Source: Verrucomicrobia bacterium LW23 (GTDB lineage: Bacteria > Verrucomicrobiota > Verrucomicrobiia > Methylacidiphilales > UBA1321). From it: a DNA stretch of 64,000 nucleotides. The DNA is taken from NCBI GenBank assembly GCA_003054695.1, contig QAZA01000011.1, positions 1-64,000 of the forward strand. The letters run 5' to 3'. Position 1 is the stretch's first letter, and each line of letters opens with the position of its first letter. Positions 1 through 64,000 of the stretch are shown here, piece after piece. Both the position numbers and the translations under genes were made by a program. The notes below the pieces were generated by a model. That model had not been told where the DNA came from and did no database searches. It worked only from the letters and a program-made list of their open reading frames with translations.

Positions 1-346
1 GTTTCTCATAATCCATACGCCCGTATAACACGGAAATAAACGAATGTCGACAGCCTCTAGAACACACGCGACACCGCAATTCCTTTTCCCCCGCGCCGCG
101 CAGGTGCGGTCATAAGAAGTGCTTTTTCCTCTACAAAGAATCACTGATAAACGACACCACCCCCAATCGCACCGCCGCCGCACCGCCGGCAAAAAGGCCC
201 ATTGCCCCCGCGCCTTGGCTAAGCTAAGCTGCAACACGCTTCTCCCCGCCATCCCCGCGCACAGCCGCGCCCCGCATCCCCCGCGACGGCCCCCGCAGGG
301 CCGCCAGCTACCGGATGCAACGTCCACGTTGCCGTTCACGCTGCCT
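1..346. other. Left-edge non-coding stretch
   Basis: I see no convincing gene here. An open frame of the first gene extends back to position 119, but its extra 76 residues are low-complexity His/Arg/Pro-rich and match nothing in the DUF58 family, so I treat this as leader or intergenic DNA. A copy of a dispersed palindromic repeat lies at 43-61. Confidence 0.5.
43..61 (+). repeat. Dispersed repeat, AATGTCGACAGCC family, copy 1
   Basis: AATGTCGACAGCCTCTAGA. The core AATGTCGACAGCC recurs at 26096-26109 (reverse), 28849-28862 (reverse) and, with one change, at 29092-29104. All copies lie between genes. It contains a GTCGAC palindrome. Confidence 0.6.
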
Positions 347-1318
347 ATGCTTAAATTGCGATTGAAACCTGACGAAATGCTGGCCATCCACACGCGCATG
401 CAGGCGCTGGCCGGGCAATTGCGGCTACCCCTGCGCGGCAAAGTGTGGCGCGGGCAAAATGGCAACTGGCTGGGCGCCGGCACCGGCAGCTCCATCGATT
501 TTCAGGACCACCGCCCCTACATTGCCGGCGACGACCCCCGCTATATCGACTGGCAGGCCTACGCCCGCACCGGCCACTACACCATGAAGCTGTATCGCGA
601 GGAGGTGAGCCCCCGCGTGGACGTGGCGCTCGACCTCTCCGACAGCATGGCTCTGACCCCCGAGAAGGAGGCTCGCTCGCTGGAGCTCTTCTACTTTGCC
701 ATAGAAAGCGCCCTGCGCACCGGCGCCTCGCTCAACGCCTTCCTTATCTTGGGCGACCATGTATGGCGCCGCACCAGCGAGGAACTTTTCGGCCATCGCT
801 GGCAGCCCAGCCCGGAGAGCATCGCCGCCGCCACAGGCAAGGCCGCCGCGGGAGCGGACGCCGCCGCCGGAAACCGCAAGCGCGGCGCGGCCGATACCAC
901 CGCGGTAAAAACCAGTGCCTACCCCAAGCTGGCGTCGGTGCCCTGGCGCCAGGGGGCGCTGCGCGTGTTTGTGTCGGACCTGCTCTTTCCCGGCGCGCCC
1001 GATCCTGCAGTCAAGGCGCTCGTCGCCGCCAAAGGCCGCTGCGTCATCTACGCCCCCGCCGCCGCGGAGGAGGCCGACCCGGACTGGAACGGCAACATCA
1101 AGTTTGTGGATTGCGAAAGCGACAACCACCGCGACCAACGCGTGGACCCAGGCCTCCTGGAGCGCTACCGCCAAGCCTACCAGCGACACTTTGCCCTGTG
1201 GCAGGAAACATGCCGCCGCTACGACGCGCTCATCGCCCGCGTGCCAGCCGAGGGGCCGCTCTTGGCCGCACTTAAGGCAGACGCTCTGGCTCAAGGCGCG
1301 GTGGAGATGCTCAACTAG
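347..1318 (+). CDS. DUF58 domain protein (von Willebrand A-like)
   Basis: This 323-residue protein has the DUF58 signature (FQDHRPYIAGDDPRYIDW, near residues 50-70) followed by a vWA-like fold containing DLSDSMAL, a degenerate metal-site motif. DUF58 proteins usually sit beside MoxR AAA ATPases and Bat-type vWA proteins and are thought to help in complex assembly or envelope stress tolerance. No moxR gene is visible, but the window starts just upstream. I chose the ATG at 347 because homology-like sequence begins there (MLKLRLKPDEML). An Ala/Gly-rich insert lies near residues 160-190. The family call is firm; the cellular role is not known from sequence. Confidence 0.85.
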   Translation: MLKLRLKPDEMLAIHTRMQALAGQLRLPLRGKVWRGQNGNWLGAGTGSSIDFQDHRPYIAGDDPRYIDWQAYARTGHYTMKLYREEVSPRVDVALDLSDSMALTPEKEARSLELFYFAIESALRTGASLNAFLILGDHVWRRTSEELFGHRWQPSPESIAAATGKAAAGADAAAGNRKRGAADTTAVKTSAYPKLASVPWRQGALRVFVSDLLFPGAPDPAVKALVAAKGRCVIYAPAAAEEADPDWNGNIKFVDCESDNHRDQRVDPGLLERYRQAYQRHFALWQETCRRYDALIARVPAEGPLLAALKADALAQGAVEMLN

Positions 1319-1479
1319 CCTTTTCCTTTCACTCCTGCTTCCATACTGCTTGACACCGCGGAGGATCTCTGCTATCAACGCCCTCTTTGCGCGCGCTGCC
1401 ATCGCCAGACCGGATCGGCCGGAACCTGGACGCCTGCCCGCCCGCTTGCCTGACAACATCCCTGTATCCAGTATTCCGT

Positions 1480-1956
1480 ATGCGCATCGCCATCAGTTCG
1501 GACCACGCCGGCTTTGATCTCAAGCAGACGCTCATCGCCCACATACGCCAGGCCGGCCACACTGTGCTGGATCTGGGCACCTACAGCACCACGCCGGTCG
1601 ACTACCCCGATTGCGCCGAGTCCCTGGTGGACGCGTTGCGCTCCGGCCGCGCCGACCGCGGCGTGCTGATGTGCGGCAGCGGCGTTGGCGCCAGCGTGGC
1701 GGCCAACAAGGCTCCGGGCATCCGCGCGGCCATTTGCCACGATACCTACTCCGCCCACCAGGGCGTGGAGCACGACGACATGAACGTGCTGGTCATCGGC
1801 GCCCGCATCATCGGCCCCGCCCTGGCGCGCGATCTCGTCGACGCCTACCTCAGCGCCACCTTCACCGGCGAAGAACGCCACACGCGCCGCCTCAGCAAAG
1901 TGGCCGCGCTGGAGAAAAAGTACGCCGAGCCAGCCGTGGCCACGGCGGAAGTCTAG
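1480..1956 (+). CDS. rpiB: Ribose-5-phosphate isomerase B
   Basis: The 158-residue protein has the usual RpiB/LacA length. It should interconvert ribose 5-phosphate and ribulose 5-phosphate in the cytoplasmic pentose phosphate pathway. Visible marks are the N-terminal [10 protein letters not shown] phosphate-binding segment, the [15 protein letters not shown] segment with the family's active-site Cys near residue 65, and HDTYSA. The ATG at 1480 gives the canonical [12 protein letters not shown] start; a longer upstream reading frame adds unrelated residues. It follows the DUF58 gene by about 160 bases and may be transcribed alone. Confidence 0.93.
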
Positions 1957-2123
1957 CGGTCCGTGTCATTGATGTACTTTAAGGTTAGTATAAAGGCAAA
2001 TCATCCTAAATTACATCTCTGGCATAACCCTGGGCTGCGAGAAGCCCCGGCTCCTCCAGCGCTCCCCCCGCGACGGGTCCCCGAAGGGCCCGTCAGCCAC
2101 AGGGGTCCAGCGCCCCGCGCTGG

Positions 2124-2906
2124 TTACATGCCCATGATGCAGTAGCCGCTGTCGACGTACATGACCTGGCCGGTGATGGCGGCGGCGCCGTCGGAGGCGA
2201 GGAAGACGCCGGTGGCGCCCAGCTCGGACATCTCCACATTGCGGCCCAGGGGGGAGTGCGCTTCGTAATGCTTCAGCATTTCCGTAAAGCCAGCGATGCC
2301 GCGGGCGGCGAGGGTGTTCATCGGGCCGGCGCTGATGGCGTTGACGCGGATTTTCTGGCGGCCCAGGTCGGCGGCCAGGTAGCGCACGCTGGCCTCCAGG
2401 GCGGCTTTGGCCACGCCCATTACATTGTAGTGGGGGACGACTTTTTCGGCGCCGTAATAGCTCATTGCCACCACGCTGCCGCCGTTCTTCATAAAGGGCA
2501 GGGCGGCGCGGGTAAGGCCTACCAGCGAGTAGGCGCTGATATCGTGCGCGACGGCAAACGCCTCGCGGGTGGTATCGACAAAGCGGCCCGTCAGCGCCTC
2601 CTTGGGGGCGAAGGCCACGCTGTGCAGCAGCAGGTCGATGGTATCGGTGTGTTTGGCCACGTTGGCAAAAAACTCGGCAACCTGGGCATCGCTCGAGACA
2701 TCGCACGGGTAGGCGGCCGTTTCCGCGCCGAAGGTGCCGGCCAGTTCTTCAACGTTATCCTTCAGGCGCTCGCCCTGGTAGCTGAAGATGAGTTTGGCGC
2801 CCGCCTGGTGCCATGCCTGCGCAATGGCCCACGCGATGGAACGCTTGTTGGCCACGCCAAAAACAACGCCGACTTTGCCGGCTAAAGGAAGGGAAGTGCT
2901 GCTCAT
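2124..2906 (-). CDS. fabI: Enoyl-[acyl-carrier-protein] reductase (NADH), FabI type
   Basis: This 260-residue short-chain dehydrogenase-like enzyme reduces trans-2-enoyl-ACP in the last step of the type II fatty acid elongation cycle. It begins LAGKVGVVFGVANKRSIAW, the FabI form of the nucleotide-binding loop, and carries the FabI Tyr-x6-Lys catalytic pair (YNVMGVAK) after SYYGAEK, then ISAGPMNTLAARGI and the C-terminal ITGQVMYVDSGY. The ATG at 2906 gives the standard start; an in-frame upstream extension of 30 residues is unlike the family. It is the only gene on the minus strand between rpiB and the receiver-like gene, so it is probably monocistronic. Confidence 0.94.
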   Translation of the reverse strand: MSSTSLPLAGKVGVVFGVANKRSIAWAIAQAWHQAGAKLIFSYQGERLKDNVEELAGTFGAETAAYPCDVSSDAQVAEFFANVAKHTDTIDLLLHSVAFAPKEALTGRFVDTTREAFAVAHDISAYSLVGLTRAALPFMKNGGSVVAMSYYGAEKVVPHYNVMGVAKAALEASVRYLAADLGRQKIRVNAISAGPMNTLAARGIAGFTEMLKHYEAHSPLGRNVEMSELGATGVFLASDGAAAITGQVMYVDSGYCIMGM

Positions 2907-3126
2907 AAAAATGGGAGTAGGAAGCGTCCACCGTGCACCATTTATGCGCGGCTGACAACGGGAAATGTTGGGGTAAAGAGACACGGACGGGGACAAGAAC
3001 CTTCCTCGGCATCGCCGTCCGTGTGCTCCGTGGTTTCGGACTCCGACGTCGGCATCTGATCTGGTATCGACAACGGCTTTGATTGTGCTTTAGTGACGAA
3101 GTTCCGTATTCAAACTGCATCTACCT

Positions 3127-3837
3127 ATGGCAAACCGGCAGATCGGCCACACCAAAACAATCCTGATAGCCTGCGCGGACGCACGCGAAGGGTATTTTCT
3201 CCATAAATTCCTGGAAAAGGAGCATCCGGCCTGGGCGTGCGAGAAGGCGGAGACGCTCGCGGAGCTTCGTCGCAAAATGGCCCAGATGGTTGCCGGGCTG
3301 ATTGTGTGCGATTTCACCCTTCCCGACGGCAACATGATGAGCACCATCATGGAAAATCTGGAGGACGGCATGAACGTGCAGCGCTTCATCATCCTGGGGC
3401 CGCCGCACGTTAAGGAGAGCCTGAAATGGCTGCTGGCCTGCTCGCGCCGCTTTACCTTTCTTGCGCAACCTGTGGATCTGGAGGAGTTTACGCAGCATGT
3501 GGAGAGCGTGTGGGCCGTCACGCCGGACGCGATCCTCAGCGGCATAACGCTGCCCGCCTTTCTGCAGGTGCTGGGCGTGGAGCAAAAGACGTGCCTGCTG
3601 GAGGTAGCCACCACTACCGGCGATGGCCAGATCAGCCTGATAAAGGGACGCATCGCCTACGCTGTGTACGGCGGGTTTATAGGCGAGGAGGCCGTGTTTG
3701 AGCTGTGCCGCTCCATCGTCCCGCAAATGCGCGTCTTCATCAGCCGCCTGCCGCAAACGGCGGATATCGACGTGGCGGTGATGGACATCCTGCTGCGCTA
3801 CTACCAGACGCTGGACGAGAGCGGTAACCCGCTGTAG
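3127..3837 (+). CDS. Receiver-like protein with C-terminal DUF4388 (PATAN-type) domain
   Basis: The protein has 236 residues. Residues 10-125 resemble a CheY-like receiver: TILIACADAREGYFL at the start, CDFTLPDG with a candidate phospho-acceptor Asp62, and a Lys-less later segment (FTFLAQPVDL) where receivers usually have KP. Residues 135-235 resemble DUF4388, a domain found with receivers and in gliding or EPS regulators, with LPAFLQVLGVEQKTCLLEV and GQISLIKGRIAYAVYG. No output DNA-binding domain or partner kinase is visible nearby. It probably signals by protein-protein contact. The degenerate KP motif means phosphorylation is uncertain. Confidence 0.75.
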   Translation: MANRQIGHTKTILIACADAREGYFLHKFLEKEHPAWACEKAETLAELRRKMAQMVAGLIVCDFTLPDGNMMSTIMENLEDGMNVQRFIILGPPHVKESLKWLLACSRRFTFLAQPVDLEEFTQHVESVWAVTPDAILSGITLPAFLQVLGVEQKTCLLEVATTTGDGQISLIKGRIAYAVYGGFIGEEAVFELCRSIVPQMRVFISRLPQTADIDVAVMDILLRYYQTLDESGNPL

Positions 3838-3856
3838 CACAGCGCGTTGCGGCTTG

Positions 3857-5860
3857 TCAGAAGGGCGGCGCGGTTAACCTCGCGGCGATGTTGCGCCGGT
3901 GTGCGGCGACCACCGCCAGCCAGGCTGCCGCCCACAGGCCCGCGGCAATCCACGACACAAAACCCAGCGTCCGCCACAGGGGATTCGGCGCGAAGCGATA
4001 GTGCAGGGTGTACCGGCCGGGCTTCTCCAGCACCACCGCGTAGGTTGCGCCCGGCGCTACTCTGGGGGGGAGGATGCCGCCGACGGTGGGGACGGGGCTG
4101 AGGCGCAGTTGCGGCGGGGCAAGGGCGCCGCCGTCGTCAAAAGCCAGCTCGTTCCAGGGAAACGCGGTAACGTTGGTAAGGACGCAGGTGCGCTCCTTCA
4201 CCTCGATCTCCAGTGGGTAAACCTGGCCCAACTCGCCCTCTGCGCCTACCCGGAATGTTAACTTTTGAGCAGGGATTGCGCTGTCGGCTGTTTCCAGCCC
4301 GCGCACGATGCTGAACGTGTTTTGCCCGTAGAAGGTGGGCGGGTAATTCTCGATATTGCGGCCCAGTCGGAAGATGCCCGGGCGCCACTCCGTTTCCGGC
4401 ACGTTGCGCGGCGTCCAGCCATCCATGTTTCTGTCGTAATATAGAATGTCGATGAGCGGAATTGTATGCAGCATGCGCGTTATCAGTGATGTGCAACAGA
4501 TGGTGGCGGCTACCGCTACGATAACGACAAGCGGTAAAGGAATTGGAAAGGTAATTGCTGAAGAAGTGGAAGACAACGTTGCAGATGCAGGGCGCCGTAT
4601 CGCGCACAATCCAAGCGCTGTCCATATCAACAAAAGCAAACCTATATTAGTGTACGTCACCAGACGGTAGGGAAACTGCATATAATGGAATACATGGTTT
4701 AGATAGTTAGATAGAAATGGGAATGTAAGCCCAACGCTGGATACGACGAAGATAAACAGGGCGGGTGGCAGAATGTAAAGACAAAGGCTTCGGACGCGGA
4801 CAGCATCGGAAGTACTCGTGCCAGGCGTCGCATCATCCGCATCGCCGCCTTCCGGGGCGCAGACGGCCCGACCCGACGCATACAGCCATGCCAGGCCGCC
4901 GCCCAGCACCACCAGCGGCACCATGGCCTGGAAGTCCATGTACAGCGAGGTTGTGTAGGTACCGAAATGCAGCGCCATCTGGTCGTACGGCACGGGGCTG
5001 AAGATCTGCAGGAACATGCTCAGGCCATAGTCCCCGTTCACAAAGAAATCCCTGAGAAAACCGGGGTGACTGATCAGCAGGTGCGCGCTGTGCTTTCCGG
5101 TGGCGTACAGCCAGGCCGCAAGCGCCGCGGAGCCCATTGCCGCATTGCCAACGAGTACATAGATTAGCCACGCGCTGCGTGTAAGGATAAGGCCGGCAAT
5201 GGCAATAAGCGCAAGGCAGAGCGCTCCATACAAACTGGTGATCGGGTGCGTTTGTGCAACCACTAAAAAGAAGAAGCCGATGGCCACGGAATCATACATA
5301 CTTTTGCGCCCTCTCACCAGGCGCAACAGCAGCACGAGCAGGCAGGAAAGCGAGCAAAAAAGAAAGGCCGATGCCACAAACTCCGTAAGCGCGCCGCGTG
5401 AATAGAGATTGGTGAGGGGATACGTTGCCCACACCGACACCAGCGCCACAAAAAACGCATAGCCTTTATGCGCGCTCACTTCCTTCATAGCGCGCTCGAT
5501 ATGAACGAACTGCATCAGCAATGTCACCAGAAACAACAGGCGAAACGCCACGGATGACCCCAGCGGCAGGCTCAGCAGCCCCATTGCGGAGTAGAACGCG
5601 CTGCAATAAAAGACTGGAAGCGGGTTACCGATTTGCGTGCTGGTGTTCAGCACGTCCGGAAACCGCCCGTGGTCGCGAAAGTAGGCGGCAAAGTACTCGG
5701 CCACCCACAGGTGGTTAAACCAGTCGATGGTAAACGTGTTCCTCAGGTTCAGCAGCCAAATCAGGGGCACCGCGCAAGCCGCCACCCGCAGCAAAAAGCA
5801 CGCTAGTGGAGAGAACGGACGGGATGGCGGGGTTGGCGTCGTCGTCGGCGTTGGCGTCAT
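3857..5860 (-). CDS. Large polytopic membrane protein, GT-C/YfhO-like
   Basis: The 667-residue protein has a Thr/Pro-rich N-terminus, then about ten hydrophobic segments spread over residues 20-430, a soluble region of about 170 residues containing a beta-rich segment, and a last membrane span near the C-terminus before AAHRRN. The loop after the first span contains FTIDWFNHLWVAEYFA, and NPLPVFYCSAFY follows. This layout fits the GT-C glycosyltransferase or YfhO-like superfamily, including proteins labelled 6-pyruvoyl-tetrahydropterin synthase-related membrane proteins. The substrate is unknown. It converges on the receiver/DUF4388 gene with only 19 bases between the stop codons. The soluble part includes YAVVLEKPGRYTLHYRF, as in YfhO C-terminal domains. 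Confidence 0.6.
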   Translation of the reverse strand: MTPTPTTTPTPPSRPFSPLACFLLRVAACAVPLIWLLNLRNTFTIDWFNHLWVAEYFAAYFRDHGRFPDVLNTSTQIGNPLPVFYCSAFYSAMGLLSLPLGSSVAFRLLFLVTLLMQFVHIERAMKEVSAHKGYAFFVALVSVWATYPLTNLYSRGALTEFVASAFLFCSLSCLLVLLLRLVRGRKSMYDSVAIGFFFLVVAQTHPITSLYGALCLALIAIAGLILTRSAWLIYVLVGNAAMGSAALAAWLYATGKHSAHLLISHPGFLRDFFVNGDYGLSMFLQIFSPVPYDQMALHFGTYTTSLYMDFQAMVPLVVLGGGLAWLYASGRAVCAPEGGDADDATPGTSTSDAVRVRSLCLYILPPALFIFVVSSVGLTFPFLSNYLNHVFHYMQFPYRLVTYTNIGLLLLIWTALGLCAIRRPASATLSSTSSAITFPIPLPLVVIVAVAATICCTSLITRMLHTIPLIDILYYDRNMDGWTPRNVPETEWRPGIFRLGRNIENYPPTFYGQNTFSIVRGLETADSAIPAQKLTFRVGAEGELGQVYPLEIEVKERTCVLTNVTAFPWNELAFDDGGALAPPQLRLSPVPTVGGILPPRVAPGATYAVVLEKPGRYTLHYRFAPNPLWRTLGFVSWIAAGLWAAAWLAVVAAHRRNIAARLTAPPF

Positions 5861-6077
5861 TGGTAGAGGATCAGGGAGGGGGATGGGATGCGTTCGGAGG
5901 GCCGGCAGGGCGCGCGCAGTATAGTACGGCTTGATGAATCGCCCCCAATCTTATTTGCGCGGCGCGAGGCATAGCGGGCACAAGAGCAGGCAAGAGCAGG
6001 CAGGAGCGCTTTGGCGCGTGCGACCGCGTGCGGAATGTGACAATTGGCGCGGAATCTCACTTTTTCCGGTTTTTGTG

Positions 6078-6106
6078 TTGACACATCCTTCGCGGTTTAC
6101 TTTGAT
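6078..6106 (+). promoter_or_regulatory. Candidate sigma-70 promoter for rplY
   Basis: TTGACA at 6078-6083 is a perfect -35 hexamer. A 17-base spacer leads to TTTGAT at 6101-6106, which matches four of six -10 positions. It lies 37 bases before the rplY start codon and after the divergent membrane-protein gene. Confidence 0.5.
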
Positions 6107-6142
6107 GGAGGTTTTCACCGAAACCCGTACTGCATTGCCCCC

Positions 6143-6841
6143 ATGGCCAAAATCCTGCCGATTAAAGTAACCAGCCGCGCCCAACTCGGCCGCGCCGGCG
6201 CCAAGTCTACCCGCTCCGCCGGAAACATTCCCGGCATTCTGTACGGGAAGAAGACCCAGCCCACTCCTATCCAGATCAACAGCAAGGAGCTCACCGCCGT
6301 CCTGCACGGTGCCTCCTCCGAGAACGTGCTGCTCGATCTCGCCTACACGCACGAAGGCAACACCACCAGCCGCCTGGCCCTGCTCCAGGACGTGCAGCAT
6401 CACGTGCTTAAGGACTACATCGTCCACGTCGACCTGCACGAGATCGCTCAGGACGAAGTGCTCCACACCGAAGTTCCGATCCAGGAAGTCGGCGAGTCCA
6501 TCGGCGTAAAGAGCAACGGCGGCCTGCTGGAAAAGACCCTGCGCTCCCTGCGCGTGGAGTGCCTGCCCCGCGATTTGCCCGAAGTCATCACCGTCGACAT
6601 CAGCGCGCTGGACCTCGACCAGTCCATCCACGTCTCCGACCTGAAGCTGCCCGCCGGCGTTACCGCCCTTAACTCCGCCGACGCCACCGTGCTCGCCGTC
6701 CTGGCCCCCGCCAAGGAAGAGGAAGCCGCCGACGAAGGCGACGTGAAGCAGCCCGAAGTGATCAAGGAAAAGAAGGTGGACCCCGCCGCTGCCGACGCCA
6801 AGGGTGGCAAGGCCGCCGCGAAGCCCGCCGGCAAGAAGTAA
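6143..6841 (+). CDS. rplY: 50S ribosomal protein L25/general stress protein Ctc
   Basis: The 232-residue protein belongs to the long bL25 (Ctc/TL5) form: an N-terminal 5S rRNA-binding L25 domain (about residues 1-95, including RSAGNIPGILYGKK), then the beta-rich TL5 C-terminal domain, and a Lys/Ala-rich tail that ends KPAGKK. It binds 5S rRNA in the large subunit. The ATG at 6143 gives MAKILPIKV; an upstream in-frame extension is not family-like. The pth gene follows after 222 bases, the usual ctc-pth order. A near-consensus promoter lies just upstream. Confidence 0.93.
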   Translation: MAKILPIKVTSRAQLGRAGAKSTRSAGNIPGILYGKKTQPTPIQINSKELTAVLHGASSENVLLDLAYTHEGNTTSRLALLQDVQHHVLKDYIVHVDLHEIAQDEVLHTEVPIQEVGESIGVKSNGGLLEKTLRSLRVECLPRDLPEVITVDISALDLDQSIHVSDLKLPAGVTALNSADATVLAVLAPAKEEEAADEGDVKQPEVIKEKKVDPAAADAKGGKAAAKPAGKK

Positions 6842-7063
6842 TCTGCGCCCGACCCCGGGTGCCGCATCATCAGCACCCGGCCGGAAGGGGAGCCTGGACA
6901 GGCGGGAGAGATCCCGCGCAACGTCCCGGCTCCCTTTTGCGTTGCCGGGCATGGAGCCTGGCCCGCGCGTCGCGCTGCTTCTGCGGCGCTTCTTTCGCTG
7001 CGCAACATCTCCCGCCGGCATCAACCCCACCCTTAACCGCAACCGCGCTTTGCCCCGCATGCC

Positions 7064-7723
7064 ATGGCTACTACCTGCCGCATCCTTGTGGGGCTGGGCA
7101 ATCCCGGTGCCACGTACGAACGCACCCGCCACAACGTCGGGTTCGAAGTGCTGGACCTGTGGGCCGCGCGCCACGGAGCCACTCCCTGGCGCCAGGAGAA
7201 GCTCGGACCCGCGCTGGTAGCCAAAGTGCACGGCGACGGCCTGGGGCCTGGCGGCGAAAGCGCGCCGGTGCTTCTGCTGAAGCCCACCACATACATGAAT
7301 CTCAGCGGCAAAGCCGTGAGGGCATGGATGGACTTTATGAAAGTTCCGCTGGCCTCCGTGCTGGTGGTGGTGGACGACGTGGCGCTGGAGCTCGGCACCG
7401 TGCGGCTTCGCGCCAACGGCAGCAGCGGCGGCCACAACGGCCTGCGCTCTATCGAGGCCGAAACCGCCTCCGCCGGCGGCGCCCATGGCGCAAATGGCGG
7501 ACGCGGAGGGCAGGGTTACCCACGGTTGCGCTGCGGCGTGGGCCCCCTCCCACCCGGCTGGCCGCTGGAGCGCTTTGTGCTGGGCCGCTTTACCCCAACG
7601 GAAAAGGACACTTACGAGACGCTGCTGACCACATCCGCGGATGCGATCGACACCCTGCTGAAAGAAGGCATGGAGCGGGCGATGAACAAGGTAAACGCCA
7701 AACAGAAGCCCGCCGCCGCCTAG
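7064..7723 (+). CDS. pth: Peptidyl-tRNA hydrolase
   Basis: The 219-residue enzyme cleaves the ester bond of peptidyl-tRNA released from stalled ribosomes. Family landmarks are ILVGLGNPGATYERTRHNVGF, with the catalytic His near residue 23, KPTTYMNLSG, VVDDVALELG with the key Asp, and SSGGHNGLRSI. Near residues 130-145 there is a Gly/Ala-rich insert (SAGGAHGANGGRGGQG) in the loop between GHNGL and the usual YPRLRCGVG segment, so the protein is somewhat longer than typical. It follows rplY and precedes rpsF in a translation gene block. Confidence 0.93.
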   Translation: MATTCRILVGLGNPGATYERTRHNVGFEVLDLWAARHGATPWRQEKLGPALVAKVHGDGLGPGGESAPVLLLKPTTYMNLSGKAVRAWMDFMKVPLASVLVVVDDVALELGTVRLRANGSSGGHNGLRSIEAETASAGGAHGANGGRGGQGYPRLRCGVGPLPPGWPLERFVLGRFTPTEKDTYETLLTTSADAIDTLLKEGMERAMNKVNAKQKPAAA

Positions 7724-8024
7724 GTCTCCGAGGTCCCGGATCCTTTCAGGGCCATCCTGTCTCATTCACGCCCCTTTTTTCGCAAAACCGCATCGATTTT
7801 TACTAAAAAACTTTTATTCCCGGCAGGGAAGCGCTAGGGTTACCAATCCCGGCGCCTTCATGCCGGGTGATAAACGCACGCAAGCACCCTAGCCAACGAC
7901 ACCTCGACCCCCCGATCTCCCTCCCAACGAAACTCAGCCACCAGGCGTCGCGCACTTCTGCTATCGCGTCACGCTGAAGCAAGCTGGTGCCGGCCGGCCG
8001 GGGACGCTCACGACAGAAAAGATT
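7724..8024 (+). other. Intergenic region between pth and rpsF
   Basis: No gene, clear terminator or strong promoter is recognisable. The stretch at 7797-7820 is AT-rich (TTTTTACTAAAAAACTTTTA) and could hold promoter elements for rpsF, but I cannot place hexamers with confidence. Confidence 0.4.
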
Positions 8025-8357
8025 ATGTACTACGAAGGACTCTATATCCTCAATATTCAGGGCAAAGAAGAAGGCCTGAAGGAAGCGATCGAACTCATCG
8101 AGCGCGAAATCGCCCACCAGGGCGGCACCGTGTTCGGCATCCAGAAGATGGACCGCCGCAAGTTTGAGCGCCAGGCCGACAAGCTGGACTCCGGCTTCTA
8201 CGTCAACGTCCAGTTCGCCCTCGACCCCCACATCCTCCTGACGCTGCAGAACCGCCTCAAGCTCAACGAGGTCGTCTACCGCCAGTTCTACATCGTCAAA
8301 GAATCGGCACCCGCCGAGCCCGCGCCGGTGGAAGAGGCCGCTCCGGCTGCCGCCTAA
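8025..8357 (+). CDS. rpsF: 30S ribosomal protein S6
   Basis: The 110-residue protein matches bS6: MYYEGLYILNIQGKEEG, IELIEREIAHQGGTVFGIQKMDRRKFE, and the NVQFALDP...LNEVVYRQFYIVK segment. It binds S18 and 16S rRNA in the small-subunit platform. The C-terminal tail is rich in Ala, Pro and Glu. It is followed by ssb and rplI, the classic rpsF-ssb-rplI order; rpsR is absent from the block. Confidence 0.94.
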   Translation: MYYEGLYILNIQGKEEGLKEAIELIEREIAHQGGTVFGIQKMDRRKFERQADKLDSGFYVNVQFALDPHILLTLQNRLKLNEVVYRQFYIVKESAPAEPAPVEEAAPAAA

Positions 8358-8522
8358 ACACCGCGCAGCACCACGGCCCCGGCCGGCGCCGACGCCTTGC
8401 ATTGCAGAACTGACCGCATCGCTCATCCCCCGGGCTCGCCGCCCATCTCCCTACGGAGTGACGGCTGCCCCGGGCTATCGCTCGCTTAACACAGCTCCCT
8501 CACACAACTTCTCCCCCCTGCC

Positions 8523-9071
8523 ATGCCCGACCTCAACAAAGTAATGCTGATGGGTAACCTGACGCGTGATCCCGAAGTGCGCTATACGCCCAAGGGTACC
8601 GCCGTCGGCGAACTGGGAATTGCGATCAACTCCAGCTACCGCTCGCAGGACGGCACCAACCGCGAGGAAGTGTGCTACGTGGATATTGAAGTGTGGGATC
8701 GCCAGGCCGAAACCTGCCGCGATTACCTGCGCCGCGGGTCGCCCGTCTTTATCGAAGGGCGCCTGAAGCTGGACCAGTGGGAGACAAAAGAAGGCGAGAA
8801 GAAGAGCCGCCTGCGCGTTCGCGCCGAGCGCGTGCAGTTCCTCAGCAACCGCAGCGGTGGCGGCGGACAGCCCCCCAGCGAAGGCGGTGGTGGCGGCGGC
8901 GGAAGCAGCAGCGGCGGCGGTGGTGGCGGTGGATACTCCCAGCGCGCGCGCGAGGATTACCCCCGCGAAGCCCGTCGCGAAGAGCGCAGCACCGAGCGCC
9001 CTCCGCGCCAGGAGCGCCCCCCGGCCCCGCCCCAGCAGGACGATGCCGACGAAGGCGATATCCCCTTCTAG
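8523..9071 (+). CDS. ssb: Single-stranded DNA-binding protein
   Basis: The 182-residue SSB has an OB-fold at residues 1-110 (LNKVMLMGNLTRDPEVRYT and EEVCYVDIEVWDRQAETC), a long Gly/Ser-rich linker (about residues 112-140), an Arg/Pro-rich stretch, and the acidic DEGDIPF tip that recruits replication and repair partners. It acts in replication, recombination and repair. The position between rpsF and rplI is the usual one. The many GGC/GGT repeats in the linker make this segment prone to slippage. Confidence 0.95.
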   Translation: MPDLNKVMLMGNLTRDPEVRYTPKGTAVGELGIAINSSYRSQDGTNREEVCYVDIEVWDRQAETCRDYLRRGSPVFIEGRLKLDQWETKEGEKKSRLRVRAERVQFLSNRSGGGGQPPSEGGGGGGGSSSGGGGGGGYSQRAREDYPREARREERSTERPPRQERPPAPPQQDDADEGDIPF

Positions 9072-9399
9072 ACACCCCCATTTTAAACATCGAACAACAC
9101 CCACTCTCTATCTGTTAGTGTGGCACCACACTAATAAATGCAGAGTGCGCGGAGTGGAAAGCAGGGCGCTCCCGCCCGGGCCAGACATCCGCAGACGCAA
9201 AGCAAGTAGCAGCAGAAGCATCAGCAGCACGAACGAAGAGCATTACCCCAGGGCGGCCTCACCGGCCCCGCCTGGCCCAGCCCCCTCTCCATACCGCAAC
9301 GCCCGGCCGGCCTCTACCGCCGCATGCCGGCCGCCGCGCGGGGGAGAGGAGCGCAGCGCCGGCCCCGGCACTCGACCGCCCGCATCCCTCCCCACTCCC
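9072..9399 (+). other. Intergenic region between ssb and rplI
   Basis: No gene is seen in these 328 bases. A perfect 9-base-pair palindrome lies at 9115-9134. The rest is GC-rich. An in-frame extension of rplI runs back through this region and into ssb, but its translation is low-complexity and unlike L9. Confidence 0.5.
9115..9134. promoter_or_regulatory. Palindrome between ssb and rplI
   Basis: TTAGTGTGG-CA-CCACACTAA. The arms match perfectly over 9 bases with a 2-base centre, so it suits a dimeric DNA-binding protein better than an RNA hairpin. There is no T-run, so it is not a typical terminator. Confidence 0.35.
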
Positions 9400-9930
9400 A
9401 TGGCCCTCGAAGTCATCCTCAAAACCAAGATCGATAACCTCGGCGCTGAAGCCGACGTTGTGTCCGTCAAACCGGGCTACGCCCGCAACTACCTCATCCC
9501 CCGCAACCTGGCCGTCGTCGCCACCAGCACCAGCCGCAAGCAGGTGGAAGACCTGAAGCGCAAGCGCGCCGCCCGCGAGGCCGAAGAGCTCAACGCCGCT
9601 CAGGACCTGTCCGGCCGCCTCGGCAAGGTCAAGCTCAGCTTCACCCTCGCCGCCGGCGAAGGTCAGGAAAAAGTGTTTGGCTCCGTTACCGCCAACGACG
9701 TGGCCGACAAGCTTAAGGAGCAGGGTTTTGAGATCGACAAAAAGAAGATCGACCTGCCCCGCGGCCTGAAGGAAACCGGCGAGCACGAAGTCGCCATCGG
9801 CCTCAGCCACGGCGTCACCGCCCACATCAAGGTCGAAGTCATCGCCGCCGCCCCCAAGCCCGAAGTGGTTGAGGAAGAAGAGCCCGGCGAGCGCCGCAGC
9901 AAGTACCGCTCCAAGAAGGCCCAGAGCTAA
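9400..9930 (+). CDS. rplI: 50S ribosomal protein L9
   Basis: The 176-residue bL9 has the N-terminal rRNA-binding domain (MALEVILKTKIDNLGAEADVV, VKPGYARNYLIPRNLA), the connecting Lys/Glu-rich helix, and the C-terminal domain with KVFGSVTANDVAD and LKETGEHEVAIGLSHGV, plus an acidic/basic tail of about 28 residues. I chose the ATG at 9400 because the L9 signature begins there. A strong hairpin terminator follows 27 bases after the stop codon and closes the rplY-to-rplI block. Confidence 0.95.
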   Translation: MALEVILKTKIDNLGAEADVVSVKPGYARNYLIPRNLAVVATSTSRKQVEDLKRKRAAREAEELNAAQDLSGRLGKVKLSFTLAAGEGQEKVFGSVTANDVADKLKEQGFEIDKKKIDLPRGLKETGEHEVAIGLSHGVTAHIKVEVIAAAPKPEVVEEEEPGERRSKYRSKKAQS

Positions 9931-9956
9931 GCTTGTAGCGTAGATCAGAGCTTTCC

Positions 9957-9996
9957 GCCCGCAATCACCCCCACAGGGGCGGTTGCGGGCATTTTT
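9957..9996 (+). terminator. Rho-independent terminator after rplI
   Basis: The arms GCCCGCAA (9957-9964) and TTGCGGGC (9983-9990), with an inner CCCC/GGGG pairing, are followed by ATTTTT. Confidence 0.85.
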
Positions 9997-10006
9997 GTGC
10001 CCATCC

Positions 10007-10124
10007 GGTCCCCACAGCCCTTGGTCCCCCTTCTATCCCCCTTAGCGCGAAATAATCCGCCAGCCGATACAGATTTTTATCACGCTAAGCGGAATAGAAG
10101 GGGGAATAAGGGCTGAGGGGGAAC
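10007..10124. repeat. Hairpin repeat, TCCCCCTTAGCGCGAAA family, copy 1
   Basis: The left arm 10007-10050 and the right arm 10081-10124 are imperfect inverted repeats of about 44 bases around a 30-base loop. The segment TCCCCCTTAGCGCGAAA in the left arm recurs exactly in the hairpin at 15034-15126. Confidence 0.7.
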
Positions 10125-10256
10125 CGCAACCCTGAAGAAGGATCTTTTCTGAGAGGGCGGGCTGCGAATGAATTTTCACCCCGTTGTAAGAAGCTCCGAT
10201 CGAAATGCGACCTGAGACCGGCTTCTTCATGCATATCGCGACATTTTTATACAGTT

Positions 10257-10280
10257 ATTTACATATAAAATAGTGTAAAT
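10257..10280. promoter_or_regulatory. Palindrome upstream of bamA
   Basis: ATTTACA-TATAAAATAG-TGTAAAT has perfect 7-base arms around a TATAAA -10-like element. The layout is that of an operator overlapping a promoter. This is suggestive only. Confidence 0.3.
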
Positions 10281-10565
10281 CGAGACTGATTCTCAGAAAA
10301 AGTTTTCCTTATACATAAAAATACAGTGACGTACGAATAAATTCCCTCTAAAGAAGTTGCGTGACTTTTCACGTCTTTTACGTGAATCTCTCCCACCTAA
10401 CTAAGGCCTCACGACTATGCGCAGGTTCTTCTTTTTCTTGACCTTTACCGGTGCCCCGGACAGTCTTTGCCCCGTAACGACAAGGTGGCTGTCGCGTGCT
10501 CGCTTTGCCTAAGTCGTTCCACGGTAAAGAGAAGGACAACGCGACAAGACCTTACATCCCGATTT

Positions 10566-12947
10566 ATGGCTTTTAGAGACATCCTACGCCTCAGCATCCT
10601 CACGACCCTCCTGGCCGTGGGCTTTGCCGTGACGCTTCCCGCGCAAGAGGAATCAGCCCCCTCTGGCGGGCGTCCGCGCAAGCTCGTCACCTCCTCCGCC
10701 GGTATTTCCAATTCCAGCTCCGGCCCCATCGTCAAGGAGATCGACGTCGAGTTTGTCGGCCCCAAGTCCATCTCCAAAAACCTCATCCTGGCCAACATGC
10801 GCACCACGGTAGGCCAGCCCTACTCTGCCGGCGCGGTGGAGGAGGACATCCGCAACCTGTACGCTACGGGCCGCTTTGTTAACCTGCGCATTCAGGACGA
10901 ACCGCTGGCCGACGGCGTCAAGGTGCTCGTCATCGTGCAGCCCAAGGCGCTGGTCAAGGAGATCATCGTGGAAGGCGCCAGCGCTATTGGCGAGAAGCGC
11001 GTGCGCAAGGAAATCAAGAGCAAGGTGGCGGACCCGCTGAGCGAGCAGCAGGTCGTCGTCGACGCGGACAAGATCCGCGAGCTGTACCAGACCAAAGGCT
11101 TTGACCAGGTGCAGGTGAGCTACAAGACGGACGTGAACGAAGAGTACGGCCGCGCTGTCATCCGCTTCACCATCAACGAGGGCGGTAAAGCCCACGTGGC
11201 GGAGGTCAATTTCATCGGCAACCGCAACATTCCGGCCGCTGAGCTTCGCAAGCAGATTAAAACCAAGCGCCGCGACTGGCTCTCCATCCTCAACAAGTCC
11301 GGCCTGTACAAGGACGATCAGTTTAAGGAAGACCTGAAAAAGCTGCGCGAGTACTACTTCTCCAAAGGCTTCATCGACATGCAGATCCGCGACATCCGCC
11401 TGGATTACCCCACCGCGGACAAGCTGGTCGTCACCATCACCATCTTCGAGGGCATCCCCTACTACGTCGGCAAGGTAAGCTTTGAGGGCAACGAAGTGTT
11501 TACCGGCCAGCAGATCCGCGAGAAGGTGACGCTGACCGACGGCAAAGTCTACTCCCCGCAGGGCCTGGCCAAGGATACGAAGGAAATCTCCGACATGTAC
11601 GGCAAGATGGGCTACGTGGACGCGAAAGTGACCGCCGAGCGTCTGGCTAACGTGGAGAACGGCAAGATGGACGTTATCTTCGTCATTACCGAAGGCCCGC
11701 AGTCCTATCTTGAAAAAATCATCATCCAGGGCAACAACCGCACCAAGGACAAGGTGCTGCGCCGCGAACTGGCGCTGGCCCCCGGCGACGTGTACGACAC
11801 CGTCCGCACCGACGCCAGCCAGAAGCGTCTGGAAGGCCTGGGCTACTTTGAGAAGGTCGACATCTCCGCCCGCGACACCGCCGTGCCCAACCGCAAAAAC
11901 ATGGTGATTACGGTGCAGGAAAAGCGCACCGGCTCCATCAACTTTGGTATCGGCCTCAGCTCCGTCGACTCCCTCCTGGGCTTTGTGGAGCTGACGCAGG
12001 GCAACTTCGACATCACCAACTGGCCGCAGTTTACCGGTGCCGGCCAAAAGTTCCGCGCCCGTGTTCAGTACGGTCTCTCTCGCAAGGACTTGCTGCTCTC
12101 CTTTACGGAGCCGTGGTTCCTCAACCAGCGCCTCTCGCTCGGCGTGGATATCTTCGGCAACGACGCGCAGTATCTCTCCAGCGACTACGATCAGGCTCGG
12201 TACGGTTTCTCCGTCAAGCTGCAGCGCGCTCTCTCGCAGTTTCTGTTTGCGACCGCCAAGTACCAGCTGGAAAGCATCGAGCTGTATAACTTTGACGACG
12301 GCGTCTCCCAGGTGCTGAAGGACGAAGAAGGCGCACGCAGCAAAAGCTCCTTTACGCTCGGCCTGACGTGGGACTCGCGCGACAACCTGATGCTGACCCG
12401 CAAGGGCGAACGCATCGAGCTGATGGGTGAGTTTGCCGGCGGCCCGCTCTTTGGCCAAACGGATATTTACAAGTTCCAGATTGACGCGCAGAAGTACTTT
12501 TTACTTCCTTACGACATCATTCTCACGACAGCAGTTGCAACAGGCGGCGTGTCACGCTATGATGACACGAATAAGGTGCCGCTGTTCGATCGCTACTTCC
12601 TGGGTGGTTCGCGTACGGTTCGCGGTTTCGACAACCGCGATATCTCCCCGCGTGACGATACCGGAACGGCGGTCGGCGGTAACACCTTCGGCAACGGTAC
12701 CATTGAGGTCACCTTCCCCATCATCAGCCAGGTTCGCGGCGCGGTCTTTGTGGACGCGGGTTTTGTGAATGCCAAAAGCTTTCATTACGCGGATATGATG
12801 GACGACATGATGGTGGCCGCCGGCGTTGGCCTTCGCATGAACCTTCCGATCGGTCCCGTGCGACTGGACTTCGGCGTGCCACTTAAGGCAGACAAGTGGA
12901 ACGAGTCGTCGGGCAAATTCAGCTTCGACGCCGGTTACCAGTTCTGA
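10566..12947 (+). CDS. bamA: Outer membrane protein assembly factor BamA
   Basis: The 793-residue protein inserts beta-barrel proteins into the outer membrane. It starts with a signal peptide (MAFRDILRLSILTTLLAVGF...LPAQ), followed by about five POTRA repeats (residues 55-420; IVKEIDVEFVG, ALVKEIIVEG, HVAEVNFIGN, YYVGKVSFEGN, YLEKIIIQGN each open a repeat), then an Omp85 barrel to the C-terminal Phe (AGYQF). The barrel holds the SRTVRGFDNRD lid-lock motif near residue 683. The ATG at 10566 is chosen because the signal peptide begins there; 33 upstream codons in frame are not family-like. The next gene encodes an OmpH/Skp chaperone and then lpxD, the conserved envelope order. Confidence 0.95.
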   Translation: MAFRDILRLSILTTLLAVGFAVTLPAQEESAPSGGRPRKLVTSSAGISNSSSGPIVKEIDVEFVGPKSISKNLILANMRTTVGQPYSAGAVEEDIRNLYATGRFVNLRIQDEPLADGVKVLVIVQPKALVKEIIVEGASAIGEKRVRKEIKSKVADPLSEQQVVVDADKIRELYQTKGFDQVQVSYKTDVNEEYGRAVIRFTINEGGKAHVAEVNFIGNRNIPAAELRKQIKTKRRDWLSILNKSGLYKDDQFKEDLKKLREYYFSKGFIDMQIRDIRLDYPTADKLVVTITIFEGIPYYVGKVSFEGNEVFTGQQIREKVTLTDGKVYSPQGLAKDTKEISDMYGKMGYVDAKVTAERLANVENGKMDVIFVITEGPQSYLEKIIIQGNNRTKDKVLRRELALAPGDVYDTVRTDASQKRLEGLGYFEKVDISARDTAVPNRKNMVITVQEKRTGSINFGIGLSSVDSLLGFVELTQGNFDITNWPQFTGAGQKFRARVQYGLSRKDLLLSFTEPWFLNQRLSLGVDIFGNDAQYLSSDYDQARYGFSVKLQRALSQFLFATAKYQLESIELYNFDDGVSQVLKDEEGARSKSSFTLGLTWDSRDNLMLTRKGERIELMGEFAGGPLFGQTDIYKFQIDAQKYFLLPYDIILTTAVATGGVSRYDDTNKVPLFDRYFLGGSRTVRGFDNRDISPRDDTGTAVGGNTFGNGTIEVTFPIISQVRGAVFVDAGFVNAKSFHYADMMDDMMVAAGVGLRMNLPIGPVRLDFGVPLKADKWNESSGKFSFDAGYQF

Positions 12948-13121
12948 TCTTTACCTGAAAGAGCGCGCTCTTTTTTGGCGAAAGCTAAAGAGCCGCCCCC
13001 GCCCTGCCGAAACGAAACACAAGACACGCACACCCCCACTCTCCCTCCCACCCCCCGCATTTGGCCCGCCGCCCGCGCCCCGCTTTGGCCGCGCGGCCTA
13101 TGCCAAACGCATGTATCCCCC

Positions 13122-13778
13122 ATGAAAACGACCTCACTTGTTCTTGCTGTACTTCTCTGCTTCCCCATGCTCTCCGCCCTTGCGCAGGCCGAAACCCGGC
13201 TGGCCATTGTGGACATGAGCAAGGTGATGAAGGAATACAATCGTTCCCTCGCCGCGGAAAAGGACCTGAAGGCCAAGGCGCAGAAAGCTCAGGAAGACAT
13301 CCAGAGCATGCTCGGCACCTTCAACAAAATGCGCGACGAAGCGCTGAAGCTGGAGCAGGAAATCCGCGCTCCCGGCCTCTCCGAAGCGCTGAAGAAGGCC
13401 AAGATGGAAGACTTTACCAAGAAGTACCAGGCGCTGCGCGTGTATGAGAACCAGGTGCGCGAGCAACAGCAGGGCCGCGAGAACCTCTTCCGCCAGGAGA
13501 CGTTGCGCGTTCGCGCCGACATTCTGGAGAACATCACCAAGGTGGTGCAGCAGGTCAGCGCCCAGCAGGGCCTCGGCCTGGTGTTCGATAAGTCCGCCAT
13601 GGCCATGTCCGGCACCAATGTGCTTCAGTACACCAGCACCGGCGTCAAGGATATATCCGACGACGTGCTGCGCATCCTCAACAGCGCGGCCGCACCCGCT
13701 CCCGCCGCCGCACCGGCCGCTGCGCCTGCCGCCCGCCCCGCGCCCGCTCCCCGCGCGGCGCCTGTAACGCCCCGCTAA
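13122..13778 (+). CDS. OmpH/Skp family periplasmic chaperone
   Basis: The 218-residue protein has a signal peptide (MKTTSLVLAVLLCFPMLSALAQA), then the Skp-type start LAIVDMSKVMKEYNRS, a long coiled-coil Lys/Glu/Gln-rich region (residues 45-125), and NVLQYTSTGVKDISDDVLRILN, which is typical of OmpH proteins ('...D(I/V)T..V...L'). An Ala/Pro-rich tail of about 30 residues ends the protein. It should escort unfolded outer-membrane proteins across the periplasm to BamA, encoded immediately upstream. The bamA-ompH-lpxD order supports this. Confidence 0.88.
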   Translation: MKTTSLVLAVLLCFPMLSALAQAETRLAIVDMSKVMKEYNRSLAAEKDLKAKAQKAQEDIQSMLGTFNKMRDEALKLEQEIRAPGLSEALKKAKMEDFTKKYQALRVYENQVREQQQGRENLFRQETLRVRADILENITKVVQQVSAQQGLGLVFDKSAMAMSGTNVLQYTSTGVKDISDDVLRILNSAAAPAPAAAPAAAPAARPAPAPRAAPVTPR

Positions 13779-13844
13779 GTTTGCTTTCCGCTGCTGCTCT
13801 CGCCTGCGGAAGGCGAGGGCGCGGTCGAATTGATTACTTATTGT

Positions 13845-13896
13845 GCTTCGCTACGCCCGGCTTCCATTAGCCGGACGTGGCGAAGCCTCTTTTTTG
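13845..13896 (+). terminator. Strong hairpin terminator between the OmpH gene and lpxD
   Basis: GCTTCGCTACGCCCGGCT (13845-13862) pairs with AGCCGGACGTGGCGAAGC (13869-13886) with two non-Watson-Crick positions and a 6-base loop. CTCTTTTTTG follows. It overlaps the longest possible reading frame of lpxD, which argues for a later lpxD start. Confidence 0.8.
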
Positions 13897-13921
13897 CATT
13901 CTCCCCATTTCGATTTCTCCT

Positions 13922-15001
13922 GTGCCTGAGTATACCGCTGAGTTCATTGCATCCCAAATCGGCGGGGTGCTCCAGGGCAACCCGTCCCTGCTGGTTACGG
14001 GTGTCAGTGATCTCGCTTCGGCGGAGCCCTGCCACGCGTCGTTTCTCGGCAACTCCAAGTACCTGACCCAGGCGCGCCGCACGCGCGCGGGCGTCGTGGT
14101 GCTTTCGCACCGCGATCCCGAAGACTTTGCGTTTACCAGCATTCGCGTCGATTCCCCCTCGTACGCATTCGCCAAAGTGGTGGATCTTTTTGCCCCGCCC
14201 GCGCCCGTCCACACGCCGGGCATCCACCCGAGCGCCGTGGTTGCGGCGGATGTCGTTCTGGGCGAGGGTGTTAGCGTTCAGCCAGGCGCGGTTATCGAGG
14301 CCGGCGCGCGCATCGGCGCCCGCTCGGTCATCGGCGCCAACGCGTATATCGGCACCCGCGCGGTGCTAGGTGCCGACTGCCTCGTCTACCCGCAAGTGGT
14401 TGTGCGCGAGGACTCTCGCATCGGCAACCACGTTATCCTGCACTGCGGCTCCATTATTGGCGGCGACGGCTTTGGCTACGATTTCCGCAACGGCCGGCAC
14501 GAGAAGATTCCGCAAATCGGCTATGTGCAGCTGGACGACTACGTGGAGGTCGGCGCCGGCACGACAATCGATCGGGGCCGTTTTGACCGCACCTGGATTG
14601 GCGAAGGGACAAAAATCGACAATCTGGTTATGATTGCGCACAATGTGCGCGTCGGAAAGCACTGCCTTATTGTGTCGCAGACAGGAATCTCCGGCAGCAC
14701 CACGCTGGGCAACTACGTCACGCTGGCCGGCCAGGTCGGCACGGTGGGCCACATCACGATTGCCGACGGCGCCGTCGTCACCGCCCAGTCCGGTGTCAGC
14801 AAAGATGTGCCCGCCAAAGCCACCGTCGCCGGGCGCCACGCCATCCCTCTGCGCGAGAGCCTGAAGCTGGAGGCGCTGACCCGCCGCCTTCCCGAGCTTT
14901 TGGAGCGCCTCCGCCTGCTGGAGGAAGTTGTTCGCGCCCACGGCCTTACGCCGGAGGGCCCGATAGCCTCTACCGCAGAGTGCATCGTGAAGGAGTCGTG
15001 A
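13922..15001 (+). CDS. lpxD: UDP-3-O-(3-hydroxyacyl)glucosamine N-acyltransferase
   Basis: This 359-residue enzyme transfers the N-linked hydroxyacyl chain in the third step of lipid A synthesis. The N-terminal uridine-binding domain (to about residue 100) leads into hexapeptide repeats forming a left-handed beta helix (AVVAADVVLGEGVSVQPGAV and onward). IIGGDGFGYDF and MIAHNVRVGKH carry the expected active-site His near residue 239. A C-terminal helix closes the protein. I place the start at the GTG at 13922. The longer frame (GTG at 13877) would begin inside a terminator hairpin. Lipid A synthesis implies a Gram-negative outer membrane. Confidence 0.92.
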   Translation: MPEYTAEFIASQIGGVLQGNPSLLVTGVSDLASAEPCHASFLGNSKYLTQARRTRAGVVVLSHRDPEDFAFTSIRVDSPSYAFAKVVDLFAPPAPVHTPGIHPSAVVAADVVLGEGVSVQPGAVIEAGARIGARSVIGANAYIGTRAVLGADCLVYPQVVVREDSRIGNHVILHCGSIIGGDGFGYDFRNGRHEKIPQIGYVQLDDYVEVGAGTTIDRGRFDRTWIGEGTKIDNLVMIAHNVRVGKHCLIVSQTGISGSTTLGNYVTLAGQVGTVGHITIADGAVVTAQSGVSKDVPAKATVAGRHAIPLRESLKLEALTRRLPELLERLRLLEEVVRAHGLTPEGPIASTAECIVKES

Positions 15002-15033
15002 TCGCTCTAAGCGATTCCGCTTTTTCCCCACTT

Positions 15034-15126
15034 GGCGGCTTTGTCCCCCTTAGCGCGAAAAATTCCCCTCCGAATTGGTCTTAGAGAGCAGAAACGGAGA
15101 GTTTCGCGCGTGGGGGGACAAAGCCG
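15034..15126. repeat. Hairpin repeat, TCCCCCTTAGCGCGAAA family, copy 2
   Basis: The left arm 15034-15060 and right arm 15102-15126 are inverted repeats with a 41-base loop. The left arm shares TCCCCCTTAGCGCGAAA with the hairpin at 10007-10124. Confidence 0.65.
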
Positions 15127-15129
15127 CTA

Positions 15130-15291
15130 AGGGCCTGTCAGGGAAGAAGTATACCAAGCTGGCTTGTTCTTTTGGCTACCGGCTGCGTTGCTCGTCACTT
15201 ACAGACCAATGCGGGTATGCGCCTTCCTCGCGCCTTGCCGGTAGCCAAAATCCCTGCGCCATTTTGGTATACTTATTTCCTGACAGGCCCT
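15130..15291. mobile_element. Large imperfect palindrome, possible MITE-like element
   Basis: The arms 15130-15186 and 15235-15291 match over about 57 bases with few differences. Both begin AGGGCCTGTCAGG and share AAGTATACCAA and TTTTGGCTACCGGC. The element abuts the right arm of the preceding hairpin, which suggests insertion of one repeat beside another. It has no coding capacity. Confidence 0.55.
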
Positions 15292-15798
15292 GAGGGGGGA
15301 AAGTGCGGAGTATCTCCAGACGCACTTTTCCTTTCGCAAAGCAGGCACTGTCGCTTGGATTGTGGTCGTTTGCCCCTAAAAGCGGCGCTTGATGTGCCGA
15401 TATGCCCCATGGGCTGGCCAACGCACAACTCCACCGCCTGGTGGATTCTGCGGATATTTCATGTATATTCCGTGAAAGGCCTGCAAGATGGACCGTATAC
15501 TCTGCGATTGAAAGGGAGTGCGCGACTGGCTGTCGTGCATTTTTTCTGAATTATTGCTTTGTATCAACGCCATCTCTGGCTACGATTTTACGCAGTACAC
15601 GATATCTACTCTGCAGCAATCCGCCGATTTCACGGGTAAACCAACACCGGCCGCACGCACTGTATGTCGCGGGGCAGGTTGTGGGGTTCCGGTAAGCGCG
15701 GAGGGGGGCACGGCCCGGCGCAGTAAATCATTTTCCAGCACCACCTTACCCTTTTCCTTCCCATCCCTTGCCGAGATGGGGAGGCCGGCCGGCAGCCG

Positions 15799-18321
15799 GT
15801 GCCAAGCGCGCCTTTGCCCGCCCCTCGCACTTTGAGCCGCCACCCTCTCTTACCGAAACCTCCCGTGGGCAGCGATTTTCTCCCTCCCAAACAAGCGCGC
15901 CCCGTGCGTTCCCCGGAACGCTGGGATGAAGACGCGTTTGTGGACGCCCCTCAAGGCGGATTTGCGGAGCTGAGCCCCGGGGACACCATCGGTAAGTTCC
16001 GCGTTATTCGCGAGTTAGGCAAGGGCGGTATGGGCGCCGTTTACCTCGCCATCCACACTAATTTGCAGATTGAGGTCGCCCTCAAGATTCTGCCCCCGGC
16101 CGTGGTGCGCGATACCCCTCAGGTGGCCAGCCGCTTTATCCGCGAGGCCCAGCTGGCGGCGCGCATTCGCCACCCTAACGTGGTGGCCGTGATGGACGCC
16201 GATGTCGACCGCGCCACCGGCCTCTATTATATAGTGCTGGAGTACGTGCCCGGCGGCAGCCTGGGCGATCGCCTTGTCAGCGGCCCGCTGGACGAAGACG
16301 AAGCCCTGCGCGTGGTGTACGACGTGGCGCAGGCGCTGGTGGAGGCCGAGAAGCACGGCATCGTTCACCGCGACATCAAGCCCGATAACATTATGCTGGA
16401 CGCCGCCGGTGTCGCCAAGCTGGCGGACCTCGGCGTGGCCAAGCAGGTGATGGCCAAGTCCACCAAGCTGACGCAGGAGGGCTCCTCCATCGGCACGCCC
16501 GCGTACATGAGCCCGGACCAGATCCGCAATGCCCAGGACGCCGACACGCGTGACGACATATATAGCTTAGGCGCAACACTTTACGAGCTGCTGACCGGCC
16601 AGCCGCCGTTCGACGGATCCACCGCTTACAATATTGTAAGCAAGGTCCTTTCCTCCCCCACGCCGGATCCCCGCGATATTGAGCCCGCCATATCTCCTGC
16701 AGTATCAAGCCTTTGCATGAAGATGATGGCCCGCAACCGCAACGCGCGCCACACCAACGCCACCACGCTCATCAACGATCTCGAGCGGCTCTCCGAGGTC
16801 AACTGGAATGACGGCCCCGCCGGTGCAGGAGGGGCAACCTCCCTGCACGAGCGCCCCACCGTGGCCGGCGACGAACCGCTGATCCCGCCCTCGCTGGAGC
16901 AGATGGCGCGCCGCAACGCCAACCGCTACGCCGCGCAGCGCGACGACTACGACGACGAGCCGAGCTCCTCGGGTACGTCAAAATGGGTCATTGGCGCGCT
17001 GCTAACCCTTGTGCTTGTGGCCGGCGGCGCCTACCTGCTCATGGGCAAGTCGGCGCCACGCCCCCTTCCCACCACCAAAAACGGCCCCGGGCAGCCGGGC
17101 GAAATTGTGCGCGTTACGGAGACGGACGAGCCGCCGATGCGTACGCAGTTGCCCAACCTAACGCCCACCAACAAGTTGTCCGGCACTGCCTCGCCCCCCG
17201 CTACATCGGAGCCGACCGGCCCCGGCAAAAAGCCTGCCTCAGGCACCGCCACGTCCAAAACCGGCCGCGACCCGAAGCAGGAGCCCGCGCCGCGTGCGCC
17301 CGGCACCGCGCCGATCCCCGGCAAGGCCGAGCCCCGTGGGCCCGTCGATGTGCGCGTGACGCCTCCCGTCCGCCCCGACGAACTGACGCATTTGCAGCCG
17401 GTGCAGCCCTACGATTCAACGGCCTCCAGCCCCGGCTACAACCCCAGCATCCCCAACGGCGGCATGGAAACGGCGGTGATGACCGAGACGAAGCTGCCGA
17501 AGCTTCCCGAAGAAATCCGCATTGCTGAGGCGATCCCCCCTGGAACGCCCGGCACCAATACCACGGCCATTCTCCCACCGGATCAGCAGCTCCAGCATCC
17601 GTTTACGGAGCCCTACCCCCCAGGGACGACCAACTCCACGACGACGTTCCCCGGCGTGACCCAGGAGCCCGCAACGCCTTCGGTGGATGAAGTGCTGGCG
17701 GCGGGCTCGCCCTTCATCGCGCCCATCTCCATCCAGGCGGGCGGCGGCGAACTGGTAGAGAATCCCGACGAAATTCGCCCGCTGCCGCCCACGCGCAGGG
17801 CTACCGCGTTTAAAGCCTGGGCCGTAGCCGCCAGCCTGATGAAGGAGCGCCGCTTTACCCAGCCCGCCGGGCGCCTGCTCAAGATTTACGGCCAGCGCCC
17901 GCGCGGCGACACCGTTATGCCAACCGTTTGGGAGATAAGCTTTTACGACACCAGCGCCAACGAGAATTACCGTAAAGTTACGGTCGTCAACGGCGTCGCC
18001 AATCGCGAGATTGAGGAAGGCATCCCCGGCGCGGGCATGTTTGGCTGGAAATTTACGCAAAAGAACATTCTGGACGCCGACGCCCTCAAAATCGACAGCG
18101 ACACCGCCATGCAGCTTGTGCGGGAGCGCGTGGAGCGGCTGCGGCCTGGCCTCAAGATTACCTCCGCCGAGCTGACGCTCCAGCTCAAGGAGTCCGCCCC
18201 CTTCTGGCGCATCGCACTTATGGGCATTACCCCTGGCAAAAGCAAGGCGCGGAACCTGGGCGAGGCGTTTGTGACGGTGGAGCACGGCAGCGTCAACGTA
18301 AGCGGGTTAAAGCTGGATTAG
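15799..18321 (+). CDS. PknB-like membrane serine/threonine protein kinase
   Basis: The kinase domain spans about residues 62-335 of 840: Gly-rich loop ELGKGGMGAVY, VALK with the ATP-binding Lys96, catalytic HRDIKPDN (Asp192), DLG in place of DFG (Asp210), and an activation segment GTPAYMSPDQ. One membrane span follows (WVIGALLTLVLVAGGAYLL, near 394-414), then a Pro/Thr-rich stretch of about 200 residues and a C-terminal domain of about 170 residues that I do not recognise. The kinase is cytoplasmic and the C-terminus probably extracytoplasmic, so it could sense an envelope signal. The frame opens with GTG at 15799; GTG at 15865 is an equally possible start. DLG is common in kinases of this group. 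Confidence 0.87.
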   Translation: MPSAPLPAPRTLSRHPLLPKPPVGSDFLPPKQARPVRSPERWDEDAFVDAPQGGFAELSPGDTIGKFRVIRELGKGGMGAVYLAIHTNLQIEVALKILPPAVVRDTPQVASRFIREAQLAARIRHPNVVAVMDADVDRATGLYYIVLEYVPGGSLGDRLVSGPLDEDEALRVVYDVAQALVEAEKHGIVHRDIKPDNIMLDAAGVAKLADLGVAKQVMAKSTKLTQEGSSIGTPAYMSPDQIRNAQDADTRDDIYSLGATLYELLTGQPPFDGSTAYNIVSKVLSSPTPDPRDIEPAISPAVSSLCMKMMARNRNARHTNATTLINDLERLSEVNWNDGPAGAGGATSLHERPTVAGDEPLIPPSLEQMARRNANRYAAQRDDYDDEPSSSGTSKWVIGALLTLVLVAGGAYLLMGKSAPRPLPTTKNGPGQPGEIVRVTETDEPPMRTQLPNLTPTNKLSGTASPPATSEPTGPGKKPASGTATSKTGRDPKQEPAPRAPGTAPIPGKAEPRGPVDVRVTPPVRPDELTHLQPVQPYDSTASSPGYNPSIPNGGMETAVMTETKLPKLPEEIRIAEAIPPGTPGTNTTAILPPDQQLQHPFTEPYPPGTTNSTTTFPGVTQEPATPSVDEVLAAGSPFIAPISIQAGGGELVENPDEIRPLPPTRRATAFKAWAVAASLMKERRFTQPAGRLLKIYGQRPRGDTVMPTVWEISFYDTSANENYRKVTVVNGVANREIEEGIPGAGMFGWKFTQKNILDADALKIDSDTAMQLVRERVERLRPGLKITSAELTLQLKESAPFWRIALMGITPGKSKARNLGEAFVTVEHGSVNVSGLKLD

Positions 18322-18518
18322 GCGCTGGCCTGGCAGCGGGGCGGGGTGCGGCCCGGGTGCGGCGGCGGGCGGGCGATGGCGCAGCGTGGCCAAATTGTGG
18401 CTTTCTGCGCACGATGAGGCGTCTGCTGCTTTTCGGTTTCTCGGAGAGGCGCGGCCACAAAATCAGAGGAAAGTGGCGCTTTCTGTAAGTCGGCACGCAT
18501 TGTGCTTATGGGAAAAGC

Positions 18519-18938
18519 GTGTTCCGGTATAAGCTCTCCACCATCCTCACCCTCATTCTGGGAGCGTGCGCCGCGCTTGCGGTTACGGCCTGCCCGGATG
18601 TGCGGGTGGGTCCCGGCTGCGGCGATGCGCGTCGTTCGGCGTGTACCCTGGCGGCGACGATGCTGCGTGGTGGAGTGCCGGTCGTTCAGGCCGGGGAAGT
18701 TCGGGGCATGCGATTTGATCACGTTGGCGCTTTTTTGCCACAGATGTTTCGTGATGAACAACGGATGCCGAAAGGTGCATCGATTGACGTAAGTCCTTTG
18801 TATAACGTCAATTGGAACTGGGAAAGTTCTGCTGCGGGTACTTACGCTCGTTCTACGTTTTCTGCCGTTGCCTGTGCTGTTTCGCAACACCGAACGGGGC
18901 TGGAACCCGGTGTTCCGCCGCCCATCCGCGCCGCGTGA
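18519..18938 (+). CDS. Possible small lipoprotein, hypothetical
   Basis: A 139-residue frame starts at GTG 18519. The first 25 residues look like a signal peptide with lipobox-like LGAC or VTAC (YKLSTILTLILGACAALAV). The rest matches no family I know, and it resembles a pilin-like or prepilin-processed protein only in having a hydrophobic start and short aromatic segments (LYNVNWNW). Codon use after residue 60 is less biased than in neighbours, so this may not be a gene. Confidence 0.3.
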   Translation: MFRYKLSTILTLILGACAALAVTACPDVRVGPGCGDARRSACTLAATMLRGGVPVVQAGEVRGMRFDHVGAFLPQMFRDEQRMPKGASIDVSPLYNVNWNWESSAAGTYARSTFSAVACAVSQHRTGLEPGVPPPIRAA

Positions 18939-19333
18939 TTTGTGCATTACGCGGCAAGTTGGCCTGTCTCCTGCTTACCGCGTGTTGTTCATGTGCTGAA
19001 ACCGTACCCATGCAGCAGGCAAATACCACAGCTTCATAACCATACGCAGGAAGGACAACCGGGCCGGAAAAGTTGGCGAACAGCTTTTCTCAGGCTTCCT
19101 GTCTTCTTGCTCATGATTCACCCCCGCCACTTTTTCCACAACCCTTTCGCTCCATATATAGCAACCCCCTCTGTGTCCACTGGCTTCCTTATCGGGTTTC
19201 AGCCTCCCCTATAAGGTCTGAATCCTGGTTAAGGAAGCACCCACAGACAGCGTCCAACGAGTTTAGGCTCCGCAGGACAAACCCAAGAGACAACCCCCAC
19301 AAGAACTAACAGGGATACCTGAACAACCAAACC
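18939..19333. other. Intergenic region upstream of amt
   Basis: I see no gene. I searched for a sigma-54 GG-N10-GC promoter, as expected for nitrogen-regulated transport, and found no convincing match. The base composition drops towards AT near 19130-19190. Confidence 0.4.
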
Positions 19334-20839
19334 ATGCACTGCCTGACACTACGTAAGACCTGCATCGCCGCGCTTTGTGCCGGGGCGATGATCCTGGGCC
19401 TCCTGGCGCCCGCCACGGCCCAGGAAACCCCCGCGCCGGCTCCGGCCCCGGCTCCCGCCGCGGCCCCGGAAACCCCCGCGCCGGCCCCGGCCGGCCCCAC
19501 CCTCGAAGAACGCGTGGGCGATCTCGAGCATTACTTCGGCGTCGGCTCCCGCTCCGGCAGCTCCAAGCTCGCTGGCGCGGTCGGCCCCGGCCACACCGCG
19601 TGGATCCTGACCTCCTCCGCGCTGGTGCTGTTCATGACCCTGCCCGGCCTGGCGCTGTTCTACGGCGGCCTGGTTCGCAGCAAGAATGTGCTCTCCGTTA
19701 TGGCGCAGTGCCTCGGTTGTGCGGCCTGGGTAACCGTCCTGTGGTGGGCCTGTGGCTACAGCCTCGCCTTCGGTGGCAGCTTCGACAGCCCCTTCCTGGG
19801 CGGTACGGAGCACCTGTTCCTGGCGGGCCTGCTCAATGCGCCCTCCGGTAACTTCATGGTGTGGGTTCCGGACAGCGTTTTCTGCTGCTTCCAGCTCATG
19901 TTCGCCATCATCACCCCCGGCCTGATCGTGGGCGCCATTGCGGAGCGCATGAAGTACTCCGCCATCATGCTCTTCATCACCGCCTGGATGTTCCTGGTGT
20001 ACTTCCCCCTCGCTCACATGGTCTGGGGTCCGGACGGCTTCATGAACGGCCCGTTTGCCACTGACATGACCGCCATCAAGGCGATCGACTTCGCCGGCGG
20101 CGCGGTTGTGCACATGTCCTCCGGCTGGTCCGCGCTGGTGCTCTGCATCATCCTTGGGCCCCGCACCGGTTACGGCAAGGCTCCCATGGTTCCCCACAGC
20201 ATGGTGCTGTGCATGATTGGTACCGGCATGCTCTGGGTGGGCTGGTACGGCTTTAACGCCGGCTCCGCCGGTGGCGCGGACGGTATCGCCGCGAACGCCT
20301 TCCTCACCACCACGCTGGCTGCCGCATTTGCCTCCTTCACCTGGGCCGCTCTTGAGTGGATCATGAAGGGCAAGCCCTCCATCCTCGGCTTCTGCTCCGG
20401 CGTTGTCGGCGGTCTGGTTGCCATCACGCCCGCCGCGGGCTTTGTTACCGCCACTGGCGCCGTTATCCTCGGTGTCCTGGGTGGTGCGCTGCCCTTCTTC
20501 GCCTGCACCAAGCTCAAGCCCCTGCTGGGTTATGACGACGCGCTGGACACCTTCGGCGTTCACGGCGTCGGCGGCACCATCGGCGCCCTGGCCCTCGGTT
20601 TCCTCGCCTCCAAAGAAGTCAACCCCGGCATCGCCGGCCTGGTGGATGGCGGCGGCCTGCCCACGGCCCAGATCCTGTCCATCCTGCTGACCGTGACCCT
20701 CTCGGTCGTGGCCACTGCGATCATCGCCTTCGCGATCAAGGCCACCATCGGCCTGCGTCCCTCCATCGAAGACGAAACGACCGGTCTGGACATCACCGAT
20801 CACGGCGAAGCCGGCTACGAAATGGAGAGCCACTCCTAA
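19334..20839 (+). CDS. amt: Ammonium transporter (Amt/MEP/Rh family)
   Basis: The 501-residue protein has a signal peptide (CIAALCAGAMILGLLAPATAQ), an Ala/Pro-rich linker and a short helix, then eleven membrane spans typical of Amt. Family landmarks include HTAWILTSSALVLFMTLPGLALFYGG, WWACGYSLAFGG, DFAGGAVVHMSSGWSAL with the first pore His of the twin-His pair, and DTFGVHGVGGTIGAL with the second. The C-terminal tail is short and acidic. It conducts ammonium or ammonia into the cell. The gene for its usual PII partner (glnK) is not adjacent. A strong terminator lies downstream. Confidence 0.93.
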   Translation: MHCLTLRKTCIAALCAGAMILGLLAPATAQETPAPAPAPAPAAAPETPAPAPAGPTLEERVGDLEHYFGVGSRSGSSKLAGAVGPGHTAWILTSSALVLFMTLPGLALFYGGLVRSKNVLSVMAQCLGCAAWVTVLWWACGYSLAFGGSFDSPFLGGTEHLFLAGLLNAPSGNFMVWVPDSVFCCFQLMFAIITPGLIVGAIAERMKYSAIMLFITAWMFLVYFPLAHMVWGPDGFMNGPFATDMTAIKAIDFAGGAVVHMSSGWSALVLCIILGPRTGYGKAPMVPHSMVLCMIGTGMLWVGWYGFNAGSAGGADGIAANAFLTTTLAAAFASFTWAALEWIMKGKPSILGFCSGVVGGLVAITPAAGFVTATGAVILGVLGGALPFFACTKLKPLLGYDDALDTFGVHGVGGTIGALALGFLASKEVNPGIAGLVDGGGLPTAQILSILLTVTLSVVATAIIAFAIKATIGLRPSIEDETTGLDITDHGEAGYEMESHS

Positions 20840-21193
20840 TCTGCTAGTCGCAACTTCTGCCCTCGCACCCAGGTAAGGGAGGCCGCCCACGCGCCCTTGC
20901 CTGCGGTCGGCGGTTGTCTCTTCCCTCAGGATACAGTCAGCGTGGGCACCCCTCAAAGGGGACGCATTCACTTGCGTCCCCTTTGCGTTTTTGCGGGGAG
21001 CGGGCAGGCAAGGGAGGGCCGGGGAGGGCGCTTCCCTCACGCGCATTCAATTCTTTCGCAATACGTTCTGGCCTTTCCAACATATTTCTGCTTGATAGAA
21101 ATCGCCGCGAGTCGCATGCGGACCTCTCCCTTCCCCCCCCCGACGCGCACCCGCCCAGGCCCGGGTGCGAGCAAGCACGAATCCCCCTCCAAC
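20840..21193 (+). other. Intergenic region between amt and ispE
   Basis: It holds the amt terminator at 20955-20992. The remainder has no recognisable gene; an upstream extension of the ispE frame through it is low-complexity. Confidence 0.5.
20955..20992 (+). terminator. Rho-independent terminator after amt
   Basis: AAAGGGGACGCA (20955-20966) and TGCGTCCCCTTT (20973-20984) pair perfectly around TTCACT and are followed by GCGTTTTT. Confidence 0.88.
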
Positions 21194-22036
21194 ATGCAGC
21201 TTTTCGCCCCCGCCAAGCTCAACCTCTATCTCCACATCCTGGGCCGTCGCCCCGACGGCTTCCATGAACTGGAGACCCTTATGGTGCCGCTCAAACTCGG
21301 CGATATTATCACCCTGGAGGAGCGCCCCGAGCCCGGCGTCGGCTTTACCTGCACCGACGACTCGCTGCCCACCGACGTCACCAACCTGGCCGTCAAAGCC
21401 GCCATCCAGATGCTGGAGCGTTATGCCCCCAACCGTGGCGTCTCCATCCACCTGGAGAAACGGCTGCCCCACGGCGCCGGCCTGGGCGGCGGCAGCAGCG
21501 ACGCCGCCACCGTGCTGGGCGGCGTGCGCGAGCTCCTCGGCCTCAGCGTCTCCGACGAGGAAATCCTGGAACTGGCCGCCACCCTGGGCAGCGACGTCCC
21601 GTTCTTCCTCTACCGCAGTGCCGCCATCTGTCGCGGCCGCGGCGAAATAGTGGAACCCGTACAGCTGCAAGGCAAATATCGCGGTGTCCTCATCCACCCG
21701 GGCTTTGCCGTGCCCACCCCCTGGGCCTACAAGAAATATGCGGAGAGCCCCACAGCGGGCAAAACCGGCGTCGCCCTCCCCGACGGCACCCTGCGCAACG
21801 ACCTGGAGCCCCCCGTATTTCGCAAGTACCTGTGGCTGCCCGCCGCCAAGGACTGGCTGCGCGCCCAGCCCGAAGTGCTCGACGCCCTGATGAGCGGCAG
21901 CGGCAGTTGCGTGTTTGCCCTGCTTAAGGACGGCGAAGAGGCGACCTCACTGATGGAGCGTTGCACGGAGGAGCTGGGGCCCAACTGCTGGGTGGCCGAG
22001 TTTGAGGAGTTTGTGAGCCCGTCTGACGTTACGTAA
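21194..22036 (+). CDS. ispE: 4-diphosphocytidyl-2-C-methyl-D-erythritol kinase
   Basis: The 280-residue GHMP kinase phosphorylates CDP-methylerythritol in the MEP isoprenoid pathway. It opens APAKLNLYLHILGRRPDGFHEL, the IspE N-terminal signature with the substrate-binding Lys, contains the ATP-binding PHGAGLGGGSSDAA loop near residues 91-104, LGSDVPFFL, and the C-terminal LMSGSGSCVFAL motif. The ATG at 21194 is chosen because the family sequence starts there. It stands alone between the amt terminator and the lipase gene. Confidence 0.94.
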   Translation: MQLFAPAKLNLYLHILGRRPDGFHELETLMVPLKLGDIITLEERPEPGVGFTCTDDSLPTDVTNLAVKAAIQMLERYAPNRGVSIHLEKRLPHGAGLGGGSSDAATVLGGVRELLGLSVSDEEILELAATLGSDVPFFLYRSAAICRGRGEIVEPVQLQGKYRGVLIHPGFAVPTPWAYKKYAESPTAGKTGVALPDGTLRNDLEPPVFRKYLWLPAAKDWLRAQPEVLDALMSGSGSCVFALLKDGEEATSLMERCTEELGPNCWVAEFEEFVSPSDVT

Positions 22037-22126
22037 AACTTACGATCCCAAAGTGTTATAAAATTTACGTTTGACGGTAGAATTAAGTTGAACTGATTAC
22101 ATCCATTCGACATTCTCACTGGCCAT

Positions 22127-24178
22127 ATGACGATGAGGTGCATTGACAAGCGCGGTAAATCCTGTGCCACGCAATTCGTGCGAATAATGGCTACGCTCGT
22201 CGTCGCAATTGCACTCACCTTTGCCTCCACAGGCTGCGCCCCGTCCGATGTTAACCGCCCCACCGTTACCGCCACCGGCAAAACGCTGGAGCATCGCACA
22301 GCGGAACGCCTTGCAGCCGTAGAAGTTGCGTGGCGCGAAGTCCAGGCCAAACCCACCGAAGGCTCCCGCAAAAAGTACCGTGCGGAGCTGGAAACTTTCC
22401 TTGTCTACCTCGCCGACCTCAAGAAGCTGCCGGAGTGGAAAGGCACCCTCACCATCGGCGGCCGCCTCCTGGATATCCCCAGGCCCCCCGCCGGCTACTC
22501 GCAGTACGACATCAGCTGGTACGACTCCTTCCGCATCTCCTCCCAAGTCGCCATCAAGTCGATGAAAAAGCCCGGCCGCGTGGAAGGCCTCGGCGCCCCG
22601 ATTGTGCTTCGCAAACATAGCAGCAATGAACCTTACGTTTTCCGCACCGGCCTGAACTCCCCGGCTACCGCCGTGCTCGACTTTGGCGGCGCACGCCCCA
22701 CGCTCCGCTTCTTTGATCCCCGCGAGCAGCCCAAGTACGAGGGCAGCACCCTGGCGGCCGACTACGCTGCGCCCGTCGAGGTCGCCATCAACGTCAGCGA
22801 GTTTCGCGATATCATGTTCGGCGGCGTGTTCCGCGTCGATAAGTTCATGAAGACCAGGGGCTTGTACCTGACGGAGCCCTATCGCGCCGACAAGATCCCC
22901 GTCGTCTTTGTGCACGGCCTGCAGTCGTCGCCGCTTACGTGGACGCAGATGATCAGCTCCCTTAATGCACACCCCGAGCTGAGCCGCAAGTATCAGTTCT
23001 GGTTCTACACGTACCCTACCGGCTCCAGCTGGATAATCTCCGCTCCCGCGTTTCGCGACGACCTCAACGGCGCATACTCCACATTTGCCGCCAAGGGCGG
23101 CAGGGAGAATCTGAACCGGTGCGTTCTCGTCGGCCACAGCATGGGCGGCCTCATGTCGCGCATGATGACGATCGACTCCGGCGAAGACTTCTGGAACCTC
23201 GTCTTTGAGAAACCGGCCACCCGGGTTGACTGGCCCAGCGCGGAGGCAAAGAACAAGTTCATGACGACGCTCTACTTCAAGCGCGTGCCCATGGTCTCCG
23301 CCGCCGTGTTTATTGCCGCCCCGCACCGCGGCAGCGGCATGGCGGACTGGTTTGTGGTGGGCTGGATCAAGAAGCTGATCAAACTGCCCTCCAGCGTCGC
23401 CTCCGCCCTGGTCAACGTTGCCACGCTTAACATGGATGGTATTAACCAGAATTTTCGCTCCATGACAGGCGTTGGTACCAGCCTTACGGGGCTGTCGCCG
23501 AAAAATCCTGCCTTCCGCACACTTAACCAGCGCATCATCCAGGTGCCCTTCTACACCATCATTGGCGACCACACCACGGGTAACGACCAGCTTGTCTACC
23601 CCAACGCAACCCTGCTTGCCGGCAACGACACCGTCGTGCCCTACTGGAGCTCCCACCTTAACCAGGCTGTTTCGGAGAAAATCATCCACGCCAAGCACAC
23701 CAGCTGCACCACGTACGACGGCTCATTGGCCGAAGTCTCTCGCATCCTCAGCGAACGCCTGGCTGGCAAGCTGGGCAAGGCGCCCACGCAACCCGCGGGC
23801 ATGATGGGCCCCTACAAGGATCACGTCCCCACCATGCGCCCCAAGGTGAAGATTCACCCTTCCGGCCCCCACAGCATCAGCGCCGCCTCCAGCAACAACA
23901 AGGCAGACAAGCCTGCCAGGGCCACCGCCACCTCCAAATCCAAAACGGCCACCCGTATGGCCACCACGGCGTCCTCCCCGTCCGCCAGTGTGGGAGGTGT
24001 GGGCGCTCCGGCCCCGGCGCCCAAACGCAAACCCTCGGCCGCCAGCATCCCCACGGCCCCGGCAGCGCCCGCAACCCCTGCCGCCAAAAAGTCCGCCCCG
24101 CAGCCCGCCGCCACCGTCGAGCCCGCCGAAAGCGCCTCGATCTCGCCGAACACCCGCGTGCGCGCCTCGGTACTGTAG
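22127..24178 (+). CDS. Lipoprotein alpha/beta hydrolase (lipase/esterase-like)
   Basis: The 683-residue protein has a basic N-terminus and hydrophobic stretch ending in the lipobox STGC (Cys37), so it is probably lipid-anchored. An N-terminal region of about 220 residues precedes an alpha/beta-hydrolase domain: VVFVHGLQSSP (oxyanion loop, near 258), GHSMGG with nucleophile Ser near 338, AAPHRGS, LAGNDTVVPYWSS with a candidate Asp, and a late His in AKHTSC. The C-terminal 130 residues are Ala/Pro/Lys-rich and disordered. The architecture resembles bacterial PGAP1-like or triacylglycerol lipases. The substrate is not evident. Confidence 0.8.
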   Translation: MTMRCIDKRGKSCATQFVRIMATLVVAIALTFASTGCAPSDVNRPTVTATGKTLEHRTAERLAAVEVAWREVQAKPTEGSRKKYRAELETFLVYLADLKKLPEWKGTLTIGGRLLDIPRPPAGYSQYDISWYDSFRISSQVAIKSMKKPGRVEGLGAPIVLRKHSSNEPYVFRTGLNSPATAVLDFGGARPTLRFFDPREQPKYEGSTLAADYAAPVEVAINVSEFRDIMFGGVFRVDKFMKTRGLYLTEPYRADKIPVVFVHGLQSSPLTWTQMISSLNAHPELSRKYQFWFYTYPTGSSWIISAPAFRDDLNGAYSTFAAKGGRENLNRCVLVGHSMGGLMSRMMTIDSGEDFWNLVFEKPATRVDWPSAEAKNKFMTTLYFKRVPMVSAAVFIAAPHRGSGMADWFVVGWIKKLIKLPSSVASALVNVATLNMDGINQNFRSMTGVGTSLTGLSPKNPAFRTLNQRIIQVPFYTIIGDHTTGNDQLVYPNATLLAGNDTVVPYWSSHLNQAVSEKIIHAKHTSCTTYDGSLAEVSRILSERLAGKLGKAPTQPAGMMGPYKDHVPTMRPKVKIHPSGPHSISAASSNNKADKPARATATSKSKTATRMATTASSPSASVGGVGAPAPAPKRKPSAASIPTAPAAPATPAAKKSAPQPAATVEPAESASISPNTRVRASVL

Positions 24179-24763
24179 GGAGAGAAGGGGGAGATGGCAG
24201 GGTAGAGGGGGAGCGTTTGCCAGTGGGTTTTATCGCAGGCGGTGCGTATCGGTCAGCGTGCCGCTGCCTGGCGCATGAGAGTTTCTGGTACAGATGTACT
24301 GTCATAGCCTGTCCATACCTGTCGAGGGGGTGCCGGAGCTGATTGTTATGATTTCTGACACATGTCCGTACGTCCGTAACGAGGATTCTCCTTCCGCCCC
24401 TGGAGGGGCGGAAGGAGTTGGGTGCGGGCGTCGCCGCGATTGCGTGCCTTTCGCAAAGCAGCGCGTTGTTGTTAGTGGTTTGTTTTCAGGGGGTTATCCG
24501 GTTTGTCCGGCGTTCGGATTGTGAAGGGGCCTGTTTCAGTGAGCTTTCTTTGCCTGTTAGTCACCTCTTCTTTACAAGTGGGTCGTCCACTATTTCAGAC
24601 AAAAGGCACAGCTCTGGCACTAATACTGCATGGTGTAAATGGTGCGTCGGGTGAAGTGGAAAAAGTATCATGCTTTCTTCTTTTTCGACGCTTTTTGGGT
24701 CTGGAAGGCGTCCAGTCCCGCTTCTTCTGTCTTCCCGCAACCCTTGTCAACTGGAGCACATCC
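24179..24763. other. Intergenic region with a perfect hairpin
   Basis: No convincing gene is seen in 585 bases. CTCCTTCCGCCCCT (24388-24401) and AGGGGCGGAAGGAG (24404-24417) form a perfect 14-base-pair stem with a GG centre. No T-run follows, so it may be a cruciform-type repeat or a processing site. The frame of the next gene can be extended back to 24503, but the extension is unlike a protein. Confidence 0.5.
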
Positions 24764-25087
24764 ATGGCCAGTACCGAGCCTCTCTCCTCTACCGCCCCGA
24801 CACTCGAGGCGCAGTTGGACTCCATGCCGGCGCAACGTAATGTTGTGATCGATACCGCGCTTATTTTTGTCACCGGCCTGCTGCTTTACGTCCTGAGCTA
24901 CGGCCCGGTGACGATGATGTACCGCACCGGGATACTCTCCACCGCCGCCTGGCATGCCCAGGCAGCCGCCATGTTTTACGCGCCGCTGGAGTTGGGCAAG
25001 CGTGTGTCGGTGTTTAACGACGCGATGAAGAATTACGTGGAAATGTGGGTGGGCTCAGCCCCCGTGGCGGCCGCCGCCCACAAGTAG
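24764..25087 (+). CDS. Small single-span membrane protein, hypothetical
   Basis: The 107-residue protein has a soluble N-terminus of about 30 residues, one strong hydrophobic segment (VVIDTALIFVTGLLLYVLSY), and a C-terminal region with a second moderately hydrophobic stretch (TAAWHAQAAAMFYAPLEL). I do not recognise the family. The ATG at 24764 (after a TCC spacer) is the first plausible start; coding-like composition begins there. Confidence 0.55.
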   Translation: MASTEPLSSTAPTLEAQLDSMPAQRNVVIDTALIFVTGLLLYVLSYGPVTMMYRTGILSTAAWHAQAAAMFYAPLELGKRVSVFNDAMKNYVEMWVGSAPVAAAAHK

Positions 25088-25263
25088 TGGGCGGCGACTC
25101 GCCTGCTGAACGAAACGGACCGCCCGAGGCCCCTGGCCAGCCGCGGGCCTCCCGGCTTGTACGCCCTATGGAGTCACCCCACATGACGTCGCATTGGCGA
25201 CGAATCAGCACGGGTGCGGTATCGCTTGCTCGCATTAAGTCGGGGATGAGTTATGCTACGAGC

Positions 25264-26061
25264 ATGCAGTACACACCTACTGTCGGCGGGGACTCTGTCC
25301 CCGCCATCGCCGCGGCTGCTTGTGATACTGGCGCCGCCCTGACGGGAAACACCGCGTGGCTGGACGCCCCTGGAGCCGTGGTGCCGCTGCCGCGAGATAC
25401 CGCCGGGCGGGCCCGTATCGTCGCCGCCTTCCGGGCCGGCCTGCCACTGCTTTGCGTGCGCAGCGATCTCCAGCTGCTGCAAATCTTTGCCGCTCCGCAG
25501 CTTGAACCGGAGGAGCCTGCCGATGCCGATCCGAACGCGGCTTCGGAGCCGTATTCCGCCTTACTTTCGGATCCAGAAGGGGCGTCTCCCGGCTCGCAAG
25601 CGGATGCTCTCCACGCGCCCCTCGCGGCCAATTACCCGCCGCCTCCGCTTTTATGGGAGACGCCGATCAGTACATCCGCCCGCGGCATGGGGGAGGAGCC
25701 TGGGAGCTACCGCACGCCGCGGGGCTGGCATGTGGTGGCCGAGCGCTTTGGCGAGGGCCAGCCCTCCGGCGCGGAGTTCAAGTCGCGCAAACCCACCGGC
25801 CGCGTGTGGCAGTCCGGCACCACGCCCTGCGAAGCCGGGCAGGCCGCCTGGTCGGACCTGATCCTGACGCGCATCCTGTGGCTGGACGGCGTGGAGCCCG
25901 CCAACGCCTCGTCGTACGATCGCTACATTTACATACACGGCACCAACCATGAGGACCGCATAGGCACTCCCTCCAGCCACGGCTGCGTCCGCCTCCGCAA
26001 CCTCCCCATGCTGCGCCTCCACGACCTGGCCCCTGTCGGCACCCCCGTGTGGATCGGGTAG
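25264..26061 (+). CDS. L,D-transpeptidase (YkuD domain)
   Basis: The C-terminal half carries the YkuD catalytic signature: YIYIHGTNHEDRIGTPSSHG followed by CVRLRN, with the nucleophile Cys near residue 240 and the two His residues expected. Such enzymes form 3-3 peptidoglycan cross-links or anchor lipoproteins. The N-terminal 130 residues are Ala/Pro/Asp-rich and unknown, and I see no clear signal peptide, which is odd for a periplasmic enzyme. In-frame ATGs at 25168, 25183, 25246 and 25264 are all possible; I give the latest. The first ones would add basic sequence without a hydrophobic core. Confidence 0.82.
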   Translation: MQYTPTVGGDSVPAIAAAACDTGAALTGNTAWLDAPGAVVPLPRDTAGRARIVAAFRAGLPLLCVRSDLQLLQIFAAPQLEPEEPADADPNAASEPYSALLSDPEGASPGSQADALHAPLAANYPPPPLLWETPISTSARGMGEEPGSYRTPRGWHVVAERFGEGQPSGAEFKSRKPTGRVWQSGTTPCEAGQAAWSDLILTRILWLDGVEPANASSYDRYIYIHGTNHEDRIGTPSSHGCVRLRNLPMLRLHDLAPVGTPVWIG

Positions 26062-26095
26062 GGGGAGTGCATTGGAAGCAGAGATGTACGGGTCT

Positions 26096-26109
26096 GGCTG
26101 TCGACATTC
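26096..26109 (-). repeat. Dispersed repeat, AATGTCGACAGCC family, copy 2
   Basis: GGCTGTCGACATTC, the reverse complement of the copy at 43-61. It directly precedes the CTTGGCGAA hairpin, as does copy 3. Confidence 0.6.
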
Positions 26110-26136
26110 GAGATTTTCTCTCCCCCTCTCGTCCGT

Positions 26137-26225
26137 CTTGGCGAACTTTCCGTCCTTGGCGTTATAAATCCGTTTGAAGGAAGGCGAGGGGAACAATTAA
26201 GGCTAAGGACGGAAAGATCGCCAAG
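26137..26225. repeat. Hairpin repeat, CTTGGCGAA family, copy 1
   Basis: The left arm CTTGGCGAACTTTCCGTCC... (26137-26161) pairs with the right arm 26202-26225 with two mismatches. The same arm sequence forms the hairpin at 28986-29079. Confidence 0.7.
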
Positions 26226-26270
26226 GGGGGCAGCAGAACGTGCAAGTGTCGTCAGCCTCTTTGGAATCGA

Positions 26271-26318
26271 ACGTTGCGTATCCGCCATTGCGACCGTTGC
26301 GTGAAAATCCGTCATCGC
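26271..26318 (+). repeat. CGTTGCGTATCCG repeat, copy 1
   Basis: ACGTTGCGTATCCG, then CGACCGTTGCGTGA, then ATCCGTCATCG. It aligns along its whole length with 27040-27087. Confidence 0.7.
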
Positions 26319-26542
26319 AGCGCCACGGGTCAGGACCCAATAAGGTCGCGTCGGGGCACACGCCGGGCTGCAGAGCCACCGGCCATGCAAATCGCCCGAC
26401 GCAACACGGAAATAGCTGCGCGCGGCAAGTGCGTGCAGGTTGACAACCGGGCGAGTATGGGACAGATTTTCCCGCCGCCACGACACTCCGGGCGGGTGCA
26501 CTCCCCACAATCGTACGTACGTCCCTACCCAACACCAATCCT

Positions 26543-26935
26543 ATGCTCTATCCGTCCGCTATCGAAGTTACTCTTGCCTGGATGAATTTCCTGAACGAAG
26601 GTAAAGCCGATGAAGTTGCCAAGCTCTACGCGGAAGAGGCTATTCTGATTCCTACATTCTCTCCGCTTTTCCTCAAGACTCCCGAGAAGCGCGCCGCCTA
26701 CTTTAACACGCTGGGATCCAAGCCCAACCTGCGTGTGGAGCTTCACCAGGAAACGCTTCGCGTCCAAAAGCTTACATCTACAGTATGGACATCGTGCGGT
26801 ATCTACAAATTCATATTTGATGTAGATGAAGTGCCGCTTACGTTTGAAGCGCGCTTTACCTTTGTGCTCGATCTGGAGCGGGAATCACCCATCATCCAGC
26901 ATCACTCCTCGCAAATCCCCCGCACGCTGGGCTAG
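26543..26935 (+). CDS. SnoaL-like/CaMKII association-domain-type protein
   Basis: This 130-residue protein has the NTF2-like fold pattern of the SgcJ/EcaC and CaMKII-association families: an N-terminal helix (ALEVTL...WMNFLNEGKADEVAKLYAEEA), then beta strands with TSCGIYKFIFDV, LTFEARFTFVL, and the terminal IIQHHSSQIP motif typical of this group. Members often dimerise around a ligand pocket. No partner gene is adjacent, so the role is unknown. It is flanked on both sides by CGTTGCGTATCCG repeats. Confidence 0.78.
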   Translation: MLYPSAIEVTLAWMNFLNEGKADEVAKLYAEEAILIPTFSPLFLKTPEKRAAYFNTLGSKPNLRVELHQETLRVQKLTSTVWTSCGIYKFIFDVDEVPLTFEARFTFVLDLERESPIIQHHSSQIPRTLG

Positions 26936-27376
26936 AGCGGTTTAATCAGGGATGAATAAAGTCCCCGCGCGAAAGCCAAGGCTCTCCCATGAGGCTCGGG
27001 AGTTCGAGTGGGGCCTGCTATAACATCCTGCCTTTGCGTACGTTGCGTATCCGTCGTCGCGACCGTTGCGTGAATATCCGTCATCGTATTGCCAGGCGAA
27101 CGGGCGAAGCGATATGTGGAGCAGATTCTCACGCAACGGGCGCAACGGACGGATTTCGCAACGCACGCAACGAGGGATATCGCCTGGCAGGCTTTTTTAC
27201 CGTGCGCGGTGAGGGGCGCGGACGGTGTTGCGGCAAAAATCGCAAAAACAACACCAAATTACTCCTCTTTTTGCCAACACGGGCTTGCAACTCGCACACC
27301 TTTCTATTAGTGTCGTAACATACCACACGACCCGCGCCGCCACGACGCACACACACGCAACGATCCCCGACCAGCC
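26936..27376. other. Repeat-filled region upstream of the desulfurase
   Basis: No gene. A CGTTGCGTATCCG repeat (27040-27087) and its inverted partner (27125-27172) form a long potential hairpin. The region downstream to 27376 is mixed; I cannot place a promoter with confidence. Confidence 0.55.
27040..27172. repeat. CGTTGCGTATCCG repeat, copy 2, with inverted partner
   Basis: The copy at 27040-27087 matches 26271-26318. The segment 27125-27172, read on the other strand (CGTTGCGTGCGTTGCG...CCGTTGCGTGAGAATC), is a diverged inverted copy, so the pair can fold into a hairpin. Confidence 0.6.
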
Positions 27377-28636
27377 ATGCACACGGAAGCAGCCAAAGAA
27401 GTGATTTACCTCGACAATAACGCGACGACCGCCGTTGCCCCCCAGGTGTTTGAGGCCATGGTGCCTTACCTCACCGAGTTTTACGGCAACCCCAGCAGCG
27501 CGTACTCCTTTGGCCAGCGCGTGCGCGGCAGCCTGGAGCACGCCCGCGAGCGCGTCGCCGCGCTGATCAATGCCGATCCCAAGGAAATCTTCTTTACCAG
27601 CTGCGGCACCGAGGCCGACAACGCCGCCATCGCCTCCGCCCTGCAGACAACCGGCAAGAAGCACATCGTCACCACCCAGGTGGAGCACTCGGCCATCATG
27701 AACCAGTGCGAAGGCCTGGAGAAACAAGGCTACGGCGTTACCTGGCTGCCCGTCAACAGCGAGGGCCTGCTGGACCTCGGCGAGCTGGAGCGCGCCATCC
27801 GCCCCGACACAGCCATCGTCACCATCATGTGGGCCAATAACGAGACCGGCGTGATCTTCCCGATCGAGGAGATCGCGAAGATTTGCAAGGCCAAAGGCGT
27901 ACTGTTCCACACCGACGCCGTGCAAACGCCCGGCAAAATTTCCATCGACGTGAAGGCGGCCGGCGTCGATTTCCTCTCCCTCTCCGGCCATAAGTTGCAC
28001 GCGCCCAAGGGCGTAGGCGTGCTCTACGTCAAGCGCCGCACCAAGTTCCTGCCCTACCTCATCGGCGGCGGCCAGGAGCGCGGCAAGCGCGGCGGCACCG
28101 AAAACGTCGCCTCCATCATCGGCCTGGGCCGCGCTGCCGAGCTGGCCCGCGAGACGCTGATTGACGAGCAAACCCGCGTGCGCGCCCTTCGCGACCGCTT
28201 CGAGAACACCCTCCTGGAGCGCCTGCCCTACCTCTACATCAACGGCAACCGCGAGCAGCGCCTGCCCAACACCAGCAACATCGCGTTCGACTTCGTCGAG
28301 GCCGAAGCCATCCTCATGCGCCTGGACATGAAGGGCATCTGCGCCTCCTCCGGCAGCGCCTGCACCACCGGCTCGCTCGATCCCTCGCACGTGCTCAGCG
28401 CCATGGGCCTCACCCCCGCCCGCGCCCGCAGCTGCGTCCGCTTCTCCTTCTCCCACTACAACACGGACAAGGACATCGACTACGCCCTCGACGTAATCCC
28501 CCCGATCATCGAGCAACTGAGGAAAATGTCCCCTTTAGGCCCTGACCATCCGGATAACGACAAATACGACGTAGCCGCCGCCCGCGAAAGAGAAGAGAAA
28601 GCCATGGCGGAGACGATGGCCAAGATCAACGAGTAA
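27377..28636 (+). CDS. nifS: Cysteine desulfurase (NifS/IscS family)
   Basis: The 419-residue PLP enzyme moves sulfur from cysteine to an active-site persulfide for Fe-S cluster or other sulfur-cofactor assembly. Landmarks: YLDNNATTAVAPQVFEAM, the VEHSAIMN His, NNETGVIFPIEEI, HTDAVQTPGK, the PLP-Lys SGHKLHAPKG near residue 205, GGGQERGKRGGTEN, and the catalytic Cys in SSGSACTTGS near 329. The Cys-containing loop fits the NifS/IscS group I rather than SufS. No iscU or iscR is adjacent. The symbol is by family; iscS is equally possible. Confidence 0.9.
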   Translation: MHTEAAKEVIYLDNNATTAVAPQVFEAMVPYLTEFYGNPSSAYSFGQRVRGSLEHARERVAALINADPKEIFFTSCGTEADNAAIASALQTTGKKHIVTTQVEHSAIMNQCEGLEKQGYGVTWLPVNSEGLLDLGELERAIRPDTAIVTIMWANNETGVIFPIEEIAKICKAKGVLFHTDAVQTPGKISIDVKAAGVDFLSLSGHKLHAPKGVGVLYVKRRTKFLPYLIGGGQERGKRGGTENVASIIGLGRAAELARETLIDEQTRVRALRDRFENTLLERLPYLYINGNREQRLPNTSNIAFDFVEAEAILMRLDMKGICASSGSACTTGSLDPSHVLSAMGLTPARARSCVRFSFSHYNTDKDIDYALDVIPPIIEQLRKMSPLGPDHPDNDKYDVAAAREREEKAMAETMAKINE

Positions 28637-28844
28637 TCGCAAGCCCAGGCCTGCCGGCGCTCGCCGCAGCCGGCGCAAAAGCTTGAACCTGCAAGCCATT
28701 GCGAACCACGAGGCGCACGCCCATAGTCATACCTTCAGGAGTGCACAACGGCCTGAAGGTCAGGATCTTGCGCCAATCGGCTGCTGCCATCTGAATCGCT
28801 CCGGCTCAGGAGTCGCCAAAGAATAAGGTGCAGAACTTAGAACC

Positions 28845-28870
28845 TAGAGGCTGTCGACATTCTCTAGAGG
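28845..28870 (-). repeat. Dispersed repeat, AATGTCGACAGCC family, copy 3
   Basis: The core GGCTGTCGACATTC lies at 28849-28862 and is itself flanked by TAGAGG on both sides (28845-28850 and 28865-28870). Confidence 0.6.
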
Positions 28871-28985
28871 CTTATATTCCCTTTAGAGCGAGACATCTGT
28901 GAAGCCGTACTGCAATACGGATACAAGCCTCTAAGCAGGGGATAGAGGCGGAACGTAAGAAAGGTTGAACATCGTGGAAGCATCC

Positions 28986-29079
28986 CTCTTGGCGAAACTT
29001 TCCGCCCTTGGCGATGTTATCTGAAGGTCCGTAGATCCAAGGCAGATAGTATCGCCAAGGACGGAAAGTTTCGCCAAGG
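28986..29079. repeat. Hairpin repeat, CTTGGCGAA family, copy 2
   Basis: The left arm 28986-29021 (core CTTGGCGAAACTTTCCG) and right arm 29045-29079 match almost perfectly over about 35 bases with a loop of about 23 bases. Same family as 26137-26225. Confidence 0.75.
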
Positions 29080-29090
29080 GGATGCAGCGG

Positions 29091-29110
29091 AAATGTCAAC
29101 AGCCTCTAGA
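29091..29110 (+). repeat. Dispersed repeat, AATGTCGACAGCC family, copy 4
   Basis: AAATGTCAACAGCCTCTAGA differs from the copy at 43-61 by one base in the shared 19 (GTCAAC instead of GTCGAC). Confidence 0.6.
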
Positions 29111-29217
29111 CATTTGATTTGAGGTGAGAGCCAGGCGGATTGCAGGGAGTGCGTCAGAATAATGCTCGACCGGAGATTTCAGGTCGTCCAACGTGGCCAA
29201 GTCAATGTCGACACACC

Positions 29218-29562
29218 TTAGCTCTCCAGCGGGATTCCCTCGGGCGCCAGAATCACGGGTGCCAGCGCAACGGCATCCTCCAGCGCAATGCCGTTCAGCT
29301 CACGCGCCATCGCATAGTCGGCCGCCGTTACACGGCCTTTGCTGTGCGTCATCAGCGCCAGCGTCACTTTGTTCCAGCGAATATCGACGTCCGGGTGGTG
29401 ATCCGCCGCCTCGGCCCGCCGCCCTGCAAGCACCACAAATGCAAGTGCTTGCGCAAAATTCTTGAACTCAAGCTCCCGCCGGAGCCCTCCCGGCCCAAGT
29501 GTCCAGCCCTGGGGAACTTCCTCCGTCGCCTCCGCAGATGCCGAAGATGTCGTCGTCGTCAT
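29218..29562 (-). CDS. phhB: 4a-hydroxytetrahydrobiopterin dehydratase (pterin-4a-carbinolamine dehydratase)
   Basis: The 114-residue protein matches the PCD/DCoH family: FKNFAQALAFVV, then AEAADHHPDVDIRWNKV with the catalytic HHP motif, then LMTHSKGRVTAADYAMA. It dehydrates 4a-hydroxytetrahydropterin to recycle the cofactor of aromatic amino acid hydroxylases, or acts in molybdopterin-related pathways. The ATG at 29562 is chosen; an upstream in-frame extension would run into the tRNA-Arg gene. No phhA is nearby. Confidence 0.88.
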   Translation of the reverse strand: MTTTTSSASAEATEEVPQGWTLGPGGLRRELEFKNFAQALAFVVLAGRRAEAADHHPDVDIRWNKVTLALMTHSKGRVTAADYAMARELNGIALEDAVALAPVILAPEGIPLES

Positions 29563-29682
29563 ACCCAACACTACGGCCAAAACCAGCTCTTGCCAAGCAA
29601 CCCATGCACCACAAAAAGCATGCTGGCCAAACGCCACAATACCTGCTAACTTCCTCGTTTCGTCAATGCCCGTCCGGCAACC

Positions 29683-29756
29683 GCTCCCATAGCTCAATCG
29701 GATAGAGCAGCGGTCTTCTAAACCGCAGGTTACTGGTTCGAACCCAGTTGGGAGCA
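29683..29756 (+). tRNA. tRNA-Arg (anticodon TCT)
   Basis: The 74-base cloverleaf is complete: acceptor GCTCCCA/TGGGAGC with discriminator A, D stem GCTC/GAGC, anticodon stem GCGGT/ACCGC with loop CTTCTAA (TCT at 29717-29719), and T arm ACTGG-TTCGAAC-CCAGT. CCA is not encoded. It reads AGA codons. The integrase gene begins about 150 bases downstream, so its 3' end is the likely prophage attachment site. Confidence 0.96.
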
Positions 29757-29832
29757 CTCCTTCTAACGCGTTGAAAATGAGGCAGTTACACTGAACATAG
29801 CGATTAAAAGGGGCGATGTTTCTGAAACCGCA

Positions 29833-29898
29833 TTTTGGCGAAATTTGGCAAATATTTTCGCATTTTAGTCGATTTTTTGGCAAAATTTGGCGAAACTT
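29833..29898. repeat. Short repeats between tRNA-Arg and integrase, possible integrase arm sites
   Basis: TTTTGGCGAAATTTGGCAAA (29833-29852) and TTTTTTGGCAAAATTTGGCG (29874-29893) are close repeats in an AT-rich block immediately before the integrase start. Each is built from two TTTGGC(G/A)AAA units. Confidence 0.45.
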
Positions 29899-29906
29899 TC
29901 GGGGAG

Positions 29907-31136
29907 ATGAAACCCGCCAGGAAGTCGAATGTCGTCAGGGAAGAGTGGCCCAAAATAGTGAAGATCGTCCTTAATGGCAATCTTCGCTGGCAAGTCGACG
30001 CCAGGCCATCTGGTCGCCGTGAAATCTGCAAGTCTGAGATTGAGGCGATCCGGCGGGCAAATGCGCTTGCCAAGACTAAGCTGGAGCAAGGCACTGCTGC
30101 CGTCACGATGCCTCCTCAGCTCCGAGCGATGGCGATCGAGTGCCATGAAAAGCTCGCCGTATGGGGCAAGACGCTCCGCGATGCCACGGCGTATTACATT
30201 GCCTCGATGGAAGACGCGCGCCTTCGCGAGGAAAGCCATCTCATGCAGTTTTGCCTAAAGGAGTGGCTTACGGTTCGCGAAGAGGAGCACAAGCGCAAAG
30301 ATATTTCGGACGCGACACTCCGCGAGACTAAATCGATGCGGAAAATTTTTGCCAACGCGTTTGGCAATATCAACGTCCGTGCCGTCAACCGGCAGCATGT
30401 CGAGACGTTCCTGGGCAGCGTCGAAAAAGGCCCGCGCACGCGCAACAATTACCGCGTCAAGCTGGGTACGTTCTTCAACTTTGCGCGCAACAAAGGCTGG
30501 ATCGATCACAATCCCGCCGCCGGCATTAAGGTCAGAATTCCCGATGAGGAGGTTGTCGTGCTCTCTGTCGAAGAGGCCCACTCTCTCATAAAGGCTGCAA
30601 GCGACTTTCCCCTTGCCCTGCCCTATCTGGTGATCAGCCTATTTGCCGGCCTTCGCCCCTATGAGGCGCAAGCGCTGGATTGGAGCAACGTGTTCCTCAA
30701 GACGCGCCAAATCCGTGTGCTCGCCGCCACCAGCAAAACGCGCGAGACGCGATACGTCCCTATTAACGACACGCTTCTCGCCTGGCTTACTCCGCTTGCA
30801 AAGGGCAAATCCGGTCCCGTCATTGGCCCTGTGCCCGGCTACTTCCGCAATGCCTGGGAAGGGCTTCGCGCGTCCCTCGGCTACTGTATCGACGGTAAAA
30901 ACGTCGAAGAGCGCAGTGAACAGGGCGAAATCATCAAGGAGCAAGGCCCCGAGTGGCCACCCGATTGTCTGCGCCATACCTTCGCATCGTACTGGTTGCC
31001 GATCCATCACAGCCGCTCGGAGCTTGCCGAGATTATGGGAAACTCGGAATCTGTGATACGCAAGCACTACCGACGAGCCGTGCCCGCGAATGTCGCACAA
31101 TCTTACTGGAAGATCCTACCCAAGAAGCGGCGCTGA
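29907..31136 (+). CDS. int: Tyrosine recombinase (phage integrase)
   Basis: The 409-residue protein has an arm-binding-type basic N-terminus, a core-binding domain (about residues 115-205, ITLRETKSMRKIF-type helices), and the catalytic domain: Arg in AGLRPYEA near 250, LRHTFAS with Arg and His near 356-357, an Asn where the second His often stands (EIMGNSE), and the nucleophile Tyr in RKHYRR near 388. It should integrate and excise the prophage at tRNA-Arg. The ATG at 29907 follows GGGGAG; a TTG-initiated extension to 29835 would run through the AT-rich repeat block. Confidence 0.92.
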   Translation: MKPARKSNVVREEWPKIVKIVLNGNLRWQVDARPSGRREICKSEIEAIRRANALAKTKLEQGTAAVTMPPQLRAMAIECHEKLAVWGKTLRDATAYYIASMEDARLREESHLMQFCLKEWLTVREEEHKRKDISDATLRETKSMRKIFANAFGNINVRAVNRQHVETFLGSVEKGPRTRNNYRVKLGTFFNFARNKGWIDHNPAAGIKVRIPDEEVVVLSVEEAHSLIKAASDFPLALPYLVISLFAGLRPYEAQALDWSNVFLKTRQIRVLAATSKTRETRYVPINDTLLAWLTPLAKGKSGPVIGPVPGYFRNAWEGLRASLGYCIDGKNVEERSEQGEIIKEQGPEWPPDCLRHTFASYWLPIHHSRSELAEIMGNSESVIRKHYRRAVPANVAQSYWKILPKKRR

Positions 31137-31456
31137 TCACCATGATGCAATACCATAAGGGGTGGGACATTTGCGGTCCCTGTAGAAATTTCTACTCGGC
31201 ATAAGTGTATAATGGTCAGGAAATTGTGAATAACGATTTATTCTCCTGCGACTCTGCGACTTACGCATGGCTCACAATATTTGCCTTGCAGACCATGTGA
31301 ACACAGGTGATCATATCGCCATTAATCGCGCAACCGGCGGCCCCGGCAGCAATCGGGGCGTAGCGAGATCCCGGCCTGTTCTAAGGGAAGTGGATCTGCC
31401 TGTCTGGCAGGGCAAGTTACTGGCCAGCAGTCCAGCGCAAGCTTAACCGATCATTA
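31137..31456. other. Intergenic region after the integrase
   Basis: No gene is seen. TATAAT at 31208-31213 is a perfect -10 hexamer, but no good -35 stands 16-18 bases upstream. It may be the promoter region for the small regulator genes that follow. Confidence 0.4.
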
Positions 31457-31651
31457 ATGGAAATCCCTCACCTGATTCACGAGGCTGCCAATCGAATGAA
31501 CGTTGACCCTAAGTCCCTGTCTTTATTCATTTTAGAGAATGTTGATGAGTATCTTGCCGAGGAGTCGGCAAGGATTTTAAAAAAATCTCTTGCGGAAAAG
31601 AACCGAATAGGTGATTATCACCTCCATGCCAAATCAACGCCACCCGGATAA
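31457..31651 (+). CDS. Small hypothetical phage protein
   Basis: The 64-residue frame (MEIPHLIHEAANRMNVD, then helical sequence ESARILKKSLAEKNR) is the first after the integrase gap. I do not recognise it. Its 3' end runs through the AGGTGATTATCACCT palindrome and overlaps the next gene by 26 bases. Confidence 0.45.
   Translation: MEIPHLIHEAANRMNVDPKSLSLFILENVDEYLAEESARILKKSLAEKNRIGDYHLHAKSTPPG
31609..31623. promoter_or_regulatory. Palindrome, AGGTGAT family, site 1
   Basis: AGGTGATTATCACCT has perfect 7-base arms around one base and ends 2 bases before the ATG at 31626. AGGTGA is also an extended Shine-Dalgarno sequence, and the other arm copies the anti-Shine-Dalgarno. Confidence 0.5.
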
Positions 31652-31832
31652 AGCCCTGTTGGGGCTTTGGGTGTCCAAAGATCTCAAGCGCCGCGTGGCC
31701 GAGCTTGCCAAGAGAACAGGCAAAGACCTGTCCGAGATCGGCCAGAAGGCGCTTCTGCTGGGACTGAACGAGCATGAACTCAAGGGGACTCCCTTCCCGA
31801 AATTAGACGACAAAGACCAAAATGAAGATTGA
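31626..31832 (+). CDS. Small DNA-binding-like phage protein
   Basis: This 68-residue protein (ALLGLWVSKDLKRRVAELAK, then TGKDLSEIGQKALLLGLNEH) has the strand-helix-helix pattern of ribbon-helix-helix or CopG-like regulators: 'xLxVSxxLKxRV' followed by an amphipathic helix pair. The start is set by AGGTGA 11 bases upstream. A palindrome at that site would suit autoregulation. The next gene overlaps it by 11 bases and has the same strand-helix-helix opening. Confidence 0.55.
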   Translation: MPNQRHPDKALLGLWVSKDLKRRVAELAKRTGKDLSEIGQKALLLGLNEHELKGTPFPKLDDKDQNED

Positions 31833-32046
31833 GAAAGCATTCCTTGGCGTGAGCGTGTCGCGCGAAGTCACCAAGAAGATCGAGCGCGTGACCTCGCAGC
31901 AGAAAGAAGTGGGCGAGAAGACGTCGAAGTCTCGCGTTGCCGAAGCTGCATTAAGCCTCGGCCTTCAGACTTTGGAGAAAATGTCTCAGGAAGAGCTGAA
32001 CCATTTTTTTGCCGCAGGTGATAACCACCCTAAAGCCGATATTTAG
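31822..32046 (+). CDS. Small ribbon-helix-helix-like phage protein
   Basis: The 74-residue protein opens KAFLGVSVSREVTKKIERV and continues with TSKSRVAEAALSLGLQTL, again fitting the strand-helix-helix outline of a small dimeric regulator and resembling the preceding gene product, with which it overlaps by 11 bases. They may be paralogues. Copies of the AGGTGATAACCACCC site lie at its 3' end and just after. Confidence 0.5.
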   Translation: MKIEKAFLGVSVSREVTKKIERVTSQQKEVGEKTSKSRVAEAALSLGLQTLEKMSQEELNHFFAAGDNHPKADI

Positions 32047-32067
32047 CGCCCGAGGTGATAACCACCC
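32016..32067. promoter_or_regulatory. Tandem AGGTGATAACCACCC sites 2 and 3
   Basis: Identical 15-base copies at 32016-32030 and 32053-32067, spaced 37 bases apart, directly upstream of the HTH gene at 32080. They share AGGTGAT..YCACC with the palindrome at 31609-31623. Confidence 0.5.
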
Positions 32068-32079
32068 ATCGATCCCACA

Positions 32080-32331
32080 ATGGCCAGAACCAAACAACCT
32101 CCTCCCGATTACGTGCCCGCGACCGGCAAATCCATCTACGACATTCAGGAAGCGGCGGAATTACTCCGCCTCGGAGTCACAGTTTTGCGGAAGCTCATCA
32201 CCGCCGGTGAGATCTCGTACGTCCGCTACGGCGGTCGCGGCAAGTTCTACTTCACCCGCGACGACATCAATTCGTTCATCAAGAACTCCCGAACGGTTGC
32301 CCATTTCGAGCGATACGCAATGCCCTCCTAA
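32080..32331 (+). CDS. Excisionase-like helix-turn-helix protein
   Basis: The 83-residue protein has the HTH_17/excisionase pattern: IYDIQEAAELLRLGVTVLRK (recognition helix region), GEISYVRYGGRGKFYFTRDD and INSFIK. Such proteins act as recombination directionality factors or repressors. Being the first HTH gene after the integrase, it may be the xis or an early regulator. Two AGGTGAT sites lie directly upstream. Confidence 0.75.
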   Translation: MARTKQPPPDYVPATGKSIYDIQEAAELLRLGVTVLRKLITAGEISYVRYGGRGKFYFTRDDINSFIKNSRTVAHFERYAMPS

Positions 32332-32334
32332 CGC

Positions 32335-32553
32335 ATGGCCATCGACCCGGAAATGACGCTCTCCGGCGCACTTGCTCGGATTCGCCGGCTGGAAGATGTG
32401 ATCGCAGTTATGCAGGCGCAGATGGCCGAAATGCGCGCCCTTCTCGGTGCTAAGTCGCACCAACTTACCAACCCATGGGAGCGGGAGGACATCCCGAATC
32501 CCGCAGCACGAAAAAAGAGCCCTCACCGCTGCAACGGCGAAGGCTCCAACTGA
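32335..32553 (+). CDS. Coiled-coil small phage protein
   Basis: The 72-residue protein has one predicted coiled-coil helix (ALARIRRLEDVIAVMQAQ, MAEMRALLGA) and a polar tail. It starts 3 bases after the HTH gene stops, so the two are probably co-translated. The function is unknown. Confidence 0.5.
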   Translation: MAIDPEMTLSGALARIRRLEDVIAVMQAQMAEMRALLGAKSHQLTNPWEREDIPNPAARKKSPHRCNGEGSN

Positions 32554-32560
32554 CTAACGA

Positions 32561-32917
32561 ATGCAACAGCAGAATACAGCAACACTACCCGTTCCTGTCA
32601 ATCACAGGAATTTGCGCGCCATCGTTGAGGATGGCGTGCGTCGGCATGCGACCGGTCCGCAGCGGGAGCGGGCGCCGGAGCGGATTTCATTCGACCTTAC
32701 GATAATGATGCCGGTCCGTGTGACGGGCGTGGTGGAGATATGGGAGGAGCGGGGCGTGCCGGACGGCCCTGGGTACGAGTGGCGGCTGAGCGAGGCCGAC
32801 ATGCATCCGGCTGGATCCGCCCGGCCGCTGGTGGTGCCGGCGGACTCCGCCGACTTTGCGGAGATTGAGGGCAGCGACGAGTTGGGCGAGGAGATTGCGC
32901 AAAGGGCGGCGAGGTGA
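32561..32917 (+). CDS. Hypothetical phage protein
   Basis: The 118-residue protein has a beta-strand-like middle (ISFDLTIMMPVRVTGVVEIW) and an acidic C-terminus (DFAEIEGSDELGEEIAQ). It resembles no family I know. It overlaps the next gene by 4 bases (GTGA). Confidence 0.5.
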   Translation: MQQQNTATLPVPVNHRNLRAIVEDGVRRHATGPQRERAPERISFDLTIMMPVRVTGVVEIWEERGVPDGPGYEWRLSEADMHPAGSARPLVVPADSADFAEIEGSDELGEEIAQRAAR

Positions 32918-33315
32918 AGTCATCCTCTCTTTGTGTAACGGCGTTTTGTCGTAACAAGAGAGGGAAGAAGAAAGGGAAGCTGTGCAACAAGTGCGCTTTA
33001 CGTATATGGCGTGCGAAGTATCCGCTTAAGGCTGCATATTTAACGCTTAAGACATCAGCAGTAAAGCGGCGGATTGCGTTCTTGCTTACGCTTAAGGAGT
33101 TTGGGCAGGCCATTTACGGCACGGAGTATCTGGAGCGTAAAGGTTGGGACAGCAACGCGTTGCACATCGACCGGATTGACAACTCTCTTGGTTATCAGGT
33201 TGGCAATATTCGCGTGGTTACTGCGCATGAGAATTGCAGGAAGGGGAGGCTCTTTGAGCGAAGAGACTCCGTGTTGAAGTGTGAAATCATTAACGGGGCG
33301 GAGTGCCCTTATTGA
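32914..33315 (+). CDS. HNH endonuclease-like phage protein
   Basis: The 133-residue protein has a basic N-terminus with LCNKCALR, then LHIDRIDNSLGYQVGNIRVV, TAHENCRKG, the pattern seen in phage HNH nucleases: a metal-binding His-x-Asp, then Asn and Asn-rich turn. Such proteins act in packaging or as homing-like nicking enzymes; here it is a lone early gene. The GTG start (32914) overlaps the previous stop. It is less GC-rich than its neighbours. Confidence 0.65.
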   Translation: MKSSSLCVTAFCRNKRGKKKGKLCNKCALRIWRAKYPLKAAYLTLKTSAVKRRIAFLLTLKEFGQAIYGTEYLERKGWDSNALHIDRIDNSLGYQVGNIRVVTAHENCRKGRLFERRDSVLKCEIINGAECPY

Positions 33316-33318
33316 TAT

Positions 33319-33663
33319 ATGTCTGACACTGCTTTTGATGTAGATCATTTTATCGCCAAGTTTGAGGCGATTCCGGCGGACAAGTGGATTGCCGGCAAGT
33401 TTGTGGATGGCGACGGCTGCGGCTGCGCGCTGGGGCATTGTGGCTTTCGGGACGCCAGGGAGTTCTCGCCGGCCGACTTTGTGACGGATGAAGGGCGGGC
33501 GCTGCTGAAGGTGTTGCCCGACGTGATTCTGATTAACGACGGCTGGCAGGTTTACGCCGAGACGGGCGAGACGCCGCGCGACCGCGTGCTCTCGGCGCTG
33601 TACGACGTGAAGCTGGCGCAAAAGGCTGAGGTGGAAGCATTTGATACGGAGGCGGGGCAGTGA
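33319..33663 (+). CDS. Hypothetical phage protein with Cys-rich GHCG motif
   Basis: The 114-residue protein opens DHFIAKFEAIPADKWIAGKF and has DGDGCGCALGHCGF near residue 32. Proteins with this start occur in phage and host genomes, but their function is unknown to me. The Cys/His cluster could bind metal. It overlaps the next gene by one base (TGATG). Confidence 0.55.
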   Translation: MSDTAFDVDHFIAKFEAIPADKWIAGKFVDGDGCGCALGHCGFRDAREFSPADFVTDEGRALLKVLPDVILINDGWQVYAETGETPRDRVLSALYDVKLAQKAEVEAFDTEAGQ

Positions 33664-34172
33664 TGGCGACACCTTGTTTCGCCGCCGCCCCGATTCCGCC
33701 CATGCGCACCTTCTCCCGCGAAAGCTCGCCGGCCGCTGTTCATCGCGACGATGTACCGGGCGCGTCGGGGGAGGCTCCCCGGCGCCGGCCGGCCGCGCGT
33801 CCTCCGATGGCAACGCCCCGCGCTTTGTACCTGGCGCTGAAGGAGATGCGCCGGCCGCACAAGCTGGATCTGACCGCCACGTATGCGGAGGGACCGGGCT
33901 TTATCCGGCTGGCGCTGGGGCCGCTGGTTGCGGAGTTTCCGGCGACGGACGCCGGGAGGCTGGTCGAGCGGATGGCGGAGCGCCGGCGGTCGCAAGCCTG
34001 GTTACCGCAGGAAACGATGATTGCCATGGCGTGCTCGCTCCCCGGCGCGTCGGCGGTCGGCCGCACGCGGGAGCTGCTGAAGTCACTGAACCTGTGGATC
34101 GAGCCGGAGCCGCCGCGCGCCGAGGACATCATGACCGAGCAGGACAAACGTAACATTCACCATCGCAGCTAG
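33663..34172 (+). CDS. Hypothetical phage protein
   Basis: This 169-residue frame has an Arg/Pro-rich, low-complexity N-terminus of about 48 residues, then a better-formed region from ALYLALKEMRRPHKLDLTAT. A start at the internal ATG at 33807 is possible and would omit the low-complexity part. I recognise no family. Confidence 0.45.
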   Translation: MATPCFAAAPIPPMRTFSRESSPAAVHRDDVPGASGEAPRRRPAARPPMATPRALYLALKEMRRPHKLDLTATYAEGPGFIRLALGPLVAEFPATDAGRLVERMAERRRSQAWLPQETMIAMACSLPGASAVGRTRELLKSLNLWIEPEPPRAEDIMTEQDKRNIHHRS

Positions 34173-34181
34173 TTACACACC

Positions 34182-35222
34182 ATGGCTATTACACGAGGAG
34201 TTAAGCACGGGGCGCCGCAGCGCATCGTTATTTACGCGCCGCAAGGCTTTGGCAAGACGACACTTGCCACCTGGTTTCCGTCGCCGGTGATCATTGACGC
34301 GGAGGACGGAAGCGGTCAGTTGGACGTCGCCCGCGTGGAGGTGAAGTGCTGGCTGGATATCGAGCGCGGTATTGCGGAAGCGATTGCGGCGCGCGAGTTT
34401 CGCACGCTGGTGCTGGATACGATTGACTGGGTGGAAGCCCGCCTGATCAAGCATATCCTTGCGGAGGAGAATGTTACGGCGCTTGCCAAGATCGGCAAAG
34501 GGTACGGCGAAGGCTACGGCGTGTTGTCCGACAAGATGACCAGCTTCCTTACCGTTACGCTGCAAAAGGCGCGCGATGCGGGGATGCACGTGGTGTTGCT
34601 GGCGCACACGCACCCTAAGCCGTACTCGCCGCCCGGCCAGCTGGCGTACGATCGGCACGCGCTGAAATTGAGCAAGCACAGCAGTTCCATCGTGCAGGAG
34701 TGGGCCGACGCGGTGCTGTTTGGCGATTGGGATTTGTCGATCGATAAGAAGGACGGCAAAGGCCAGGTTCGCAACGGCACCGGCAAAACGCGCATGCTCT
34801 ACACGGATCACGATCCGAGGCACGACGCGAAGAATCGGCACGGCCTGGCGCCGGTTCTGCCGTGGTGCTGGGAGTCGATCGCGCCTATCGTGGCGACCGC
34901 TCCGAAAGCGGAGCCCGCACCTTCCGCGCCTCCCGCCGAGGCTACGCCCGCGCCCGCATCATCTCCGGCCCCGGCCACCGCCCCGACTGGAGAGCTAAGT
35001 GTGCTTGAGCGGCTTGACGCCGCACTGGACCGCGCGTGGCAGGAAGCCGGCACTCGTTACCTGGTGGGCACCGGTAAGTTGCCTAAAGGCAAGGAGATGC
35101 GCGACCTTATGGAGATCAAGCCGGACTATCTCCAGCGTGTCGTGACCGATCCCGAGGGCTTCCGCCAGCGCGTAAGCGCCTGGCACGACGAGCTCGCCGC
35201 GAAGGAGGACGCCTGTGGCTAA
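34182..35222 (+). CDS. Sak4-like RecA-fold ATPase (single-strand annealing partner)
   Basis: The 346-residue protein has a Walker A APQGFGKTT (residues 19-27), a Walker B LVLDTIDW near 77, and an Ala/Pro-rich linker after residue 240. This matches the phage AAA_24/Sak4 family of RecA-like recombinases that anneal or exchange strands. The adjoining PD-(D/E)XK nuclease and SSB-like genes complete a phage recombination set. It overlaps the next gene by 8 bases. Confidence 0.8.
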   Translation: MAITRGVKHGAPQRIVIYAPQGFGKTTLATWFPSPVIIDAEDGSGQLDVARVEVKCWLDIERGIAEAIAAREFRTLVLDTIDWVEARLIKHILAEENVTALAKIGKGYGEGYGVLSDKMTSFLTVTLQKARDAGMHVVLLAHTHPKPYSPPGQLAYDRHALKLSKHSSSIVQEWADAVLFGDWDLSIDKKDGKGQVRNGTGKTRMLYTDHDPRHDAKNRHGLAPVLPWCWESIAPIVATAPKAEPAPSAPPAEATPAPASSPAPATAPTGELSVLERLDAALDRAWQEAGTRYLVGTGKLPKGKEMRDLMEIKPDYLQRVVTDPEGFRQRVSAWHDELAAKEDACG

Positions 35223-36435
35223 GGCGCCGTCGGATCCCCGCCCGCACCACCCGCTCTCGCCCTCCAACTGGACGAAGTGGGTGAAGTGCCCCGGCTTTGA
35301 GAAGCTGCGCGACGAGGACGAAGCGTCGCGCGCCCGGCTGGAGCGCGGTAACCGGGCGCATCGGATGCTTGAAGCCGCCCTGACCGGCGAGCCTGTGCAG
35401 GACTCCGGCGAGGACGCGTGCGACCTTTGGGAGCAGGCCGAGTGGGCGGCGGGCGAAATCATGCGTTCCGCCCCGTGCAACCTGCGCGTCGAAGTGCAGC
35501 TGAAAATGCCGGACTACGCTCCGAAGTACTTCGGCTACGCCGACGTGACCGCCGATGGCCACGTGTGGGATCTCAAAACCGGCTACTTTGACGACGGCTA
35601 CCGAGCGCAGCTTGCCGGCTATGCTCTGGCCGTCATGGATTTTGAGATGCGCAGCGAGCTGACGCTGCACCTGCTCTATTCGGAATGCCAGCGCCATGAG
35701 GAATGGACGCTGACCTACGTCGAAGCCGCCGCCATCGCCCGCGACGTGCTTGCCGCGCGGGCGGCGGCGGTGGAGAAGCGCGAAGGGCTTGTTGCCGGCG
35801 AGATTTGCGGCCGCTGTGCCCTGGCCGGCACCTGCCCGGCCCTGGCCGCCGCCGCAGCGCCAGCAGTCGAAGCCGCCGTGGAGCTGATGCCGGCGGAGGA
35901 TGTCCCGCACTTGCCGGCCGGCGCCGGCCCATTGACTTCGGAAAGCGTGACGAGCGATCCACTTGCCGCCGGGCGGTTCCTCTTCGCCTTCAAGGCGATG
36001 GAAGATATCGCCGGCCGCGCGGAGGCATTCGTTCGCGCGGAGCTGCTGGACGGCCGGCCCGTTCCCGGCTTCGAACTGCAAAACGGCTCGTCGCCGTCCT
36101 ACGTTCCGGCGGAGGAGGTTGTGCGATGGGCTTCATCCATAGGCGCCGATCGGATCATTACTGCCTACGGCGGAATGCCGGTTGCCAGCTTCAAGAAGCT
36201 CTATGCGCAAGTCTTTCCCGACAAAGAATTTCCGCCCGCAATCACCCATCAGGGCAAAGGCTTTAAGCGCCTCTGCCGTGTCAAACCTCGCAAAAGCAAA
36301 AAGGCCAAAGCCTTACCGCTTAGCCTGCAATTGTCAGAACCAACCAACATACACAACCCAACATGCCCAGCTACTATTCTACAGGAGAAGCCGAGAACTT
36401 TAAGCCGCTGCAACCCGGCGAGTACGTTTTCATGA
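35215..36435 (+). CDS. PD-(D/E)XK nuclease, Cas4/DUF2800-like, with Cys cluster
   Basis: The 406-residue protein starts at GTG 35215 with an N-terminal Cys (KCPGFEKL, Cys25), has the catalytic pattern GYADVTADGHVWDLKTG (Asp110, Asp119-Leu-Lys121) and QLAGY (Gln132), and the triad CGRCALAGTC (Cys198, Cys201, Cys207). One early Cys plus three late Cys is the arrangement of Cas4/AddB-type 4Fe-4S nucleases. It should resect DNA ends as a 5' or 3' exonuclease for recombination. It overlaps the next gene by 73 bases in another frame. Confidence 0.8.
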   Translation: MAKAPSDPRPHHPLSPSNWTKWVKCPGFEKLRDEDEASRARLERGNRAHRMLEAALTGEPVQDSGEDACDLWEQAEWAAGEIMRSAPCNLRVEVQLKMPDYAPKYFGYADVTADGHVWDLKTGYFDDGYRAQLAGYALAVMDFEMRSELTLHLLYSECQRHEEWTLTYVEAAAIARDVLAARAAAVEKREGLVAGEICGRCALAGTCPALAAAAAPAVEAAVELMPAEDVPHLPAGAGPLTSESVTSDPLAAGRFLFAFKAMEDIAGRAEAFVRAELLDGRPVPGFELQNGSSPSYVPAEEVVRWASSIGADRIITAYGGMPVASFKKLYAQVFPDKEFPPAITHQGKGFKRLCRVKPRKSKKAKALPLSLQLSEPTNIHNPTCPATILQEKPRTLSRCNPASTFS

Positions 36436-36929
36436 TTACCGCCGCCGAAGAGCGCGACGTGGATGGCACGCCGATCATCCGCATGACGCTGACCGAGGAG
36501 AACTCGGAGCTGAAAGTGTCTGACACCCTTTGGTTTACGGAAAAGGCGATCTGGCGCATCGACCAGTTCCGCGCCGCCTGTGGCCAACCGCTAAAGAAGG
36601 GCGAGCACGTCAGCATCTACCCGAGCGAGTTGACCGGCCTCGTGTTGCGCGCCCGCACGAAGATCAAAAACGGCTACGCCGAAGTGCAGGCGTTCCTCGT
36701 CCCGACTGCCGACCAGCCTTTGCCGGACACCTGGCGCGGCATGCTCATCAATCGCGCCGGCACCTCGGCGCCTCCCGCCCGCCCGGCTGCGGCGCCCACC
36801 GGCTACGCGCGCCAGAATGCCGGCGCGGCACCTGCGCCGTCGCGTCCCGCCCAGCAGTATCAGCGCCCGGCGCCCGCCGGAGCTGCCAGGCAGGAAGAAA
36901 GCTCGCCCTTCAACGACGGGGGCTTCTAA
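36363..36929 (+). CDS. Phage single-stranded DNA-binding protein-like (DUF669-like)
   Basis: The 188-residue protein has an OB-like beta-rich N-terminal region (QPGEYVFMITAAEERDVDGT, IIRMTLTEENSELKVSDTLW), a Pro/Ala-rich linker, and a terminal SSPFNDGGF tip that recalls an SSB acidic/aromatic tail. It sits directly after the nuclease. The layout fits phage ssDNA-binding proteins of the DUF669/DUF2815 sort. The family call is tentative. Confidence 0.65.
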   Translation: MPSYYSTGEAENFKPLQPGEYVFMITAAEERDVDGTPIIRMTLTEENSELKVSDTLWFTEKAIWRIDQFRAACGQPLKKGEHVSIYPSELTGLVLRARTKIKNGYAEVQAFLVPTADQPLPDTWRGMLINRAGTSAPPARPAAAPTGYARQNAGAAPAPSRPAQQYQRPAPAGAARQEESSPFNDGGF

Positions 36930-36931
36930 CC

Positions 36932-37219
36932 ATGGCGACCACCATCGCCACCGCCACGCCAGACGCCCCAAAGTTGGGGCGCTGGCACACCGTCGATGAC
37001 GCCCACGGCTCGCCGCGCGACCGCCCCTGGGACAAATGGAGCTGCGTACTCCCGACGCACGTCTGGTGCACGCTTTCCTTCGCCGGCTGGATCCCGCGCG
37101 GATACACTATAGAGTGGTCGCACTTCAACCCGGTGCGCGCCCGCTGGTGCAAGATGCGCATCGTCCGCCTGGAGGACAAGCCGCGCGAGTGGCACATGCA
37201 AATGTGGAGGGCGGAATAA
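36932..37219 (+). CDS. Hypothetical small phage protein
   Basis: The 95-residue protein contains DKWSCVLPTHVWCTLSFAGW and FNPVRARWCKMRIVRLEDK. The Trp/Cys-rich content suggests a compact fold. I do not recognise it. It starts 2 bases after the SSB-like gene and so belongs to the same transcript. Confidence 0.5.
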   Translation: MATTIATATPDAPKLGRWHTVDDAHGSPRDRPWDKWSCVLPTHVWCTLSFAGWIPRGYTIEWSHFNPVRARWCKMRIVRLEDKPREWHMQMWRAE

Positions 37220-37222
37220 ACC

Positions 37223-37647
37223 GTGCCGTCGCCCTCCGCCGCCCCGCCGCCGCCAGCGCCGACGCCAGCGCCGACGCCCCCCAGCTCGTCGGCCTGGCGC
37301 CTGACGCTGGAAGTTGCGGCGCCGGTGCCCAGCCTCAACGCGCTGTTCGCGGCAAACCCGTGGGAGCGCGAGCGCATCAAGCGCGACATCCAGCGCAGCG
37401 TGCTCGAGGCGCTATCGGCAGAGCGCCAGTCGGTTGCCAGCGCTACCGCGTCCGAATCATCTCCCACCGCCGCCGCCTGCTCGATCAGGACAACGCTTGC
37501 GCCAAGTACCATATCGACAGCCTTCGCTACGCTGGCCTGCTACCTAATGACGCGCCGGCGCTCTGCCGCATCGAGCCGGTCGAGCAAATCCAAGTCGCCA
37601 CGGAGGCCGAGGAAAAAACCGTAGTCGTGCTGGACGAACTGCAATGA
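37223..37647 (+). pseudogene. RusA-like Holliday junction resolvase with apparent frameshift
   Basis: Two frames each encode part of one protein. The first (from GTG 37223) gives a Pro/Ala-rich start, WRLTLEVAAPVPSLNALFA and ERERIKRDIQRSVLEAL. The second, one base back, supplies YRVRIISHRRRLLDQDNACA, KYHIDSLRYAGLLPND and ends EEKTVVVLDELQ. The second part has the RusA Asp pattern (DxDN...K...DSL...D). The switch lies near 37385-37445 and I see no slippery heptamer. RusA cuts Holliday junctions in phage recombination. It may be a single-base deletion or a sequencing error. Confidence 0.7.
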
Positions 37648-37889
37648 ATCGAAAAGCCGCCGCCCCTTCCCGCGCCACCGCCGCCCGCCCCTGGGTTATC
37701 CAAGTCGCCCCCGGCCGCTGGATCGCCCGCAGTCACCGCAGCCTCGGCTTTTGCTCCACCCTGCCCGAAGCCCGCCACTATCCCACCCGCGCCAGCGCCG
37801 AGACCGGCCTGCGCATTCTCCGCCGCAATTGGTCCATGCCCATGCGCGAGGCGCGAATTTGCCGCTTACATCCAATCCTGAAAAGGTAA
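37644..37889 (+). CDS. Hypothetical basic phage protein
   Basis: The 81-residue protein overlaps the RusA-like stop by 4 bases (ATGA). It is rich in Arg and Ala (WVIQVAPGRWIARSHRSLGF and TGLRILRRNWSM). It could bind nucleic acid, but no motif supports this. Confidence 0.45.
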   Translation: MNRKAAAPSRATAARPWVIQVAPGRWIARSHRSLGFCSTLPEARHYPTRASAETGLRILRRNWSMPMREARICRLHPILKR

Positions 37890-37892
37890 ATT

Positions 37893-38105
37893 ATGTACTC
37901 AATTCCAGAACAAAAGCCTGTAGACGCATACGCTAAGGACGGATACATCCACATTAGACAAGATGAGGAAAATGATTATCCTTCCATAATTAAGGTTCTT
38001 CCTCAGAACTACCCAATCTTGTTAAAGATGCTCGAAAGAGCCTATAATGATATTGGAACTGAAAACGAATATATTACTGAGGAGAAAGAAGGAGATCAGG
38101 TATGA
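37893..38105 (+). CDS. Hypothetical small phage protein, AT-rich
   Basis: The 70-residue acidic protein (YSIPEQKPVDAYAKDGYIHI, DEENDYPSIIKVLPQNY) is clearly AT-richer than its neighbours and overlaps the next gene by 4 bases (ATGA). No family is recognised. The composition hints at recent transfer. Confidence 0.5.
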   Translation: MYSIPEQKPVDAYAKDGYIHIRQDEENDYPSIIKVLPQNYPILLKMLERAYNDIGTENEYITEEKEGDQV

Positions 38106-38968
38106 TCTATCGTGTTCGTGATTGGAACGATAATTTCGAGAACAATCGGACTCGCGATCTGAAACGACTCGAATGGCTTCCGGTGCCAAATAAACACGAT
38201 GGAGACGGATATACAGAGCTGCTTGACCATCCTAATGGCCTTGCGCACTTTGGCGCTTGGGTGCTGATCTTGCAGGTCGCATCCAAGTGTCAGGAACGCG
38301 GCACCTTGCTGCGAGATTCCCGCACCGGCCTGCGCCATGATGCAGCGCCGTACGATGCTGCCAGTTTGGCGCGCGTCACCCGAGCGCCACGCAAGATTTT
38401 TGAAGAAGCGTTGCCACGATTGATTTCGATCGGATGGCTGGAGGAAGTCCAGACATTAGCGGAGGGGGAAGCCCTCAGCGAAGGCGATGCAACATCTTCC
38501 AAATCAAGCGATTGCGAGCTTAAGCATTCCGATGTCGCACCCGCATGCGGCATTCCCGCACCTTCCTGCGACATTCCCGCACCCCGTGGCGGAAAAGTGT
38601 CGATGGAAGGGAATGGAATGGAAAGACAGAGAGAGTGTGGGGGCGCGAGCGCGCCTGCGCTACCGCGAACAGTCGAAGATGCGATCGCTGCCGCCGGAAT
38701 CGCCGGCATACCTCGAGATTTTATCTCGACGGTCTGGCATCAGCACGAAGGCACAAGCTGGGTGGATGCAGTGGGGAGGCCAATCACCAACTGGCTCGCT
38801 TACGTGACGGCACGCTGGAGCAAGGAGCGCAGCGCAGTAGCGGAGCGAGCGGCAAATCGCAGCAATGGAAGACCCATCGGAGTCGGCAGCTTGAAGCCGC
38901 AACACGCCCAGCCCAGCGAAGCACCGCAAGCCCCGAGCGCACCGCGTCGCAACAGGCAGGCATTCTGA
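38102..38968 (+). CDS. Phage replication-initiation-like protein
   Basis: The 288-residue protein opens with a winged-helix-type region (RLEWLPVPNKHDGDGY, AHFGAWVLILQVASKCQERG) seen in phage replisome organisers and DnaD/O-like proteins, followed by a linker with repeated 'SCDIPAP' style segments and a C-terminal region with WHQHEGTSWVDAVGR. It stands immediately upstream of a DnaC-like helicase loader, the usual pairing. The family call rests on architecture and context. Confidence 0.6.
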   Translation: MIYRVRDWNDNFENNRTRDLKRLEWLPVPNKHDGDGYTELLDHPNGLAHFGAWVLILQVASKCQERGTLLRDSRTGLRHDAAPYDAASLARVTRAPRKIFEEALPRLISIGWLEEVQTLAEGEALSEGDATSSKSSDCELKHSDVAPACGIPAPSCDIPAPRGGKVSMEGNGMERQRECGGASAPALPRTVEDAIAAAGIAGIPRDFISTVWHQHEGTSWVDAVGRPITNWLAYVTARWSKERSAVAERAANRSNGRPIGVGSLKPQHAQPSEAPQAPSAPRRNRQAF

Positions 38969-39143
38969 TGCCTTCCAAGCCCTTCCCCAAAGGACAGAAA
39001 GACGTATTGCGCGGCGTTTCATGGGCTCCAGCCCAGCCGCGCTGATCCGCTAAGCCGCTCAGTCCACGGCGATCCACGCCAGTCCACGATTGTCCATTTT
39101 GTCCACGTTTCCTGTCCACGCACCGCACCTCAACTCCGCAACC

Positions 39144-40052
39144 ATGACGACCACAAGCACTTCCACCGCCGGCACCTTCCACGACGTTCCCCGCCGCTTC
39201 TGGCCCAGCCTCGCCCACCCGCGCATAGCCTGGCCCAGCCGCCCCTTGGCGCTGGTGCACGGCCCGACCGGCACCGGCAAGACGCACGAAGTCTGCAACG
39301 CCGTGTACGCCCGGCTGCGCGCCGCCGGCGGACACGCCCACTACGTCACCCACGCCGGCCTCACCACCGCCGTGCTGCGCGCCATCGACTCCGGCGACGG
39401 CAAAGCGGCCGTCGTCGATAAATACCAGGCCACGCCCGTGCTGGTGCTCGACGAGTTCGCCGCCACCGCCAAAGACATGGCCGATGCCAGCTACAGCACC
39501 GCCCGCGACATCATCTTCCACCGCACCGCCAACCTCCTCCCCACGTTCATCGTCACCAACTGCACGCTCACCTGGCTACGCGAGCACCTCGACCCCGCGT
39601 TCTACGCCCGCCTCACCTGCGACCACCGCGACGAAAGCGAGGAGATCGAAATCGCCACCCCACCCACCGCGCGCGGCTTCGGCCGCCCCTGGCAAGGCGA
39701 CCGCCTGCCCGATCCCGACTGGATGCCCGCCTTGATGACGCTGCTTTCGGACGTCACCTGGAACGTAACGGGCGAGCCTATGTCCATTCCCTTCATGGGT
39801 AAGTCCATGGCGTTCTCCGCTTCATACAGAGCAAAGATGCTTTGCGCAGGCGCTTGGCAATGGCTGGAAGCCACAAAGCCGGCGCAGCTTTCCGTATTGC
39901 AAGAGCTCTACCTGTTGGAAGAATGCGAGTTTAATAAAATATTTATTGACGCGGCGTCTGCAACTACGAAGCGTCGTAGTTCATGCCCATCACTGATGAC
40001 ATCGCAAACTCAAAACACGCAAGCTATCAACACCATCCTGTCGACGATATAG
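39144..40052 (+). CDS. DnaC-like helicase loader ATPase
   Basis: The 302-residue AAA ATPase has a Walker A GPTGTGKT at residues 40-47 and a Walker B VLVLDEF at 99-105. It has the compact domain of phage DnaC/IstB-type loaders: TFIVTNCTLTWLREHLDPAF (sensor-like Asn) and ARLTCDHRDE. It should load the replicative helicase onto the phage origin with the upstream protein. The ATG at 39144 is chosen over a frame extending to 39090 because the extension is Pro/Ser-rich and unlike the family. Confidence 0.8.
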   Translation: MTTTSTSTAGTFHDVPRRFWPSLAHPRIAWPSRPLALVHGPTGTGKTHEVCNAVYARLRAAGGHAHYVTHAGLTTAVLRAIDSGDGKAAVVDKYQATPVLVLDEFAATAKDMADASYSTARDIIFHRTANLLPTFIVTNCTLTWLREHLDPAFYARLTCDHRDESEEIEIATPPTARGFGRPWQGDRLPDPDWMPALMTLLSDVTWNVTGEPMSIPFMGKSMAFSASYRAKMLCAGAWQWLEATKPAQLSVLQELYLLEECEFNKIFIDAASATTKRRSSCPSLMTSQTQNTQAINTILSTI

Positions 40053-40405
40053 AGCCCGAGGAGCGAGCGGAGAAGCCGGAAGAGAACAAGCGCTTTATCC
40101 AGGCGCTATCGCGCTTGCTGCATTACATCAATAGCCAAAGCGATCCGCGCCGCGCTGTTTACGAGATCTACTTTGCTATTGGCAAAGATGTCGCGCTTGG
40201 CCTTACGGAAGTGGATATGGCGAAGCGCTATGGCATTAGCAAACAGGCGTTCAGCCACGGTGTTGTGCAATGCCGCAAGGCGCTGGGATTGCCTTCGCTG
40301 CAGCGTAGCGAGGCGGCGTGCAGGAAGTTCGCGTTGACTCACGAGCGCCAGCATGGCCCTCGCACCTGCCCTGTCGTCGCCGAAACCGTCGCAATCGCAG
40401 CCTAA
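39983..40405 (+). CDS. Sigma-70 region 4-like HTH protein
   Basis: The 140-residue protein carries LGLTEVDMAKRYGISKQAFS then HGVVQCRKALGL, a helix-turn-helix like sigma factor region 4 or phage late activators. It overlaps the DnaC-like gene by 70 bases in another frame. It may regulate late transcription. Confidence 0.6.
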   Translation: MPITDDIANSKHASYQHHPVDDIEPEERAEKPEENKRFIQALSRLLHYINSQSDPRRAVYEIYFAIGKDVALGLTEVDMAKRYGISKQAFSHGVVQCRKALGLPSLQRSEAACRKFALTHERQHGPRTCPVVAETVAIAA

Positions 40406-40412
40406 CGCCCTG

Positions 40413-41042
40413 ATGCTGCCCCACGTTGACGCCAGCATGATCGGCATCGACTTCCCCGAGTCGATTACGGAAGAGCAGTTTCGCGAGGTGGGATCGCTGA
40501 TCGCTGGCGTGCAGCGGTCCCTGCCCTGGTATTGGGGCGACTGGCTCGCCTTCGCCTCGCAGTCCGCCACCCGTGCCGGCCGCAACGCGCGCATGCACAT
40601 CGACGACGGTCCCGCGCTCTACCACCTGGCCGAAGAGCTGTCGCACCTCAGCTACCAGACGCTTCGCAACTACAAATCCGTGTGCGAGGCCATCCCGTTG
40701 TACCGGCGAAAGTACAGCCTAAGCTTCACCCACCACCAGATCGTCGCCAACATCCCCGACCCCGCCGAGCAAGACAACTGGCTCGACGAAGCCGAAAAGA
40801 AAGGCTGGAGCGTGAGCGAACTACGCATGGCCATCCGCCTGGCCTACCGCACCGAAGAGCCCGTCGAAGGCCGCGACGACGGCTCCCGCCGCTCGCAGAT
40901 TCTGAGGGAGATGGAGAGCCTCGCCAGCTTGCTCAAGAAGGAGCGCGTAGAGGATCTGCCGCCGGCCACGCAAGATGTTTGGATGGAGCAGCTTAAGCCG
41001 ATTGTGGCGACGTATGAGATTCTGTGCGAGTTGAGAGAGTAG
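40413..41042 (+). CDS. Hypothetical DNA-binding-like phage protein
   Basis: The 209-residue protein (starting MLPHVDASMIGIDFPESI) contains LPWYWGDWLAFASQSA, LSHLSYQTLRNYKSVCEAIP, and HHQIVANIPDPAEQDNWLDEA followed by GWSVSELRMAI. This pattern occurs in phage and plasmid proteins with ParB/KorB-like helix-turn-helix segments. An in-frame ATG at 40353 would overlap the preceding gene; I prefer 40413. It is the last gene before the AT-rich cargo operon. Confidence 0.55.
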   Translation: MLPHVDASMIGIDFPESITEEQFREVGSLIAGVQRSLPWYWGDWLAFASQSATRAGRNARMHIDDGPALYHLAEELSHLSYQTLRNYKSVCEAIPLYRRKYSLSFTHHQIVANIPDPAEQDNWLDEAEKKGWSVSELRMAIRLAYRTEEPVEGRDDGSRRSQILREMESLASLLKKERVEDLPPATQDVWMEQLKPIVATYEILCELRE

Positions 41043-41127
41043 ACGTAAGATGGGTGGGAAGCATCGTGATACCTGCCGCACAAAATACATATTACCATTA
41101 AAAACTATTTGCTTACCCACATCCTAA

Positions 41128-42129
41128 ATGACAGTATTGGGTATGGCAGAACTTCAAGCAAGAATCGCTGAAATGGCAAACAGGGTGTCGAGTCAGATAT
41201 TTCGGCAATTCGGTTGGGAACGTCGGCCACACAAAGATGCGGATTGGCCGTGCTGTACGAAAGCACACAAGAAGAAAACGCATCCGAGCGACGTTGTGTT
41301 CTACTATGAGTCTCCGTTTCCAAAGGATAGCGGCCGAGTTTACCTCAATACTGACCTCAAAAGTTATGCCAAAGCGACGATCACAAAGGAAGCTGTTGAG
41401 AATGCATTGATTAGTTTGGCCATGGCAACAGAGTGTGCAAATAAGAGTCCGGATTGGCAAAAACTATATCAAGACACTCAATTAAATAGCAAAGTTTATG
41501 GAATGCTATTTATTTACAATCACGATCAAGAATATGACAAAGATTTTAAATCTCTATTGCTATCAATAACTTCATCTTTGATTAAGGTAAAAGCCGGATT
41601 TCGCCTTTTCATATTCGGACCAGAAGAAATACGATATCTACTTAGTATTGCTACAGATATGGCAATTCTTAGGCAAGAAAGCCGATTGCCAGATTTAGAG
41701 TACTGCAGGTTCTACCTTCCAGATTTGGTAAAACTTAGGGTTACACATAAAGAGCTACAGTCAGCCAGCGCGGAAATGTTGAAGATGCCGTGGCAAATTA
41801 TTAAGTATTCTCCACAGGAGGACAAAGTAGATCAACCTGGATACATCGTCTACTATAGAGGTGAATGCTCATCCTCTGATGAGCTCAAATTTCTTTTGGA
41901 CTACTTTTTCCGCTTTCAATTAGTTGGTGATAAGTCAACGATCCTAATCCGCGCACCGTTCGCTGTTAATGAAGCTACGAGTTACTTTGAAACGGCAAAA
42001 GAGCAGTATTGTCAAAAGTACTTTGGTTATAAAGATATCGACTCTCGCCTCAAAAAAATCACGCTTGAAAAAGTTATTTGCCAGCAAGCTAATTTCTCTA
42101 CTACCGAGCTCGGAATGGATCCACGATAA
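41128..42129 (+). CDS. Cargo operon gene A: putative PD-(D/E)XK nuclease
   Basis: The 333-residue protein has a candidate restriction-type nuclease core near its N-terminus: HPSDVVFYYESPFPKDSGRV then YLNTDLKSYAK, giving Asp55 and Asp76-Leu-Lys78, the PD...(D/E)xK layout. Glu31 lies upstream as a possible further ligand. Beyond residue 110 (TECANKSPDWQKLYQDTQLN) the fold is unknown. AT-rich and unlike the flanking phage genes, it is translationally coupled to gene B (TAATG, one base overlap). ATGs at 41128 and 41143 are both possible. The nuclease call is motif-based only. Confidence 0.55.
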   Translation: MTVLGMAELQARIAEMANRVSSQIFRQFGWERRPHKDADWPCCTKAHKKKTHPSDVVFYYESPFPKDSGRVYLNTDLKSYAKATITKEAVENALISLAMATECANKSPDWQKLYQDTQLNSKVYGMLFIYNHDQEYDKDFKSLLLSITSSLIKVKAGFRLFIFGPEEIRYLLSIATDMAILRQESRLPDLEYCRFYLPDLVKLRVTHKELQSASAEMLKMPWQIIKYSPQEDKVDQPGYIVYYRGECSSSDELKFLLDYFFRFQLVGDKSTILIRAPFAVNEATSYFETAKEQYCQKYFGYKDIDSRLKKITLEKVICQQANFSTTELGMDPR

Positions 42130-43244
42130 TGCCACGCTACGAATACCCTGCCGATTTTTACGCAGATGACAAAGATATTTCTGATCTCTTTGCTGCGAGT
42201 GGCTTTACATCAAAGCGGCTACTCAATTTGGCACTCGAGCGAGGTATAGTCCTATCGAGTGAATTAAGCAAGGAATCATTAATTGATTTTCTCTCATTAC
42301 TCCCTTTGTCCTGGAGGGAACTGCAGGGGCTACTAAAGGCGATCGAGTCTCCCGATAAAGGCGAAAAACTCACAACCTGCAAATTTGATACCTCAGTAGA
42401 TTTAGATGAGGTTGAGAAAGCTGTTTTTGATGTGCGAGATTTACGAGGCACACTTGATAATGAAGCGTATATAATTAATAGAAAGGATGGTGGCATATAT
42501 ATTCAAGTTATATATAGCGAAGTTGATCCTACGTCGACTAGAACTATACAACGGCTCCATAAGGAAATGGAGATTCTAATTAATAAGTCCGCCAAAGGCT
42601 TCGAGGTTCGATATCCGCAGAATTCCAGAGGTGAGGCTATTGTTGACAAGATTTTTTCGACGATTCCAGTACCTGAAGGACAAGAAAAGCCCAGGCAAAC
42701 AAGAATTGAACTTTCAGGGGTAATACATCCTGAAAAGCGAACAGAGTTTTTTATAATAATAATAGACAGTCTAAAGGGATTTAAGAGGAGGGATGTGCTA
42801 GATCTTAAGCTTAATAGGATTTCATCTGATAACACTGATAGTGAGGATGAGGATGAGAAGCAAGAAGCTGAAGACAAAATGCGGAATGCTGTAAAGCGAA
42901 TGGCTCTATCTGGTGGAGCACTTTTGTCAACGCCGCAGTTCAAACAAATATCCGATGATGGATTTGCAATATATCGAATAGTTTGGGAGGCTCGCGAAAT
43001 AGATGGCAATGGAAACATTTATGAACTGGAAGCCCTGTTCAAGGATCCAGAAAATGGCATTGGATTTGCTTACCATATCAGGGGAATACGGGAGTTTGAC
43101 GGGGACAAGTACACTGGACTCAAAAAGCAAATATCCTTAGACCAGAAGAATCGACTTCATGATCTCATCGTAGAAGCGGCTTATTCAGCCTTAGATGTCA
43201 TCCATAAGAGTATTACCCTACCAAAAATTGAAGGACCATTATGA
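42129..43244 (+). CDS. Cargo operon gene B: unknown protein
   Basis: I do not recognise this 371-residue protein. Its first 60 residues (LFAASGFTSKRLLNLALERG, SLIDFLSLLPLSWRELQGLL) look helical and could be a SAP/LEM-like nucleic-acid-binding fold, although this is weak. The middle (KFDTSVDLDEVEKAVFDVRD) and a highly acidic segment (SSDNTDSEDEDEKQEAEDK, near 235-255) separate it from a C-terminal beta-rich region (GFAIYRIVWEAREIDGNGNI). It overlaps gene A by one base and gene C by four (ATGA), so the three are probably made together. Confidence 0.6.
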   Translation: MPRYEYPADFYADDKDISDLFAASGFTSKRLLNLALERGIVLSSELSKESLIDFLSLLPLSWRELQGLLKAIESPDKGEKLTTCKFDTSVDLDEVEKAVFDVRDLRGTLDNEAYIINRKDGGIYIQVIYSEVDPTSTRTIQRLHKEMEILINKSAKGFEVRYPQNSRGEAIVDKIFSTIPVPEGQEKPRQTRIELSGVIHPEKRTEFFIIIIDSLKGFKRRDVLDLKLNRISSDNTDSEDEDEKQEAEDKMRNAVKRMALSGGALLSTPQFKQISDDGFAIYRIVWEAREIDGNGNIYELEALFKDPENGIGFAYHIRGIREFDGDKYTGLKKQISLDQKNRLHDLIVEAAYSALDVIHKSITLPKIEGPL

Positions 43245-43927
43245 GTTCGCGTATTCGATGGTTAAACGTGAAGTGTAACGTGCAGAAGCCTCTCGAACGA
43301 ATAACGGAAGGTATGTACGATGACGAATATACGCTTGGGGCAAGCTCTGGATTCATAACTAAAAGGGTAACCAGTTCATTCGTTCAGGGGCAATATGTTG
43401 AGCGCTTTCAACGCAAAATTCAGTTGATTGATCCGTTGGGAACTGAGTATAGTACTGATACTATTGAGTATATAATTACGGATTTCAAATTTTTTGTAGA
43501 TTCGCCGGAGATTGAGATTCTTAATGCTCCTAGGTCTATCGCTCCGGCAATAAATCAAATAGCAAATATTCTTGGCCTTGGAAGTGTCATTACGCCAGTG
43601 TCTGTATCTCCTTCAAGCTGGCTTGAGTACGCCGAAGGCCTTAACAATATCTGCGTGAAAAATGCTCAATTCTCGAGGATAAGCCTAGCTGAGAATGTAA
43701 GCGCAAAAGTGCAAATAACAGGTACTGTTGATGTAAGAAGTTTTTTTGAATTGTTAGCTGGCTCCAAATCGAGCTTCATTGACAAACTCGACGTTATTGG
43801 AGATCTTCATGGGGAGCGAATTAGATTTTCATTGAGGGAAGACGGGAAAGCGATATTAAATAATCATGATGACAACGTATGTTTAATGCTACGCGATGCA
43901 CTTTCTAACTTGATTAGTAGCAAATAG
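43241..43927 (+). CDS. Cargo operon gene C: unknown protein
   Basis: The 228-residue protein starts in an ATGA overlap with gene B. It has beta-rich N-terminal sequence (RIRWLNVKCNVQKPLERITE, FVQGQYVERFQRKIQLID) and mixed C-terminal sequence (AENVSAKVQITGTVDVRSFF). No catalytic motif or membrane span is visible. Very AT-rich: 43441-43500 has 15 G+C of 60. Its tight coupling suggests it forms a complex with B. Confidence 0.6.
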   Translation: MSSRIRWLNVKCNVQKPLERITEGMYDDEYTLGASSGFITKRVTSSFVQGQYVERFQRKIQLIDPLGTEYSTDTIEYIITDFKFFVDSPEIEILNAPRSIAPAINQIANILGLGSVITPVSVSPSSWLEYAEGLNNICVKNAQFSRISLAENVSAKVQITGTVDVRSFFELLAGSKSSFIDKLDVIGDLHGERIRFSLREDGKAILNNHDDNVCLMLRDALSNLISSK

Positions 43928-43933
43928 AATTCT

Positions 43934-44656
43934 ATGGAATTACATGATATCTTGAACCGTCGATCAGACCTTAGCACCTTTTTAGTTCATCTTACTCGCG
44001 CTAACGGCGAAATGTCAGCACAGGATAATCTTACGAAAATAATTGAATCTAGATTTATTGAAGCTCGCAACGTATATGGACACCTTAAATCTAGAGCGGC
44101 AAGCAACCCAGAGGCAGTAACAAATCAAAAAGTCGTTTGTTTTACAGAGACTCCGTTGGAGTACGCTCATTTACTTTCTGAGAATATTGAGAATAGAACG
44201 TTTCATTTTGAACCCTATGGGATTGTAATTACAAAGAAGATAGCCAGGCGAAGAGGTGTCAATCCTGTTTGGTATTTAGACATGACTATCGGTCACGATT
44301 GGTTAACTAAAAATTTCGATACGCTTGCGGCTAAATTCATAACAAACCCCACGGAATTTCGTGCGCTAGAGAAGGTTTTTCCCTACATCGAGCACATGGG
44401 CGATACTACGAGTTGTGGCGGAACTAGAAAGGAGTTTTGGTGGGAACGAGAATGGAGGCATATAGGAAACTTTGAACTTCCCGGAAAGATAATTTGCCTT
44501 TGTCCAGAGGCTGATATCCCACATTTTTCTAAGCTACTAAAAAGTCAATGTATGGAAAAATCCCCTTTAGATGGCTTTTGCATTGATCCTAAATGGAGTA
44601 TGGAGAGAGTTATTGCTAAGCTAGCCAATTTTCCAGACTCTGATGTCATTATATAG
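43934..44656 (+). CDS. Cargo operon gene D: AbiGi-family protein
   Basis: The 240-residue protein matches the AbiGi family of abortive phage-resistance proteins: DILNRRSDLSTFLVHLTRAN, IIESRFIEARNVYGHLKSRA, VVCFTETPLEYAHLL, FEPYGIVITKKIARRRGVNP followed by VWYLD, and EFWWEREWRH. AbiGi is described as the antitoxin partner of AbiGii, but I see no AbiGii-like nucleotidyltransferase here. The 'HLTR...L..II' opening also recalls DarT-like ADP-ribosyltransferases; this is speculative. It starts 6 bases after gene C. Confidence 0.75.
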   Translation: MELHDILNRRSDLSTFLVHLTRANGEMSAQDNLTKIIESRFIEARNVYGHLKSRAASNPEAVTNQKVVCFTETPLEYAHLLSENIENRTFHFEPYGIVITKKIARRRGVNPVWYLDMTIGHDWLTKNFDTLAAKFITNPTEFRALEKVFPYIEHMGDTTSCGGTRKEFWWEREWRHIGNFELPGKIICLCPEADIPHFSKLLKSQCMEKSPLDGFCIDPKWSMERVIAKLANFPDSDVII

Positions 44657-44889
44657 TGTGCCACAGCATTTCCTGACCTACAGTCTTTTCGAGGCCTATT
44701 AAGGAATCTTTTCCATTTCTCCTCTGGTGCTAGGGTAAAGCGACCCTCCTCGTTTTCGCGTGAGAGGTGTATTTTTTCCATTTCCCACTTTTTTAGGGGC
44801 GGTTTGCGGCGGTTTTGTCTCTGAAAGTGGCGCTTTGCAGGGTAGGAAGTGGGGTGGGAAATTTCCCATTGACTTCCTGCCTGGCGCAT

Positions 44890-45156
44890 ATGAGTTGCGC
44901 GATTGATTTGACGTTGTATTCGGAGGTGCCGGCGACCCTTGTTATTGGGGGGCGGGCGGTTGACGTGTTGGTGTTGGCTCGGGTGGTTCCGCGTGAGGAG
45001 CCGGACTACATCTTTGACGCGGGCGGCAATGCGGTTGGCCAGCGGGTGGAGGTGTTTACGGCGGATGGTGAGCGCCAGGGAATTACGGAAGTGCGGTATC
45101 ACGCTCCGATTCCGGCGGCGGAGATCGCCAGGCGGCGGGCGGAGGCGGGGCGATGA
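44890..45156 (+). CDS. Small hypothetical phage protein
   Basis: The 88-residue protein (CAIDLTLYSEVPATLVIGGR, YIFDAGGNAVGQRVEVFTAD) returns to the GC-rich phage composition after the cargo operon. It overlaps the ParB-like gene by 4 bases. It is beta-rich and unknown. An in-frame start at 44815 is possible but passes through low-GC leader DNA. Confidence 0.5.
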   Translation: MSCAIDLTLYSEVPATLVIGGRAVDVLVLARVVPREEPDYIFDAGGNAVGQRVEVFTADGERQGITEVRYHAPIPAAEIARRRAEAGR

Positions 45157-45824
45157 GCAGCGAGGAGGCGATGGGCATCGCGACGGGCATCGCTACGGCG
45201 AAGGCGCTGGCGGATGGGGTGCAGGTGTGGTGTCAGCATGAGAAGCTGGTGCCGGTGGAGGAGTTGCGGGCGAATCCTCGTAATCCCAATACGCATCCGG
45301 AGGGGCAGATTGAGATGTTGGCGCGCAATATCCAGCATTTCGGGTGGCGTCATCCGATTACAGTGTCCCGGCGGTCCGGTTGCATTGTGGCGGGGCATGG
45401 GCGGTTGATGGCGGCGCAGCGGCTTGGGTTGCGGATTGTTCCTGTTGATACGCAGGATTTTGCGAGCGACAGCGACGAGCTGGCCGTGCTGGTGGCGGAC
45501 AACCGGCTGGCGGAGCTGGCTGTTGTCGACAACGCGGAGCTGGGGCGGATTGTGGGCGAGCTGAAGGCGGATGGGCTGGACGCCGTGCTGGCCGGCTTTA
45601 GTGACGATGATCTTGCGGACTTGCTTGCTGATGAGTCCTGCGACGATGCGTCGGACGCCGGCGGAGAGTCCGACACCGACGACGTGACAGTTGCCGTTGG
45701 CGAGTTCCGCTGCCGTGTCGACGCAGCGCGGTTTGCCGCCTGGAAGCGGGAGGCCAAGAGCGAGGACGGCTGCGAGGACAAGGCCGACTTTGAGGACCTG
45801 ATTCGCCGGCGACTGCACCTTTAA
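45153..45824 (+). CDS. ParB/Srx-domain phage protein
   Basis: The 223-residue protein has the ParB N-terminal (Srx-fold) domain: ELRANPRNPNTHPEGQIEML, NIQHFGWRHPITVSRRSG, CIVAGHGRLMAAQRLG, and VPVDTQDF. Phage proteins of this kind usually occur near terminases or methyltransferases and may act as nucleases or CTPase clamps. The C-terminus is acidic. It starts in an ATGA overlap. Confidence 0.8.
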   Translation: MSSEEAMGIATGIATAKALADGVQVWCQHEKLVPVEELRANPRNPNTHPEGQIEMLARNIQHFGWRHPITVSRRSGCIVAGHGRLMAAQRLGLRIVPVDTQDFASDSDELAVLVADNRLAELAVVDNAELGRIVGELKADGLDAVLAGFSDDDLADLLADESCDDASDAGGESDTDDVTVAVGEFRCRVDAARFAAWKREAKSEDGCEDKADFEDLIRRRLHL

Positions 45825-45877
45825 CTCGCCAAATTTGTATCACACGCTTTCTCCATTCTTCACCTGTACGCTGCACC

Positions 45878-46504
45878 ATGACGACGACACCCGCATTGCC
45901 GGCCGACGCGGCCGAAAAGATCCTGGCTGCCGACTTCAAGAATATTGTCCGTAAAGTACAGGAGGGCAAGCCGTTGACGGTTGCCGAGCGGGCGTGCGTG
46001 GAGTCGCGGGCGGCGGGCAGCACCGACAGCACGGCGTTTGCGAAGAACCTGGTGGAGCTGGCGGCGATTCTTGGCGTGACGCGGCGGACGCTTTGCTCCT
46101 GGCAAAAGCTGCCTGGCGCGCCCCGGCCGCAAAGCAATGGCACGTGGTCCATGGCGGAGTGGCGCGAGTTTGTGCGCACGCGCGGGTTGAAGGCGCGCGT
46201 TACTTCCGCCGGCAACGAGGAGGCGCTGAAGGCGCGCAAGTTGCTGGCGGAAGTTGAGGAACGGGAGCTGAAAGTGGCAATTCGCAAGGGCGAGTACGTG
46301 CCGCTGGCGGAGGTGCGCGCCGCCTGGATGCGCGCCATTGGCAAGGCGACGGAACAGCTGCGCGCTCGGTTCGAGAACGAGCTGCCGCCGATCCTCTCCG
46401 GCCTCGACGCGGTGGGCATTCAGTCCGAGTGCCGCCGAGCAATCGACGGTGTGCTGGCCGTCCTCCACGGAGGCGACGGCGCCGCAAAGGAAATTTCCGA
46501 CTGA
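45878..46504 (+). CDS. Terminase small subunit (Nu1-like)
   Basis: The 208-residue protein has an HTH-like segment (LAAILGVTRRTLCSWQKLPG) followed by a long helical region. The large terminase gene starts 3 bases later, which fits the small subunit that recognises the packaging site. Confidence 0.75.
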   Translation: MTTTPALPADAAEKILAADFKNIVRKVQEGKPLTVAERACVESRAAGSTDSTAFAKNLVELAAILGVTRRTLCSWQKLPGAPRPQSNGTWSMAEWREFVRTRGLKARVTSAGNEEALKARKLLAEVEERELKVAIRKGEYVPLAEVRAAWMRAIGKATEQLRARFENELPPILSGLDAVGIQSECRRAIDGVLAVLHGGDGAAKEISD

Positions 46505-46507
46505 GCC

Positions 46508-48415
46508 ATGGCAACCGCTTCAATAGCCTTAGCCTCAACTACTTCCCTCCGCCTTCGCGCTCCCGTCGCCGCCGCGCCGCGCACTACGCGCACCACGGCC
46601 GACGTCCTCGACGCGATTGTGCGCGACGCTTGGCAACCGCCGGACCGCCGGCCTGTGGAGCAGTGGGCCGAGGAGCACATCACGGCCATCCCGTACTCTC
46701 CGAATCCCGGCCCGTTCCGCGTCGGCAACTCGCCGCACCTCCGCGAAGTCTTTGCGGCGATGATAGATCCGCGCAAGCGCATCGTTTCCATTGTGGCGCC
46801 GGTGCAATCCAGCAAATCGCTGGGGCTGGAGATTGTCGCCAGCTACATCGTGGCCAATCAGCCGGGGCCGATGCTGTGGCTTTCTCAAACCGACGACGAG
46901 GCGAAGGACCAGAGCGAAGGCCGGCTGCAGCCGCTGTACGATCATTGCCCGCCCGTGGCGCGACTGATGCCCGCCGGCCGCAACCGGCACAAGCGCAAAA
47001 ACGCCAGCATCGTCTTTGATAACGGCATGACGCTGTGGATCTTAGGCGCCAACAACAAGACGAATCTGCAGCGGCGCTCCATCCGCTGGCTGATTGGCGA
47101 CGAGACGTGGCGCTGGCCGGCCGGCCACATGGCCGAGGCGGAGGCGCGCGTGACGGCGTTTGGCTGGCTGGGCAAATGCATTTTCGCCTCGCAGGCCGGC
47201 GAGGAAGACGACGATACCGACCGCAAGTTTCGGGAAACCGACCAGCGCGAATGGACCTTCGCGTGCCCGCACTGCGCCCACCGCCAGGCGTACAAGTGGG
47301 AGAACATCGAGTGGAGCAAGGATTGCAAGGACGCTGACGAGCAGTACGACTTTGCGAAGATCCGCGCCAGCACGGCGTTGCGGTGCGAGAACGAATCGTG
47401 CAACGCCTACCTGGAGGACACCGACGAGACGCGTCGGCGCCTCGCCGCCACCGGGGCGTTCGTCGCGCAAAATCCCACCGCCGCGCGGGAGAACGTTGGC
47501 TTTCACTGGAACGCCCTGGCCACGATGAGCTGGGGCAAGCTGGCCGAGATGTACCTGCGCGCCAAAACCGCCGCGCGCAAGGGCGATACCACCGAGCTTA
47601 AGAAGTTCTACCAGAAGCGCTTAGCGCTGCCGTGGAAAGACTACCTCGAAGACTTCAAGATCGAGATCGTGCGCAGCGGCTACCGCATGGGCGAGCTGTG
47701 GGACGATGAAGCCGCCCTCGACCGCGCCGGCCGCATCATCGCCGCCCCGCTCCCGCCGCCGCCGGCCGAGGGAGGCGCCGCCGCCGCGCCGCGCGTGCCC
47801 GTGCGCGTGCTCACCGTCGACGTGCAGATGGACCACTTCTATTGCGTGGTGCGCTCGTGGTCCGCCGCAGGCGCCTCGCGCAAGCTGTGGGCCGAGCGCA
47901 TCAACGTGTGGGAGGACATCGACCGCGTGCAAAAGCGCTTCGGCATCCACGCCGGCCTGGTGTTCGTCGACGCCAACTACAACTCCTTCGAGACCTACCG
48001 CCAATGCAGCCTGCGCGGCTGGACCGCCCTCATCGGCGACCCGCGCCCCACCTTCCCGCACCGCATCCCCGCCGGCAACGGCCAGGCCGCCCGCACCGTC
48101 GAGCGCTTCTACAGCTCCTGCAACCGCATCAGCGTCGAACGCCGCACCTGCCGCATGCACCGCTTCTCCAACCTCAACGTCAAAGACTGCCTCGCCAGGC
48201 TACGGAGAGGCGGCGCCTGGGAAATCCCCGACGACGCGCCGGAGGAATATGTGGCGTCGCTGGACTCCGAGTGGCGCGTGAAGGACAAAGGCAAGTGGAT
48301 CTGGAAGCAGATTGGGAATAGGCCGAATCACTTCTTTGACTGCGAAGTTATGCAGACGGCGGCGGCGCTGATGGTGAAGGTGGTGGGAGTGGATCCAGGC
48401 AATCAAGTAGTGTAA
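46508..48415 (+). CDS. Terminase large subunit (GpA/lambda type)
   Basis: The 635-residue protein packages DNA. The ATPase domain has the Walker A-like APVQSSKS (97-104), Walker B RWLIGDE (near 193-199), and a zinc-binding pair CPHC...C..C (near 255-300, with CENESC). The nuclease part has VLTVDVQMDHFYCVV and VFVDANYNSFETY (candidate Asp residues). The architecture is that of lambda GpA. The gene ends 14 bases before the convergent ApeA-like gene. Confidence 0.88.
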   Translation: MATASIALASTTSLRLRAPVAAAPRTTRTTADVLDAIVRDAWQPPDRRPVEQWAEEHITAIPYSPNPGPFRVGNSPHLREVFAAMIDPRKRIVSIVAPVQSSKSLGLEIVASYIVANQPGPMLWLSQTDDEAKDQSEGRLQPLYDHCPPVARLMPAGRNRHKRKNASIVFDNGMTLWILGANNKTNLQRRSIRWLIGDETWRWPAGHMAEAEARVTAFGWLGKCIFASQAGEEDDDTDRKFRETDQREWTFACPHCAHRQAYKWENIEWSKDCKDADEQYDFAKIRASTALRCENESCNAYLEDTDETRRRLAATGAFVAQNPTAARENVGFHWNALATMSWGKLAEMYLRAKTAARKGDTTELKKFYQKRLALPWKDYLEDFKIEIVRSGYRMGELWDDEAALDRAGRIIAAPLPPPPAEGGAAAAPRVPVRVLTVDVQMDHFYCVVRSWSAAGASRKLWAERINVWEDIDRVQKRFGIHAGLVFVDANYNSFETYRQCSLRGWTALIGDPRPTFPHRIPAGNGQAARTVERFYSSCNRISVERRTCRMHRFSNLNVKDCLARLRRGGAWEIPDDAPEEYVASLDSEWRVKDKGKWIWKQIGNRPNHFFDCEVMQTAAALMVKVVGVDPGNQVV

Positions 48416-48428
48416 ACACGACATTAAC

Positions 48429-49928
48429 TTAGGAAATAGTTGAGCCACGAACAGAATTCAAGCGTATGGTAGCTTGTACGATGGCGCTTTCATTAAAACC
48501 TAGCTGTTCAAGTATTAGGGCAAATAGGGCCTCTCTCCAATGTGCAATCGCATTGTACAATCTTGCTCCTGTAAGACGATCTGTCGAGAGCTGATGGGTT
48601 ATGGCATTGCGAGTATCGACGGTTTCTCCAATGAAGGCACTAGCGCGTGCGGTTGAGAATCGAGAGAAAACTTGGTGATTGGGTAGTAGTATAGCTAAAT
48701 CGGTTAGTCGTCTGCGTAGTGAATATTCGTTAGCGTATCTTAAAGTGTTGCGAAGCTTTTGCCTGAGAGGGTCTGGTAAAGTTTGTGGAATTGCGTTTGT
48801 AAGCCTTGGATATGTTTCGCTATCATAATGATCTTGTTCTATGTAGATTCCGTCATGAAATGTTCGGTGGTAAGATTCAAGAGCCTGCATAAGGGTTATA
48901 AAAGAGTTGTCTAAATAACTATTTTCTTGAGATTGTAAATACAAGTTTACAATAGGTTCGAGCGAGCTTTGTAATTCAAACCATCGTTCCACAATGTTTT
49001 GAAAAGTAGTTGATATTGATGAATATTGAACCGGATTAGTAGTGGGATCATAAGATAACCTTGACTGAAGTATATATTTTCGACTCCAGTATTCTACAGA
49101 GGGATCAAAAGGAGAGACTCCCTCTACCAGCTCGTGAAAATTGCACGTATCTATACTAATATAGCACTCTCCAAGGAAATTAACTAACGTCCTAAATGTG
49201 TACTCAACGGATTCAAATTCTTCAAGCGATTTTAGATCAGTATGCTTTATAGATATGCCATCAAGGTGAGAGAATGCAATCATTGGATTGCTCGTAGTTT
49301 GCTTTACAGTAGCAGAATGGCGGCTCGCAATTACGAATCCATTAGTCAGATTCGATACCCACTCAGGATTTACGCGATGGACTATATTATAGGCATTCTC
49401 GCTGTTAGAAGGTATGTAAACCCTAGTCATATGGTATGTCCATGCATGTAAATTAGAATACACAACTTCCATTCTACGGAATTGGATATCGTTTTCAGAA
49501 GTAAATCGTCTCCCCCTAAAAACTCGCTCAATATTTAGGTCGACCGTCTTGCTGAAGACATGCTGCAGTGGGCGATTAGTCTGGCCGACGCAAATGGAAT
49601 GACAGCAAGTGTACGATTCTCCTGAGATAGCATTTCCTACAATTAGATTGGGACCTCGTATACTATCAATTCTAATATTGTTCGCAAGGGGGCCCCATAG
49701 CGACGATATTGTGATCTCTGAATCACTTATTTCCAGTGCTCCATGGGACGCACTTTGGTTGTTTGATTCTACTTGTATTGCAGACTCTGCTACTCCATTA
49801 GTAGCTGAAAAAGCAGCAACAAGCTCTTCTTCCGGGGATAATGCAGATAGTTCAGAGCTTCCAAGCAACGGTATTTGGCCTGCGGCTCCTGGATCCCACC
49901 ACACGCCTTGAACTTGAGTACTTTTCAT
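48429..49928 (-). CDS. ApeA-like HEPN-domain antiphage protein
   Basis: The 499-residue protein, on the opposite strand to all surrounding late genes, resembles ApeA: an N-terminal beta-rich domain (VQGVWWDPGAAGQIPLL, IRIDSIRGPNLIVGNAISGE, then FRGRRFTSENDIQFRRMEVV and YSNLHAWT), and a C-terminal HEPN domain with ITLMQALESYHRTF and the RNase motif VDTRNAITHQL (Arg440-x4-His445). ApeA proteins restrict phages, probably by cleaving RNA in infected cells. The gene is AT-rich (48901-48960 has 16 G+C of 60) and sits between terminase and head-joining genes. Likely phage-borne defence cargo. Confidence 0.75.
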   Translation of the reverse strand: MKSTQVQGVWWDPGAAGQIPLLGSSELSALSPEEELVAAFSATNGVAESAIQVESNNQSASHGALEISDSEITISSLWGPLANNIRIDSIRGPNLIVGNAISGESYTCCHSICVGQTNRPLQHVFSKTVDLNIERVFRGRRFTSENDIQFRRMEVVYSNLHAWTYHMTRVYIPSNSENAYNIVHRVNPEWVSNLTNGFVIASRHSATVKQTTSNPMIAFSHLDGISIKHTDLKSLEEFESVEYTFRTLVNFLGECYISIDTCNFHELVEGVSPFDPSVEYWSRKYILQSRLSYDPTTNPVQYSSISTTFQNIVERWFELQSSLEPIVNLYLQSQENSYLDNSFITLMQALESYHRTFHDGIYIEQDHYDSETYPRLTNAIPQTLPDPLRQKLRNTLRYANEYSLRRRLTDLAILLPNHQVFSRFSTARASAFIGETVDTRNAITHQLSTDRLTGARLYNAIAHWREALFALILEQLGFNESAIVQATIRLNSVRGSTIS

Positions 49929-49938
49929 TCGTGTTGTC

Positions 49939-49966
49939 GTTATAGCACTTATTTGTGTGGGAGCAA
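49939..49966 (-). promoter_or_regulatory. Candidate promoter of the ApeA-like gene
   Basis: On the minus strand, TTGCTC (49966-49961) and TATAAC (49944-49939) are separated by 16 bases. Transcription would start only a few bases before the ATG at 49928. Confidence 0.35.
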
Positions 49967-50028
49967 CATTAAGCGTGAGTTAGGAATTTCGTATTGTCTG
50001 AATCATAGATTGACTCTTCTGCTTCCAT

Positions 50029-50292
50029 GTGGCGTCACAGGGCATATTCACAGTCGGCTTCACAATCTCCGAAATCCTCCAGATCCAACAGCAAGCGAAG
50101 AAAATGCTGCTGGAGGGCAAGACCGTTATGTCGTGGACGGACACTGGCACGACGACTACCAAGCAATTCCCGATGACCGTACGGGAGGTGCTCGAGGAGT
50201 GTGCTTATGCGTTGCGCAAGTTGCAGCCGGCGGCGTATCCGTCCGCGCCGGTGGCTGCGTCGTCGTCGGTGTGCGGTTACCTCCCGAAATAG
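50029..50292 (+). CDS. gpW-like head-tail joining protein
   Basis: The 87-residue protein starts at GTG 50029 (MASQGIFTVG) and contains FTISEILQIQQQAKKMLLEG, then TREVLEECAYALRKL-type sequence, in the length and position of lambda gpW, which plugs the head-tail interface. It is followed by the portal gene, as in lambda. Confidence 0.7.
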   Translation: MASQGIFTVGFTISEILQIQQQAKKMLLEGKTVMSWTDTGTTTTKQFPMTVREVLEECAYALRKLQPAAYPSAPVAASSSVCGYLPK

Positions 50293-50388
50293 CTTTGATG
50301 TGCAGTCGTCTGCACTTCGTTGTACTTGCGAAAGTACATCGGTTCCGTCAACTCCGTTCGCCCGCCCTTACTTTTTCTCTCCCCGCTC

Positions 50389-51879
50389 ATGACCTGGAAG
50401 CAAGCAATGCACTCGTGGTTTCCGACGTTTACGCCGCGTGCGTGGGGGTGGGGCTCGGCGTATGAGAGTGCGAACCACTCGGCGCGAAGGGGGCAGGTGC
50501 CGGGAGCGGGGCCGGGGGATGCTCGGCGGGATTTGACGCCGGGGGTGCGGTCGGAGCTGGTGCGGCGGTCGCGCTACCTCATGAAGAACTCCGGGTTTGC
50601 GCGGGAGCTGGTGGGGAGCATGGCGATTTATTCGGTGGGCGACGGGTTGCGCGTGCAGGCGCAGTCGGCGGACGCGGGGTGGAACGCGCGGGCGGCGCGG
50701 TATTTCAAGCGGTGGTCGGCGCGGTGCGAGGTGACGCGGCGCTTCTCCTTCGAGGAGTGCCAGGCGTTGATTTGCCGGGGCATCGATACGGACGGCGAGT
50801 ATTTTGTGCACAAGACGCGCGACGCGGCCGGCCTGCCGTCGCTGCAACTGCTTGAGGCGCACCGGATTGGCGGTAGCGGCTCGGTGCTGGGCGCGGCCGG
50901 AGTTGATGACGGCACCGTGGACGGCATCGGCTTTGATGAGCACGGCGCGCCGGCATTTTACCGCGTGGTGGAGGACGACGGGACGACGCGCGACTTGCCG
51001 GCGGAGAGCGTGATTCACGTGTTTGAGCCGGAGAGCGCCAGCGCGGTGCGCAACGCACCGTCGCTTCAGCACAGCATCAATCACATCCTCGACGAGATGG
51101 AACTGCTTGCGCTGGAGAAACATGCGGTGAAGGATCACGCCGACAAGAGCTTCCTGCTCAAGACGCATCGCGAACTGCTGAAGGAAGACGGCGACTTTTC
51201 CGTGCCGCAGGCGGGTGGCGCCGGCGAGCCGGGCGTGCCGAGCGATCCCTCTGCGCTGCAACGCATTACGGGCGGCAAATGGATCTCGCTGCAACCGGAG
51301 GAGGACGCCACGCCGTTCGTCTCCGCGCGCCCGTCGCCCACCTTCACCGGCTTCCTGCGCCACATTCGCCAGGACGGCAGCATGGGCGTGCTGCCCTACG
51401 AGTTTGCGGCCGACACGCGCGAGATCACCGGCGCGGGCATCCGGCTTGTGGTGGCGAAGGCGGATCGGCGATTCTCGTTCCGGCAAATGATTCTGATTCA
51501 ACGGCTTATCAAGCAAGTGTGGGCGTATGTCATCGGCGACGCGATCGACGCCGGCGAGCTGGAGCCGGTGGAAGGCTGGCACCGCATCGCCTGCGTTTGC
51601 CCGCGCCGCGTGACCGTGGACGCCGGCCGCGAAGCCCAGCAAAACCGCGCCGACGTGGAAGTGGGGCTGAAGCCGATCTCCGACCACTACGAGGAGAACG
51701 GCGCCGACTTTGGCGAGGAGCTGGAGCGGCGCGGCGCCGACGCGCGCCTTATCCTCGACACGGCCGAGAAGTACCGTGTGCCCGTGGATATGCTCTGGCG
51801 TCCCTCGGGAGGAGGTGTCGACCTGGCGGCGATTGCCGAGGCGGCGGCGGGCGGCGCGGCCGGCAGCGGGGAGAGATGA
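50389..51879 (+). CDS. Phage portal protein (lambda gpB type)
   Basis: The 496-residue protein has portal landmarks: RSRYLMKNSGFARELVGSMA, DTDGEYFVHKTRDAAGLP, LLEAHRIGG, PAESVIHVFEPESASAVRNA, and a C-terminal low-complexity tail. It forms the dodecameric channel for DNA entry. The ATG at 50389 is used; a longer frame to 50320 adds unrelated residues. Confidence 0.85.
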   Translation: MTWKQAMHSWFPTFTPRAWGWGSAYESANHSARRGQVPGAGPGDARRDLTPGVRSELVRRSRYLMKNSGFARELVGSMAIYSVGDGLRVQAQSADAGWNARAARYFKRWSARCEVTRRFSFEECQALICRGIDTDGEYFVHKTRDAAGLPSLQLLEAHRIGGSGSVLGAAGVDDGTVDGIGFDEHGAPAFYRVVEDDGTTRDLPAESVIHVFEPESASAVRNAPSLQHSINHILDEMELLALEKHAVKDHADKSFLLKTHRELLKEDGDFSVPQAGGAGEPGVPSDPSALQRITGGKWISLQPEEDATPFVSARPSPTFTGFLRHIRQDGSMGVLPYEFAADTREITGAGIRLVVAKADRRFSFRQMILIQRLIKQVWAYVIGDAIDAGELEPVEGWHRIACVCPRRVTVDAGREAQQNRADVEVGLKPISDHYEENGADFGEELERRGADARLILDTAEKYRVPVDMLWRPSGGGVDLAAIAEAAAGGAAGSGER

Positions 51880-51905
51880 CGCCCCGTTGACTCCGGCGCC
51901 GATGC

Positions 51906-53219
51906 GTGAAGCACCGCGCCATCTTCGACCGTCAACCCTGGCTGATTACGCCGGAAGCGCTGCAAGCCATTGCGGCGTTCTCCGCCTGGGACGAATGGGA
52001 CGAAGAGAAGCCCGGCGATGCGCAAGCGCCTCTGTACGAGGTAGTTGATGGCGTGGCGGTGTTTCCCATCATGGGCGCCCTGGCGCGCACGGCGTCGTGG
52101 TGGGCGGATGCGTCGATGGAGGACATCGGCGCCGCAGTAAAGGAAGCCGCCGGGCGGGCGGACGTGCGTGCCATCCTGCTCGATATCGACTCGCCCGGCG
52201 GCACGGTGAACGGCACGCCGGAGCTGGCGCAAATCATTGCCGACGCCACGCGGCAGAAGTACGTCTACGCGTTCACCGCCGGGCAAATGTGCTCGGCGGC
52301 GTACTGGCTCGCCTCGCAATGCGACGCTATTTATATGACGCCCAGCGCGCGCGTCGGCTCCATCGGCGTTATTCTTTCGGTGCTCGATTGGTCCGAAATG
52401 TACAAAAGCTGGGGCATCCGCGTCGAAGTCTTTGCGGCCGGCAAGTACAAGAGCGCCGGCGCGCCTGGCACTTCCCTTACCGACGAGCAGCGCGCGCACC
52501 TGCAGGGCGACATCGACGAGATTGCGGCCGAGTTTGACGCGGCGGTGCTGGCGCGCGGCCGGCAAATTCCCGCCGAAGCGCTGGAAGGGCAGACGTTTTC
52601 CGGACGCGGCGCGCAGGAGCGCAACCTTGCCATGGTGGTGAAGGATCGCGCCGAAGTGCTGGAGCGCCTGGGCGTGCTGGGCGCGCGGCCGGCGATTGAC
52701 TCGAACGCCAAGGCAATGACGATCGAAGCACAACTGAAGGCCGCAAACGATAAGCTTGCGGAAATTGCCGCGAAGGAAGCCGCCGAAGAGAAGGAAAAGG
52801 ACGAGGCGGAAGAGACAGACAAGAAAGCGGCCGAGGACGACGAGGAGAAGAAAGATGGCGACGACGAGGAGGACGACGAAGAGGCGGACGCGAAGGCCAA
52901 GTCCAGGATTGCGGCACTTTCCAGCGAGAACGCGCTTCTCAAGTCGCAGGTCGCCGGCCTCTCCGACGTAAACGCCAAGCTCGTCGCCGCTTACAACAAG
53001 CTGGAGGCGAGGGACAAGGATCTTTCCGCCCGCGCCAATCGCGAAGCCGCCCGCATTGTCGCCGAGACCGGCACCAGCACGCCGGCGCGCGTCTCCGCCC
53101 GGAGCGTGGGAGGCCAGGACATCGAGGCGCTGCGCGCCGAGTTCAAGGCCATCAAGGATCCCAAAGCGCAGTCGGCGTTTCTGGCGCGGCTAACGCCGGA
53201 CCAATTTGCCGCGCTGTAG
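51906..53219 (+). CDS. S49-family capsid protease with C-terminal scaffold
   Basis: The 437-residue protein resembles lambda gpC/Nu3. The protease part (to about residue 250) has ILLDIDSPGGTVNGTPEL, a candidate nucleophile Ser130 in GQMCSAAYWLASQ, and Lys182 in GKYKSAGAPG. After residue 270 an in-frame ATG at 52716 (MTIEAQLKAANDKLAEI) begins a highly charged coiled-coil scaffold. The scaffold could be made alone by internal initiation, as lambda Nu3 is. It is followed by the major capsid gene. Confidence 0.82.
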   Translation: MKHRAIFDRQPWLITPEALQAIAAFSAWDEWDEEKPGDAQAPLYEVVDGVAVFPIMGALARTASWWADASMEDIGAAVKEAAGRADVRAILLDIDSPGGTVNGTPELAQIIADATRQKYVYAFTAGQMCSAAYWLASQCDAIYMTPSARVGSIGVILSVLDWSEMYKSWGIRVEVFAAGKYKSAGAPGTSLTDEQRAHLQGDIDEIAAEFDAAVLARGRQIPAEALEGQTFSGRGAQERNLAMVVKDRAEVLERLGVLGARPAIDSNAKAMTIEAQLKAANDKLAEIAAKEAAEEKEKDEAEETDKKAAEDDEEKKDGDDEEDDEEADAKAKSRIAALSSENALLKSQVAGLSDVNAKLVAAYNKLEARDKDLSARANREAARIVAETGTSTPARVSARSVGGQDIEALRAEFKAIKDPKAQSAFLARLTPDQFAAL

Positions 53220-53377
53220 CGCTAACCTTCCCGTTTCCGTTCTGCAAGCAGCTCAACACCAACCATTTGCCGGGTACTGATGATGTTCGCGCGATTCGTG
53301 CGAAGTGGGTTCGATGCCCGCCCCGGCCCTTTTTTCAACTGACTGACAGCTGACAGTAAAGCACAGCCTAACCTATT

Positions 53378-54274
53378 ATGGCCAATACACTTACCAATCT
53401 GCGAGACGTTAAGGTGGCGCAGCGGGCGCTGAAGGCGTTCGTCAAAAAGCTCGGCCCCGTGTCGCGCTTCAGCACCAACTTTTCGGCCGAAGCGGCGGAG
53501 CGCAACGCGACCGTCAACGTACCGCTGATCGGCTCCGCGCCTGCCTCGCAGGATTTCGCCGGCGACTACCTGGTGAATATCGACCGCACCGCCGACGCCC
53601 GCACCGTGCCGCTCGACCGGCACAAATTCCAGACGGTGCACATGACGGCGACCGAGTACAACTCGACGTCGGTGGACATCATGGGCGACCTGGTGGAAGC
53701 CGCCGTGCGGCGCCTCGCGGAGGACGTGTACGTCGATATCCTGGGCGTGGTGAAGGCCAATATCTACGGCACCGCGATTCCCGCGCTGGCCGCGTCCGCC
53801 ATGACCTACGCCAAGATGGTTGACGTGCGCGCCGCGTGCAACGCCGATGCCGTGAAGATGCCGGAAGACGGTCGAGGCCTGTGGATCGACGACACGTACT
53901 ACTCGAACCTGCTGGTCGACGACGTGGTTGCCAAGAGCCCGGACGTCACCATCTCCGGCGGCACGGTGCGCGAGGCCAAGATCAAGCAGATCGCCGGCTT
54001 CGATGTCTTCCCGTCGATCGTCATTCCCGAGAACGGCGAAAAGCTTAAGGGCTTTGCGGCGGTTCCCTCGGCCATCGCCATCTGCAACCGCTACATGGTG
54101 CCCGTGGCGGACTATCAGGAAGCCGGCGCGGTTACCGACCCGGAAACCGGCCTCACGTTCGGCTACCTCCGCCACTCCGAGACGCGCAGCAACCGCGTAT
54201 TCGTCACGGTCGAGTGCCTCTATGGCCGCACCCACGGCATTCCTGAAGGTCTGCTTCGTATCGTCCGGCCCTAA
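53378..54274 (+). CDS. Major capsid protein (HK97-fold)
   Basis: The 298-residue protein lies where the capsid gene is expected, after the protease/scaffold. It contains VPLDRHKFQTVHMTATEYNS, TSVDIMGDLVEAAVRRLAED and PENGEKLKGFAAVPSAIAIC, in keeping with HK97-fold coat proteins of the P22/phage coat-type group. No separate N-terminal delta domain is evident; the fused scaffold upstream would fill that role. Confidence 0.75.
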   Translation: MANTLTNLRDVKVAQRALKAFVKKLGPVSRFSTNFSAEAAERNATVNVPLIGSAPASQDFAGDYLVNIDRTADARTVPLDRHKFQTVHMTATEYNSTSVDIMGDLVEAAVRRLAEDVYVDILGVVKANIYGTAIPALAASAMTYAKMVDVRAACNADAVKMPEDGRGLWIDDTYYSNLLVDDVVAKSPDVTISGGTVREAKIKQIAGFDVFPSIVIPENGEKLKGFAAVPSAIAICNRYMVPVADYQEAGAVTDPETGLTFGYLRHSETRSNRVFVTVECLYGRTHGIPEGLLRIVRP

Positions 54275-54389
54275 GACGGCCGCGCCGCCGGGCAGCTCCG
54301 CGCTGTACGGCCCGGCGGCGCTTTAACCTTCCGTCAACTCTCTCGCCCGCCACCTTCCGCCACCCATCTCTCTTTTCCCTCTTCACCGC

Positions 54390-54932
54390 ATGCCTCCCAT
54401 CGCCCCTTTCGCCCTCAACGGCAGCACCGGCACCACGCTGTCGTGGCTCGCCCATCTCCCGCGCGACACCCGCCAGCGCCATCGCGCGCAGTATCTCAAC
54501 GCCACCTCGGATCTTGCCGCGTCTGCCGTCACTTTCTACGGCGCCGCCGCGCCTGTGCTGGTAACGGCAGAGTCGGCGTCCGGCCAAGCGGTCGTCAACG
54601 CGCCCGGCACTGGCAACTTTGCCAATGGCGATATCGTTCTGGTCTACGACGACAGCTCAAAGACGTTCTATCGCATGACCGTCTCCAGCGTCGACGCTAC
54701 TACCGTAACAATGACCGGCAATTTATCCGCCACGCTCGTCCCCGGCGACATGCTCATCAAGCGAGGTTCGGTGCTGGGCGCAATTCCGATCGGCGCGGCG
54801 ACGAAGGAAGTGAACGCCAGCGGCTCCGGCTTCTTCTGCGGAGAAACCGGCCGCGCCTTGTGGGCCGAGCTTACCGGCACGTCAGCCTGCAAAATCAACG
54901 CTCTGGCCGGCGACTTTGTGCAGGGCGACTAA
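54390..54932 (+). CDS. Hypothetical head protein, possibly decoration
   Basis: The 180-residue protein is beta-rich with many Thr/Ser/Ala (NGDIVLVYDDSSKTFYRMTV, TVTMTGNLSATLVPGDMLIK). Its place directly after the capsid gene suggests a decoration or head-fibre protein. No sequence family is recognised. Confidence 0.5.
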   Translation: MPPIAPFALNGSTGTTLSWLAHLPRDTRQRHRAQYLNATSDLAASAVTFYGAAAPVLVTAESASGQAVVNAPGTGNFANGDIVLVYDDSSKTFYRMTVSSVDATTVTMTGNLSATLVPGDMLIKRGSVLGAIPIGAATKEVNASGSGFFCGETGRALWAELTGTSACKINALAGDFVQGD

Positions 54933-54954
54933 CCTCCGACAACCCACACAATAG

Positions 54955-54980
54955 AGGGTGTCCACTTGAACCGACACCCT
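54955..54980 (+). terminator. Weak hairpin after the capsid-decoration gene
   Basis: AGGGTGTC (54955-54962) and GACACCCT (54973-54980) pair perfectly around a 10-base loop. No T-run follows, so it may be an attenuator. Confidence 0.3.
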
Positions 54981-54998
54981 GTCACTCCTTTCAACGCC

Positions 54999-55547
54999 AT
55001 GTTCTACTTCATCGTTTCCATCGTTGCCCTCGCCGCCGGCGCCATCCTTTGGCAGCTTTACCGTGACGCCACACGCAATCATCGGCTCCACCCGACGCCG
55101 TTCGTCCCGACCTATTCGCCCCCGACCTACGTGCCGCGTTATGAATTCGACGTCGCGGACGTGCGGCGCGCCTGCGAGAGCAAGAACCGTAGGCGCCCGT
55201 GCCGTGGTGGCGACGACGATGCCGGCCCCGCCGCCGCCTCGACGTTTCCGTTCCCCGGCACGCCGCCGATCACGTTTGCCGTCCCGCACGTCTCGCCGGA
55301 CGCACCGCAAGTTGTCACGCTCTCGGTTGCCGACTTGCCCGTGCATACGCACAACGCCTCCCTCTACACTCCGGAGCCCGCGCACGCCCTGGGAGCATGC
55401 AGCGGCTCCGGTGTCGGGGCGAGTGCGGGCGTCGCCGTAATGGAGGTGACGGCGATCGCGCCGGCGACCGCCGCACCGGAGCCCGATTTCCTTGCGTGCT
55501 CTACGGCTTACGATGGCTCGACCGCCGCGTGCGAGTCTTGCCAATAG
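54999..55547 (+). CDS. Membrane-anchored hypothetical phage protein
   Basis: The 182-residue protein has an N-terminal span (MFYFIVSIVALAAGAILWQL), then a Pro-rich and Ala-rich region. A start at ATG 54999 is preferred. A TTG-led extension to 54966 is less likely. It is unusual to find a membrane anchor in a head gene cluster. The family is unknown. Confidence 0.5.
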   Translation: MFYFIVSIVALAAGAILWQLYRDATRNHRLHPTPFVPTYSPPTYVPRYEFDVADVRRACESKNRRRPCRGGDDDAGPAAASTFPFPGTPPITFAVPHVSPDAPQVVTLSVADLPVHTHNASLYTPEPAHALGACSGSGVGASAGVAVMEVTAIAPATAAPEPDFLACSTAYDGSTAACESCQ

Positions 55548-55553
55548 CGCGCC

Positions 55554-55865
55554 ATGTCCCTTCGAGACGAGAAAGCAGCCGACCTTGCCGAGATCCTTAC
55601 CGATATCGGCGAGGCGGTGCTGTATAAAGGGCAGTCGGTTTCCGCCTTGGTTACCACGCCGGCCATGGCGCTGGCGCTGGATATCGGCGGCATCGGCGAG
55701 GCGTGCGATTTCGTGGTGAAGGTTGCCCGGACCGCCGTTGCCTTTGATCCGCCAGCCATTGGCGACCGCATTGAGTTTCAGGGCAACGTGTTCCGCATCA
55801 TCCGCATCGGCGACCGCGCGGGATATCCGGCGCTTGTGCTCTCGGTAAAGCTTCCGTTTGAGTAG
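55554..55865 (+). CDS. Head-tail joining protein-like (gpFII-like)
   Basis: The 103-residue protein (LAEILTDIGEAVLYKGQSVS, DRIEFQGNVFRIIRIGDRAG) has the size and beta-rich pattern of phage head completion proteins such as lambda gpFII, and lies where they are expected. Confidence 0.6.
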   Translation: MSLRDEKAADLAEILTDIGEAVLYKGQSVSALVTTPAMALALDIGGIGEACDFVVKVARTAVAFDPPAIGDRIEFQGNVFRIIRIGDRAGYPALVLSVKLPFE

Positions 55866-55918
55866 GGACATCGCGTGTCCCTGCGACATGAAATGTCCCT
55901 AGTAACGGCAGGGACATT
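55864..55918. repeat. GGGACAT inverted repeats between two head genes
   Basis: AGGGACA-N5-TGTCCCT (55864-55882) and AATGTCCCT-N9-AGGGACATT (55892-55918) are two successive small hairpins built from the same GGGACA word. They straddle the end of the head-joining gene and the gap before the next start. Confidence 0.55.
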
Positions 55919-55940
55919 GCATGTCTCTCCTACTCCGCAA

Positions 55941-56699
55941 ATGTCTGATTCTCTGGAATTTCGCCTCGACACTCGCGCATTCGAGAAGGCCCTTTTGGCG
56001 CTTTATGGCGCGACGTGGCGCGATCTCTCGGAGCTGCTGAAGGAGATGGCGAAAGGCTTTATCAAGCAGGTGGTGCTTATCACGCCGCCGGGCGGCGGCG
56101 GGGTGACCGGCCCGGCGGCGCGCCGGCGCGGTGCGGCTCATGTGGCGACGGACGTGAACCGCGTGTTCCGGGAATTGCGCCACGAGAAATGGCACTCGCC
56201 GGAGATAAAGAAGGCGATCCGCGAGCGCGACCTGGCGCGGCTGCGGGAGATTGTGCCGCACATTCCGGAGTTTGCCGGCATGCAGGTGGAGCTGGAGCCG
56301 AATCCGGCCTACCACCGCGCCGCTCGGAACTCGCGCGGCGTTGTACCGCAGGGCACGCGGCAGCGAGTGCTGGTGCTGGACGGCCTGAAAAAATACATCA
56401 AAATCGAGCAGGCGCGCGTCGGCAAACTGGCCTCCGGCTGGAATGCGGCGGCGGAGAAGCTGGGCGTGAACCTGCCCGCCTGGGTAACGCGCCATGGCGC
56501 CGGGCGCGGCTCTATTGTGCTGGAGTTGCGTGAGCCGAGTCTGACCATCCGCATTACCAACGCCGTGCGTTACGCGCAGCACATCAGCGACTTGCAGCGT
56601 CGCATCCAATGGGCGCTCGACCGCCAGGCCTCCGGCACCGAGAAGCGTGTCGCGAAAATCCTGGAAGCCGCCGCCCGCAAAGCCTCCCTCAAAGCATAA
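55941..56699 (+). CDS. Tail completion-type protein (minor tail)
   Basis: The 252-residue protein (MSDSLEFRLDTRAFEKALLA) is basic and helical, with REIVPHIPEFAGMQVELEPN and VAKILEAAARKASLKA. It resembles HK97 gp10- or lambda gpZ-like tail-attachment proteins. A GTG at 55875 could extend it by 22 residues; the ATG at 55941 is preferred because it falls after the hairpins. Confidence 0.55.
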   Translation: MSDSLEFRLDTRAFEKALLALYGATWRDLSELLKEMAKGFIKQVVLITPPGGGGVTGPAARRRGAAHVATDVNRVFRELRHEKWHSPEIKKAIRERDLARLREIVPHIPEFAGMQVELEPNPAYHRAARNSRGVVPQGTRQRVLVLDGLKKYIKIEQARVGKLASGWNAAAEKLGVNLPAWVTRHGAGRGSIVLELREPSLTIRITNAVRYAQHISDLQRRIQWALDRQASGTEKRVAKILEAAARKASLKA

Positions 56700-56701
56700 G
56701 C

Positions 56702-57205
56702 ATGACCACTCCCGCCCCTTCCGCCGACATCCTTTTCCAGTTCGAGGAGTACATCGAATCATGCCTGAAAGCTGTCTTCCAGCAGCGCGGCTTCCCGAAC
56801 GTCTACACGATGAGCACCGACCACGACACGCGCATGGTCGAGCCGCGCCTGTGCATTGCGGCTGTCGCGGCGGACTCCGAGCAGGAAGACAGCTTCCTCC
56901 ACCCGGCCGGCATCGAATATTACGCCACCGCCGCCGTAGACGTCGACCTGGTGACCGTCACCAGCCGACGCAACCAGCCGCAACTGCGGAAGATTAAGGG
57001 AGAGATCCGCGAGATCATGCAGCGTGTGCCCTACATCGCCCGCGCGAATCCGGAGCTGTTGCCTTACCATAATATAGTGCGGTGCGTGAGCCAAAAGCCT
57101 ACGCATGACGCCGACCCGGAGCTGGAACGCGACACCGTGATGATGCCGTACCAGCTTATTGTGCAGATTCGGCCGGAAGCCTGGCCACAGCAATTGCCGG
57201 CGTAG
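56702..57205 (+). CDS. Tail terminator-like protein
   Basis: The 167-residue protein starts 2 bases after the previous gene. Its length and mix of strands and helices (EEYIESCLKAVFQQRGFPNV, IEYYATAAVDVDLVTVTSRR) suit a phage tail terminator (lambda gpU-like). Position supports this. Confidence 0.55.
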   Translation: MTTPAPSADILFQFEEYIESCLKAVFQQRGFPNVYTMSTDHDTRMVEPRLCIAAVAADSEQEDSFLHPAGIEYYATAAVDVDLVTVTSRRNQPQLRKIKGEIREIMQRVPYIARANPELLPYHNIVRCVSQKPTHDADPELERDTVMMPYQLIVQIRPEAWPQQLPA

Positions 57206-57238
57206 CGGCCCGTTTGGTTGACTCCGGCCGCTGGGGAA

Positions 57239-57778
57239 ATGAGTTCCGTAACTTTCAATTTCCCTTCGATCACTCTTAACTCGCCCGCCGTGCCGAGCGG
57301 CGATGGCGTTAGCGGCAAGATCAACGTCGACCTGGTGCTGGCTGCCATGGGCTTTTCCGCAGGCACGGGGATTGGACAGATCAACCGGGCGTTTCGCAAA
57401 ACGTACACGCTCACCGGCACGGGCGGCGGTACGCCGGACGAGGTTATCGACCTGTTCGACTTTGGCGGTCCGACCGTGGAGGACGCTCTTGGCCGGCCGT
57501 ACGAGCTGGATTACGTGAAGGGCATAGTCGTGCAGGTGAAGTCGACCGAGCCGACCGCGAAGGTGACGCTGGGCGCCGAGGGGAGTGCGGCGGCGTGGCA
57601 GGGCATTAACGGTAGCGACACGGTGAAGATTGCCGACGTGGAGGCCGGGACGCCGTTCATCTGGTTTTCGCGCGCCGGCAAGGCGGTGACGGATAGCACC
57701 GACCACCTGCTGAAGATCGCCAACCAGCACGCGTCCGCCTCGGTGACCGTGGACGTGCTCATTCTTGGCTCGCAGTAA
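57239..57778 (+). CDS. Hypothetical tail protein
   Basis: The 179-residue protein is beta-rich (SVTFNFPSITLNSPAVPSGD, AKVTLGAEGSAAAWQGINGS) and could be a tail tube or tube-related protein. The following gene is an alternative for the tube. Confidence 0.5.
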   Translation: MSSVTFNFPSITLNSPAVPSGDGVSGKINVDLVLAAMGFSAGTGIGQINRAFRKTYTLTGTGGGTPDEVIDLFDFGGPTVEDALGRPYELDYVKGIVVQVKSTEPTAKVTLGAEGSAAAWQGINGSDTVKIADVEAGTPFIWFSRAGKAVTDSTDHLLKIANQHASASVTVDVLILGSQ

Positions 57779-57831
57779 ACCGGCTTGGTTCCAGTACCCC
57801 CCAACACTTTCATCACTAAGTATTTACACAT

Positions 57832-58194
57832 ATGGCACTGAAGAATGACGGCTCGCTGAACTACGGCTCCATGGCGCTGACTTTCACCGGTCCCGCCGGA
57901 GTCGCAACTTACGTGGCGGATAACGTCAAAATCAACCGGCCCACGTTCAAGATCGAGTCTCGCGACCATCTCAACCGGCCGGACGGCAAGGTTGTCGACG
58001 ATGACTTTGTGACCGGCACAGCAACCCTCAAGTGGGGCAACGCACGCGCCCCGCAGAACGGCGACGAGACGACGATCGAGCTCGATGCAGCGATCGGCGA
58101 GGAGGTTTTCTACATTACCAACGTCGGCCTGCAGCTGGAGAAAGCAGGGCTGAAGATGGTCGAAGTTGCTATCGATAAAAAGTACAACACGTAA
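57832..58194 (+). CDS. Possible major tail (tube) protein
   Basis: The 120-residue beta-rich protein (DGSLNYGSMALTFTGPAGVA, KWGNARAPQNGDETTIELDA) has the size and charge of a siphovirus tube protein. It precedes a chaperone-like gene and the tape measure, the usual order. Confidence 0.5.
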   Translation: MALKNDGSLNYGSMALTFTGPAGVATYVADNVKINRPTFKIESRDHLNRPDGKVVDDDFVTGTATLKWGNARAPQNGDETTIELDAAIGEEVFYITNVGLQLEKAGLKMVEVAIDKKYNT

Positions 58195-58203
58195 AAAATA
58201 GCA

Positions 58204-58890
58204 ATGTCGTTCCGTCTGTCCGAATCCGCCGGATACAAGGAAGCCGTCGCGCGCGAGTTGACCCTGCGCGAGACGGCTTTCCTGTGCGACGACCGCACCA
58301 CGCTGGCCAACGGTATTCGCGTCCGCCTCTTCACGCCCATGCACATGTTGCGGGCGCTGTATGCGGAGTCGCCGTTTGTGCTGGGCGGCGACGTGCGGGA
58401 GGAGGAGTTGCTGCAGTTCCTGTGGATCATCCGCGACACGGCCGCTTGGGGAGACGGCGAGGAGGATCGCCAGCGGTTCATTGGCGCGCATCTCCATCTG
58501 TTGCAACCGCAGGCGTTTATGGAGGCGTTCCGCGCCGTCCATCAATACCTGGAAGAATCCTTTATGGATCGCCCGCCGTCGGCCTCGGCGGACGCGAATG
58601 CGCCCGGCGAGCACACGGCTTTTTACTCCAACGTGGCGGAGCTGGTCGACATTTTCGGCCATGAGTACGGATGGACCGAGCAGTACATTCTCGGCCTGCC
58701 CTATGTGCGGCTTTACCAATATTTGCGGTGCATCATCACCCGCACTTCGCTCGATGAGGTGAGCTTTATCAACCGGTTTTCCGACCTGGCGGCAGTGGCG
58801 TGGACCAACGCTCTTAACCAGCAGCATAAGCCGGCGCCCGCCGCCGACTCCGCCGACTCCGGCACCCCGCAGCCTTCGCCGACTTCCTGA
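58204..58890 (+). CDS. Tail assembly chaperone-like protein
   Basis: The 228-residue helical protein, directly before the tape measure, fits the tail chaperone position (lambda gpG). RVRLFTPMHMLRALYAESPF and IFGHEYGWTEQYILGLPYVR are visible. I saw no clear slippery site for a G-T type fusion. The tape measure ATG lies 3 bases after its stop. Confidence 0.5.
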   Translation: MSFRLSESAGYKEAVARELTLRETAFLCDDRTTLANGIRVRLFTPMHMLRALYAESPFVLGGDVREEELLQFLWIIRDTAAWGDGEEDRQRFIGAHLHLLQPQAFMEAFRAVHQYLEESFMDRPPSASADANAPGEHTAFYSNVAELVDIFGHEYGWTEQYILGLPYVRLYQYLRCIITRTSLDEVSFINRFSDLAAVAWTNALNQQHKPAPAADSADSGTPQPSPTS

Positions 58891-58892
58891 TT

Positions 58893-60734
58893 ATGTCCGC
58901 CATCTCCGCACTCCTCGGCCTCAACATTACCGACTTCAAGAAGGGCATTGCCCTGGCGAAGAACGAAGCGCAGGACCTCGGCAACACCATCGAAAAGTCG
59001 ATGCTCAACATGGCCGGCATCGGTGGGCTGGCGGACATGGTTACCAATGCGTTTGAGCTGACTACCGAGCTGGGCAATATGGCTCTGAAGCTTAACGCCA
59101 CCGGCCAGGGCCTCGCCCAGCTGCGCGAGTTGGCGCGGCAAAACGGCATGGGCTTTGACGAGATGGGCGAAGGGCTGGAGGAGTTTGCCAGCAAGATTGC
59201 CGACGCAGTGGCCGGCAATACCGATTTGCTGGACGTGTTTGCGAAGGTTGGCATCTCGCAAAAGGACCTGGCCAACATGAAGACGGACGACGTTTTCAAG
59301 CGGCTGAAGGCGTCCGCGATCGACACCACCGACGCCATGGCGCTGTTTGGCGAAAGCGGCATCAAGCTCTATCCCATCCTGCAAAGTCTGGAGAGTGCGC
59401 CGATGCCGAAGGGCATCGACCAGGAGTCGATCGACTCCGTGATGGAGCTGCAGCAGGGCTTTGCGCACCTCAGCGACACCATTTCCACCGGCCTGGCGGA
59501 CGCGTTTGTGACGGTAAAGCCGTATGTCGCCACGTTCTTTCAGGGGGTGAAGGGTTTTGCCGATCAGGCGGTGATTTCCATCACCACGCTCGGTATCGCG
59601 TTGTACGAGAGCATCTTCGGCACGTCCGAACGCGCGGTGAAAGCCATGCAGGAAGGGCACCGCATGTTGGAGGAATCGCAGCGCAAGACGGCGGAAAGCA
59701 TGTCGCGCGCCTGGAGCGGTGAGAAGTCGCCCGAGGCGAAGGAAGCCGCCAAAAATAAGGAAGACGACAACAAAGCGCAGCGTGCCATGGCTGCCGAAGC
59801 GGCAGTGGCGAAGAAAAGGCAGGAGATTGCCGATAAGGAAGCGAAGGCAAAGGAGGATTTGCTTACCGATGAACAAAAGCTGGAAGCTATAGAGAAACGC
59901 CGTGCCGATGCCTATGCGCAATACACACAGGCGCGTGAAGCCGCCGGCGGTAAAGATACAGCACAAACGCTATCCTACTACGAAAAGCTGAAGCAGGCGG
60001 AGTGGGATGCGGATAAACTACGCACGGCCCTGGCCAAAAAGCAGAAGGAAGAGCAGGAGAAAAAGCAGGCCGATACCCTCAAAGAGATAGAGCGAATAGA
60101 AGAAAAGGAGCGCGACATTGCGGAGAAGGAGCGGCAACATGAGCTCGACAAGCTGTCCGCCGCCGTGGCGCTGAAGGTGCTGCAGGCGGAGTTTAATCAG
60201 CTGGTCGCCGAGGAGAACGCACTTCGGGACAAAGGCGGCACCGCCTGGGTATCCGCCTATGAGAAGCGGGTGGAACTGGAAGCCAAGCTGGTTGAACAAA
60301 CGCGCAAAGCTCAGGAGGAAGAACAGGAGCACATGGAAAAGCTTGCGAAAGCAAGTGAGGATGTCGCCAGCAAGAAAAAGGCGATAGCCGAGCAAGGTAA
60401 GATGAGCTACAGCGTGCAGGACATTGCCAATAGCGGCGGGCAGGCCGGCTTTGAAGCAAAACGCCTGCTTAAGTATGAAGCCGAAGCCCGCAACAACGTC
60501 AACACACAGTTTGGCGCGCGGGCGGCGGAGCGGGCGAAGGCTCTCCGGCAAAAGCTGATGGATCGCGGCCTGATCGATGATCCCAAACGCGCCATGAAGG
60601 AGGCGCTGGAGAAGTCCGAAAAGGAGCTGGCCACCATCGCCGATAATACAGCAGGCATGTTTGCCGTGAAGCCCGGGGGCGGCGCCGGCAAGGCGAGTGC
60701 GGGGCGCGGTGCCTCGGCGGGGCTGATGGGTTGA
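58893..60734 (+). CDS. Tape measure protein
   Basis: The 613-residue protein has an N-terminal ALLGLNITDFKKGIALAKNE region, a hydrophobic middle (PYVATFFQGVKGFADQAVIS), and a long coiled-coil, Lys/Glu-rich region from about residue 290 to 560. This is the pattern of tape measure proteins, which set tail length. It is fairly short, suggesting a short-tailed siphovirus. Confidence 0.82.
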   Translation: MSAISALLGLNITDFKKGIALAKNEAQDLGNTIEKSMLNMAGIGGLADMVTNAFELTTELGNMALKLNATGQGLAQLRELARQNGMGFDEMGEGLEEFASKIADAVAGNTDLLDVFAKVGISQKDLANMKTDDVFKRLKASAIDTTDAMALFGESGIKLYPILQSLESAPMPKGIDQESIDSVMELQQGFAHLSDTISTGLADAFVTVKPYVATFFQGVKGFADQAVISITTLGIALYESIFGTSERAVKAMQEGHRMLEESQRKTAESMSRAWSGEKSPEAKEAAKNKEDDNKAQRAMAAEAAVAKKRQEIADKEAKAKEDLLTDEQKLEAIEKRRADAYAQYTQAREAAGGKDTAQTLSYYEKLKQAEWDADKLRTALAKKQKEEQEKKQADTLKEIERIEEKERDIAEKERQHELDKLSAAVALKVLQAEFNQLVAEENALRDKGGTAWVSAYEKRVELEAKLVEQTRKAQEEEQEHMEKLAKASEDVASKKKAIAEQGKMSYSVQDIANSGGQAGFEAKRLLKYEAEARNNVNTQFGARAAERAKALRQKLMDRGLIDDPKRAMKEALEKSEKELATIADNTAGMFAVKPGGGAGKASAGRGASAGLMG

Positions 60735-60782
60735 GCCGCTGGCGTCGTGGGAGCGGGCGATTGACTCCCGCCCCTCGGCGTC

Positions 60783-61709
60783 ATGCCGCGATACGATGGA
60801 GACTTTACCGCGCCCCGGCCGCAGGGGGCGTTGCTTACCGAATATCCCTTCGAGGACTATCCCGAGGCGACGATTATTCGGCAGATTTACCTGCAGCGAT
60901 TCGATTCGTACGAGCGCCCCGGCTTCACCAGCACGCATCCGGTCCGCACGGACCACTACTTCTGCAGCGACTCCCCACTGGAGGACGCCGGACTCGGCAT
61001 CGGCCGCTTTACGCGCACCTGGGCAAAGATCCCGCCGCAGCGCATTGAGTACGGCAAAAAGATCTGGCAATTGCCGGAAGCGGTGGGCGGCGGCTCGTCC
61101 CGGCCGGAGCAAACGAACTGGCGCAGCGTCACCTGGGAAAGCAACCCGACCGAATCGACCACGCGCTTTACGCCAGCCGGCGACTTCCTGCCCGGCGACC
61201 AGGTTGTCATCGGCACGAAGCGCTTCCGCGCGTTTGCGTCCAGCTGGAACATCGGCAACGGCCTGCCCACCGTGGGCAACTCGTTTTTCTATCCGCCGGA
61301 CGAGGGCAAAGGCTGCACGGTTATCGCCGTGGCGGACGGCATGCTCACCGTCGACGCGCTGTTTGACGGTCCGCAGTATGCCGGCCAACCTTCCCTATCT
61401 ATAAAGCGGGCAAGCACCAGCAAAACGCGCATCTCGCCGATTGTAGCGAGTCGCACTATTTATGATTACTTCCTTCTGAATGTAACCAGTGGCATTGTTA
61501 CACCTGATGACATTGAAAAGGAAGATGCGTTTGATCCGTCTTTGGAGTTCATGCGTAACGGTCGTTTTGACGTTGCCGGCTTCTACAACCTTGTAATGCA
61601 GGGCGGCTATATCAATGCGGAAGTGGATACGGTAGAACGCTGGATGGGGCAGATCTACGAACGCATTCGCATTCAGGTAAAGCCCGGCAACTACAAGCGC
61701 AATACATGA
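60783..61709 (+). CDS. Hypothetical distal tail protein
   Basis: The 308-residue protein follows the tape measure. YLQRFDSYERPGFTSTHPVR and RFTPAGDFLPGDQVVIGTKR suggest a beta-rich tail-tip component. No family recognised. It overlaps the next gene by 4 bases (ATGA). Confidence 0.5.
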   Translation: MPRYDGDFTAPRPQGALLTEYPFEDYPEATIIRQIYLQRFDSYERPGFTSTHPVRTDHYFCSDSPLEDAGLGIGRFTRTWAKIPPQRIEYGKKIWQLPEAVGGGSSRPEQTNWRSVTWESNPTESTTRFTPAGDFLPGDQVVIGTKRFRAFASSWNIGNGLPTVGNSFFYPPDEGKGCTVIAVADGMLTVDALFDGPQYAGQPSLSIKRASTSKTRISPIVASRTIYDYFLLNVTSGIVTPDDIEKEDAFDPSLEFMRNGRFDVAGFYNLVMQGGYINAEVDTVERWMGQIYERIRIQVKPGNYKRNT

Positions 61710-62047
61710 GCAAAGGCAATAAAGGCACGGGCGGTAAGATCAAGCGCTTTATTGCCGGCGACACTGAGCGCACGCCTATGCATGAAGAGGCCATTAACGA
61801 AATCGTTGATGAACTCAACATGTGGCGCAACGCCAAAATCATTAACGGGCGTGGCCAGTTTGTCTTTGCCGGCGATGAAGTGGCGCTTGATCTCAACCCC
61901 GACACCGAAGGCACCGAGGAAACGTCCACAGGCGAAGCCGGAACAGCGCCCGAGCCGCCGCCCGGCTACGAACATATCACCATTACCTATTGCCCAGGTG
62001 AAGGCATGGACCCTGTTACACGTACGGTACTTGCATTGATTGAATAG
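61706..62047 (+). CDS. Hypothetical small tail protein
   Basis: The 113-residue protein has a basic N-terminus and an acidic C-terminal half (DTEGTEETSTGEAGTAPEPP). It is coupled to the previous gene. Function unknown. Confidence 0.5.
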   Translation: MSKGNKGTGGKIKRFIAGDTERTPMHEEAINEIVDELNMWRNAKIINGRGQFVFAGDEVALDLNPDTEGTEETSTGEAGTAPEPPPGYEHITITYCPGEGMDPVTRTVLALIE

Positions 62048-62055
62048 ACATCGCC

Positions 62056-62499
62056 ATGCCCAACTATCTCATGCAGCCGGCATCTATGGTTCCAGAAGAT
62101 TGGCCGTGCAAATGCGAATCAGGCTGCGCGTGCCCGCCGCACGTCTCTGGCGTCGGCTTCTTTGTGGAAACGGCCGACTCATTTCTTTCTTACAGTAGTT
62201 TCCTTACATATGTTCCTCCCGATCCGCCAACTGAAGAAGATCCCGGAGAATGTAACGCAGGAACGGGGCGCTATCATGATCACGTGGCCAATTTCGATAC
62301 TGGCGACGAACAGTTCGCCATTCAACTGCGTTGCTGTAACGGTAGCGCTATATTGCGCGTTTCTTACTTTTATTTAGGCGATCATATCGTTGATTTTGAA
62401 TCTCATGGCCATATTAGCGAGATAACAACGGCGTGCACATCGGAAAGCCTGGAGTTCGGAGTTCTCGGATCATCGCTTTACGTCCATATATACTGGTAA
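62056..62499 (+). CDS. Hypothetical Cys-rich tail protein
   Basis: The 147-residue protein has a Cys-rich start (PCKCESGCACPPHVSG) and a beta-rich remainder (EQFAIQLRCCNGSAILRVSY). Lower in GC than the tail genes before it. Function unknown. Confidence 0.5.
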   Translation: MPNYLMQPASMVPEDWPCKCESGCACPPHVSGVGFFVETADSFLSYSSFLTYVPPDPPTEEDPGECNAGTGRYHDHVANFDTGDEQFAIQLRCCNGSAILRVSYFYLGDHIVDFESHGHISEITTACTSESLEFGVLGSSLYVHIYW

Positions 62500-62502
62500 T
62501 TT

Positions 62503-62763
62503 ATGAATGGTGTTTGCGATACACTAACCTATTGCGCTATATGCATTCGCGGGGGGATACATCGCCGCACACTGCTTGAAACAAAAGGCATTGCTGAGCG
62601 TGAGCGCGCAAGTTTTGATATTTGCCCGAAGGGATACACACATGATCGGCTTCCGTCTAAGGAAGCAAAGGCGTTTGCGAAAAAGATGATTCACTATAAA
62701 AATCGCAACTATCCGTGCTGCGATAAGCGACGCCAGATGGTTGACTCCGACCGCACGGCGTGA
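62503..62763 (+). CDS. Hypothetical small phage protein
   Basis: The 86-residue basic protein (DTLTYCAICIRGGIHRRTLL) has several Cys residues that could bind metal. It overlaps the next gene by 4 bases (GTGA). Confidence 0.5.
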   Translation: MNGVCDTLTYCAICIRGGIHRRTLLETKGIAERERASFDICPKGYTHDRLPSKEAKAFAKKMIHYKNRNYPCCDKRRQMVDSDRTA

Positions 62764-63143
62764 AGCTGTATATCGATCGCTCATCAGCGGAGCTGCTGAC
62801 CACCGAAGTGCGCGTGAAGCTTGGCACGCGCATCCGCCTGGATCTCGTCTTTACCGAGGGCGGCCGGCCTGTCGCGCTGAAGTCCGACGCCACCGGCAGG
62901 CTTGCTGCCAAGTCGGCATTAGTTGATGCCACCTATTCGCTCGACACGCCGAGTTGGACGCCTGGCGCTTCTGCCGGCGTCTACACGTTTATCGTGAACG
63001 TCGATGACCCCAGCCTCATCGCCCGGTTTACCGACCAGCCGGAGCTGACTTTTGTTGCGGAAATCGAATGGCGCGAGGGCGGATGTATCTACAAGACGCC
63101 GACCTTTCGGCTCATTGTTCAGAACCGCGTCATCACGGAGTAA
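62760..63143 (+). CDS. Hypothetical tail-tip protein
   Basis: The 127-residue beta-rich protein starts at GTG 62760 ([20 protein letters not shown]) and ends [16 protein letters not shown]. Such short beta-rich proteins commonly support phage tail fibres. It directly precedes the collagen-repeat protein. Confidence 0.5.
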
Positions 63144-63169
63144 CGTCCGCTGCCGCCCGCTCCCATCGC

Positions 63170-64000
63170 ATGCAAATTCACGTCGACAAAACCAACGCCC
63201 TCAACGTCGCGCCGAACCGGCTGGAAGCCAAACGCCAGGCGTGGCTTTTGCTGGACGTCGTGTTCCACGCCGGCGCCCCCGAGGCGCCCGTGCTGCTCGA
63301 CCCTGGCGCGGCCGTTAAGCTCGGCGTCAAGGCGCGATTCGATACCGACCAATTCCTTGCGTTCTCCTCGACGCCCTCGATCGATACCGCCGGCATGCGT
63401 TACCGCTTCGCCCTCCCTCTCGACGGCGCCGAGTTGGGCGCCCTTTTTGCCGGCGGCGCGCCACACGTCGATACGCACCTGGAAGTTCATGTCAACGAGC
63501 TGGGCACGCCCGTCAAAACCGGTCCGATCGCTTTCCGCATTCACAACGCCGTTATCCTTGGCGCGGAGAGCTTCCCCACCCCGATCGACGTCATTCAAGG
63601 CCCACAGGGCGAACCCGGTCCGCCCGGCCCGCCCGGTGCGGACGGGGAGGATGGCGCGCCCGGAGCCACTGGCCCAGCCGGTCCGCAAGGCGAGCCCGGC
63701 CCGCCCGGCCCGCCCGGTGCGGACGGGGAGGATGGCGCGCCCGGAGCCACCGGCCCGGCCGGCCCGCAAGGCGAGCCCGGCCCGCCCGGAGCGGACGGGG
63801 AAGATGGTGCGCCCGGCGCCACCGGCCCGGCTGGCCCGCAGGGCGAGCCCGGCCCGCCCGGCCCGCCCGGTGCGGACGGGGAGGATGGCGCGCCCGGAGC
63901 CACCGGCCCGGCCGGCCCGCAAGGCGAGCCCGGCCCGCCCGGAGCGGACGGGGAAGATGGTGCGCCCGGCGCCACCGGCCCGGCTGGCCCGCAGGGCGAG
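63170..64000 (+). CDS. Collagen-repeat tail protein, cut by the window edge
   Basis: The frame from ATG 63170 stays open to the window edge. The first 143 residues are beta-rich ([40 protein letters not shown]). From 63599 the protein is pure Gly-x-y collagen: units of 27 residues (63599-63679, 63680-63760, 63833-63913) and 24 residues (63761-63832, 63914-63985), lacking one GPP triplet in the short form. Collagen-like fibres in phages often present receptor-binding tips. The start is set by coupling to the preceding gene region. Confidence 0.88.
63599..64000 (+). repeat. Tandem 81/72-base collagen repeats
   Basis: In-frame DNA repeats of 81 bases (three) and 72 bases (two), order long-long-short-long-short, then a sixth partial unit to the edge. 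The high identity implies recent amplification or recombination. Confidence 0.9.

Follow-up and report, generated by a model that had tools for sequence, protein, structure and literature searches.

Three contiguous genes in a prophage of Verrucomicrobia bacterium LW23, here called A, B and C, are, by their profile matches, a new and divergent member of Rst_3HP, a three-gene system that already has a name. We consider it probable that A-B-C is exchangeable cargo of a temperate phage in which the products of B and C form a clamp directing the nuclease A, and that gene D, which lies behind the trio, is a separate cargo gene of the AbiGi family. The window analysed is a stretch of 64,000 nucleotides, and coordinates refer to it unless another sequence is named (Table 1).

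Table 1. Positions of the cargo genes and of the prophage features around them
Feature	Coordinates	Strand	Remarks
tRNA-Arg, left attachment site of the prophage	29683-29757	+	28-nt exact copy elsewhere; integrase adjacent
Integrase beside tRNA-Arg	29835-31136
ATPase, replication side, left of the block	39090-40052
Second replication-side gene, left of the block	40353-41042
Swapped cargo block	41035-44699	.	bounds from comparison with sibling L196
Gene A	41128-42129	+	333 aa; ORF list
Gene B	42129-43244	+	371 aa; ORF list
Gene C	43241-43927	+	228 aa; ORF list
Gene D	43934-44656	+	240 aa; ORF list
ApeA-type HEPN gene, second AT-rich cargo	48429-49928	-	TerL-portal site; GC 0.415

An exchangeable cargo block in a temperate phage

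Genes A to D are tightly packed: A and B overlap by 1 nt, B and C overlap by 4 nt (ATGA), and C and D are 6 nt apart, exactly as the original prediction had described. The true start of gene A is probably 41143 because its homologues begin at Met6 of the annotated reading frame. All four genes are AT-rich (GC 0.40-0.41, GC3 0.36-0.40) compared to the flanking phage genes (GC 0.63-0.66, GC3 0.76-0.86). The two 60-mers that had been quoted for this contrast were counted correctly, with 15 G+C at 43441-43500 and 45 at 50521-50580, and the block does lie between replication and packaging genes, with the ATPase side on its left and ParB-like, TerS and TerL genes on its right. Promoter and terminator signals within the block do not exceed chance, no RNA gene was found there, and a DNA-level search of the block against phages gave no match. 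The conserved phage gene that borders the cargo site on its left (40353-41042) is weakly similar to the DUF1016_N and PADLOC PDC-S02 models.

The prophage is bounded on its left by a tRNA-Arg gene. A 28-nt exact copy of the 3' part of this tRNA gene is found at window coordinate 68371, past the window end, and represents the other prophage end. The same provirus is recorded in IMG/VR as IMGVR_UViG_2786546517_000003.

The bounds of the block follow from its closest sibling prophage, which resides in the same genome (G000:C56, L196/L181). On the left flank, the two prophages are 94% identical in nucleotides up to 41034, eight bases before the end of the gene at 40353-41042, and homology restarts at 44700, 44 nt past D. 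At this site, the sibling carries AbiLi (PADLOC, 8e-75) and AbiLii (1e-16) in place of A-B-C-D; in Pfam, these AbiL genes match AAA_21 and RloB. The TerL-portal site is occupied here by the ApeA-type HEPN gene (Pfam HEPN_Apea 9e-20, ApeA_NTD1 4e-12; PADLOC PDC-S58 / Cas13-ApeA) and in the sibling by a gene for a Schlafen-AlbA_2 protein (L196, 10156-11052; Pfam 5e-14), for which PADLOC has no model and which is a candidate defence cargo. Across two sites of phages that are nearly identical elsewhere, four distinct cargoes are thus found, of which at least three are related to defence. This is direct evidence that cargo is exchanged at such hotspots of defence genes. Contigs C11, C56, C17, C15 and C22 of this genome contain four full or near-full TerL copies and one cut-off copy from the same phage family, and the TerL copies of the family within the genome share 65-100% identity.

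Genes A, B and C belong to Rst_3HP

The PADLOC models of all three Rst_3HP proteins match the trio: gene A corresponds to Hp1 (PDLC03004, E 3e-65, residues 10-331), gene B to Hp2 (PDLC03005, E 2e-45, residues 10-359) and gene C to Hp3 (PDLC03006, E 9e-22, residues 4-183 of 228). Hp1, Hp2 and Hp3 are contiguous and co-directional here, as an assignment to Rst_3HP requires, and a Vibrio phage record with homologues carries the annotation Rst_3HP Hp1, Hp2, Hp3. The E. coli Rst_3HP, a three-gene system, protects against P1 (Rousset et al. 2022, PMC9122126), and the DefenseFinder authors list Rst_3HP among mostly prophage-borne systems (PMC9090908). The original prediction of an undescribed system had proposed a PADLOC search as its own refutation test; this search, together with the annotated phage record, instead gives A-B-C an existing name. 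The accompanying proposal of a defence cargo on a prophage is borne out.

The trio shares with known Rst_3HP the presence, order and orientation of Hp1, Hp2 and Hp3 as well as the prophage-borne location. The 3HP homologues of a Klebsiella P2-like phage have portal genes on one side and replication genes on the other and so occupy the described P2 hotspot, whereas the trio studied here belongs to a non-P2 temperate phage, in which replication and terminase genes flank it. Furthermore, an AbiGi-family gene stands behind the trio here, and A is only ~30-44% identical to its homologues, with still lower identity for B and C. Genes A, B and C have no match in Pfam.

To assess conservation, Hp1 loci were sampled from genomes (80) and viral contigs (80), plus plasmids and phages. 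A-B-C is contiguous with order and orientation kept in 165 of the 165 loci that are uncut by a contig end; seven further Hp1 loci end at contig ends and are counted separately. Across the 165 loci, the A-B gap never exceeds 12 nt, and L147 is the only locus in which more than 27 nt separate B and C. There, 1.3 kb (8060-9381), possibly an inserted element, lies between Hp2 and Hp3, and Hp2 is shortened. Of the conserved A-B-C-D neighbourhood that had been proposed as a check, the co-occurrence of A, B and C holds (165/165 loci) and that of D does not (0/161 others).

Gene D is a separate passenger

Apart from this prophage and the database copies of it, no sampled locus has gene D beside 3HP, and no recurring fourth gene of any kind follows Hp3 at the 161 other 3HP loci. 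The earlier placement of D in the AbiGi family holds by a narrow margin: for Pfam PF10899 (AbiGi), its score of 22.5 bits just exceeds the cut-off of 22.4, a marginal match, and PADLOC AbiGi gives E 3.4e-5. D therefore resembles AbiG in reaching the AbiGi family threshold and differs from it in being an orphan: phage genes and no AbiGii partner follow D, and A, B and C have no AbiGii match. Plasmids of Streptomyces, Rhodococcus and Rhizobium as well as four other prophages (L095-L098) carry relatives of D, with no 3HP genes alongside. On Rhizobium plasmid L008 (3962-5858), a D relative immediately precedes the gene of a Shedu immune nuclease. Because D is absent from other 3HP loci, its relatives stand alone and AbiGii is lacking, we conclude from these comparisons that gene D is an orphan AbiGi-family passenger, separate from 3HP. 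As a candidate idea, D might be an ADP-ribosyltransferase-like protein.

Gene A is a predicted nuclease related to GapS4a

Residues E8, H52-P53-x-D55 and D76-L-K78 of gene A do not vary among the diverse homologues compared (67 of 67), a signature fitting a PD-(D/E)XK nuclease, as which A is predicted here. The PD-(D/E)XK-like pattern had been noticed before through D55, D76 and K78; all three residues pass this comparison, and E8 joins them. Sequence searches of solved structures with A, B, C and D returned nothing credible, with no PDB sequence match for gene A.

Genes A and B are also connected to GAPS4, whose GapS4a and GapS4b families are represented by NCBIfam NF047933/NF047934. Gene A matches GapS4a with E 1.4e-10 over residues 6-147, yet its 40.9 bits are far under the cut-off of 270, and the GapS4b score of 15.3 bits is likewise below the membership threshold (cut-off 300). 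Profile-profile comparison pairs A with GapS4a (E 2.8e-16) and B with GapS4b (E 2.5e-16) near full length, while all other 3HP/GAPS4 profile pairs remain at noise level. On these alignments, A is remotely homologous to GapS4a and B to GapS4b over the full length, and the nuclease-first gene order is common to GAPS4 and 3HP. Hp3, which is present here, is missing at five GAPS4 loci. Thus, 3HP and GAPS4 have a two-gene core in common, and Hp3 sets them apart.

Predicted folds of B and C

The AlphaFold2 model of gene C, built with 84 homologues, reaches a pLDDT of 96.6. Its best PDB match in Foldseek is RdgC (2owy, E 2.3e-6, probability 1.00), followed by CENP-L/Iml3 (E 3e-5 to 2e-4). For gene B (pLDDT 90.9), CENP-N/Chl4 structures are the only PDB matches under E 0.001 (Foldseek E 3e-5, probability 1.00), and phage RdgC proteins lead its viral matches (E 1.3e-6). 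The models thereby predict an RdgC/CENP-N-like fold for B and an RdgC/CENP-L (Iml3)-like fold for C. The TM-scores of these matches are moderate (0.2-0.5) and the rmsd is large, so that the similarity may be limited to individual domains. At the sequence level, hhalign of B and C against RdgC gave noise (probability 0.4-0.5 percent), and no homology between B and C is detectable.

One DNA-binding fold is shared by RdgC, by Iml3-Chl4 and by RexA, a phage-exclusion protein (PMC11077077; also PMC4080450). Iml3-Chl4 is a heterodimer that touches centromeric DNA, and RdgC is thought to form a ring-shaped dimer with DNA bound in its pore (PMC11077077; also PMC4080450). RexA of phage lambda, with the same fold, affects the lambda switch (PMC11077077). 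While the folds predicted for B and C resemble those of RdgC, CENP-N and CENP-L, their sequences have no similarity to RdgC. Moreover, B and C are tied to a nuclease and are two distinct subunits, in contrast to the RdgC and RexA homodimers.

A proposed clamp that directs a nuclease

Based on the predicted folds, we infer that B and C make up a clamp that embraces DNA, senses vulnerable phage DNA and directs A. B and C would pair as Chl4/CENP-N does with Iml3/CENP-L and yield a ring- or horseshoe-shaped clamp. This pairing is proposed mainly because B and C match the two partners of one known heterodimer. The clamp would embrace double-stranded DNA without sequence specificity and sense a state that is typical of incoming or replicating phage DNA, namely free ends or recombination intermediates. 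It would then recruit or activate A, which would cut that phage DNA. Self-DNA would be spared in this scheme, as the closed, intact chromosome does not show that state. Within the papers searched, which include few subscription articles and none of the GAPS4 literature sought, we found no mechanism for 3HP, no earlier account of this structural reading of Hp2 and Hp3, and no paper tying CENP-N-like folds to defence.

GAPS4 is without Hp3, and therefore a clamp in the Hp2-Hp3 form cannot be universal. Tentatively, and with somewhat less confidence than doubt, we suggest that 3HP and GAPS4 might constitute one superfamily in which an RdgC-type clamp steers a PD-(D/E)XK nuclease, with Hp2-Hp3 being built like the CENP-N/CENP-L (Chl4/Iml3) heterodimer. 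Phage-borne defence proteins would in that case include a counterpart of the kinetochore pair and perhaps its source.

Alternative explanations

The original prediction treated A-B-C-D as one new four-gene defence system with D as an essential Abi partner. The short distance of 6 nt between C and D, the equally AT-rich composition of D, its location inside the same swapped block and its AbiGi family membership all agree with such a system. However, 161 of 161 other A-B-C loci are without D and show no conserved fourth gene, the relatives of D on plasmids and in prophages stand alone, and A-B-C alone is already a validated system (PMC9122126), so that we regard a four-gene system as highly improbable. 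Hotspot cassettes often stack systems (PMC9122126). This would be in line with two independent modules in one cassette, 3HP and a stand-alone AbiGi-type D with its own activity, an arrangement that we consider likely and that is also suggested by the D relatives, which are single cargo genes (prophages L095-L098, plasmids), one of them beside a Shedu gene. On the other hand, we know of no activity for AbiGi alone, and classical AbiG requires AbiGii, which is absent here. Two independent modules are compatible with our preferred explanation of a B-C clamp, nuclease A and a separate D; the sole difference is the function given to D.

Other alternatives concern the trio itself. 3HP might be abortive, with A being released by B/C and degrading host DNA or RNA so that the infected cell dies. 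PD-(D/E)XK enzymes are used in both direct and suicidal defence, and binding by B/C could equally hold A inhibited; however, folds resembling RdgC, as predicted for B and C, point to engagement and targeting of DNA, and a toxin-antitoxin arrangement is not evident. We consider an abortive mode rather unlikely. B and C could also control RecA or phage recombination like RdgC, or tune the lysogeny switch like RexA, with A as an accessory. The fold match of B and C to RdgC speaks for this, as does the action of RexA, which has the same fold, on the lambda switch (PMC11077077). Yet the trio also occurs on plasmids without a prophage, the active site of A is invariant, and the place where AbiL genes replace the cassette in the sibling is a cargo site and not an immunity region, which renders such a role improbable. 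A clamp that directs the nuclease to phage DNA remains our preferred explanation for A-B-C.

Implications for phage-borne defence

The claim of an undescribed four-gene defence system falls, and what is gained is a testable mechanism for 3HP, in which a GapS4a-related nuclease would work with an RdgC/CENP-N-L-like pair. The comparison of the sibling prophages offers a clean natural experiment in cargo exchange, and the TerL copies in one genome form a natural series for the exchange of cargo and modules. If the proposed mechanism is true, 3HP would be linked to GAPS4 and to RexA-type exclusion, and the B-C pair would be a prokaryotic counterpart of the inner-kinetochore module whose two subunits embrace DNA.
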